Positions 1-36,871 of a DNA stretch of 36,871 nt are shown in pieces. The DNA lies in contig RECW01000247.1 in the NCBI GenBank assembly GCA_007693835.1, positions 1 to 36,871 on the forward strand, given 5' to 3'. This DNA is from Paracoccaceae bacterium. Its GTDB lineage: Bacteria; Pseudomonadota; Alphaproteobacteria; Rhodobacterales; Rhodobacteraceae. Every line of letters starts with the position of its first letter. The stretch's first letter is position 1. The translations under genes and the position numbers were made by a program. The notes under the pieces are model-generated. The model did no database searches and was not told the origin of the DNA. It saw nothing but the letters and a program-made list of their open reading frames with translations.

Positions 1-511
<511 letters not shown>

Positions 512-515
<4 letters not shown>

Positions 516-1543
516 GCCTCCGCCCTCCCTGCCCCGATCGGCTCGGCCTCTCCGGCCAGCCAGCAGGCTGCGACGCCGGCGGGAGTGGGCATGGGCGGCG
601 GCGTCTCGCGGCGACAACGCGCGAGGGCGTCGGGGCAGCGCGGATGGAAGGCGCAGCCGGGCGGGATGGCGTCGAGCCGCGGCATGGCCCCGGGTATCTG
701 GCGCAGCCGCGCGCCAGGCGCCGCGGCCGAGGGCGTCGAGGCCATGAGACCGCGGGTGTAGGGGTGGCGAGGGGCCGCGATCACCTCGCGCACCGGCCCG
801 ATCTCCGCCAGCCGGCCGGCGTAGAGCACCGCCACGCGGTCGGCGGTCTCGGCGATCACGCCCATGTCGTGGGTGATCAGCATCACCGCCGCCCCGCGCT
901 CGGCGCAGATCTCCTTCAGCACGTCGATGATCTGGGCCTGGACGGAGACGTCGAGCGCGGTGGTGGGCTCGTCGGCGATGACGAGTTCCGGTTCGGCCGC
1001 GAGCGCCAGCGCGATCACCACCCGCTGGCGCATGCCGCCGGAGAACTCGTGCGGATAGCTGTCGATGCGCCGGGCGGCGGCGGGGATGCCGACTTCCTCG
1101 AGCGCGGCCAGCGCGCGCCGGCGCGCCTCGGCGGCGGAGACCGGCAGATGCGCGGCGATGGTCTCGGCGATCTGGTCGCCGATGGGGATCAGCGGGTTGA
1201 GCGAGGTCAGCGGATCCTGGAACACCATGCCGACGCGCTTGCCGCGGATGCGGCGCATCTCGGCGGGCGGCAGGCGGTCGATGCGCCCGCCCCCGAGCAG
1301 GACCGCGCCCCCCGCGATCCGCCCCGGCGGATCGATCAGCCCGATCACCGCGGCGCCGGTCATCGACTTGCCGGCGCCGGACTCGCCGACGACGCCGAGG
1401 ATCTCGCCGCGCGCGATGTCGAACGAGACGCCGTCCACCGGCCGCACCACCCCCCGGCGCGACGGAATCTCGACCACCAGATCGCGCACCGAGAGGACCG
1501 GGGTCGTCCCGCCCTCCCGCCGCTCTCCGTCCGGCTGCGCCAT
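512..1543 (-). CDS. dppD: Dipeptide/oligopeptide ABC transporter ATP-binding protein DppD
   Basis: ATPase subunit of a peptide-type ABC importer, 343 residues, a usual length for the family. Motifs in order: Walker A GESGAGKS (53-60), Q-loop VFQDPLTSLNP (107-117), signature FSGGMRQR (167-174), Walker B LVIADEPTTALD (187-198), switch His in LITHD (222-226). The C-terminal oligo_HPY region begins at HPYTRG (260-265) and has four cysteines (297, 303, 310, 327), the arrangement linked in some DppD proteins to an iron-sulfur cluster. The ATG at 1543 is preferred because GAGGA lies 8 bases upstream; an in-frame ATG at 1564 is possible. Unlike the usual order, no permease or binding-protein gene lies upstream: the next gene is divergent. 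The membrane and substrate-binding subunits must be downstream of dppF or elsewhere. Confidence 0.93.
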
Positions 1544-1559
1544 GGCGCGATCCTCGATC

Positions 1560-1627
1560 CGCATCGGGCGCGTCCGCCCCGACCGATGCGACTGCGCGAT
1601 TTTCCCCGCAGGGTCAATCGGATTGAC
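1560..1627. promoter_or_regulatory. Candidate operator/promoter region between dppD and the methyltransferase gene
   Basis: The 225-base divergent spacer holds two inverted repeats. One is a 7-1-7 palindrome, GTCAATC-G-GATTGAC (1613-1627). Read on the minus strand its distal arm supplies TTGACC, a possible -35 box for dppD. The other is an 8-bp inverted repeat, CGCATCGG (1560-1567) and CCGATGCG (1583-1590), just upstream of the dppD start. No clear -10 box was found. A repressor site for the dpp operon is an inference; the regulator is unknown. Confidence 0.4.
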
Positions 1628-1768
1628 GCCGCGACGCGACGCCCCGGCGCGGCGGCTGCGGCGCGGCGGCCGGTTGCGGGGGTGGCCGCTCTGTGGCACG
1701 CGGCCCGCGAAGGCCGGGGCCGCCGGAAGGCCCGGACGCACTGACGGGGGGCGCTGGTGGAGCGGGCG

Positions 1769-2422
1769 ATGGGCGATTACGAGGCCGCGCGCGAGGCGAT
1801 GGTCGAGGGGCAGATCCGGCCGGCCGACGTGACGCGGCGCGACATCCAGGCGGCGATGCTGACGGTGCCGCGCGAACGGTTCGTGCCCGCCGAACTGCGC
1901 CCGATCGCCTACGCCGACGCGCAGCCGCGGCTGGGCGCCGGGCGGGTGCTGCTCGATCCGCGCACCTTCGCCAAGATGCTGGACGCCGCCGAACCGAAGC
2001 CCGACGACCTCGTGCTCGACGTCGGATGCGGCTACGGCTATTCGAGCATGGTGATCGCGCAGGTGGCGGCGGCGGTGATCGCGCTCGAGGAGAACGCCGA
2101 TCTCGCCGACCGCGCCGCCGCGCTGTTCGCCGAACTCGGCGCCGACACCGTCGCGCTGGAGCGCGGCCCGCTCGCCGACGGCGCGCCGGACGCCGGGCCC
2201 TTCGACGTGATCATGGTCGAGGGAGCCATCGAGACGCCGCCGGCCAGGCTGCTCGACCAGCTGAAGGACGGCGGGCGTCTCGTCGCCGTGTGGGCGGACG
2301 GCCCGGCGGGGCACGCCCGCCTTTACCGGCGCGCGGGGTCCGTGGTGTCTCACCGGCGGGTGTTCGACGCGCTCGCCCCGGTGTTGCCCGGTTTCGACGC
2401 GCCGAAAGGTTTCTCGTTCTAG
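1769..2422 (+). CDS. Protein-L-isoaspartate O-methyltransferase-like protein
   Basis: A class I SAM-dependent methyltransferase of the PCMT family, 217 residues. The SAM-binding motif I, DVGCGYG, is at 84-90, after the family's N-terminal region including VPRERFVP (33-40). Where authentic PIMT enzymes carry a Thr-Ile/Val-Ser segment before a proline, this protein reads RVLLDPRTF (59-67), so the conserved serine is absent and repair of isoaspartate is not assured. The ATG at 1769 is chosen because GGAG lies 6 bases upstream; a GTG at 1757 would add four residues. It precedes tolC by 75 bases on the same strand, an order I recall as common in Alphaproteobacteria, which suggests a role linked to the envelope or to secretion rather than general protein repair. 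Confidence 0.8.
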   Translation: MGDYEAAREAMVEGQIRPADVTRRDIQAAMLTVPRERFVPAELRPIAYADAQPRLGAGRVLLDPRTFAKMLDAAEPKPDDLVLDVGCGYGYSSMVIAQVAAAVIALEENADLADRAAALFAELGADTVALERGPLADGAPDAGPFDVIMVEGAIETPPARLLDQLKDGGRLVAVWADGPAGHARLYRRAGSVVSHRRVFDALAPVLPGFDAPKGFSF

Positions 2423-2497
2423 GCCGAGCGTTTCGTTGCGGCGGCGCGCGTCCACGCTAGGCTGCGCCCCAACAACGACCCACGAGGAGCAGGCCCG

Positions 2498-3916
2498 ATG
2501 ACAGGCATTCGACGCCTAGGACAGGCGTGCGCCATCGCATGCGCGCTCAGCCTCGCCGGCGGGGCGCAGGCGATGTCCCTCTCCGAGGCGATCGCCGCCG
2601 CCTACGAAAGCAATCCCGACCTTCTCGCCGCCCGCGCAAACCTGCGCGCCGCGGACGAGGCGGTGAACCAGGCGCGCGCCGGCTTGCGGCCGCGGGTCGA
2701 CGGCGCGGTGAGCTACGGGGCGCAGCGCACCGACGGCCGCGGCCGCCCGGCCGATTCGACGGACGCCTTCCGCGCCGGCCTCGACGCGACCCAGCCGCTC
2801 TATGACGGCGGGCGCACCCAGAACACCGTGCGCGCCCGCATCGCGAACGTCTCCGCGGCGCGCGCCCGGCTGGCCGCGCTCGAGCAGAACGTCACCCTCG
2901 ACGTGGTCAACGCCTATCTCGACATCCTCGCCGAGCAGGAGTTCGTGCGGCTGGCGCAGAACAACGTGCGCGTGATCAGCGAGCAGCTCCGCGCGGCGCA
3001 GGATCGGTTCGAGGTCGGCGAGGTGACCCGCACCGACGTCAGCCAGGCGCAGGCCCGTCTCGCCGAAGCCAACGCCAACCTCATCGTGACGCAGGGGCGG
3101 CTCGACCGCGCGCGCCAGGCGTTCGTGCGGGTCGTGGGCGCCGAGCCGCGCAACCTGACCCAACCGACCGTCACGCCCCCTCTCCCCGGCTCGATGAGCG
3201 ATGCGGTGACGATGGCCCTGGAGAACCATCCGCTCTCGATCGCGGCGCGCTTCGATGAAGCGGCGGCGTCGCGCGACATCCGCGCGCGGATCGGCGAGCT
3301 TCTGCCGACGGTGTCGCTCGGCGCCTCGGCCGACTACGGCGACAGCGTGTTCGACTCCGGCCGCAGGCTGCCGGGCGGCGGCCGCAGCGGCGCGGACCGG
3401 GACACGTCGCTGTCGGTGAACCTGCGCGCGGCGATCCCGCTGTATCAGGGCGGCGCGGAGTACAGCCGCGTGCGCGAGGCTCAGGCCCGCGCCAGCGCCG
3501 CCCGCGCCGAGCTGACCACCACGGCGCGGGAGCGCCAGAACCTCGCCGAGGCCGCGTGGACCGAGCTTCAGGTGGCTCGCGCCAACATCCGCGCCAACCG
3601 CGAACGGGTGGCGGCGGCGACCCTCGCCTTCGAAGGCGTGCGGGAGGAGGCCAACGTCGGCGCGCGGACGACGCTGGACGTGCTCGACGCCGAGCAGGAG
3701 GTGCTCGACGCCAGCGTTCGGCTGGTGGCGTCGGTCCGCGACGAGTTCATCGCGGCCTACAGCCTGCTGTCGGCGACAGGAGGGCTGACGACCGCCGCGC
3801 TCGACATTCCCGTCGACGTCTACGACCCCGACGTCAACTTCGACGCGAACGCCGCGCGGTTCATCGGTTTCGAACGGACCGAGGATACGGTATGGGAAGA
3901 ACTCTGGCGACCGTGA
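2498..3916 (+). CDS. tolC: TolC family outer membrane efflux protein
   Basis: Outer membrane channel subunit for type I secretion and tripartite efflux, 472 residues. A signal peptide is evident, with a likely cut after AQA (residues 23-25), and the mature protein opens with SLSEAIAAAYESNPDL, the usual start of TolC/OEP domains. Two homologous halves follow, each with long Ala/Arg/Glu-rich helices and a strand motif (PLYDGGRT in the first, PLYQGGAEY in the second). The second half carries the typical NVGARTTLDVLDAEQEVLDA segment near residues 386-405. GAGGAG precedes the ATG. No inner-membrane pump or fusion protein is adjacent, so it probably serves transporters encoded elsewhere. A small PopZ-like gene follows 22 bases later, probably in the same operon. 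Confidence 0.95.
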   Translation: MTGIRRLGQACAIACALSLAGGAQAMSLSEAIAAAYESNPDLLAARANLRAADEAVNQARAGLRPRVDGAVSYGAQRTDGRGRPADSTDAFRAGLDATQPLYDGGRTQNTVRARIANVSAARARLAALEQNVTLDVVNAYLDILAEQEFVRLAQNNVRVISEQLRAAQDRFEVGEVTRTDVSQAQARLAEANANLIVTQGRLDRARQAFVRVVGAEPRNLTQPTVTPPLPGSMSDAVTMALENHPLSIAARFDEAAASRDIRARIGELLPTVSLGASADYGDSVFDSGRRLPGGGRSGADRDTSLSVNLRAAIPLYQGGAEYSRVREAQARASAARAELTTTARERQNLAEAAWTELQVARANIRANRERVAAATLAFEGVREEANVGARTTLDVLDAEQEVLDASVRLVASVRDEFIAAYSLLSATGGLTTAALDIPVDVYDPDVNFDANAARFIGFERTEDTVWEELWRP

Positions 3917-3938
3917 GCCGGAGAGGGAGCCACGCGTC

Positions 3939-4295
3939 ATGACGGGCGACAAGCCGCCTTCGCCGCACGAGGACATGGCGGCGATCCTCGCCTCGATCCG
4001 CCGGATCGTGGCGGACGAGGACAAGCGGGCGACGCCGCCGCCTCTGCTGCAGGAGGACGTGCTGGAGTTGACGCCGGACATGCGGGTGCTCGACGCGCCC
4101 GCGGCGACCGCGCTCGACATCGAGACCGACGAGCTTGAGCTGTCGCTCGACGAAGCGCAGATCGCCGACATCGCGCGGGCGGTGCTGCGCGAGGAGTTCG
4201 CCGGCGACTTCGGCCGCGACCTCACGCGAAAGCTTCGGGTCCTCGTGCGCGAGGAAGTCGCTCAGGCCGTCGACGCGCTGAACGAGCGGCGCTGA
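3939..4295 (+). CDS. DUF2497 / PopZ-like protein
   Basis: A short acidic protein of 118 residues. The N-terminal segment DMAAILASIRRIVADED (12-28) closely resembles the first helix of PopZ-type polar organising proteins, which recruits partners in Caulobacter. A negatively charged, proline-containing linker follows (about 30-70). The C-terminal helices (72-118), including AQIADIARAVLREEF, resemble the oligomerisation region. It is shorter than Caulobacter PopZ (about 177 residues), mainly in the linker. It follows tolC by 22 bases with a GAGGGAG ribosome-binding site. In many Alphaproteobacteria, as I recall, valS comes next; here a convergent decarboxylase gene takes that place. Function as a polar scaffold is inferred from family resemblance only. 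Confidence 0.75.
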   Translation: MTGDKPPSPHEDMAAILASIRRIVADEDKRATPPPLLQEDVLELTPDMRVLDAPAATALDIETDELELSLDEAQIADIARAVLREEFAGDFGRDLTRKLRVLVREEVAQAVDALNERR

Positions 4296-4298
4296 CGC

Positions 4299-4319
4299 GG
4301 CGCGGCTCAGAGCCGCGCC
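4299..4319. terminator. GC-rich hairpin between convergent genes
   Basis: GGCGCGGCT (4299-4307), loop CAG, AGCCGCGCC (4311-4319): a perfect 9-bp stem between the stop codons of the PopZ-like gene and the convergent decarboxylase, overlapping the latter's stop. There is no T-tract on either side, so it may act as a bidirectional but weak intrinsic terminator or as an RNA 3'-end stabiliser. Confidence 0.5.
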
Positions 4320-5443
4320 ACGGTCTCCGTGCGCAACGACCCGTAGCCGTTGAACCCGGTCGCCGTCACCGAGCCGTAGGCGCCCATGCCTTCGAAGACG
4401 AGGTAGTCGTCTTCGGCGATCTCGACCGGCACGACGGGCTCGCCGGGCAGCCGGTCGAGCGAATCGCAGGTCGGGCCGAAAAGCACCGCGGGCCGCGTCG
4501 CGCCCGCGCGCGCGCGCCCGTCCGGCGCGACGACCCGGAAGGCGTGCGTCCGGGCGAGCACCGGGAACTCGTCGAGCGCGCCGTAGACGCCGTCGTTGAG
4601 GAACACCGCGCCGTCCTCGCGGACCAGCTTCACCTTCGCGGCGAGCGCCATGCAGGAGGCGACCATCGCGCGCCCCGGCTCGCAGACCAGCCGCGGGCCG
4701 TCGACGCCGAAGGCCGCGTCGCGCGCCGCGCCGATGGCGGCGAAGATCGCCTCGAGGTCGAAGGCCTCGCCGTAGAGCGTGGCGGGAAAGCCGCCGCCCA
4801 CGTTCAGCCGGTGCAGCGTGACGCCGGCCGCGGTCGCGATCAGCGCGGCCTCGCGGATGTAGGCGACCCACGCCTCGGCGCGCTCGCACTGGGTGCCCGG
4901 ATGGAACGTCAGGCTCGCGCGCCAGCCGAGCGCCGCGACGCGCCGCAGCAGGTCGGCCGCCTGCGCCGGATCGGCCCCGAACTTCGAGCCGAAGTCGTAG
5001 GCCGCCCCCGCCACCGGCAGGCGGAACCGCACCGACACCTCGATTTCGCGCCCGCCGGCGGCCGCTTCGAGCTTGGCGAGCTCCGCGAAGCTGTCCACCG
5101 CGAAGACACGCACGCCTTCGGCGAGCGCGAAGGCGATCTCGCCGCGCGACTTCACGGGGTTGTGATAGTGGAGCGCCGCGGCCGGCTCCAGCCGGCGGAT
5201 CAGCGCGATCTCGGCGGGAGAAGCCACGTCGAAAGCGCGCACCCCGGCCGCGATCAGCCCCATCACGACCGCCGGCTCGGCGTTCGCCTTCACGGCGTAG
5301 GTGACGAGACCGGGAAAGCCGGCGAGGAATCGGCGCGCCGTCCGCGTCAGCTCCGACGGCGCGAAGAACAGCGACGGCGCGTCGGGGCGCTCGGAAGAAA
5401 GGCAGTGCTCGGGCGTGCGCCAGATGGGGGCGATGGTCGTCAT
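4307..5443 (-). CDS. Type III PLP-dependent decarboxylase, ornithine decarboxylase type
   Basis: An alanine-racemase-fold decarboxylase, 378 residues, likely converting ornithine (or lysine) to putrescine (or cadaverine) in the cytoplasm. The PLP lysine is K52 in YAVKAN; HPG is at 181-183, the phosphate-binding GGGFP at 216-220, EPGR at 255-258, the catalytic Cys-Asp pair at C326-D327 (GPTCDS), and the late conserved tyrosine at Y356. Length and motifs match short bacterial ornithine decarboxylases rather than diaminopimelate decarboxylase. An AGGAG-type site lies 9 bases before the ATG. It is divergent from an Lrp/AsnC regulator across 145 bases, which suggests amino-acid-responsive control. 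Ornithine versus lysine specificity cannot be settled by reading. Confidence 0.88.
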   Translation of the reverse strand: MTTIAPIWRTPEHCLSSERPDAPSLFFAPSELTRTARRFLAGFPGLVTYAVKANAEPAVVMGLIAAGVRAFDVASPAEIALIRRLEPAAALHYHNPVKSRGEIAFALAEGVRVFAVDSFAELAKLEAAAGGREIEVSVRFRLPVAGAAYDFGSKFGADPAQAADLLRRVAALGWRASLTFHPGTQCERAEAWVAYIREAALIATAAGVTLHRLNVGGGFPATLYGEAFDLEAIFAAIGAARDAAFGVDGPRLVCEPGRAMVASCMALAAKVKLVREDGAVFLNDGVYGALDEFPVLARTHAFRVVAPDGRARAGATRPAVLFGPTCDSLDRLPGEPVVPVEIAEDDYLVFEGMGAYGSVTATGFNGYGSLRTETVARL

Positions 5444-5516
5444 CGGTCGGGGCTCCTTCTCCGAAGCGCTGATCGACGGGCGGCCAATCGCCCGGACGCA
5501 GGGTATAGCCGAACGG

Positions 5517-5547
5517 ATCGTCAGATGTGACCACTCATATCGTCAGA
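5517..5547. promoter_or_regulatory. Repeated 9-bp element in the decarboxylase/Lrp divergent promoter
   Basis: ATCGTCAGA occurs at 5517-5525 and exactly again at 5539-5547, 22 bases apart start to start (about two helical turns), in an AT-richer part of the 145-base divergent spacer. The sequence between the copies, ATGTGACCACTCAT, is an imperfect inverted repeat. This geometry fits co-operative binding on one DNA face by an Lrp/AsnC oligomer such as the adjacent gene product. A TATACC that could be a -10 for the decarboxylase lies at about 5502-5507 on the minus strand. Confidence 0.5.
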
Positions 5548-5588
5548 ACGCCGTCGATTTTGCGTCATTCCGCCGATAGAATTGCGAA

Positions 5589-6035
5589 ATGACCAGCGGA
5601 CAGCTCGACGACATCGACCACGCCCTGATTCGTTTCCTGCGGCGCGACGCGCGCACGCCCACCGCCGAACTCGCGCGCCGGCTCGGCGTGTCGCGCACCA
5701 CCGTGCAGGCGCGGCTGGAGCGGCTGGAGCGCTCCGGGGCCATCACCGGCTACACGATCCAGACAGGCGAGGGCTACGACCCCGGGGTGATCCGCGCGAC
5801 GGTGCTCATCCAGGTCGAGCCCCGCCGCACCGCATCGGTGGTCGGCGCGCTCGGCAAGATGCGCGAGGTGGAGGGGCTGTTCACCACCGCCGGCCGCTTC
5901 GACATGGCCATCCAGCTCGCCGCGCCCGGCACGCCGCAGCTCGACGCGGCGCTCGACCGGATCGGGGCGCTGGACGGCGTGCGGGGCATGGAGTCGCTGA
6001 TCCACCTCACCGCCAAGATCGACCGGCGGCGTTGA
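5589..6035 (+). CDS. Lrp/AsnC family transcriptional regulator
   Basis: A 148-residue feast/famine regulator. The N-terminal winged helix-turn-helix spans about residues 5-60 (LDDIDHALIRFLRRDARTP, then AELARRLGVSRTTVQARLERL). The C-terminal RAM/AsnC ligand-binding domain spans about 65-145. These proteins form dimers to octamers, bind amino acids through the RAM domain and often control their own gene and the divergent neighbour. The divergent ornithine-decarboxylase-type gene and the repeated 9-bp elements between them make local control of polyamine or amino-acid decarboxylation the most likely job; the ligand is unknown. Confidence 0.92.
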   Translation: MTSGQLDDIDHALIRFLRRDARTPTAELARRLGVSRTTVQARLERLERSGAITGYTIQTGEGYDPGVIRATVLIQVEPRRTASVVGALGKMREVEGLFTTAGRFDMAIQLAAPGTPQLDAALDRIGALDGVRGMESLIHLTAKIDRRR

Positions 6036-6099
6036 CGTTTCGATAACCGGAACCGCCGACCGTGCCGCGTCGGGGTGGACGGGACGGGAGGCGCCGCCG

Positions 6100-6849
6100 A
6101 TGATGCCGCCTACGGTCGTGAAGATGTTCCCGGGCGCCCAGGCCGCGACCCGCGCGCCGGCGACCGGGGCCCGCGCGGAGGCGGGGCCTGACGGACCGCG
6201 CGCCGCCCTCGTCAGGCCGCCCGCCGAACAGGCCGAGCGCCTCGGCGCCGCCGCAGACCGGCTGCGGCCGGGCAGCGTCGCCGCCGCCTACGGCGCCGCC
6301 GCGCCACGCGCGCCCGACCGGGAGGGGCGCCGGCTCGCCGACCGCCGGCTGCAAGGCATGATCGAGACGCTGGCGCGGCTTCTCGCGCTCGAGGCCGGGT
6401 TGCGGGACGCGCCGCTGCTCGTGGTCGCCGACGCCGAGGGCGGCGCCGCGGTCGCGCTGAACGGCGCGCCCTTGCGCCCCGCGGCGCTGCGGAGCGGACT
6501 GGCCCGGGAGGCCCTGACGGCGATCGCCCGGCGCTTCATCGGCGCCGACGAAGCCGCCTCCGGCGTGGTCTTCGGCGTCGGCGGCGGCGACGACCGGCTG
6601 GCCCTCGCCCCCGGCGCCGTCGCCGTGGCGCGGATCGGACCGGCGCTCGCCGAGACGGCGGACGCGGCGACGCTCATGCGCCCCGGTCAGGGCGCTCTGA
6701 TCGTGCGGTTTCCCGACGGTCGGCGGTTGACGACGACGGGGCTCGACGCGGCCCGATCCATGGCGCTGGTCTTCGCCGACGGGCGCAGCCTGTCGCTCTC
6801 CGACGCATCCCTCGCCGCCGAGCGCGCGGCCCTCGACGTCAAGCTCTGA
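6100..6849 (+). CDS. Hypothetical protein, Ala/Arg-rich N-terminus
   Basis: A 249-residue protein I do not recognise. GGGAGG lies 8 bases before the ATG (a second ATG follows at once), which supports translation. The first 85 residues are low-complexity, rich in Ala, Arg, Pro and Gly. The remainder looks folded: a helix (MIETLARLLALEAGLRD, about 87-103), alternating hydrophobic strands, a glycine-rich VVFGVGGGDDRL segment near 160, and a beta-hairpin-like end with RFPDGRRLTTTGLDAARS. No signal peptide, transmembrane segment or cysteine motif is evident. It lies 64 bases after the Lrp gene and converges on DUF1285 with an 8-base gap. It could be lineage-specific; an opposite-strand frame covers only its 5' part and lacks support. 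Confidence 0.6.
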   Translation: MMPPTVVKMFPGAQAATRAPATGARAEAGPDGPRAALVRPPAEQAERLGAAADRLRPGSVAAAYGAAAPRAPDREGRRLADRRLQGMIETLARLLALEAGLRDAPLLVVADAEGGAAVALNGAPLRPAALRSGLAREALTAIARRFIGADEAASGVVFGVGGGDDRLALAPGAVAVARIGPALAETADAATLMRPGQGALIVRFPDGRRLTTTGLDAARSMALVFADGRSLSLSDASLAAERAALDVKL

Positions 6850-6856
6850 CGACGCC

Positions 6857-7441
6857 TCACGCCGGCAGCTCCGCCGCGGGGATCACCGGGAAGAACGCGC
6901 CGCCCGAGGCGAGGCCGAACCACGGCTCGCCGTCGACAGGACGCGTCTCGCCGATCTCGACCAGCCGGTAAAAGGTTTTCCGGTCGATCAGCGCCTCAAG
7001 CCCGCGCCGGACGTGGACGTACGGCGAGGGCTCGCCGGTCTCGGGGTCACGGACGACGCGGATCGGGTTGTCGGGGCCCGCCGCCGTCTCGTCGCCGACG
7101 TTCGTCAGGAACACCAGACGGTCGCCCTCGCGGCGGAAGTCGACGGCGACGAACGGCGCGTCGTCCACGCGGATGCCCACCTTCTCGACGGGGGTCACGA
7201 GGAAATAGGCGTCGCCGTCCTTGCGCAGCACGCTCGCGAACAATCGCACCAGCGCCTCGCGACCGATCGGCGTGCCGAGGTAGAACCACGCGCCGTCGCG
7301 CGCGATCCGGATGTCGAGGTCGCCGCAGAACGGCGGGTCCCAGAGGTGCACCGGCGGCGGCCCCTTCTTCGCCGCCTGCGACGCGGCGGCCGCGAGGCTG
7401 TCGGCGGTGGGCTTCGACGCTTCTCGTTCGGGGTCTGGCAT
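6857..7441 (-). CDS. DUF1285 domain-containing protein
   Basis: A 194-residue cytoplasmic protein. It contains the family hallmark PPVHLWDPPFCGDLDIRI (about residues 29-46), then a GAWFYLGTPIGREALVRLF segment, a YFLVTPVEKVGIRVDDAPF segment and a C-terminal half with YVHVRRGLEALIDRKTFYRL. The family is conserved in Proteobacteria and has structures of unknown function. The start at 7441 is supported by GAGG 6 bases upstream. It is divergent from the moxR operon, separated by about 108 bases, an arrangement I recall in related bacteria. Its biochemical role is not known. Confidence 0.9.
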   Translation of the reverse strand: MPDPEREASKPTADSLAAAASQAAKKGPPPVHLWDPPFCGDLDIRIARDGAWFYLGTPIGREALVRLFASVLRKDGDAYFLVTPVEKVGIRVDDAPFVAVDFRREGDRLVFLTNVGDETAAGPDNPIRVVRDPETGEPSPYVHVRRGLEALIDRKTFYRLVEIGETRPVDGEPWFGLASGGAFFPVIPAAELPA

Positions 7442-7495
7442 TCTCGGCCTCGCGCTCCACTTCCGGAGTCGACAGGGTAGAGGAACCGCGTCAGT

Positions 7496-7522
7496 TTGAC
7501 ACGAGGCTGCACGCTAAGCGTG
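7496..7522 (+). promoter_or_regulatory. Candidate promoter/operator of the moxR operon
   Basis: A perfect TTGACA (7496-7501) lies 48 bases before the moxR ATG. Immediately downstream is a 6-1-6 inverted repeat, CACGCT-A-AGCGTG (7510-7522), sitting where the spacer and -10 would be. No good -10 match was found at the standard 16-18-base spacing, so either the promoter needs an activator or the inverted repeat is a regulator site overlapping the promoter. Confidence 0.45.
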
Positions 7523-7549
7523 TGTCTTTTCCGCATGAGGAGCCCGCCG

Positions 7550-8563
7550 ATGGAGCCCGAAACCGCAGACGTCGTCGCCGAGATCGAGCGCGCCGGCGAC
7601 ACGCTCGCCCGCGCCCGCGCCGAGATCGCGCGGCGCGTGATCGGGCAGGAGCTGGTGGTCGATCTGGTGCTGACGGCGCTGATTTCGGGTGGCCACGCGC
7701 TGCTGGTGGGCGCGCCGGGGCTCGCCAAGACGCGGCTGGTGGAGACGCTCGGCGTCGTGCTCGGCCTCGACGCCAAGCGCGTGCAGTTCACGCCCGACCT
7801 GATGCCCGCCGACATCCTCGGCGCCGAAGTGCTTGAGGAGGGGCGCGACGGCGCGCGGGCGTTCCGCTTCATCCAGGGGCCGATCTTCGCCCAGTTGCTG
7901 ATGGCCGACGAGATCAACCGCGCCTCGCCCCGCACCCAGTCGGCGCTGCTGCAGGCGATGCAGGAGAAGAACGTCACCGTGGCGGGCGCGCGGATGGACC
8001 TGCCGAAGCCCTTCCACGTGCTCGCGACGCAGAACCCCATCGAGCAGGAAGGCACCTATCCGCTGCCCGAGGCGCAGCTCGACCGCTTTCTGCTGCAGGT
8101 CGACGTCGACTATCCGACGTTCGACGCCGAACGGCGCATCCTGCTCGCCACCACCGGCGCCGACGACCACGAGGCGCAGCCGGTGATGACCTCGGACGAG
8201 CTGATCGCGCTGCAACGGCTCGTGCGGAAGATGCCGGCGGGCGAGAGCGTGGTGGAGGCGATCCTGCGGCTGGTGCGCGCCGCGCGGCCGGGCGAGCCCG
8301 GCGCCTTCGACTTCGTGAGCAAGACGGTCGCCTGGGGGCCGGGGCCGCGCGCGGCGCAGGCGCTGATGATGTGCGCCCGCGCCAAGGCGATGATGGAGGG
8401 CCGTTTCGCCCCTTCTGTCGCCGACGTCGAGGCGCTGGCGCGCCCGGCCCTCAAGCACCGCATGGCGCTGACCTTCGCCGCCAAGGCCGAGGGCGAGAGC
8501 GTCGACCACGTGATCGACGCCATCGCCGAGCGCACGCTCAACGTGTCGGCCGCGGCCGCATGA
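7550..8563 (+). CDS. moxR: MoxR family AAA+ ATPase
   Basis: A chaperone-like AAA+ ATPase of 337 residues in the cytoplasm. Walker A GAPGLAKT is at 54-61, Walker B LLMADEIN at 116-123, sensor 1 in ATQNPIEQEGTYPLPEAQLD (159-178), and the NRASPRTQSALLQAMQE segment at 123-139 is typical of MoxR proteins. The ATG at 7550 has GAGGAG 7 bases upstream; an earlier in-frame start would add an unlike N-terminus. It is the first of four genes (22-, 10- and 27-base gaps). MoxR ATPases act with VWA-domain partners to mature or remodel protein complexes; here the partners are DUF58 and two large membrane proteins. The client is unknown. Confidence 0.95.
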   Translation: MEPETADVVAEIERAGDTLARARAEIARRVIGQELVVDLVLTALISGGHALLVGAPGLAKTRLVETLGVVLGLDAKRVQFTPDLMPADILGAEVLEEGRDGARAFRFIQGPIFAQLLMADEINRASPRTQSALLQAMQEKNVTVAGARMDLPKPFHVLATQNPIEQEGTYPLPEAQLDRFLLQVDVDYPTFDAERRILLATTGADDHEAQPVMTSDELIALQRLVRKMPAGESVVEAILRLVRAARPGEPGAFDFVSKTVAWGPGPRAAQALMMCARAKAMMEGRFAPSVADVEALARPALKHRMALTFAAKAEGESVDHVIDAIAERTLNVSAAAA

Positions 8564-8589
8564 GCGCCGGCGCGAGGGCGCGCGCGTGA
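8560..8589 (+). other. Nine-codon open frame bridging moxR and the DUF58 gene
   Basis: An ATG overlapping the moxR stop (ATGA at 8560-8563) opens nine codons that end in a TGA overlapping the GTG start of the DUF58 gene (GTGA at 8586-8589). If used, it would carry re-initiating ribosomes from moxR to DUF58. It may equally be chance; the peptide (MSAGARARA) has no recognisable feature. Confidence 0.25.
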
Positions 8590-9488
8590 GCGTCGCCGAC
8601 GTCGCGCGCCGCGGGGCGGGCTGGCTGAGGCGCGACGCCGAGCGCATCTCCGGCGCGCTGCCGCCGCTGATGGCCGAGGCCGAGCGGCTCGCCGCCTCGG
8701 TGGTGGCGGGGGCGCACGGGCGGCGGCGGGCGGGGCCGGGCGAGACGTTCTGGCAGTACCGGCAGGCGATGCCGGGCGATCCGAACACCGCCGTCGACTG
8801 GCGGCGCTCGGCGCGCTCGGACCATCTGTTCATCCGCGAAATGGAGTGGGAGGCGGCGCAGACGGTCTGGGTCTGGCGCGACGCAGCCCTCTCCATGGAC
8901 TACCGCTCGGAGTTCGCGCCGCGCTCGAAGATCGAACGCGCCACGCTGCTCGCGCTGGCGCTCTCGGTGCTGTTGATCCGGGGCGGCGAGCGCGTGGCGC
9001 TGGTCGGCGCGCCCATGCGGCCTGCGACCGGAGAAACCCAGCTTCGCCGCATCGCCGCCATGGTCGCGGAGGAACCTGCGCCGAGGCCCGATTTCGGCGC
9101 GCCGCCGGAGACGCCGTTCCTCAGGGGCGGCAAGGCGGTGTTCCTCAGCGACTTCCTCGGGCCGCTGGAGACCCTGGAGCCTGCGTTGATGAAGGCCGCC
9201 GAAGCCGGCGTGACCGGCGCGATGATGCAGATCCTCGACCCCGCGGAGGAGCGGTTCCCCTTCGACGGCCGCGTCGTGTTCGAGAGCATGGGGCGCGAGG
9301 TCGATTTCGAGACCCACCGCGCCCGCGGCCTCGCCGACGCCTATCGCCGCCGCCTCGCCGAGCGGCGCGACGCGCTGGAGCGGATCGCGCGGCGCTGCGG
9401 CTGGCGGATGACGACGCACCACACCGACGTCAGCCCGCGGCGCGGGTTGCTCTGGCTGTTCGGCGCCATCGGCGCGCCCGGACGATAG
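8586..9488 (+). CDS. DUF58 domain-containing protein
   Basis: A 300-residue VWA-related protein, the standard partner of MoxR ATPases. The family signature spans YRQAMPGDPNTAVDWRRSAR (58-77) followed by DHLFIREME. The first strand of the VWA-like domain reads VWRDAALSM (96-104); the MIDAS pattern D-x-S-x-S is here D99-x-A101-x-S103, so the first serine is missing and metal binding is doubtful. There is no transmembrane segment, unlike many DUF58 proteins. The start is a GTG with GAGGG upstream; no other plausible start preserves the N-terminus. The next gene begins 10 bases later, and DUF58 probably links the ATPase to the downstream membrane proteins. Confidence 0.9.
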   Translation: MSVADVARRGAGWLRRDAERISGALPPLMAEAERLAASVVAGAHGRRRAGPGETFWQYRQAMPGDPNTAVDWRRSARSDHLFIREMEWEAAQTVWVWRDAALSMDYRSEFAPRSKIERATLLALALSVLLIRGGERVALVGAPMRPATGETQLRRIAAMVAEEPAPRPDFGAPPETPFLRGGKAVFLSDFLGPLETLEPALMKAAEAGVTGAMMQILDPAEERFPFDGRVVFESMGREVDFETHRARGLADAYRRRLAERRDALERIARRCGWRMTTHHTDVSPRRGLLWLFGAIGAPGR

Positions 9489-9498
9489 GAGTCCGCCG

Positions 9499-12333
9499 AT
9501 GCTGAGCCTCGGGCCCCTCGCCTTCCTCAACCCCTGGCTGCTCGCCGCCCTCGCCGCGCTGCCGGTGCTGTGGATCCTGCTGCGCGCGACGCCGCCGAGC
9601 CCGCGGCGGCTCGGCTTTCCCGGCGTGCGGCTGCTGCTCGGGCTCGAGGACGCCGAGCGCACGCCGGACCGCACGCCCTGGTGGCTGCTCGCGCTGCGCT
9701 GCGTGATCGCGGCCGCCGCCATCGCCGCCTTCGCCCAGCCGGTGCTGAACCCCAAGGCGCGGCTGTCGGGTTCGGGGCCGCTGCTGATCGCGATGGACGG
9801 CGGCTGGGCCGACGCGCCCGACTGGGAGGCGCGGCGCGCCCGGGCGCTGGAGACGCTGGCGCAGGCCGAGCGCGCCGGGCGGCCTGTGGTGTTCGCGTCG
9901 CTCGCGGCGCCCGCGGCGGCGGACGCGCCGCTCGACCTTCGCCCGGCGGCCGAATGGCGCGGCGAGATCGAGGCGCTGCAGCCCCGCGCATGGGCGCCGA
10001 AGCGCGACGCGTTCGCCGCGCGCCTGGCCGCGAGCGATCTCGGGCTTACGGAAGCCGTCTGGATCCGCGACGGGCTGAGCCACGGGGACGCGGCCGAGGC
10101 CGGCGACGAAAGGCTCGGCGAGGCGCTCGCCGCGCTCGGCGGCTTGACCGTGATCGAGGCGGAACGCTCGGCGCAGGCGCTCAGCGCGCCTGCGCTCGTG
10201 GACGGGCGGCTGACCGCGACGGCGCTCCGCGCCACCGCGCCGGGCGAGGAGACGGTGCGCGTGGTCGCCTTCGGCGCCGGCGAGGACGGCGCGACGCGGC
10301 GGCTCGGACAGGCCGAGGCGACCTTCGCCGCCGACGCGACGACGGCCGAGGCCGCGTTCGACCTGCCGCTTGAGCTGCGCAACCGCGTGACGCGCGTGCA
10401 GATCGCGGGCGTCGAGAGCGCCGGGGCGGTGGCGCTGGCCGACGACGGCGTGCGCCGCCGCCGCGCGGGCCTCGTCTCCGGCGGGTCGGAAGTCGAGGCG
10501 CAGCGGCTCGTCTCCGATCTCCACTACATCCGGGCGGCGCTGTCAGACGCCGCCGAGGTGGTCGAGGGCGAGATCCTCGACGTGGTCGCGGCGCGACCGG
10601 ACGCGGTTTTCCTGGCCGACGTGGGCCGCTTCACCGACGCCGAGCGCGACGCCCTCGTCGAGTGGGTCGAGGCTGGCGGTCTGCTGGTGCGCTTCGCCGG
10701 GCCGAGGATGGCGCGCGGAACGGATGCGCTGGGTTTCGGCCCTGCGGCGCCCGACGATCCGCTGCTGCCGGTCGCGCTGCGCGCCGGCGGCCGCGCGGTC
10801 GGCGGCGCCATGGCGTGGGGCGAGCCGCAGCGCATCCGCCCGTTCGTCGCGCCGAGCCCGTTCGCAGGCATCGAGACGCCCGAGGACGTCACCGTCTCAC
10901 GCCAGATCCTCGCGCAACTCGGCCCCGATCTGCCGCAGCGCACCTGGGCGGCGCTGGAGGACGGGACGCCGCTGGTGACCTCCGCCGCGATGGGCGACGG
11001 GCGTGTCGCGCTGTTCCACGTCACGGCCAACGCCGAATGGTCTTCGCTGCCGCTGTCAGGCCTGTTCGTCGAGATGGCCGAGCGGCTGCTCCTGCTGGCG
11101 GGCGGCGTCGGCGCCGGCGGCGACGCGGCGTCTCTGGAAGGCCGCACGGCGCGGCCGGCGGCGCTGCTCGACGGCTTCGGGCGACTCTCCGACGCCGAGG
11201 GGCTCGGCGGTTTCGCGGCCGAGCGGCTGCTCGCGCCGCCGGGGCCGGACGCGCCGCCCGGGATTTATCGCGTGGGCGAGGCGGCGCGGGCCTACAATCT
11301 GTTCGACGCGGGCGCGACGCTCAGCCCCGCGGCCCCGCCGCCGTTCGGCGCGGCGCGCGAGACGCTGGACGGCGCGTCCGAGACGCCGCTCTCCCATTGG
11401 CTGCTCGCGCTGGCGGTGACGCTGCTTGCGCTCGACACGGTCGTGTCGCTCGCCCTTTCCGGGCGGCTGCCGCGGCTTCGGCCGCGCCGGGGCGCCGCGG
11501 CGCTGGCGCTCGTCGCCGCGATGGCCGCGGCGCTGGCCGCCGCGCCCGGCGCGCGGGCGCAGGGTCTCCAGGTCGACGACGCGGCGGCGTTGCGCGCGAC
11601 GCTCGACACGGTGCTCGCCCACGTCCTGACGGGCGACGCGGAGGTGGACGCGCTGGCCGCGGCGGGGCTCGACGGGCTCAGCCGGGTGCTGACGGCGCGC
11701 ACCGCCATCGAGCCCGCCGCACCGATCGGCGTCAATCTCGAGACGGACGAACTCGCGTTTTTCCCGCTGCTCTACTGGCCGATCACGCCGGGCCAGCCGA
11801 CGCCCTCCGACGAGGCCGCGGCGCGGCTCAACGCCTACATGCGCACCGGCGGCATGATCGTCTTCGACACCCGCGACCGCCACCTCGACTTCGGCGGCCG
11901 GCCCACGCCCCAGGCCGAAGCGCTCCGCCGGCTGACCGCGCGCCTCGACCTGCCGCCGCTGGAGCCGACGCCCCACGACCACGTGCTGACGCGCGCCTTC
12001 TATCTGCTTGAGGACTTCCCCGGCCGATGGTCGGGCGGGCGCGTCTGGGTCGAGGCGGCGCCCGACCCGGACGAGGAGGCGCTCGACGGCGCGCCGTTCC
12101 GCAACCTCAACGACGGCGTGTCGCCGGTGGTGGTGGGCGGCGCCGACTGGGCGGCGGCGTGGGCGGCGGATGAGGAAGGCCAGTTCCTCGCGCCGATCGA
12201 CGGGGCCGGCGGCTGGCGCCAGCGCGAGATGGCCTACCGGTTCGGGATCAACCTCGTGATGTACGCGCTGACCGGCAACTACAAGTCCGATCAGGTGCAC
12301 GTGCCCGCGCTGCTCGAACGGCTCGGCCAGTAG
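9499..12333 (+). CDS. BatA N-terminal / DUF4159 membrane protein
   Basis: A 944-residue membrane protein. The N-terminus is a BatA-type (aerotolerance regulator) domain with membrane segments at about 7-28 and 62-82 and the family phrase FLNPWLLAALAALPVLWILL. A large region (about 85-630) follows, probably outside the cytoplasm, including an amidotransferase-like fold near 340-430. A third membrane segment is at about 634-654, then a hydrophobic stretch at 665-688 ending in APGARAQ that looks like an internal signal peptide. The last 200 residues are DUF4159 (LAFFPLLYWPI near 751, then AARLNAYMRTGGMIVFDTRD). AGGAG precedes the ATG. Third gene of the MoxR operon; no enzymatic function is established. 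Confidence 0.88.
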   Translation: MLSLGPLAFLNPWLLAALAALPVLWILLRATPPSPRRLGFPGVRLLLGLEDAERTPDRTPWWLLALRCVIAAAAIAAFAQPVLNPKARLSGSGPLLIAMDGGWADAPDWEARRARALETLAQAERAGRPVVFASLAAPAAADAPLDLRPAAEWRGEIEALQPRAWAPKRDAFAARLAASDLGLTEAVWIRDGLSHGDAAEAGDERLGEALAALGGLTVIEAERSAQALSAPALVDGRLTATALRATAPGEETVRVVAFGAGEDGATRRLGQAEATFAADATTAEAAFDLPLELRNRVTRVQIAGVESAGAVALADDGVRRRRAGLVSGGSEVEAQRLVSDLHYIRAALSDAAEVVEGEILDVVAARPDAVFLADVGRFTDAERDALVEWVEAGGLLVRFAGPRMARGTDALGFGPAAPDDPLLPVALRAGGRAVGGAMAWGEPQRIRPFVAPSPFAGIETPEDVTVSRQILAQLGPDLPQRTWAALEDGTPLVTSAAMGDGRVALFHVTANAEWSSLPLSGLFVEMAERLLLLAGGVGAGGDAASLEGRTARPAALLDGFGRLSDAEGLGGFAAERLLAPPGPDAPPGIYRVGEAARAYNLFDAGATLSPAAPPPFGAARETLDGASETPLSHWLLALAVTLLALDTVVSLALSGRLPRLRPRRGAAALALVAAMAAALAAAPGARAQGLQVDDAAALRATLDTVLAHVLTGDAEVDALAAAGLDGLSRVLTARTAIEPAAPIGVNLETDELAFFPLLYWPITPGQPTPSDEAAARLNAYMRTGGMIVFDTRDRHLDFGGRPTPQAEALRRLTARLDLPPLEPTPHDHVLTRAFYLLEDFPGRWSGGRVWVEAAPDPDEEALDGAPFRNLNDGVSPVVVGGADWAAAWAADEEGQFLAPIDGAGGWRQREMAYRFGINLVMYALTGNYKSDQVHVPALLERLGQ

Positions 12334-12360
12334 ACCCCCGCCCCTGCAGGAGCGCCCCCC

Positions 12361-14451
12361 ATGTCCTCCGCCATCGCCTTCGCGCCGCTCGGCCCGCCGG
12401 CGCTCCTGATCGCCGCGGCGGCGCTCGCCTTGGCGATGGTCGCGCTCGCCGCGTGGCGTCGGTCGCCGGCCTGGGCGCTGAGGGCGCTCGCCTTCGGCGC
12501 GCTGCTGCTCGCCGTCGCCAACCCGTCGATGGTGCAGGAGGCGCGCCGCGCGCTCTCGGACATCGCGTTTCTGGTGATCGACGAGTCGGCCAGCCAGTCG
12601 CTCGGCGACCGCCGCGCGCAGACGGCCGAGGCCGAGGCTGCGGTGATCGAGGCTGTGGAGCGGCTGTCGGCGCGGGCGGGCGAGACCGCGCCGGTCGATC
12701 TGCGCGTCGTGCGGGTGCGCGACGACGACGGCCCGACCGGCGACGGCGGCACGCAACTGCTGAGCGCCCTCGACGCCGCGGCGGCCGAGGCCGCGCCCGA
12801 GCGCGTCGCCGGGGCGATCCTCGTCACCGACGGGCAGGTGCACGACCTCGACAGGCTCACGACCTTTCCCGGCCCGGTCCATGCGCTGATCACCGGCGAG
12901 CCCGACGAGGCCGACCGCCGCCTCGCCGTCGAGACGGCGCCGGCCTTCGGCATGGTCGGCGAGAGCGTGACCGCGATCGCGCGCATCGACGCGCTCGGCG
13001 CGGAGCGCGAGGGCGCGCCGGCCGAGGTTCTGGTCTCCATCGACGGCGCGGCGCCGCGCCGGGTGTTCGGCCGCGTCGGCGGGCGCGTCGAGATCGAGAT
13101 CCCCATCGAGCACGGCGGCGCCAACGTGGTCGAACTCAGCCTGCCGCCCGCCGACGGCGAACTGACCGACCGCAACAACAGCGCGGTCTTCACGGTGAAC
13201 GGCGTGCGCGACCGCCTGCGCGTCCTGCTGGTCTCGGGCGAGCCCCACGCCGGCGAGCGCACCTGGCGCAACCTGCTGAAGGCCGACCCCTCGGTCGATC
13301 TCGTGCACTTCACCATCCTGCGCCCGCCGTCGAAGCAGGACGGCACCCCGGTCTACGAACTCTCGCTGATCGCCTTTCCGACGCGGGAGCTGTTTCTGGA
13401 GAAGGTGGACGAGTTCGACCTGATCATCTTCGACCGCTACCGCCGCCGGGGCATCCTGCCGACGCCCTACATCGCCAACGTCGCCCGTTACGTGCGCGAC
13501 GGGGGCGCGGTGCTGATCGCCGACGGCGAGGCCTTCGCCGGCGTCGAGAGCCTCTACCGCACGCCGCTCGCCGAAGTCATGCCCGCCCGGCCGACGGCGC
13601 AGGTGTTCGAGCAGGGGTTCCGGCCCACGATCACTGAGGCGGGTCTGCGCCACCCGGTCACCGCAGGGCTGATCGACCTGGAGGCGGCGGAGACCGGCGC
13701 GGAGCCGCCGTGGGGCCGCTGGTTCCGCCATGTCGAGATCGAGCCCCATTCGGGCGAGGTGGTGATGGGCGGCGTCGACGGCTCGCCGCTTCTGGTGCTC
13801 GACCGGGTGGGGGAGGGGCGGGTCGCCCTGCTCGCCTCCGACCACGCGTGGCTCTGGACGCGCGGCTTCGAGGGCGGCGGGCCGCAGGCCGAACTGCTGC
13901 GCCGCCTCGCCCACTGGCTGATGCGCGAGCCCGACCTCGAGGAGGAGGCGCTGACCGCGAGCGTGCAGGGCGCCGAGATCACCGTCGAGCGCCGCTCGGT
14001 CGGCGACGGCCCCGAGACGCTGTCGGTCGTCGCCCCCTCCGGCGCGCGGGTCGAGGCGGCCTTCGCGCCCATCGGACCAGGGCGCTGGCGCGCCGTGGTC
14101 GCGGCGGAGGAGCAGGGCCTGCACCGGCTGAGCGACGGCGACCTCGAAGCGGTGGCCGCCGTCGGGCCGGCGTCGCCGCGGGAGTTCGACGACCCGATCT
14201 CGACGCCAGAGCTTCTGGCGCCGCTCGCCGTCGCCACCGCCGGCTCGACGCATCGCTTGTCGGACGGTCTGCCCGAGATCCGCCGGGTGCGGGAGGGGCG
14301 GACGGCCTCGGGGCGCGGGTGGATCGGCCTCGCCCGCCGCGAGGCCCACGCCGTCGAGGACGTGCGGCTGACGCCGCTCGCCCCGGCCTGGGCGATGCTG
14401 GCGCTGACGGCGCTGCTGCTGGTGGCGGCGTGGCGCGTGGAAGGGCGCTGA
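12361..14451 (+). CDS. Membrane protein with VWA and class I amidotransferase-like domains
   Basis: A 696-residue protein, last in the MoxR operon. Two N-terminal membrane segments (about 13-31 and 38-55) precede a von Willebrand A-like domain with an apparently complete MIDAS: D74-x-S76-x-S78, a threonine at 131 (GGTQL) and D157 in LVTDG. A beta-sandwich-like region covers about 180-280. A type 1 amidotransferase-like fold follows (LRVLLVSGEP near 287; DLIIFDRYRRRG near 355; VRDGGAVLIADGEAF near 378), with no obvious catalytic Cys-His-Glu triad. A C-terminal membrane helix is at about 672-692. This is probably the metal-dependent ligand-binding partner of MoxR, which DUF58 may not be. The substrate is unknown. 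Confidence 0.85.
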   Translation: MSSAIAFAPLGPPALLIAAAALALAMVALAAWRRSPAWALRALAFGALLLAVANPSMVQEARRALSDIAFLVIDESASQSLGDRRAQTAEAEAAVIEAVERLSARAGETAPVDLRVVRVRDDDGPTGDGGTQLLSALDAAAAEAAPERVAGAILVTDGQVHDLDRLTTFPGPVHALITGEPDEADRRLAVETAPAFGMVGESVTAIARIDALGAEREGAPAEVLVSIDGAAPRRVFGRVGGRVEIEIPIEHGGANVVELSLPPADGELTDRNNSAVFTVNGVRDRLRVLLVSGEPHAGERTWRNLLKADPSVDLVHFTILRPPSKQDGTPVYELSLIAFPTRELFLEKVDEFDLIIFDRYRRRGILPTPYIANVARYVRDGGAVLIADGEAFAGVESLYRTPLAEVMPARPTAQVFEQGFRPTITEAGLRHPVTAGLIDLEAAETGAEPPWGRWFRHVEIEPHSGEVVMGGVDGSPLLVLDRVGEGRVALLASDHAWLWTRGFEGGGPQAELLRRLAHWLMREPDLEEEALTASVQGAEITVERRSVGDGPETLSVVAPSGARVEAAFAPIGPGRWRAVVAAEEQGLHRLSDGDLEAVAAVGPASPREFDDPISTPELLAPLAVATAGSTHRLSDGLPEIRRVREGRTASGRGWIGLARREAHAVEDVRLTPLAPAWAMLALTALLLVAAWRVEGR

Positions 14452-14456
14452 CATGA

Positions 14457-14487
14457 CCGCGGCGCATGGCCGGCGGCCACGCCGCGG
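14457..14487 (+). terminator. Hairpin after the moxR operon
   Basis: Five bases after the last stop codon lies CCGCGGCG (14457-14464) paired with CGCCGCGG (14480-14487). Nested inside are TGGCC (14467-14471) and GGCCA (14475-14479) around a GGC loop, giving 13 paired bases with one 2-base bulge. No T-run follows, as is common in very GC-rich genomes. It is a likely operon 3' end. Confidence 0.6.
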
Positions 14488-14550
14488 CGGCTTGTCGCGC
14501 ATGGCGAGACGATGATAGGCGAGACGCGACCCGTGTAACGAGGACGTGAC

Positions 14551-16266
14551 ATGGAAGCGCTGATCGCCGCCAACGTGTTCTACGAGATCGCCGCGCTTCT
14601 GGTGATCGCCGCGGCGGTCGGCCTGGTGGGGCTGCTGCTGCGCCAGCCGCTCATCGTCAGCTTCATCGCCGTCGGCGTGCTGACGGGGCCGTCGGTCCTC
14701 GGGATCGCGCAGTCGGATCAATACATCGACCTCCTGGCGGCGCTCGGCATCTCCGTGCTGCTGTTCATGGTCGGGCTCAAGCTCGACCTGTCGCTGGTGC
14801 GCTCGATGGGCGCGGTGTCGCTGATGACCGGCCTCGGGCAGGTGGCCTTCACGGCGAGCTTCGGTTTCCTGATCTGCCTCGCGCTGGGCCTCGACCCGGT
14901 GACGTCGATCTACGTCGCGGTCGCGCTCACCTTCTCGTCCACGATCATCATCGTGAAGCTGCTGTCGGACAAGAAGGAGATCGACTCGCTCCACGGCCGC
15001 GTCGCCCTCGGCTTCCTCATCGTGCAGGACATCGTCGTGGTGATCGCGATGATCGTGCTCTCGGCGCTCGGCGTCGGCGCCGACGCGGACGCAGGGCTCG
15101 AGGAGGTGCTGGAGGTCTTCGGCTACGGGGCCGGGATGCTGGTCGCGGTGGGCCTTTTCATCCGCTACGTCGCAGACCCGCTGACCGAGCGGCTGTCGCG
15201 CGCGCCGGAACTGCTGCTGTCCTTCTCCATCGGCTTCGCCGCCTTCATGGCGGCGCTCGGGGATTTCCTCGGCTTCGGCAAGGAGCTCGGCGGTCTGCTC
15301 GCGGGCGTCGCGCTCGCCTCGACCCCGTTCCGCGACGCCATCGCCGCGCGGCTGGCGCCGCTGCGCGACTTCCTGCTGCTGTTCTTCTTCATCGCCCTCG
15401 GGGCGGCGCTCGACCTGTCGCTGCTCGGCGCTTCGGTCCTGCCGGCGGTGGTGCTCTCGCTGTTCGTGCTGATCGGCAACCCGCTGATCGTGATGATCAT
15501 CATGGGGCTCCTTGGTTACGCCAAGCGCACCGGCTTTCTCGCGGGGCTGACGGTGGCGCAGATCAGCGAGTTCTCGCTGATCTTCATGGCGATGGGCGTC
15601 ACCCTCGGCGACGTGACGAACGAGGCGCTGGGGCTGGTCACGCTGGTCGGCCTCATCACCATCGCGGCGTCGACCTACATGATCACCTTCTCCCACACGC
15701 TTTACGCGTGGTTCGCGCCGTTCCTCGGCGTGTTCGAGCGGCGCGAGGCGCACCGCGACGACGCGCCGTCGGCGCACGGCCGCTACGACATCGTGGTGTT
15801 CGGCGTCGGGCGCTACGGCGGCGCCATCGCGCAGCGGGTGCGCCGGGCGGGATGGCGGGTGCTCGGCGTCGACTTCAACCCGCAGGTGGTGCGGGCGTGG
15901 CGCGAGGCGGGTCTCGACGTCATCTACGGCGACGCGACCGACCCCGAGTTCATCGCCGACCTGCCGCTCACGGGCGCGCGCTGGGCGATCTCCGCGGCGC
16001 CCGAGCACGACACCGGCGTGACGCATCAGGAGACGCGGGCCGCGCTCATTTCGGGACTGCGGGCGCGCGGTTTCCGCGGGCGCATCGCGGTCGCGGTGAA
16101 TCGCGAGGACGGATCGGAGGACCTGTCGATCGAGGGCGTCGACCTCACCCTGCGCCCGTTCCTCGACGCCGCCGACCGCGCGGTCGAGATTCTGCTCGGC
16201 GCAGTCGAGCAGGAGCATGTCGAGCCCGTCGAGACCCAGAGCCCGCAGCGCGAGCTTGCGAGCTGA
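14551..16266 (+). CDS. CPA2 family monovalent cation:proton antiporter (Kef type) with TrkA-N domain
   Basis: A 571-residue inner-membrane transporter exchanging K+ or Na+ for protons. About a dozen hydrophobic segments fill residues 5-390; GFLIVQDIVVV (155-165) carries the conserved Gln-Asp pair of the CPA2 core. A cytoplasmic RCK/TrkA-N domain begins at about 413 with VVFGVGRYGGAIA, a Rossmann GxGRxG motif that binds nucleotide, and extends to about 535. A short tail ends at 571. GAGG lies 7 bases upstream of the ATG. It is 99 bases from the moxR operon, with a hairpin between, so is probably a separate unit, and it converges on the peroxidase partner gene with a 20-base gap. KefB versus KefC identity and glutathione gating cannot be assigned. 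Confidence 0.92.
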   Translation: MEALIAANVFYEIAALLVIAAAVGLVGLLLRQPLIVSFIAVGVLTGPSVLGIAQSDQYIDLLAALGISVLLFMVGLKLDLSLVRSMGAVSLMTGLGQVAFTASFGFLICLALGLDPVTSIYVAVALTFSSTIIIVKLLSDKKEIDSLHGRVALGFLIVQDIVVVIAMIVLSALGVGADADAGLEEVLEVFGYGAGMLVAVGLFIRYVADPLTERLSRAPELLLSFSIGFAAFMAALGDFLGFGKELGGLLAGVALASTPFRDAIAARLAPLRDFLLLFFFIALGAALDLSLLGASVLPAVVLSLFVLIGNPLIVMIIMGLLGYAKRTGFLAGLTVAQISEFSLIFMAMGVTLGDVTNEALGLVTLVGLITIAASTYMITFSHTLYAWFAPFLGVFERREAHRDDAPSAHGRYDIVVFGVGRYGGAIAQRVRRAGWRVLGVDFNPQVVRAWREAGLDVIYGDATDPEFIADLPLTGARWAISAAPEHDTGVTHQETRAALISGLRARGFRGRIAVAVNREDGSEDLSIEGVDLTLRPFLDAADRAVEILLGAVEQEHVEPVETQSPQRELAS

Positions 16267-16286
16267 CTGGCGTCAGGCGCCGGTCC

Positions 16287-16748
16287 TCACCGACACTGGG
16301 CGAAGGTGTAGTCGGCGATCCGGCTGTCGAGGAAGGCGCTGTTCGACGGCGCGTAGTCTCCCCCGCGGATGTAGTCGTAATAGAACCGGTCGACGTAGAA
16401 CTCGCCGGAGCGCCCGCCATGGTCGAAGGCCACGGCGAGGTTGCGGCTCTCGGCGAGCAGTTCGGGGTCGGGCAGGCGGATCACCACCTGCTCCGGCGCA
16501 TGGCTGACGTAGACGGCGGCCGCGTCCTCCGCGACGCCGAAGATCTCGAGCACGCCGGGTATGCGCCATGCGTTCCGCGCCGCGACGTAGGTCGCCGCGA
16601 TGGTCTCGACGCCGAGCGCGTTGTTCACGTAGGCCGCAAGCCCCTCCATGAACCCCGCGAGCGTCTCGGGCCGCTTCTCGGCGGTCGTGAGCCGCGCGAG
16701 CCAGGCGCCGACGAGCTGGTGGGACATGACGTTCATCTCGACGGGCAT
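16287..16748 (-). CDS. Small tyrosine-rich protein coupled to the haem peroxidase gene
   Basis: A 153-residue protein I do not recognise. The ATG at 16748 lies 2 bases past the peroxidase stop, with GGAGG 6 bases upstream (overlapping the peroxidase 3' end), so it is clearly co-transcribed. An ATG at 16754 is too close to that site. No signal peptide or membrane segment is seen. The first 70 residues are helical (QLVGAWLARL, LAGFMEGLAAYVNNALG), the middle looks like beta structure (AAVYVSHAPEQVVIRL), and the C-terminal third is tyrosine-rich (six Tyr between 118 and 147, including FYVDRFYYDYIRGGDY). The only cysteine, C152, is next to last. The context suggests a peroxidase partner, chaperone or substrate; this is inference. 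Confidence 0.75.
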   Translation of the reverse strand: MPVEMNVMSHQLVGAWLARLTTAEKRPETLAGFMEGLAAYVNNALGVETIAATYVAARNAWRIPGVLEIFGVAEDAAAVYVSHAPEQVVIRLPDPELLAESRNLAVAFDHGGRSGEFYVDRFYYDYIRGGDYAPSNSAFLDSRIADYTFAQCR

Positions 16749-16750
16749 CG

Positions 16751-18298
16751 TCATCCTCCGGAAGATGCAGGGGAGAAAAGGGCGGCGAGGGCGTCCATGG
16801 TGCGCGGCGGGGCGCCGTCGAACACGACCGTCCCGTCGGCGTCGCTCCGGGCGGCGGCCGCGGCGTCGCCGTTGAGCGCGCGCGCGGCGTAGAGCGGTTC
16901 GGCGAAGAGCGCCGAGCCGAGCGCGCCGAGCCGCAGCGCGTCGCCCCCGCCCGCCGCCGCCGGCGCGGCCGCCTCGACCAGCGTGAACAGATAGAGCGGC
17001 GGGTCGAGCGCCAGCGCGCGCCGCCACGGGGCGAGCCGCGCGTCCGCGCCGATCCACCGCGCCATGGCGCCGGCGCGCCGGAGCGGATTGAGCGCGAGCC
17101 ACCGCGCCGAGCCCGCCTCGCGCCCCAGCCGCCGCGCGAAGCCCGCCGCCGTGGCCGTCACCGTCTGGACGCCGCCCTCCATGCCGCGCGCGAGGTCGCG
17201 GAGCACGAGGTGCGCGCGCGTTCTCGCCGCCGCGTCGCCCGGCATGAGGCCGGGCGCTTCGGCGAAGAAGACGCTGACGTGGGGTTCGAAGGGGTCGGCG
17301 GCCTGCGCCTCGGGGCCGAAGAACGCGGGCCAGTCGACGCGCCACAGCCGGCCCTTGCGGAACGCCTCGGGGTCGCGCTTCACCGTGTGGCGCAGCATGT
17401 AGGCGACGTTGACCGCATGGCCGTCGTTCACCGTGCGCCCGACGGCGTAGTCGGCCCGCACCAGCGCGTGGCCGACGCGGGAGACGGCGTGGGTGAACTC
17501 CACCGGCATGTCGTCGGTCTGCGCGGCGAAGGGTTCGTCGAGCGCCCCCTCCCGCTCGTAGCGGGCGCGGACGTCGGGGCGCAGCAGGCGCGGCAGCAGG
17601 TCGTCGAAAACCAGCCGCCGGAACGTCGCCTCGGTGACGGCGCGCGCCGCCGCGAAGCGCTCGGCCGGATCGCCATACGCGGTGAGCCGGTCGAGCGCCC
17701 GGTTGTGGAGCCGCATGAACAGCCCGGCGAGCTGGGCCACCACCGGGTTCTCGTCGTTGCGCTCGTCGACCCCGCACTGCGGCGCGCGCGGGTCGGCCGG
17801 GCAGCCGGCGCGCGGGCGGACCGTCAGGCGCGGGATCGGGCCGGGTCCGAAGCGGCCGATCCTCAGCCGCCAGTCCGCGAGCTGGCCCACCCCTTCGCCG
17901 TAAAGATACGGCGCGTCCTCAGGCCCCTCGCCATAGATCGAGTCGAGCCGCAGCCGTCGCCGCCGCCAGGGCACATGCGGCACGTCGCGGCGCGGGTAGA
18001 ACTCGGGATCGGTGGAGAAGTGCAGGTCGTGGGTGACGAACTGCGCGAAATAGGCGTAGCCGGCCGGGAAGCCGGCGCCGCCCTCGCGCGCAGGCCCTCG
18101 GATCAGCCGGAAGGCCAGCGCCTCCAGCATCCGCTCGGTCTCCAGCATGGAGCCGACGCCGCGCCAGCGCGCGCAGTCGGGCGCCGCGCCGGCGCCGAGG
18201 ATGTTGCGGAACCCCTCGGGCGGGTCGGCGGGCAGGGCGGCGTCGCGCGCGTCGGGCCAGAGGCTGAGCGGCAGCGAGCGGCGGAGGGTGGGGTGCAT
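16751..18298 (-). CDS. Animal-type haem peroxidase (myeloperoxidase/peroxinectin superfamily)
   Basis: A 515-residue bacterial member of the animal haem peroxidase superfamily, using H2O2 to oxidise halides or organic substrates. The distal histidine is H90 in FAQFVTHDLHF (84-94), a likely catalytic arginine R180 is in DERNDENP (178-185) followed by the family's RLHNR (196-200), and the proximal haem ligand is H277 in AVSRVGHALV (271-280). No classical signal peptide is present, so it is cytoplasmic or exported by another route. The ATG at 18298 is chosen because GGAG lies 6 bases upstream. It is followed directly by the tyrosine-rich gene, and a crotonase gene ends 68 bases upstream on the same strand. 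The physiological substrate is unknown. Confidence 0.9.
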   Translation of the reverse strand: MHPTLRRSLPLSLWPDARDAALPADPPEGFRNILGAGAAPDCARWRGVGSMLETERMLEALAFRLIRGPAREGGAGFPAGYAYFAQFVTHDLHFSTDPEFYPRRDVPHVPWRRRRLRLDSIYGEGPEDAPYLYGEGVGQLADWRLRIGRFGPGPIPRLTVRPRAGCPADPRAPQCGVDERNDENPVVAQLAGLFMRLHNRALDRLTAYGDPAERFAAARAVTEATFRRLVFDDLLPRLLRPDVRARYEREGALDEPFAAQTDDMPVEFTHAVSRVGHALVRADYAVGRTVNDGHAVNVAYMLRHTVKRDPEAFRKGRLWRVDWPAFFGPEAQAADPFEPHVSVFFAEAPGLMPGDAAARTRAHLVLRDLARGMEGGVQTVTATAAGFARRLGREAGSARWLALNPLRRAGAMARWIGADARLAPWRRALALDPPLYLFTLVEAAAPAAAGGGDALRLGALGSALFAEPLYAARALNGDAAAAARSDADGTVVFDGAPPRTMDALAALFSPASSGG

Positions 18299-18366
18299 GG
18301 GGCGCTCCGTCGTTGCGTGTCGCCCCATCCGTTAACGCCCGAACCGTCAGCGCAGCGTCAGCCGCC

Positions 18367-19131
18367 TCACGCGCCGCGCCATTGCGGCGGGCGCTTGGCG
18401 AGGAAAGCCTCCATGCCTTCGCGGAAATCCGCGCTCATGTAGCAGAGTTCGATCAGGTCGGCGTCGTCGACCGGCGCGGCCTTCATCATGCGCCGCAGCG
18501 CCTCCTTGCTCGCGCGCATCGTCAGCGGCGCATGGGCCGAGAGCGTCTCGGCGAGCTCCTCGGCGCGGGCGAGCGGGTCGTCGGCGATCTCGGTGACGAG
18601 GCCGAGCGCCAGCGCCTCCTCCGCCCCGACAAGGCGCGCGGTCAGCAGCAGCTCCTTCACCCGCGCGGGGCTGACGAACTGGCAGAGCCGCGCGAGGTTG
18701 GTGACGGCGAGGCAGTTGCCGAGCGTGCGCGCCATGGGAAAGCCGAACTTCAGCCCGCGGTCGGTGATGCGCAGGTCGCAGGCCGCGGCGATCGACGCCC
18801 CGCCGCCGGTGCAGGCGCCGGTGATCGCGGCGATGGTGGGGACCGGGCAGCGCTCGACCGCGTCGAACACCACCTCCATCCGCTCCTCGTAGGCGTGGGC
18901 GTCGGCGGGCGTGGCGAAGGCGCGGAACTGCGTCATGTCGGTGCCCGCGGCGAAGGCCTTGCCGCCGGCGCCGCTGACGATCAGCGCCTTCACCGAGCCG
19001 TCGGTCGGCATCTCGCGGCAGACGTCGCGCAGCCCCTCGTACATCGCGTAGGTCAGCGCGTTGCGCGCCTCGGGCCGCTGGAAGGTGAAGCGGCCGACGC
19101 CGCCCGTGACGGCGTAGCTGAATTCGGACAT
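18367..19131 (-). CDS. Crotonase-fold (enoyl-CoA hydratase/isomerase family) protein, atypical active site
   Basis: A 254-residue crotonase superfamily member that should bind an acyl-CoA. The oxyanion-hole segments are present: KAFAAGTDM (58-66) and ITGACTGGGASIAAACD (103-119). Compared with rat enoyl-CoA hydratase, the two catalytic glutamates are missing: the GGGCE position reads GGGAS (S113) and the Gln-Pro-Glu position reads FPM (M133). The usual PGxGGTQRL stretch is replaced by LGNCLAVTNLARL. Simple hydration of enoyl-CoA is therefore unlikely; decarboxylation, hydrolysis or isomerisation of a special CoA ester is possible. GGGAG precedes the ATG. It lies 64 bases after the formate dehydrogenase beta gene and 68 bases before the peroxidase. 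Confidence 0.88.
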   Translation of the reverse strand: MSEFSYAVTGGVGRFTFQRPEARNALTYAMYEGLRDVCREMPTDGSVKALIVSGAGGKAFAAGTDMTQFRAFATPADAHAYEERMEVVFDAVERCPVPTIAAITGACTGGGASIAAACDLRITDRGLKFGFPMARTLGNCLAVTNLARLCQFVSPARVKELLLTARLVGAEEALALGLVTEIADDPLARAEELAETLSAHAPLTMRASKEALRRMMKAAPVDDADLIELCYMSADFREGMEAFLAKRPPQWRGA

Positions 19132-19164
19132 CGTGTTCTCCCTGACGGATGCGCGCGAGGATAG

Positions 19165-19180
19165 GCGGCCGGTCGGCCGC
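19165..19180. terminator. Short hairpin between the dehydrogenase beta and crotonase genes
   Basis: GCGGCC (19165-19170), loop GGTC, GGCCGC (19175-19180), within the 64-base gap. The stem is short and lacks a T-tract. It could be a weak terminator, an attenuator or an mRNA processing point within a longer transcript. Confidence 0.3.
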
Positions 19181-19195
19181 TCGCCAAGCGCGCCG

Positions 19196-20890
19196 TCAGA
19201 TCTCGTCGGGGAAGTGCCGCATCACCGCGCGCAGGGGGTTCGGCGCCGCCTGGCCGAGGCCGCAGATCGAGGCGTCCTCCATGGCCTGCGCCAGCTCCTC
19301 CAGAAGCTTGCGGTCCCACTTCGGGGCCTTCATGAGCTTGACCGCCTTTTCGCACCCCACCCGGCAGGGCGTGCACTGGCCGCAGCTCTCGTCCTCGAAG
19401 AACCGCATCAGGTTCAGCGCCACCTCGCGCATCGAGTCCCTGTCGGAGAACACCACCACCGCGGCCGAGCCGATGAAGCAGCCGTGGGGCTGCAGCGTGT
19501 CGAAGTCGAGCGGGATGTAGTCCATCGTCGCCGGCAGCAGGCCCCCCGAGGCCCCGCCCGGCAGGTAGGCCTTGAACGTGTGGCCGTCGGCCATGCCGCC
19601 GCAGTAGTCGTCGATCAGCCGGCGGATGGTGATCCCGGCCGGCGCCAGCTTGACCCCCGGCTCCCGCACCCGACCCGAGACGGAGTAGGAGCGCAGACCC
19701 TTCCGCCCGTTCTCGCCGTGGCTGGCGTAGACGTCCGGCCCGCTGCGGGCGATGCGCGCGATCCAGTAGAGCGTCTCGATGTTGTGGACGAGCGTCGGCC
19801 GCCCGAAGACGCCGACCTGCGCGACATAGGGCGGGCGGTGACGCGGCAGGCCGCGCTTGCCTTCGATCGATTCGATCATCGCGCTCTCTTCGCCGCAGAT
19901 GTAGGCGCCGGCCCCGCGCCGCAGCTCGACGTAGCCGGGGGCGATCACGCCCGCCTTCTCGAGTTCGGCGATCTCGGCGCGCAGGATCTCCAGCACGGCC
20001 GGATACTCGTCGCGCATGTAGAGGTAGCAGCGCTCGGCCTCGATCGCCCAGGCGGCGATCAGCATGCCCTCCAGAAACACATGCGGTTCGCGTTCGAGGT
20101 AGAAGCGGTCCTTGAAGGTGCCGGGCTCGCCTTCGTCGCCGTTGATCGCGAGGTAGCGCGGCCCCGGCTCGGCGCGGACGAAGGCCCATTTCTTCCCGGC
20201 CGGAAAACCCGCGCCGCCGAGGCCGCGCAGACCCGACGTCAGGATGTCGTGCTGCAGGTCGTCGCGCGGGCGCGCGCCTGCGCGCAAGGCCGCGAGCGTC
20301 GCATAGCCGCCTTCGGCCGCGTAGCGCGCGTAGTCCTCGTAGTCGGGCAGGCGCGGGTGGAAGTCGCCCGAAGCGACCACCGATTCCACCCGCGCCGGGG
20401 TCGCATGGTCGACGTGGCGATGGCCGACTTCGGCCGTCGGGGCCACGTCGCAGCGGCCCATGCAGGGGGCGCGGAGCACCCGCACCTTGGTGGGGTCGAC
20501 GCCGTCCTCCAGCGCGGCGATCAGCGATTCGGCCCCGTGCAGCATGCAGGACACGCTGTCGCAGACCCGCACGGTGACGGCGGGCGGCGGCGTCTCGCCC
20601 TCCCGCAGCGGGTCGAAGTGGGCGTAGAAGGTCGCCACCTCCCAGACCTGCGCCTGGGAGAGGCGCATCTCCTCGGCCAGCGCGCGCAGGTGGGCGGCCG
20701 GCAGGCAGCCGTGCGCGTCCTGGATCAGGTGCAGATGCTCGATGAGCAGGTCGCGCCGTCGCGGACGGTCGCCGAGCAGCCGGCGCACGTCGGCGAGCGC
20801 CGCGTCGTCGAGCTGGCGGCCCTTCGGCGTGCGCCGGCCCTTGCCCTTGCCCGACTTCCAGACGCCCGATTTGTCGTCAAGCGGAGACAT
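19196..20890 (-). CDS. NAD-dependent formate dehydrogenase beta subunit (NuoE-NuoF-like fusion)
   Basis: A 564-residue flavoprotein that passes electrons to NAD+. The N-terminal thioredoxin-like NuoE domain carries a 2Fe-2S site, C110, C115, C143, C147. The NuoF part binds FMN and NADH (RGLGGAGFPAGKKW, 222-235; INGDEGEPGTFKDR, 249-262; RGAGAYICGEESAMIESIEG, 325-344). The last domain holds the N3-type 4Fe-4S cysteines C503, C506, C509 and C543. The basic N-terminal extension is typical of FdsB/FdhB-type proteins. No molybdenum alpha subunit, FdhD or delta subunit lies beside it: downstream is a crotonase and upstream a divergent unrelated gene. A HoxF-type hydrogenase subunit is a less likely alternative. 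Confidence 0.88.
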   Translation of the reverse strand: MSPLDDKSGVWKSGKGKGRRTPKGRQLDDAALADVRRLLGDRPRRRDLLIEHLHLIQDAHGCLPAAHLRALAEEMRLSQAQVWEVATFYAHFDPLREGETPPPAVTVRVCDSVSCMLHGAESLIAALEDGVDPTKVRVLRAPCMGRCDVAPTAEVGHRHVDHATPARVESVVASGDFHPRLPDYEDYARYAAEGGYATLAALRAGARPRDDLQHDILTSGLRGLGGAGFPAGKKWAFVRAEPGPRYLAINGDEGEPGTFKDRFYLEREPHVFLEGMLIAAWAIEAERCYLYMRDEYPAVLEILRAEIAELEKAGVIAPGYVELRRGAGAYICGEESAMIESIEGKRGLPRHRPPYVAQVGVFGRPTLVHNIETLYWIARIARSGPDVYASHGENGRKGLRSYSVSGRVREPGVKLAPAGITIRRLIDDYCGGMADGHTFKAYLPGGASGGLLPATMDYIPLDFDTLQPHGCFIGSAAVVVFSDRDSMREVALNLMRFFEDESCGQCTPCRVGCEKAVKLMKAPKWDRKLLEELAQAMEDASICGLGQAAPNPLRAVMRHFPDEI

Positions 20891-21013
20891 TCGCCCATCC
20901 CATCGCTATGCTTTCGCCGTCCGGCGCGGCATGCTCGACCGCGTCGGCCGCGCCCGCGCGTCGGAAAGCGACGTCGCCGCGCGAATACACCCATCGCAGA
21001 AAGGCCATCGTCG

Positions 21014-21448
21014 ATGCGCTTCCGCTTCCGCCCTCTGCTTCCGGCCGCCCTGATCGCGGCGGCCGCCGTCGTTTCGCCCGCGGGCGTTCTCGCCACGTCG
21101 GACCCCGAGGTCCAGACCGAGGAGGAGGTCATCGGCCTGGACGAGTGGCGCGCCATGACCGAAGGCCGCACCGTCTGGTACAGCCTCCGCGGCCGCCACT
21201 GGGGCAAGGAGCATTTCCACAGGGGGCGCGACGAGGCCACGTTCATGACGCCGCAGGGCGAGTGCATGACCGCCCCCTGGATGCACAACGACGGCGTGTT
21301 CTGCTTCGCCTACGGCGGCCTGCACTGCTTTCGCCACGTGCGCCGGGACGGCGAATTGTTCGCCATCCCGACCGCCGGCGGCGAGGAGCAGCGGATCGTC
21401 CGGATCGACGACACCCCGCTGTCGTGCGAGGCGCCGCTTTCGAGTTGA
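21014..21448 (+). CDS. Exported four-cysteine protein, copy 1
   Basis: A 144-residue protein with a signal peptide (RFRFRPLLPAALIAAAAVV, cut near residues 24-28), predicted periplasmic. The mature part contains GRTVWYSLRGRHWGKEHFH and four cysteines at 84, 97, 105 and 138 (motifs QGEC, VFCFAYGG, LHCFRH, PLSCE). Fold, motifs and cysteine spacing match the protein at 24216-24602, so the two are paralogues with probably two disulfides. I recall similar uncharacterised small proteins in Rhodobacterales. The ATG at 21014 has AAAGG 9 bases upstream; the much longer open frame extending to 19133 is antisense to a real gene. Divergent from the formate dehydrogenase beta gene (123-base spacer). Function unknown. 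Confidence 0.82.
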   Translation: MRFRFRPLLPAALIAAAAVVSPAGVLATSDPEVQTEEEVIGLDEWRAMTEGRTVWYSLRGRHWGKEHFHRGRDEATFMTPQGECMTAPWMHNDGVFCFAYGGLHCFRHVRRDGELFAIPTAGGEEQRIVRIDDTPLSCEAPLSS

Positions 21449-21460
21449 GGCCGGGGCCGC

Positions 21461-22288
21461 TCAGGCGGCTCCTTCGTGGGCGATCATCCGCTTGTAGAGC
21501 CGCCAGGTCGCGTGGCCGAGCACCGGCAGCATCACCGTCAGCCCGAGGAACGCAGGAGCCGAGGCCACCGCGAGCGACACGGCGATGAACAGCGCCCACC
21601 CCGCGAGCGGCAGGGCGTTCTTGGCCACCGCCGACACCGAGAGCGCGACCGCCGTCACCGGGTCGACGTCCTTCTCCAGCATGTAGGGGAAGGAGACGAC
21701 GGAGATCGAGAACACCACGAAGGCGAAGCCCGCGCCGACCGCGTTGCCGATCACGAGGAAGGCGAGGCCGTCGATGGTCGTGAACGCCTCGGTCAGCATC
21801 CGCTCCAGCGGCACGCCCTGGATGCCGAAGAACAGCGCGTAGATCAGCAGCGCCACCCGCACCCAGACGAACAGCGCGAACATCAGGATGAACCCGAGAT
21901 AGAAGATGTTCGGCGTCGTGGTCGCCGCGCGCACCGACAGGATGTCGCGAAACCCGACCTTGCGGCCTTCGTCGCGGCGCCGGCTGGCCTCATACAGCCC
22001 CATCGCGGCGAACGGCCCCACCAGCGCGAAGCCCGCGAGCAGCGGGAAGGCGAGCATGGCGTATCCGTAGGCCCACGCCCCATAGAGCAGGAAGAAGCCC
22101 GCCAGAGCGTAGACGGCGCCGATGGTGACGCCGAAGACGGGCATCGCGCGGAAATCCTCGACGCCTTCGCGTAGCGCGGCGCTGACGTCCTCCACGGTGA
22201 TCGTCCGGATCGTCGGCGCCTTTTTCGGCAGTTCGTGAACGATGCGCGCGCCCACGAGCGGTTCGATGTTCTTCGCTGTTCCGGCCAT
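21461..22288 (-). CDS. DUF2189 domain-containing integral membrane protein
   Basis: A 275-residue inner-membrane protein. After a 45-residue cytoplasmic N-terminus containing TIRTITVEDVSAALREGVEDF (about 27-47), hydrophobic segments occur at about 52-72, 75-97, 129-157, 175-200 and 225-260 (the last probably two helices). The phrase GPFAAMGLYEASRRRDEG (91-108) is typical of DUF2189. The ATG at 22288 has GGGGAGG 10 bases upstream; an earlier in-frame start at 22369 would add an unsupported extension. It converges on the first four-Cys gene (12-base gap) and is divergent from the Ala-rich coiled-coil gene. The biochemical role of the family is unknown. Confidence 0.88.
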   Translation of the reverse strand: MAGTAKNIEPLVGARIVHELPKKAPTIRTITVEDVSAALREGVEDFRAMPVFGVTIGAVYALAGFFLLYGAWAYGYAMLAFPLLAGFALVGPFAAMGLYEASRRRDEGRKVGFRDILSVRAATTTPNIFYLGFILMFALFVWVRVALLIYALFFGIQGVPLERMLTEAFTTIDGLAFLVIGNAVGAGFAFVVFSISVVSFPYMLEKDVDPVTAVALSVSAVAKNALPLAGWALFIAVSLAVASAPAFLGLTVMLPVLGHATWRLYKRMIAHEGAA

Positions 22289-22478
22289 CGCTGGCGACCC
22301 TCCCCTGAGTGACGGCGCCGGCGACGGCGCCGTGGCTTTTCGTTGTTCTAGTTCGATAACTGATAGCACGTTCGTCGCAGGACGTCATGTCGCATCTCGC
22401 GCGGCGTCGCGACGTCGCGCGCGGTCGCCACCGCGCCGCCCATCGGCTATGCGCCGTCCCGTTCCGGGGGAGGGCGCC

Positions 22479-24206
22479 ATGGCGGATTCGGGTATCGGTC
22501 TGATCACGCTGGTCGCGATCGCGGCGGCCGTGATCGCTCTGGCGGGCATGGCGGCGTCGGTTGTGGTCGCCTGGAAGCGTTCGGCGCTCGCCGCGGCGGC
22601 GCAGGCCGAACTCGACGCGCAGCGCAGCGCCGTCGGTCGGCTGAGCGCCGAGCGCGCGGCGGCCGAGGCGGATGCGGCGGAGGCCCGCGCCGCCATCGCT
22701 GCGGCGGAAGAGGCGCGGGTGGCGGCCGAAGGCGCGGCGACCGAGGCCGCGGCGGCGCGCGCCGCCCTTGAAGCAGAAGCCGCGACCGCGCGCGCCGCCG
22801 CCGAAACGGCGCTGGCCGAGGCGATGACCGCGCGCGCGGCCGCCGACGCCGAAGCCCGCGCCGCGCTGTCCGCAGCCGAAGCCGAGACCCGTCGCCTCGC
22901 CGGGCGGCTGGCCGAAGCCGAGCGGGCGCTCGCCGCCCGCCTAGAGGCGCTGGACCGCCGCGACGCCGAGATCCGTCGTCTCGCGCCCGAAGGGCTCGCC
23001 GCCGATCTCGCGGCGCTCGAGGAGGCGGGGCCCGCCGCCCGCGCCGCGCGCGCCGAGGCTTTCCTCTCGCGGCTGCGTCCGGGCCTCGCCGCGGCCCACG
23101 CCGCCCTCGCCGACGCGGCGCTGGCGCGGCTCGACCTGTCGGCCTGGGCGTCGAGCGCGCGGCTCGCCCACGAAACCGCGCCCGACGACGCCGCCCTCGC
23201 CGCGGCGGCGGCCGAAGCGGCGGAGGCCGCGCGCGCCGCGATCGACCTGGTCGCGGAGGCGAGGGAAGCGGACGCGCAGGGCGTCTCCCGGTGCGCCGCC
23301 TCGGCGAAAGAGCGTGGCTTGCCGCGGCTCGCCGGCGCCCTCTGGTCGCGCGCGGCCGGCGCCGCGGACCGCGCCGCCCTGACGGACCTCGCCTCGGCGG
23401 CGGAGGACGCGCTGTGGGCGGGGCGCTGGGCGGAGGCGGCGGAGGCCGCGGCGCAGTTGCGCGCGCCGTTCCGCGCGGCCTTCGGAGACGCGGCCGTTGA
23501 GAGCCTCGGCGTGACGCTGACCGAAGGCCGGGCGCGGCTGTTCGAGGGCGATCCGGCGGCGGCGGGCCTGCTCGCCGGGCTCGCGGTCGAAGCGGCCGGC
23601 GCCGGGGCGCCGGCCGACTTTCAGCGCGAGGTGCGCCAGCTCGCCGCCCGCGCGCTGCTCGACGCCGGACGCGCCGACGAGGCGGAGCAGGCGCTCGCCG
23701 CGCTGATCCCCGAGATCGAGGCCGCGGCGGGCCTTGACAGCGCCGAGGGGACTGCGGCCCGCGCGCTTGCGGCCCGCGCCGCGCTGGCGCTCGGCCGGGC
23801 GGACGAGGCGCGCGCGACGTTCGAGGCGCTGCAGGCGGACGCCGAGGCGCGGGCGGGCCCCGGGTCGCGCAAGGCGCTGGGCTGCGCGCTCGATGCGGCC
23901 GAGGCGCACGTCGCCCTCCGCGATCCCATGGCCGGCCCGGCGCTCGCCGCGATCTCGGGCTCCCTTGCGCGGGCGTTCGGCGATGCGCATCCGCGGCTCG
24001 GCCAACTCGCGCTGCTGCGCGGGCGGGCGGCGCTGGCCGCCGGAGATCGCGACGCCGCCGCCGGTTTTTTCGACGAGGCGGAAGCGATCTGGGCGCCGAC
24101 GCTCGGCCCGCGTCATCCGTGGCGGCGCGCGCTGGAGGAGGCGCGCGCGGCGGCGGCGCGATCCGAAGACGACGACACGGATGACGCGGGCGCCGCGGCG
24201 CCGTAA
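22479..24206 (+). CDS. Membrane-anchored Ala-rich coiled-coil / TPR-like protein
   Basis: A 575-residue protein of unknown function. One N-terminal membrane helix (about 7-31) is followed by a long, highly charged alanine-rich coiled coil (about 36-180, with Ala/Glu/Arg heptad-like repeats). Residues 190-560 are a helical solenoid with TPR-like pairs (WSRAAGAADRAAL, LLDAGRADEAEQALAALI, ALGRADEARATFEALQADAE, GDRDAAAGFFDEAEAIW). The acidic C-terminus reads RSEDDDTDDAG. GGGGGAGG lies just upstream of the ATG at 22479. The alanine content is extreme even for this genome. The second four-Cys gene starts 9 bases after its stop, so the two are probably co-transcribed. A scaffold role in the envelope is the plain reading; no catalytic motif was seen. 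Confidence 0.8.
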   Translation: MADSGIGLITLVAIAAAVIALAGMAASVVVAWKRSALAAAAQAELDAQRSAVGRLSAERAAAEADAAEARAAIAAAEEARVAAEGAATEAAAARAALEAEAATARAAAETALAEAMTARAAADAEARAALSAAEAETRRLAGRLAEAERALAARLEALDRRDAEIRRLAPEGLAADLAALEEAGPAARAARAEAFLSRLRPGLAAAHAALADAALARLDLSAWASSARLAHETAPDDAALAAAAAEAAEAARAAIDLVAEAREADAQGVSRCAASAKERGLPRLAGALWSRAAGAADRAALTDLASAAEDALWAGRWAEAAEAAAQLRAPFRAAFGDAAVESLGVTLTEGRARLFEGDPAAAGLLAGLAVEAAGAGAPADFQREVRQLAARALLDAGRADEAEQALAALIPEIEAAAGLDSAEGTAARALAARAALALGRADEARATFEALQADAEARAGPGSRKALGCALDAAEAHVALRDPMAGPALAAISGSLARAFGDAHPRLGQLALLRGRAALAAGDRDAAAGFFDEAEAIWAPTLGPRHPWRRALEEARAAAARSEDDDTDDAGAAAP

Positions 24207-24215
24207 CGTCGCCGC

Positions 24216-24602
24216 ATGCGTATATCCTTTCTCGCTTTCCTCCTCACCGCCGCAACCCTCGCCGCCGCAGAGGAGACGCCTGTCTCGACGGAGACCTTCC
24301 GCGCCTACGCCGAAGGCTGGACGCTCTACTTCGAGGAGGACGGCGAGCCCTTCGGCGCGGAGGCGTTCCGGCGCGACGGAACGGTGACGTGGAAGCCCGA
24401 AGGCGGCCCCTGCATCGACGGCGTGTGGGGCGGCGACGAGACGGGCCGGATCTGTTTCCTCTACCCCGAGGCGATGGCGTGCTGGCGCATCACGCGCGAC
24501 GGCGACGGCAAGATCGCCCGCATGGAGGACGGCTCGCTCGAAATCCGCATCGTCGGCCGCGACCGCCGCCCGCTCGTCTGCGGCGACGAACCGGCCATCT
24601 GA
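24216..24602 (+). CDS. Exported four-cysteine protein, copy 2
   Basis: A 128-residue protein with a short signal peptide (cut after about residue 18, LAAAEE). It shares with the protein at 21014-21448 the order GWTLYFEEDGEPFGAEAF, then GGPC, RICFLY, ACWRI and LVCGD. The cysteines are at 66, 80, 89 and 122; the last interval (33 residues) is identical in both proteins and the others differ by one. It starts 9 bases after the Ala-rich coiled-coil gene with no clear ribosome-binding site, which suggests translational coupling. Predicted periplasmic with two disulfides. Function unknown; the copies frame a DUF2189 gene and a coiled-coil gene. Confidence 0.82.
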   Translation: MRISFLAFLLTAATLAAAEETPVSTETFRAYAEGWTLYFEEDGEPFGAEAFRRDGTVTWKPEGGPCIDGVWGGDETGRICFLYPEAMACWRITRDGDGKIARMEDGSLEIRIVGRDRRPLVCGDEPAI

Positions 24603-24683
24603 ACCTCGATCCGGCCCGCAGGTGGCCGCAACGGGTCTGCGCGCCTACGTCGGGGGCGTCCGTCCAAGCCGAGGGAGCGGCCC

Positions 24684-25121
24684 ATGGAGATCGACCCCGT
24701 CACCGGGCTGATCGGCCTCGGCGTCGCCGCCTTCGTCGCCGGCACGCTGGCGCCGATGCAGTCCGAGGTTGTCTTCGTCGCGCTGATCTACGCCGAGACC
24801 GCGCCGGTCTGGCAGATCATGGTCGTCGCCTGCGTCGCCAACACCCTCGGCAGCGTGGTGAACTGGTGGATGGGCCGGTTCCTCGAATATTACCGCCACT
24901 TCCGCTGGTTCCCGATCAAGGAGAGCGCCCTCGCGAGGGCGCAGGTCTGGTGGGCGCGCTGGGGCGTGTGGAGCCTGCTGCTGAGCTGGGCGCCGGGCGG
25001 CGGCTGGATCACGGTCATCTCGGGCGTGATGCGGACGCCGTTCTGGCTGTTCACGGTGCTCGTCGCCATCGCCAAGACGGCCCGGTATTTCGTCGTCTAT
25101 GGGCTTATGCGTCTGATCTGA
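24684..25121 (+). CDS. YqaA family (DedA/VTT-like) membrane protein
   Basis: A 145-residue inner-membrane protein of the YqaA type, a short relative of the DedA/SNARE-associated family. Features: an N-terminal FVAGTLAPMQSEVVFVALI segment (17-35), a re-entrant-like ANTLGSVVNWWMGRFLE motif (52-68), a basic cytoplasmic loop, and the WAPGGGWITVISGVMRTPFW segment near 101-120 before a last hydrophobic helix. It is somewhat shorter than typical DedA proteins, as expected for YqaA. GGGAG lies upstream of the ATG. It follows the second four-Cys gene by 81 bases on the same strand. Family members support envelope homeostasis; a substrate cannot be named. Confidence 0.88.
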   Translation: MEIDPVTGLIGLGVAAFVAGTLAPMQSEVVFVALIYAETAPVWQIMVVACVANTLGSVVNWWMGRFLEYYRHFRWFPIKESALARAQVWWARWGVWSLLLSWAPGGGWITVISGVMRTPFWLFTVLVAIAKTARYFVVYGLMRLI

Positions 25122-25154
25122 CGCGCTTGACGGCGGCGCATCGGGTCAGCGCGG

Positions 25155-25183
25155 TTGACTTTTCGGCGGGGTTGGCCGATATG
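25155..25183 (+). promoter_or_regulatory. Candidate sigma70-type promoter for the DEAD-box helicase gene
   Basis: TTGACT (25155-25160) and GATATG (25178-25183) are separated by 17 bases in the 202-base gap before the helicase. Initiation near 25190 would leave a leader of about 130 bases. The -10 match is only moderate. Confidence 0.4.
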
Positions 25184-25323
25184 GCGCTCAGCGACAGCGC
25201 AGGCGCGGCCGTCCCGGTCCCGCACACGTCGCGAGCTTTTCCCGTGCTTCCGCCAGTTTGCGCTTGGCGTTCGCCGAGCCCCGCCGCAGCGCGCGTCGCC
25301 GCGGCCTGACGGATGGATTCCGC

Positions 25324-26541
25324 ATGACCTTCTCCGACTTCTCCTTCTCTCCCGCCCTGTTGAAGGGCGTCGCCGCCCAGGGCTTCGAGACGCCGACGCC
25401 CGTGCAGGCGCAGGCGATCCCGCCGCAGCTCGAAGGCCGCGACGTCCTCGCGCTGGCCAAGACCGGCACCGGCAAGACCGCCGCCTTCGGCCTGCCGCTG
25501 ATCGAGCAGGTCGCCGGCCGGCCGGGCCGGCGCGGCGGACCGCGGGCGCTGGTGCTCGCGCCGACGCGCGAACTCGCCGTGCAGATCGAGGACGACCTGA
25601 AGCGCTTCGGCGCCGGGATGTCCCTCCGCACCGTCCTCATCCTCGGCGGCGTCGGCCGGGGCGGGCAGATCCGTGCGCTGTCGCAGGGCGTCGACGTGGT
25701 CGTCGCCACGCCCGGCCGCTTGATGGACCTGATGGGCGAGGGCCGCGTGCGCCTTGATCACGTCGAGCTCTTCGTGCTCGACGAGGCCGACCGGATGCTC
25801 GACATGGGCTTCATCCGCGACATCCGGAAGATCGCCGCCGCCATCCCCGCCGGCCGCCGCACGGCCCTCTTCTCCGCCACCATGCCGACCGAGATCGAGG
25901 GCCTCGCCCACGACCTGCTGCGCGAGCCGGTCCGCGTCGAAGTCGCGCCGTCGGGCGAGACGGTGACGGCCATCGAGCAGCGCGTGAAGCACGTCTCCGC
26001 CGGCCACAAGCGCGCGGCGCTCGCCGAACTGCTTTCCGACCCCGCCTTCGAGCGCGTCATCGTCTTCGCCCGCACCAAGCGCGGCGCCGACCGGGTGGCG
26101 AAGAACCTCGCGACCGACGGCTTCCGCGCCGAGGCGATCCACGGCGACAAGGCGCAGAACGCCCGCCAGCGCGCGCTCGACGCCTTCCGCCGGGGAACCG
26201 CGCGGGTGCTGGTCGCGACCGACATCGCCGCCCGCGGCATCGACGTGCCCGAAGTGACCCACGTGGTGAACTTCGACCTGCCCGACGAGCCCGAGAGCTA
26301 CACCCACCGCATCGGTCGGACGGGCCGCAACGGCGCCTCGGGCGCCGCGATCACCCTTTGCGACGAGACCGAGCGCGACAAGCTGCGGGCGATCGAAAAG
26401 CTGATCCGCCGCGCCTTCCTGCCCTGCGGCGCGCTCGGCGACCAGCCGCCGGCCCCCGCGCAGAACCAGAACCGCGGCGCCGGGCCGAAGCCGGGCCGCA
26501 ACCGCCGCCGCCGCCGTCCGGGCGCCCGCGCGGCGGCCTGA
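25324..26541 (+). CDS. DEAD-box RNA helicase, RhlE-like
   Basis: A 405-residue ATP-dependent RNA helicase for remodelling structured RNA. Motifs in order: Q-motif GFETPTPVQ (20-28), Walker A AKTGTGKT (45-52), PTRELA (80-85), TPGRL (129-133), DEAD (153-156), SAT (184-186), then in the second RecA domain ARGIDVP and HRIGRTGR. The C-terminal tail is basic and glycine/arginine-rich (RRRRRPGARAAA), as in RhlE-type proteins. The start at 25324 (MTFSDFSFSPAL) matches the usual N-terminus; an in-frame ATG at 25258 would add an unlike segment. It converges on the aldolase gene with a terminator hairpin between them. Confidence 0.95.
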   Translation: MTFSDFSFSPALLKGVAAQGFETPTPVQAQAIPPQLEGRDVLALAKTGTGKTAAFGLPLIEQVAGRPGRRGGPRALVLAPTRELAVQIEDDLKRFGAGMSLRTVLILGGVGRGGQIRALSQGVDVVVATPGRLMDLMGEGRVRLDHVELFVLDEADRMLDMGFIRDIRKIAAAIPAGRRTALFSATMPTEIEGLAHDLLREPVRVEVAPSGETVTAIEQRVKHVSAGHKRAALAELLSDPAFERVIVFARTKRGADRVAKNLATDGFRAEAIHGDKAQNARQRALDAFRRGTARVLVATDIAARGIDVPEVTHVVNFDLPDEPESYTHRIGRTGRNGASGAAITLCDETERDKLRAIEKLIRRAFLPCGALGDQPPAPAQNQNRGAGPKPGRNRRRRRPGARAAA

Positions 26542-26555
26542 CCGCGGAAAACGAA

Positions 26556-26581
26556 AACGCCGGCGCTTGCGCGCCGGCGTT
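26556..26581 (-). terminator. Rho-independent terminator for fructose-bisphosphate aldolase (possibly bidirectional)
   Basis: AACGCCGGCGC (26556-26566) pairs perfectly over 11 bases with GCGCCGGCGTT (26571-26581) around a TTGC loop. On the minus strand the stem is followed by TTTTCGTTTTCC, a clear T-tract, so it terminates the aldolase transcript. On the plus strand, toward the helicase 3' end, the T-tract is poor but the hairpin may still act. Confidence 0.85.
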
Positions 26582-26612
26582 CACGAAGATCGGAGGCAGA
26601 TGGCGCGCGCCG

Positions 26613-27542
26613 TCAGTCCTTGCCCTTGTAGATCTCGACCAGCTTGCCGAGCATCGCCAGCGCGTCCTCGCGCGAGCGCTGGAAGCTGTTGCGGCCGATG
26701 ATCGAGCCGTTGCCGCCGCCGTCGCGGATGGCGCGGGCGTCCTCGTAGACCGCGTCCGCCCCCTTGGCCGCGCCGCCCGAGAACACCACGAGGCGCCGGC
26801 CGGCGAAGCAGCTGTCGACCACGTGCTTCACCCGCGCGGGCAGGGTGGAGACGTCGATGCCCTTCTCCTCGTAGACCTTCTTCGCCTCGGGCTGCATCAG
26901 GTGGTCGGTGGTCAGCTTCACCTTGACGATGTGCGCGCCGAGCAGCGCCGCCATGTGCGCGGCGTAGGCGCCGACGTCTATGGCGAGCTCGCCTTCCTTG
27001 GTGATGCCCTCGCCGCGGGGGTAGGACCAGATCACGGTGGCGATGCCCACGGCCGCGGCTTCGCGGCGCAGCTCCACGATCTCCTCGAACATGTCGAGCG
27101 AGCAGTCGGAGCCGGGGTAGATGGTGAAGCCGATGGCCGAGCAGCCGAGCCGCAGCGCGTCGTCCACCGAGGCGGTGATCGCCTGATCCTTGCCCGCCGT
27201 GCCCGACAGCAGCGAGTTCGACGAATTGAGCTTCAGGATCGTCGGGATCTGGCCCGCGAAGGTGTCGGCGCCCGCCTCGAGCGGCCCCAGCGGCGCGGCG
27301 TAGGCGTTCAGCCCGGCGTCGATCGCCATCTGGTAGTGGTAATGCGGGTCGTAGGCCGGCGGGTTCGGCCCGAAGCTGCGCGCGGGGCCGTGCTCGAAAC
27401 CCTGATCCACCGGCAGGATGATCATCTTGCCGGTGCCGCCGAGCTTGCCGGTCATCAGCATCTGGCAGAGCTTGGCCTTAACGCCGGGGTTCTCCCCCTC
27501 GTACCACGACAGGATTTTCTGGACGGTGCGCGTCGCTTTCAT
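26613..27542 (-). CDS. Class I fructose-bisphosphate aldolase (DhnA/FbaB type)
   Basis: A 309-residue TIM-barrel aldolase cleaving fructose-1,6-bisphosphate to DHAP and glyceraldehyde-3-phosphate through a Schiff-base lysine, with no metal. Early conserved parts are LPVDQGFEHGP (43-53) and the substrate-contact region LKLNSSNSLL (103-112). The Schiff-base lysine is probably K207 or K209 in AHIVKVKLTTD (203-213). GGGNGSIIGRNSFQRSR near the C-terminus is the phosphate-binding end of the barrel. GAGG lies 6 bases before the ATG. It acts in glycolysis and gluconeogenesis. It lies 76 bases downstream of mtaB, may share its transcript, and ends at a good terminator. Confidence 0.93.
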   Translation of the reverse strand: MKATRTVQKILSWYEGENPGVKAKLCQMLMTGKLGGTGKMIILPVDQGFEHGPARSFGPNPPAYDPHYHYQMAIDAGLNAYAAPLGPLEAGADTFAGQIPTILKLNSSNSLLSGTAGKDQAITASVDDALRLGCSAIGFTIYPGSDCSLDMFEEIVELRREAAAVGIATVIWSYPRGEGITKEGELAIDVGAYAAHMAALLGAHIVKVKLTTDHLMQPEAKKVYEEKGIDVSTLPARVKHVVDSCFAGRRLVVFSGGAAKGADAVYEDARAIRDGGGNGSIIGRNSFQRSREDALAMLGKLVEIYKGKD

Positions 27543-27618
27543 GGAGAACCTCGGAGGCAGGGGCGGGACGGCCCTCCCGCTATCGCCGGGGCGCTACAGG
27601 GTCAAGGAGAATGCGGGC

Positions 27619-28884
27619 TCACGCGCCGCGCAGCCGCCCGTGCTCGACCCCCGTGACGCGGGCGCGCGTCACCGAGCCGACGGCGCGATCCTCGGGCAGC
27701 AGGATCTCCGCGAAGCCTTGGGTGCGGCCGAGGCCGGGGCGTTCGACCACGGCGCTCTCTTCACCGCCGACGCGCGACGCGAGCCACGCGGCGGCCCTGG
27801 CGTCGCCGAGCGCGCGGAGCCGCGCGGCGCGCTCAGTGCGCACGGCCTTCGGGACTTGCGGCATCCGCGCCGCCGGCGTGCCCTTGCGCGCGCTGTAGGG
27901 GAAGACGTGGAGCCACGTCAGGCCGCACTCCTCGACGAGCCGCAGCGAGTTCTCGAACATCGCCTCGGTCTCGGTCGGGAAGCCGGCGATGACGTCGGCG
28001 CCGAACACGATGTCGGGCCGCTTCGCGCGCATCTCGGCGCAGAAGCGGATCGCGTCGTCGCGCAGGTGCCGGCGCTTCATGCGCTTCAGGATCATGTCGT
28101 CGCCGGCCTGAAGGCTGAGGTGGAGGTGCGGCATCAGCCGGAGGTCCGACGCCATGGCGTCGACCAGCGCCGCGTCCGCCTCGACGCTGTCGATGGAGGA
28201 GAGGCGCAGACGGGGCAGGTCGGGGACGAGGCGCAGGATGCGCTGCACCAGATCGCCGAGGGGCGGCCGGCCGGGGAGGTCGGCCCCCCAGCTCGTGAGG
28301 TCGACGCCGGTCAGCACCACTTCGGCGTAGCCGCGCTCCACCAGCCGGCGGATCTGCGCCACCACCTCGCCGGCCGGCGCGGAGCGCGAGTTTCCGCGGC
28401 CGTAGGGGATGATGCAGAAGGTGCAGCGGTGGTCGCAGCCGTTCTGGATCTGCACGTAGGCCCGCGCCCGCGTGCCGAAGCCGTCGATCAGGTGGCCCGC
28501 CGTCTCCCGCGCCGCCATCACGTCGTCGACCGTCACGCGCTCGGCGGCGCCGATGAAATCGGGCGTCCATGTCTCGGGGCGCATCTTCTCGAGGTTGCCG
28601 ATCACCCGGTCGACTTCGGGCATGGCGGCGAAGGTCTCGGGTTCGGTTTGCGCCGCGCAACCGGTGACGACGATGCGCGCCTCGGGGTGGTCGCGGCGGA
28701 GGCGCCGGATGCGCTGGCGGGCCTGGCGCACCGCCTCGGCGGTGACGGCGCAGGTGTTGACCACGACCGCGCCGGTCAGCCCCGCCTGTTCGGCCAACGC
28801 CTTCATCGCCTCGGTCTCGTAGGCGTTCAGGCGGCAACCAAAGGTCTCGAAGACCGGCGCGGGGGGCTGGAAGGGGCGCGTCAT
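27619..28884 (-). CDS. mtaB: tRNA threonylcarbamoyladenosine methylthiotransferase MtaB
   Basis: A 421-residue radical-SAM enzyme adding a methylthio group to t6A at position 37 of ANN-decoding tRNAs. The N-terminal UPF0004 domain supplies cluster cysteines C17, C45 and C76. The radical-SAM CxxxCxxC motif is C150, C154, C157 in GCDHRCTFC, followed by IPYGRGNSRS, typical of MtaB rather than MiaB. A TRAM-like C-terminal region completes it. The ATG at 28884 overlaps the dapF stop by 4 bases (ATGA), so translation is coupled. tsaD, at 35090 in this window, works earlier in the same modification: TsaD helps make t6A, the MtaB substrate. Confidence 0.94.
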   Translation of the reverse strand: MTRPFQPPAPVFETFGCRLNAYETEAMKALAEQAGLTGAVVVNTCAVTAEAVRQARQRIRRLRRDHPEARIVVTGCAAQTEPETFAAMPEVDRVIGNLEKMRPETWTPDFIGAAERVTVDDVMAARETAGHLIDGFGTRARAYVQIQNGCDHRCTFCIIPYGRGNSRSAPAGEVVAQIRRLVERGYAEVVLTGVDLTSWGADLPGRPPLGDLVQRILRLVPDLPRLRLSSIDSVEADAALVDAMASDLRLMPHLHLSLQAGDDMILKRMKRRHLRDDAIRFCAEMRAKRPDIVFGADVIAGFPTETEAMFENSLRLVEECGLTWLHVFPYSARKGTPAARMPQVPKAVRTERAARLRALGDARAAAWLASRVGGEESAVVERPGLGRTQGFAEILLPEDRAVGSVTRARVTGVEHGRLRGA

Positions 28885-29741
28885 GCGACGGCCGCGAGGA
28901 AGGCGGGCGTCAGCGCGCCCTCGAACACATGGGCGACAGGGCCGGTCATCTCGACGCCGCCTGTTCCGTCCCACGCCATCTCCAGATCGCCGCCGTCGAG
29001 GATCAGCCGCGCGCGGGGGCTCGCCAATCCGCGCCGCACCGCCGCCGCCATCGCCGCGCAGGCGCCCGAGCCGCAGGCGAGCGTCAGGCCGGCGCCGCGC
29101 TCCCAGACGCGCAGGCGGATGGTCTCTCGGTCGCGGATTTCGGCGAAGCCGACGTTGGCGCGCTCGGGGAACAGCGGGTGGCGCTCGATCTCGGGGCCGA
29201 GGGTCGTCACCGGCGCGGCGTCGGCGTCGGCGACGAAGAACACGCAGTGCGGGTTGCCCATCGAGACGGCGACCGGCGCGCCCTCGATCGGCAGCGCGAG
29301 CGTGTCGGCGGGCCCCGCGAGAGGGATCGCGCGCCAGTCGAAGTCGGGCGCGCCCATGTCGACGGCGATGCGGTCGCCGCGGCGTTCGGCGCGGAGCAGC
29401 CCGCGGGCGGTGCGCAGCGTCAGGGCGTCGCGCGCCGCTTCGGTCATCAGCATGTCGGCGACGCAGCGGGTGGCGTTGCCGCAGGCGCCGGCGGTCGAGC
29501 CGTCGGCGTTCCAGAACACCAGCCGCGCGTCGGCCTCGGGGTCGGCGTGGATGGTCACCAGCTGGTCGAAGCCGACGCCGCGGCGCCGGTCGCCGATCGC
29601 GCGCGCCAGCGCAGGCGTCATCGGGTCGACGCCGCCCCTGCGGTCGTGGGACCGAGCGTCGATCACGACGAAGTCGTTGCCGAGCCCGTGCGCCTTGCGA
29701 AAGGCCAGCGGGGCCGGCCCTGCTGTTGGGCGCGCGTCCAT
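28881..29741 (-). CDS. dapF: Diaminopimelate epimerase
   Basis: A 286-residue PLP-independent epimerase converting LL- to meso-diaminopimelate for lysine and peptidoglycan synthesis. The two active-site cysteines are C87 in ACGNATRC (a variant of CGNGxRC that I associate with Rhodobacterales) and C223 in ACGSGAC. The early GLGNDFVVIDAR motif is at 19-30. The start is uncertain: ATGs at 29741 and 29750 are in frame, neither with a good ribosome-binding site; 29741 is used because the domain begins soon after. The longer in-frame extension to 29858 crosses the tRNA gene and is rejected. It is followed by mtaB with a 4-base overlap. Confidence 0.92.
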   Translation of the reverse strand: MDARPTAGPAPLAFRKAHGLGNDFVVIDARSHDRRGGVDPMTPALARAIGDRRRGVGFDQLVTIHADPEADARLVFWNADGSTAGACGNATRCVADMLMTEAARDALTLRTARGLLRAERRGDRIAVDMGAPDFDWRAIPLAGPADTLALPIEGAPVAVSMGNPHCVFFVADADAAPVTTLGPEIERHPLFPERANVGFAEIRDRETIRLRVWERGAGLTLACGSGACAAMAAAVRRGLASPRARLILDGGDLEMAWDGTGGVEMTGPVAHVFEGALTPAFLAAVA

Positions 29742-29787
29742 GGCGCGCATATACGCGCCCGCGCCACGCTTCGCCAGCGGCCTGCGC

Positions 29788-29816
29788 TTGACGCGCCAGC
29801 CGCGCCCGCGTAACTG
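29788..29816 (+). promoter_or_regulatory. Promoter of tRNA-Met
   Basis: TTGACG (29788-29793), a 17-base spacer and TAACTG (29811-29816) place the transcription start about 6 bases before the mature tRNA 5' end. Position and spacing both fit a dedicated tRNA promoter. Confidence 0.6.
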
Positions 29817-29828
29817 CCGCTGCGGCGA

Positions 29829-29905
29829 GGCTGGGTAGCTCAGCTGGTTAGAGCGCACGACTCATAATCGTGAGGTCGGGGGTTCGAGTCCCCCCCCCGC
29901 CACCA
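29829..29905 (+). tRNA. tRNA-Met (CAU), elongator type
   Basis: A 77-base cloverleaf with encoded CCA (29903-29905). D-arm GCTC/GAGC, anticodon stem CACGA/TCGTG with loop CTCATAA (anticodon CAT at 29863-29865), T-arm GGGGG-TTCGAGT-CCCCC. The discriminator is A. The anticodon stem and variable loop AGGTC match elongator Met rather than initiator tRNA (no GGG/CCC anticodon stem pairs) or the lysidine-modified Ile2 tRNA. The acceptor stem is GGCTGGG against CCCCGCC, which leaves a U4-C69 mismatch where related genes, as I recall, have G4-C69. Confidence 0.92.
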
Positions 29906-30192
29906 CCGTCGATCCGAGCGGGCCTTCGGCGCTCCCGGCCGGCGCAGGCGCAGCGGCCGACTGCCGCAGCCTTGATCGGCGCGCCGGCTGCGGTCGCCGC
30001 ATAGGGCGAGAAGCGCGTAGCGGAGCGACGCGCCGCACCGCGGAAGGCGGCGCCGTGCGACGGTCGGCGAAAACCGTTCTCGGCGAAGCGGAACTCGACC
30101 TTTGGATGCCCATGGCGGCGGCCGTCGGCGCTCTCCCGCCGATGATCGCGGGGCCTGGGCGACGTGACGCTCGCGCCGCCGTCGGGCCGCCT
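29906..30192. other. Intergenic region between tRNA-Met and hemY: no gene seen
   Basis: About 290 bases without a supported gene on either strand; the open frames here are low-complexity and lack start signals. One perfect 8-bp inverted repeat, CCGCAGCC (29964-29971) and GGCTGCGG (29986-29993), could form a hairpin after the tRNA but has no T-tract. It may be a tRNA trailer/terminator or a 3' element of hemY. Confidence 0.5.
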
Positions 30193-31593
30193 TCAAGCCG
30201 ACCGCGACTCCTCAACATCCGCGTCGTCGATCATCAGCGGCAGCAGCGCGGCGTCCAGCGTCTCTGGGGCGGCCTCCTCCTCGCGCCACACCAGCGTGTC
30301 GAAGCCGCCGCAGCCGGCGCAGGTCACCGTCCACTCCGCGGGCTGCGCGCCGCAGCGGTCGCAGGTCCAGTGCGCGCCCCGCGGCGCCGTCACCGCGCGG
30401 GCGAGATAGGCGCGGATGACCTGCTCCGATCCGCCCTCGCCCTTCTCGATCGCCGCCATGATGGTGAGGGAGCGGTGGCTCGGCTTCTCCGCGGCGAGGT
30501 CCTCCATCGCCTGGCGGGCGCCGCGGAAGTCGTGGTCGGCGATGGCGAGTTCGGCCGCGAGCAGCCGGGTCTCGGGATCGTCGGGGTTGGCGTTGAGCAG
30601 TTCGCGGAAGCGGCGGCGGCGCGCGCGGGGGCTATCGTCGTCCTCGATCGCGGCGAAGGCGGCGGCGAGGTCGGGGTGCGGCGCCTGCCGCCATGCGCCG
30701 ACAAGCAGGCGCGTCGCCTGCCGCACGTCGTGCTCGCGCCCCCACATCCGCGCGGCGAAGGCCACCGCCGGGGCGAAGGCGGGCGCGGCCTTGGCCGCCG
30801 CCTCGGCGCGGTCGAGCGCGGTGCGCCGGTCGCCCGCCTCATGGGCGACCCGCGCGGCCTCGAGGTCGAGCAGCGCCTCGCGCCGGCGGGCGACGTCCTT
30901 GGGCAGGTGGCGCGCGCGCACCATCGCCGCGAGGGTGGCGAGCGCCCCCGGCCAGTCGGCCTTGCGGACCTGAAGCTCGAACAACGTCTGCTGCACGTCG
31001 CGGTCCTTGGGGCGGAGTTCGAAGGCGCGCTGGGCGAAGGCGAGGGCCTTGTCGGTCTCGCCGCTGCGCACCGCCTGCGCCAGCAGACCGCGCACGCCGA
31101 CGGTGGCGGTGGTCTTGTGCCGGGCGAGCTGGCGGTAGTGGCGGCGGGCCTCCTCGGCGTCGCCGCTGGCCTCGGCGATCTGCGCCTGCAGCAGCGCGGT
31201 CGCTTCGCCGGGGCCGAGCAGCGCCTGGGCGCGGCGGGCGTGGGGCAGCGCGTTCTGCGGTTCGCCCTGCGCGAGGGCGATCATGCCGCGCGACAGCGCC
31301 TCCAGCCCCTTCTTCTCCCGCGTGCGGCCGAAATAGGGATCGAGCGCGGCGCGGTCGCCGAGCAGCCAGCGGACCACGGCGAAGACCAGGCCGACCAGCT
31401 TCCAGCCGATCAGCATCGCCCCGGTCGCGGCCGCCAGCAGCGCCAGCGCCTCGACCACCGTCAGCGAGGGATAGTCGACGCCGGCGAAGGAGATGGCGAT
31501 CCGCCCTTCGCTCTCGATCAGCAGCGCGCCGCCGACCGCGAGCGCGGCCAGGATCGCGATCACGCCCAGCGCGCGCAGCAGCAGCACGATCAT
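30193..31593 (-). CDS. hemY: HemY-type TPR membrane protein with C-terminal rubredoxin-like metal site
   Basis: A 466-residue inner-membrane protein annotated in relatives as a haem-biosynthesis-associated TPR protein. Two N-terminal membrane segments (about 4-25 and 47-77) flank a short periplasmic loop. Cytoplasmic TPR-like helices run from about 95 to 400. The C-terminus has cysteines C411, C414, C425 and C428 (C-x2-C-x10-C-x2-C), a zinc-ribbon/rubredoxin-like site, then an acidic tail. It is last of hemC-hemD-mitofilin-hemY, with GAGGGAGGG before the ATG. It is not the protoporphyrinogen oxidase also called HemY. Overall architecture and cysteine spacing resemble LapB (YciM), so a role in envelope regulation is an alternative. 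Confidence 0.85.
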   Translation of the reverse strand: MIVLLLRALGVIAILAALAVGGALLIESEGRIAISFAGVDYPSLTVVEALALLAAATGAMLIGWKLVGLVFAVVRWLLGDRAALDPYFGRTREKKGLEALSRGMIALAQGEPQNALPHARRAQALLGPGEATALLQAQIAEASGDAEEARRHYRQLARHKTTATVGVRGLLAQAVRSGETDKALAFAQRAFELRPKDRDVQQTLFELQVRKADWPGALATLAAMVRARHLPKDVARRREALLDLEAARVAHEAGDRRTALDRAEAAAKAAPAFAPAVAFAARMWGREHDVRQATRLLVGAWRQAPHPDLAAAFAAIEDDDSPRARRRRFRELLNANPDDPETRLLAAELAIADHDFRGARQAMEDLAAEKPSHRSLTIMAAIEKGEGGSEQVIRAYLARAVTAPRGAHWTCDRCGAQPAEWTVTCAGCGGFDTLVWREEEAAPETLDAALLPLMIDDADVEESRSA

Positions 31594-31654
31594 CGACGCG
31601 CGCCCTCCCTCGCCACGGCCTCGCCGGTCCGGCCGCGCGGGGCCCTGCGCAGGC

Positions 31655-33250
31655 TCATGGCGCCGCGCGCAGCGCTTGGCGCCAGTCGGCGAGCGCCGCG
31701 TCGACGGCGCTTAGCCGGCGCGCGCCGTCGATCCACGCCGCCAGCGCCGGGCGCGCGGCCTCGGGCAGCGCGTCGAGCTCGGCGAGGGCCGCGGAAAGGT
31801 CGCTCTGGGCGACGGCGTGGCGCGCGCGGCTTAGAACGGCCGGCGCATCCTCGCCTTCCTGCGGCGAGGACGGCAGGCCGGTGACGCGGGCGCGCATCCG
31901 GGCGAACACGTTCCCGACGAACCCTCGCGCGCCGTCGTCGCCCGCCTCGACCGAAGCCTGCAGCGCGGCGTAGGCCGCCGGCGCGAAATCCGCCTTCAGC
32001 GCTTCGAGCGACGGGGCGCCGACAGGCGCGATCTCGGCGAGGGCCGCCGGCGGGGTCACGCCCGCGATTTCGGCCGCGGCGTCGAGCTGCTGGGCGAACG
32101 GACCGCCGCGCTCGATCGCCCGGTCGAGATCGGCGAGGGCCGACACCATCTGCACGGCCCGCCGGGCGCCGATCGCCTCGGCGAGCAGACCTGTGTCCTC
32201 CCCCTGCGACGCCTCCAGCGCTTCGAGGCGCGAGGCGACTTCGGTCGGCGCCGCGCCGCCGGTGGAGACCGCGGCGACCTCGGTGGCCAGCGCGTCGACC
32301 CGCGCCGCCAGCGCCGCCAGAGAGAGTTCTTCGGCCCCGGCCGTCAGCGCCTCGACGGCGCTCTCCGTGGCGGACGTCCGCGCGTCGAGCGCCGCGAGCG
32401 CCTCCCCCATCGCCGCCGCCGCGTCGAGGCGCGAAGCCAGCGTCGACACGTCGCCCGACACCGAATCGACCCGGGCCGCGACGGAGGCGACCTCATCGCG
32501 GGCGCGCGCGGCGGTCTCGGCGATCCGGCGCTCCAGCGCGGCGACCTGCGCCTCCAGGGCGGCCACGGTTTCGGCCGTTCCACCGCCGTCCGGAGTGAGA
32601 AGCGCTGCGATCTGCGGCGGCAGGGAGGACGACATCTGCGGCAGGAGGAACAGCGCCGCGGCGCCGCCGGCGCCGAGCAGCACGATCACCATCATCAGCC
32701 GGCCGAGAAGACCGAGAACGCCGCGCCTGCGCCGCGGCGGCGGCGGCGCTCCGGGGGCCTCGGCGGCGCGTCGATGATCGCGCCCATGATCGCGCCCCTG
32801 ATCGCGTTCGGGCGGAGGCTCCTGCGCGGCGCCGCGCGGCGGGGTCGGCCTTTGCGGCGCGCTCTCGCGGTAGGGCTGCGGCTCGGCCGCCGTCTCGGCC
32901 CACGGCGGCGCGACGGGGTCCGGTTCGGGCGGCTGCGGCCTCGGCGGAGAGGGCTGGATGTAGGACGACGCCGGCGGCTCGGCCGTCGTCCGCGGCGGCG
33001 CGGCGGGCCGCTCGACGGGCTCGCCGGCGGATTGCGCGCCGTAGCCCGCCGAGGGGGCCGGACGCGCGACGTCGGCCGGCCGCGACCATGCCGACGGGAT
33101 CGGGGCCGCGGTTGGGGGCGGCGTCTGCGCACGTTCCTCCGGCGGCGTGGCCTGGCGTCCGGGCTGGATGGGCTCTACCGTTTCCGGCGCTGGCGACGGC
33201 CCGCGGCCGAAGGTTGCGTCGTCCTCGTCGAATCGCCGGTCGCTGGCCAT
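31655..33250 (-). CDS. Mitofilin-like (COG4223) membrane protein
   Basis: A 531-residue protein. A disordered, proline-rich, charged N-terminus (1-175) precedes one membrane helix at about 178-203 ([20 protein letters not shown]). A long coiled coil with Ala/Val/Glu heptads follows (about 228-360, [19 protein letters not shown]), then a helical C-terminal domain (about 365-531) resembling the conserved end of alphaproteobacterial mitofilin homologues. The ATG at 33250 has GAGGG 8 bases upstream. It sits between hemD and hemY, as in other Alphaproteobacteria, where such proteins are considered relatives of mitochondrial Mic60. A role in membrane organisation is inferred from family. Confidence 0.85.
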
Positions 33251-33349
33251 CGGAACGTCCCTCAAGCGTCTTGCTGCGGCGCCGCTCAGACCCGGATCGA
33301 GGCGCGCGTCACGCGAACCCTACCGCCAAGATCGCGGCGTGACCAAGGC

Positions 33350-34069
33350 TCAAACCGCCGCGCGCAGCGCCGCGACGCCGGCGAGCATCGCCTCGCCGTC
33401 CGGGTGCGCGGCGACCGTCACGCCCTCGAACCCGAGCCCCTGCAACGGCGCCGCAGCCGCCGCGCTGATCGCCAGCGCCCTGGCGTGGCCGAGCGGCGGG
33501 CGCGCGCGCCGCGCCCAGTCGGCGAAAACCGCCGCCGAGCGCGGCGAGTAGAAGGCGGCCGCGCGCAGGTCGCCCGCCGCGAGCGCCCGCGCGACGCAGC
33601 CCGGCGGCTGATCGGAGGCGCGGGTCGCGTAGACGACCGTCTCGCGCGCGTCGAACCCCTCGGCGCGCAGCGCGGCGGCGACGTCGGCGGCGACCGTCTC
33701 GCCGCGCAGCACGACGACGCGCCCGCCCTCGGGCCGCAGCCGCGCGCGGAGCAGCGCCATCAGCGCCGTGGCGTCGCCCGCAGCGCTGATCGCCTGCGGG
33801 AAACCGGCCGCCTGCGCCGCCGCCGCCGTGGCGTCGCCCACGCAATAGGCGGGGATCGGTCCGGGCGGCGCGTGGCGCGCGGCGTTCGCCGACGTCAGCA
33901 CAGCAGCCTGCGCGCCCGCATAGTCCGGCGCGGCGCCGGTTCCCGCGACCGAAAGCACCGGCCAGATCAGCGGCCGCCATCCGTCGGCGGCGAGCCGCTC
34001 GGCGAGCCGCGCGCCTTCAGGCTCGGGCCGGGTGACCAGAATGGCGGGCGCGTCGGCGGCGGGGGCCAT
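33350..34069 (-). CDS. hemD: Uroporphyrinogen-III synthase
   Basis: A 239-residue cytoplasmic enzyme that closes and inverts ring D of hydroxymethylbilane to give uroporphyrinogen III. The family is poorly conserved; support comes from the opening [22 protein letters not shown] (about 10-31), the [14 protein letters not shown] segment typical of the second domain (about 182-195), overall length, and position right after hemC. The ATG at 34069 is 11 bases after the hemC stop, with GAGGG 8 bases upstream. It uses the product of HemC directly. Confidence 0.88.
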
Positions 34070-34080
34070 CGGCCCGGCCC

Positions 34081-35034
34081 TCAGGCGTCGAAGAACCCGG
34101 CGCCGCCGCGGCTGCGCAACTCCGCGGCGGCGTCCGCGCCCATGGCGGCGGCTTCGGCCGCGCCGCACGAGTGTTGCGCAAGGCGCTCGGTCGCCAGCCG
34201 CTCGGAGCCGTCGGGCCGGATGATCTCGCCGCGCAGCCGCAACCGGCCGTGCTCCAGCGTCGCGAGCCCGCCGATCGGCGTGCGGCAGGAACCGTCGAGG
34301 CCCGCGAGAAACGCCCGCTCGGCGGCGAGCCGGAGCCCGGTCTCGGGGCAGGCGATGGCGTCGAGCAGCGCGCGCGTCTCCGCGTCGTCCTCCCGCGTCT
34401 CGATGCCGATCGCGCCCTGGGCGACCGCCGGCAGCATGTCCTCGGGCTCGATGGGGGCGCGGATCTCCTCGGCCATGCCGAGGCGGCGGAGCCCCGCGCA
34501 GGCGAGGAAGGTCGCCTCGGCGACCCCGTCGGCGAGCTTCTTCATGCGCGTCTGCACGTTGCCGCGGAACTCGACCACCGAGAGGTCCGGGCGGCGGTGC
34601 AGCAGTTGCGCGCGCCGGCGCAGCGAGGAAGTGCCCACGACCGCGCCTGCCGGCATGGACGCCAGCGACTCGTGGCGCAGCGACACGAAGGCGTCGCGCA
34701 CGTCCTCCCGCGGCAGGTGCGCGGTCAGGATGAGGCCGTCGGGGAGCACCGTCGGCACATCCTTCATCGAGTGCACCGCGAGATCGATGGAGCGGTCGAG
34801 CAGCGCCTCCTCGATCTCCTTGGTGAACAGGCCCTTGCCGCCGATCTCCGACAGCGCCCGGTCGAGCACGCGGTCGCCCGTCGTCTTGATGACGACGATA
34901 TCGAAGGCGGCTTCGGGCAGGCCGTGGGCGGCCATGAGGCGGGCGCGCGTCTCGTGGGCCTGCGCGAGCGCCAGGGCCGAGCCGCGGGTGCCGATGCGCA
35001 GCGGCGCGTCGGGGGAGGGTCGTTGCGTCGTCAT
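34081..35034 (-). CDS. hemC: Hydroxymethylbilane synthase (porphobilinogen deaminase)
   Basis: A 317-residue cytoplasmic enzyme joining four porphobilinogens into hydroxymethylbilane. The opening [14 protein letters not shown] (13-26) is diagnostic. The catalytic aspartate is D92 in HSMKDVP (88-94), [11 protein letters not shown] (134-144) binds substrate carboxylates, and C250 in [12 protein letters not shown] holds the dipyrromethane cofactor. The ATG at 35034 lies 55 bases from the divergent tsaD start, the two promoters sharing this very short spacer. It is the first gene of hemC-hemD-mitofilin-hemY. Confidence 0.96.
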
Positions 35035-35089
35035 GGACCGGGTGCTACCCGCCCTCGACGGGCGACGCAACGCGGCGAAAAGGGCGCAG

Positions 35090-36256
35090 ATGGTTTCTTC
35101 GCGCGACTTGCCCCACGGCGGCGCCGCGACCGGCGCGCTGACCGTGCTCGGGCTCGAATCGACCTGCGACGAGACGGCGGCGGCGGTGGTCCGCGCGCCG
35201 TTGGGGGCCGGTCGCCACGTCGTCGGTCCCGGCGTCATCCTCTCCTCGGTGGTGTGGGGTCAGGAGGGGCTTCACGCCGCGTTCGGCGGCGTGGTGCCGG
35301 AGATCGCGGCGCGCGCCCACGCCGAAAGGCTCGACCTGTGCGTCGAGGCGGCTCTGGCGCAGGCGGGCGTCGGGCTCGACGCCCTCGACGGCGTTTCGGT
35401 CGCGGCCGGACCAGGGCTCATCGGCGGGGTGATCGCCGGCGTGATGACCGCCAAGGGCCTCGCCTTCGGGGCGGGCCTGCCGCTGATCGGGGTGAACCAT
35501 CTCGAGGGCCACGCGCTGACGCCGCGCCTGACCGACGGGCTGGCCTTCCCGTATCTGCTGCTGCTCGTCTCCGGCGGGCATTGCCAGCTTCTGGCCGTCG
35601 ACGGCCTCGGCGCCTGCGCGCGGCTCGGCGGCACGATCGACGACGCGCCGGGCGAGGCGTTCGACAAGATCGCGAAGCACCTCGGCCTCGGCTATCCGGG
35701 CGGGCCGGAGGTGGAGCGCGAGGCGGCCGGGGGCGACCCGGCGCGCTTCCCCTTCCCGCGCCCCCTCCTCGACCGGCCGGGCTGCGACGTCAGCTTCTCG
35801 GGCCTCAAGACCGCGGTGCGCCGGGCGGCCGACGCGCTGATCGCCGCGCAGGGCGGGCTGACGCGGGCGGACCGGGCCGACCTCTGCGCGGGGTTTCAGG
35901 CCGCGGTGGCCGAGACGCTGGCGGAGAAGGCGGCGCGGGCCATGCGGCTGTTCCGCGAGACGCGCGCGGCGCCTGAAGGCGCGCCTGGGCCGGCGCTCGC
36001 CGTGGCGGGGGGCGTGGCGGCGAACGGGGCGATCCGCGCGGCGCTCGGGGCGCGGGCGGCGGCGGAGGGGTTCCGGCTGGTCGCGCCGCCGCTCGCGCTC
36101 TGCACCGACAACGCGGCGATGATCGCCTGGGCGGGGGCGGAGCGGCTGGCGCGGGGCGAGCGCTCCGGGCTCGATCTCGCGGCGCGGGCGCGCTGGCCGC
36201 TCGACGCCGGCGCGGCGCCGCTGCTCGGGGCCGGGCGCAAGGGCGCGAAGGGCTGA
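35090..36256 (+). CDS. tsaD: tRNA N6-adenosine threonylcarbamoyltransferase TsaD
   Basis: A 388-residue ASKHA-fold protein that, with TsaB and TsaE, transfers threonylcarbamoyl to A37 of ANN-decoding tRNAs. Key parts: [11 protein letters not shown] (20-30), the metal-binding histidines H137 and H141 in NHLEGH (136-141), LVSGGHCQL, the [16 protein letters not shown] stretch, FSGLKTA, and [12 protein letters not shown] near the C-terminus. The ATG at 35090 is preferred, with AAGGG upstream; an ATG at 35033 would add 19 residues and overlap the hemC start. Its product is the substrate of MtaB, encoded in this window at 27619-28884. Divergence from hemC is common in Rhodobacterales. Confidence 0.95.
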
Positions 36257-36319
36257 GCGCGTTCACCGCCGGTTAGGCGGCGCGGCGCGAGGATGCCGCA
36301 GCCCCGGCGGAGAACCCCG

Positions 36320-36811
36320 ATGCGCGCCCTCGCCCTCCTGCTCCCGCTCACGCTCGCCGCCTGCGGCGTGCGCGAGATCGCCCCGAACCCGTACGTGCAG
36401 CGTCCGCCCACGGCGATGCGCACGATCTACGTCGATCCGGCGGGCGGCGAGGCGGCGGCGGCGGTCGGCGCGGCGCTGGGGGCGCGCGGCTTCGACGTGG
36501 CCTTCGCGCCCTCGACGCCCCGGCGGCCGGACTTCGCGCCCGACTGGCGCGCGCTCGCGGCCGAGGGCGCCGACGGGCTGCTGACCGTCAGCGGCGACGG
36601 CCCCGACATGCCGACCACGCTGACGGCGGTCGTCCGGCACACCGGCGACGGCGCCGTGGTCGCCTCGGTGACATGGCGGACGCGGTTCGCCGACCAGATC
36701 GGCGGCCTCGGCGACCGCCTGCGCCGGCGCGACCGCGACGCCGTCGCGGCCCCCATCGCCGATGCGCTGGCGGCGCAGATCGCGCGCGGGGGCCCGGCGA
36801 CGGCGCGCTGA
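36320..36811 (+). CDS. Small lipoprotein of unknown function
   Basis: A 163-residue protein with a lipoprotein signal: hydrophobic MRALALLLPLTLAAC with the lipobox cysteine at residue 15. The mature part has PYVQRPPTAMRTIYVDP, an alpha/beta pattern (GALGARGFDVAFAP, GADGLLTVSGDGPD) and a VVRHTGDGAVVASVTWRTRF segment, ending in a basic helix. GGAG lies 7 bases upstream of the ATG. It follows tsaD by 63 bases; a weak hairpin (CCGCC at 36266-36270, GGCGG at 36276-36280) lies between. I do not recognise the family. Predicted to be anchored in the outer or inner membrane. Confidence 0.75.
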   Translation: MRALALLLPLTLAACGVREIAPNPYVQRPPTAMRTIYVDPAGGEAAAAVGAALGARGFDVAFAPSTPRRPDFAPDWRALAAEGADGLLTVSGDGPDMPTTLTAVVRHTGDGAVVASVTWRTRFADQIGGLGDRLRRRDRDAVAAPIADALAAQIARGGPATAR

Positions 36812-36818
36812 GCGGCGG

Positions 36819-36871
36819 CTAGTAGGCGGCCAGGCCGGCGAAGTCGATCGCCTCGAAATAGGCGATCTTGT
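36819..36871 (-). CDS. C-terminal end of an unidentified gene (partial, 5' part outside window)
   Basis: Reading leftward from the window edge, an open frame encodes KIAYFEAIDFAGLAAY before a TAG stop at 36819-36821. The tail looks like real protein and the plus-strand lipoprotein gene ends 7 bases away, consistent with convergent genes. Sixteen residues are too few to name a family. Confidence 0.55.
   Translation of the reverse strand, partial: KIAYFEAIDFAGLAAY

Follow-up and report, generated by a model that had tools for sequence, protein, structure and literature searches.

An animal-type haem peroxidase gene in a bacterium of the Paracoccaceae is followed directly by a gene for a small protein of no recognised family, which raises the question of what the small protein and the peroxidase do together. 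The stretch of DNA analysed, here called the window, comprises positions 1 to 36,871 (36,871 nucleotides) of contig RECW01000247.1 in assembly GCA_007693835.1. An earlier, sequence-only reading had taken the small protein for a dedicated substrate of tyrosine cross-linking, a maturation factor or an export partner of the peroxidase. When relatives were compared, the peroxidase and the small protein were found together with a YcaO protein and a BTAD regulator, and this set of four (the module) looks like a previously undescribed pathway. Every small protein found has the same Tyr...Cys ending, and it is therefore this tail that the pathway appears to modify chemically.

The features of the locus are collected in Table 1. 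The reported gap of 2 bases and the ribosome-binding site overlapping the end of the peroxidase gene agree with the coordinates: the peroxidase stop codon (TGA) occupies 16751-16753 and the ATG of the small gene 16746-16748, with GGAGG 6 bases ahead of it. The gap is real in the window, but the tight link drawn from it did not extend to the relatives. Across the module the two genes overlap by 11 bases at one extreme and stand 72 bases apart at the other, with starts assumed and some starts uncertain (TTG in G796 and G1035), and the gap amounts to 41 bases in Rubrimonas cliftonensis; tight 2-base coupling is therefore no fixed feature. An in-frame ATG at 18328 is a possible alternative upstream start of the peroxidase, and an overlapping ATGA is the other possible start of the small gene. 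Beyond the small gene lies a convergent KefB-type antiporter gene (14551-16266, identity read by eye). No promoter or terminator was found in a scan of 15900-18700, and the sole Rfam match in the window was one tRNA.

Table 1. Position of the features discussed, numbered along the window
Feature	Position	Strand	Basis or remark
Animal-type (myeloperoxidase/lactoperoxidase superfamily) haem peroxidase gene	16751..18298	-	PF03098; ATG of MHPT...
Small-protein gene, precursor-like, 153 aa, new family	16287..16748	-	without Pfam, NCBIfam or PADLOC match
Distal His90 codon of the peroxidase (numbered from 18298)	18029..18031	-	alignments
Distal Arg180 codon of the peroxidase	17759..17761	-	alignments
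Proximal His277 codon of the peroxidase	17468..17470	-	alignments
GGAGG ribosome-binding site of the small gene, within the last peroxidase codons	16755..16759	-	sequence reading
Leader-like N-terminal part of the small protein, residues 5-106	16431..16736	-	distant hhalign likeness to nitrile-hydratase-like leader peptides
C-terminal tail RIADYTFAQCR of the small protein, residues 143-153, proposed modification site	16290..16322	-	conservation, 10 homologues

The assignment of the larger protein to the animal-type haem peroxidases, with His90, Arg180 and His277 in its active site, was borne out: it matches PF03098 with 41.7 bits (cut-off 25), and the three residues align to the sites of the superfamily. 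Four module peroxidases were scanned in this way, the window's included; that of R. cliftonensis, an orthologue 53-54% identical to the window's, scored 40.3, while those of G512 (24.3) and G741 (17.0) fell below the cut-off. A profile of six module peroxidases matches lactoperoxidase and myeloperoxidase, the closest solved structures, with E 5e-8. The distal and the proximal His are present in all ten module peroxidases and the distal Arg in nine. The exception is G512, where the peroxidase is fused to the small domain; it carries Phe at the distal Arg position and, three residues further along, Ser where the others have an acid, a double loss that makes peroxidase chemistry doubtful in this protein. 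Further positions, those of the haem ester acids included, were compared using myeloperoxidase numbering (Glu242, Asp94, Met243). Like myeloperoxidase and lactoperoxidase, the module peroxidases have the distal His and Arg, the proximal His and an acid at the Glu242 position (9/10). They differ from both in the absence of an Asp before the distal His and of a Met at the Met243 position, in their tie to a YcaO and a small protein, and in the absence of a visible signal peptide; in the window none could be seen by eye, as had been noted before. At the Asp94 position all ten carry T, A, S, V or G, never an acid, and the two haem ester acids of the mammalian enzymes were thus not found together.

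In a peroxidase tree the module sequences cluster (2 label changes against a shuffled mean of 7.5). A long-branch sequence from outside the module, L010, joins that of G741, so that a single origin of the module peroxidases does not follow from the tree. Twelve related peroxidases from outside the module gave no small-protein match in the available sequence, which extended at least 790 bases downstream in eight cases and 1-291 bases in the other four. Structure predictions made from two sequences each reached a pLDDT of 35 for the peroxidase and 52.5 for the small protein, and both were set aside.

The small protein had been called unrecognised, and it still matches no known family: no match was obtained in Pfam, NCBIfam or PADLOC, and those in PHROG and the PDB were at chance level. 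Homologues were sought in successive searches covering 61, 385, 295, 394, 385, 23, 18 and 274 genomes, in sets that overlap and with profiles that differ. The single-sequence search gave its first match within the genus, in R. cliftonensis DSM 15345, whose small protein is 55% identical. A scan of genome contigs with a pair of short patterns, both derived from the two Rubrimonas sequences, returned R. cliftonensis only and is too narrow for species counts. A family-level search led to G512, where the small domain is a C-terminal fusion on the peroxidase; this match (E 5e-4) was accepted after the fusion had been read, and the domain is 40% identical to the small protein of a member found later, G267. 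Stepwise profiles then yielded G741, next G129 and G267, then G796, and finally G980, G995 and G1035. The family is rare but spread: homologues come from 10 genomes (the window's included), which belong to 7 genera in 5 families, all within the class Alphaproteobacteria. No homologue was found in the viral contigs and plasmids searched.

Weak matches were treated separately. The first two-row profile gave, at class level, 24 such matches besides the window (E 2e-4 to 0.05), of which 20 were read by eye as histidinol dehydrogenase (L038 only in part); among the other four, L034, L039 and L041 gave no such reading and L030 is ambiguous. These matches are attributed to a chance likeness with a segment close to the end of histidinol dehydrogenase. 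In later searches, weak matches with E > 1e-4 were left out of the count: L048, G028, G475, G500, G714, G379, G117, G039 and G951. L047 is a histidinol dehydrogenase and L049 lies opposite a flagellin-like frame, and both were excluded; the weak matches G236 and G227 fall on histidinol dehydrogenase genes already met with the first profile.

The best conserved stretch of the small protein is its last 12 columns (nine rows, the near-duplicate G995 being left out). The window protein ends in ...ADYTFAQC-R, and the tail consensus is R[VI][GA]DYTxxxCx at a free C-terminus, with the Asp, the Tyr and the penultimate Cys present in 10/10 (D146, Y147 and C152 in the window). The ten tails read ADYTFAQCR, ADYVFSSCR, GDYTTRSCR, GDYTIAQCK, GDYTIAQCG, GDYTVANCA, GDYTISFCG, GDYTISYCA, GDYTISFCA and ADYTISVCS, and the final residue varies freely. 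The penultimate Cys is the sole cysteine in six of the ten proteins; among 142 other neighbouring ORFs, chosen mechanically, only one had a cysteine in this place. Upstream of the tail, the invariant features are a strand ending R[LM]P, a Gly and a Pro; a conserved Gly-Gly cleavage site is absent from the ten aligned proteins. The Tyr...Cys tail is retained even in the G512 fusion.

This pattern bears on the cross-linking proposal, in which the small protein would serve the peroxidase as a structural substrate, its tyrosines being joined as dityrosine. Peroxidases of the animal haem peroxidase superfamily oxidise tyrosine, and the features that had suggested the proposal are correctly described: six tyrosines lie between 118 and 147 (118, 123, 124, 126, 132 and 147), and the single cysteine, Cys152, is next to last of 153 residues. 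The proposal had been staked on conservation of the cluster, and the cluster is not conserved. Tyr147 is invariant and Tyr123 is kept in 9/10, whereas Tyr126 occurs in 3/10 and Tyr118, Tyr124 and Tyr132 in 2/10 each. As dityrosine formation would also leave the invariant Cys and the YcaO unexplained, it is considered very unlikely.

The neighbourhoods supplied the other members of the set. The peroxidase lies directly ahead of the small gene in all ten genomes and is fused to it in one (G512), which upholds the view of the small protein as a dedicated peroxidase partner; the reverse outcome envisaged at the outset, homologues mostly away from a peroxidase, was not encountered. A BTAD regulator gene is present in all ten as well, converging on the small gene in nine (Pfam on four, the remainder assigned by similarity). 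A gene of the YcaO cyclodehydratase family was found in nine, in eight of them within the cluster; the G796 contig starts at the BTAD gene, and a YcaO could not be seen there. The YcaO adjoins the BTAD gene in seven of the nine convergent clusters (R. cliftonensis, G512, G267, G129, G980, G995 and G1035), the G129 copy being a fragment cut by the contig end. The peroxidase-small pair converging with a YcaO-BTAD pair is accordingly the commonest layout (7/10). In G741 the YcaO stands ahead of the peroxidase and on its strand, the only such genome, with G796 not visible.

Neither gene can be seen in the window. In the window's genome the YcaO, its 5' end cut by the contig edge, and the BTAD gene lie together on another contig, C219, apart from the peroxidase-small pair. 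The window's genome and R. cliftonensis are the mutual closest pair in all four proteins (48-58% identity), and the split pair is therefore assigned to the set. Because YcaO and BTAD genes stand beside the peroxidase-small pair in the relatives, the interpretation moves from Tyr-Tyr cross-linking or an export partner to YcaO-dependent, RiPP-like modification of the DYxxxxC tail.

In a mechanical comparison of neighbouring ORFs no other family reached three genomes. The ORF choice overlooked some module genes, among them the small gene in the window and, in R. cliftonensis, those for the small protein, the BTAD regulator and the YcaO, so that a fifth conserved gene may have escaped. No transporter, protease, immunity gene or azoline dehydrogenase was seen recurring with the set. 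The rest of the neighbourhoods has hardly anything in common, except between the near relatives G980 and G995. An ordinary operon neighbourhood, assembled by chance and without functional link, might be read from this diversity, yet the same linkage recurs in 10 genomes, 7 genera and 5 families amid otherwise differing surroundings, and once as a fusion, which makes chance hardly credible.

In another explanation, the small protein would assist the peroxidase as a non-catalytic subunit or as a maturation factor (for haem insertion, haem-protein linkage or stability), and YcaO and BTAD would only be co-regulated or have another target. The small protein always follows the peroxidase directly or is fused to it, and the two pairs of genes are convergent in 7/10, hence separately transcribed, and sit on separate contigs in the window's genome. 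A maturation factor would, however, not explain why the Tyr and the penultimate Cys never vary at the free C-terminus, not even in the fused protein, nor why a YcaO occurs in all nine genomes where one could be seen. We regard this explanation as unlikely, though it deserves more weight than dityrosine formation.

The YcaO proteins of the window's genome, R. cliftonensis, G512 and G741 exceed the PF02624 cut-off; those of G267, G129 (the fragment), G980, G995 and G1035 were placed by alignment, and the G995 and G1035 proteins also match NCBIfam YcaO models, below the cut-offs of those models. For the six module YcaOs scanned, the best NCBIfam model was TIGR03604 (SagD, azoline-forming), with E down to 2e-34 and scores of at most 119 bits, in all six below the curated cut-off of 219. 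They score higher as SagD type than as McrA-thioamidation type. Among solved structures, TruD and LynD come nearest to the G512 YcaO. TruD is an azoline-forming cyclodehydratase. LynD is named as such an enzyme in PMC12455567.

A likeness of the N-terminal part of the small protein to nitrile-hydratase-like (NHLP) leader peptides was first noticed by eye, and the leader family was likewise picked by eye. Seven leaders from three genomes, retrieved with TIGR03793 (six over its cut-off), were aligned and compared with the small proteins by hhalign. All ten small proteins gave a score of 28.6 (probability 38%, P 3e-4), which was reached by none of 199 column shuffles and none of 62 natural segments. 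Six small proteins had given 18.0, with 4 of 200 shuffles as high, and the rise to 28.6 followed the addition of four later members; a seven-row subset scored 23.8 (0/200 shuffles), and a post-hoc subset of three was likewise unmatched in 200 shuffles. No match to TIGR03793 or any other NCBIfam model was obtained at E up to 10 for the nine small proteins scanned (G980 left out), in a search where most weak matches are lost to the HMMER filters. The ten-row alignment was also inspected by eye for the L(X)4L leader motif of PMC12455567, which was not counted as present. The comparison is suggestive of a distant similarity between the N-terminal part and NHLP-type RiPP leaders.

Such a part could also serve as a docking domain. 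The small protein would then be an adaptor, an RRE-like or leader-like module joining the YcaO to the peroxidase, with the peroxidase itself or some unlinked protein as the target of the YcaO; the fusion in G512 fits this arrangement. A docking module does not need an invariant C-terminal DYxxxxC, however, and a six-row peroxidase alignment showed no conserved site at the peroxidase C-terminus. The adaptor is judged improbable, more so than the maturation factor.

The interpretation preferred here, with a probability of roughly 0.6, is RiPP-like: the ribosome would make the small protein as a precursor or carrier, and the YcaO and the peroxidase would modify its free Tyr...Cys tail. The leader-like N-terminal part would present the tail to the YcaO, which, with ATP, would activate the peptide bond before the penultimate Cys (Gln151-Cys152 in the window) and most likely close a thiazoline there. 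The haem peroxidase would then oxidise the tail with hydrogen peroxide, at the invariant Tyr147, at the heterocycle or at both, standing in for the flavin dehydrogenase usual in azole pathways. The BTAD protein presumably switches the set on. Given a tail invariant across 7 genera and no recurring transporter, protease or immunity gene seen, an internal product (a cofactor, a signal or a modified protein) seems likelier than a diversifying antibiotic or weapon.

Precedent for parts of this scheme is found in PMC12455567, where an azoline-forming YcaO recognises folded NHLP leaders and converts the one Cys present in a short test core into a thiazoline. Several observations count against a RiPP-like reading. 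The nine small proteins scanned gave no library HMM match, the hhalign probability is only 38%, and no conserved Gly-Gly site is found; the tail is invariant, whereas NHLP cores are described as hypervariable in PMC4603692. The YcaO-BTAD pair is not adjacent in the window's genome, G512 has lost the distal Arg, the divergence of the small protein correlates only moderately with that of the peroxidase (Spearman 0.45), and no azoline dehydrogenase or protease was seen recurring.

Comparison with known systems places the module beside several of them. It resembles the NHLP-type RiPPs (proteusins, and the YcaO-modified NHLP azol(in)e peptides of MprE/MprC/MprD, as set out in PMC12455567) in its long leader-like N-terminus with a C-terminal target region and in a YcaO nearest the azoline-forming SagD kind, and the leader profile suggests a distant similarity. 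It differs from them in lacking a TIGR03793 match and a conserved Gly-Gly, in its invariant core, in having a haem peroxidase where they have a flavin dehydrogenase, and in its BTAD regulator; nor was a recurring transporter seen. The thioamide-forming YcaO-TfuA clusters, reported also in Bradyrhizobium according to PMC8120280, share the action of a YcaO on ribosomal peptides; unlike these, the module has YcaOs that score better as SagD type, and no TfuA was recognised among its conserved genes. The module appears to be YcaO-dependent and RiPP-like, without established membership in any named RiPP class.

In line with the earlier statement that no bacterial system of such form had been described, no account of a YcaO combined with a haem peroxidase and a BTAD regulator or RiPP precursor was found in the open-access literature, judged partly by title and abstract start. 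PMC4603692 and PMC8120280 do not use the word peroxidase in their main texts. PepA (PMC3396595) is a bacterial member of the animal-type haem peroxidases. PMC8776678 mentions a YcaO cluster in Roseomonas mucosa and, in another place, a Dyp-type peroxidase with an encapsulin, a peroxidase of unrelated kind.

PQQ and mycofactocin are made from conserved ribosomal precursors with an invariant Tyr-containing core, are encoded on the chromosome and are not weapons; radical SAM enzymes act in their formation. The module would share the conserved precursor, the invariant Tyr core, the chromosomal location and the role other than as a weapon, and differs by its YcaO, its haem peroxidase and the Cys in the core. 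It is conceivable, though on balance doubtful, that the module makes a cofactor or signal of ribosomal origin that belongs to a class of its own, likewise made from a peptide by different chemistry, in which an invariant C-terminal Tyr...Cys core on a folded leader is converted to a conserved heterocyclic or Tyr-Cys-derived redox group by a YcaO and a myeloperoxidase-like enzyme. We know of no earlier role of an animal-type haem peroxidase in a pathway to a peptide-derived cofactor or signal.

One conserved bacterial gene set thus joins the superfamily of human enzymes such as myeloperoxidase and thyroid peroxidase with YcaO peptide chemistry. The invariant tail makes the proposed modification concretely and cheaply testable. 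If the modification is true, the module would constitute a new RiPP-like class and give animal-type haem peroxidases a new job, and its product may be a new peptide-derived cofactor or signal in the Alphaproteobacteria.

The window's genome carries a second animal-type haem peroxidase, on contig C16, and within the stretch of that contig searched (L002) no match to the small protein was found beside it. The YcaO encoded outside the module in this genome scored better than the module YcaO.

The putative peptide-type transporter set was noticed adjoining the module in none of the other genomes. The putative formate dehydrogenase flavoprotein genes of the window and of genome G1035 were recognized as homologues by neighbour comparison, and no homologue was seen close to the module in the remaining members.

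Proteins with two repeats resembling nitrile-hydratase-like leader peptides (NHLP), many of about 210-240 aa, are common in Alphaproteobacteria, with scores under the TIGR03793 cut-off. At E 0.001, matches to this model were obtained in 37 of the 96 genomes of the class scanned, and above the cut-off in 3 only.

In G512, where peroxidase and small protein are fused in one gene, the alignment places Phe at the position of the distal Arg and Ser at that of the acid three positions further. Because both residues are replaced, the sequence hints that the peroxidase reaction of the fused protein may be altered or absent.

Features located in the window and in related stretches
Feature	Location	Strand	Remark
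Second animal-type peroxidase, contig C16	L002 898-2439	-	window's genome
101-aa ORF, cupin-like by eye	L002 380-685	-	after second peroxidase
Second YcaO	G000:C101:22727-23671		window's genome, outside module
Peptide-type ABC transporter and binding protein genes, by eye	L106 3022-8242	-	window's genome, immediately after BTAD gene
Formate dehydrogenase flavoprotein, by eye	window 19196-20890	-	near module
Formate dehydrogenase flavoprotein, by eye	L113 (G1035) 16055-17734	+	near module
Two-NHLP-like-repeat protein, example	G000:C175:40510-40899		window's genome
Peroxidase-small protein fusion, G512	L050 7422-9413	-
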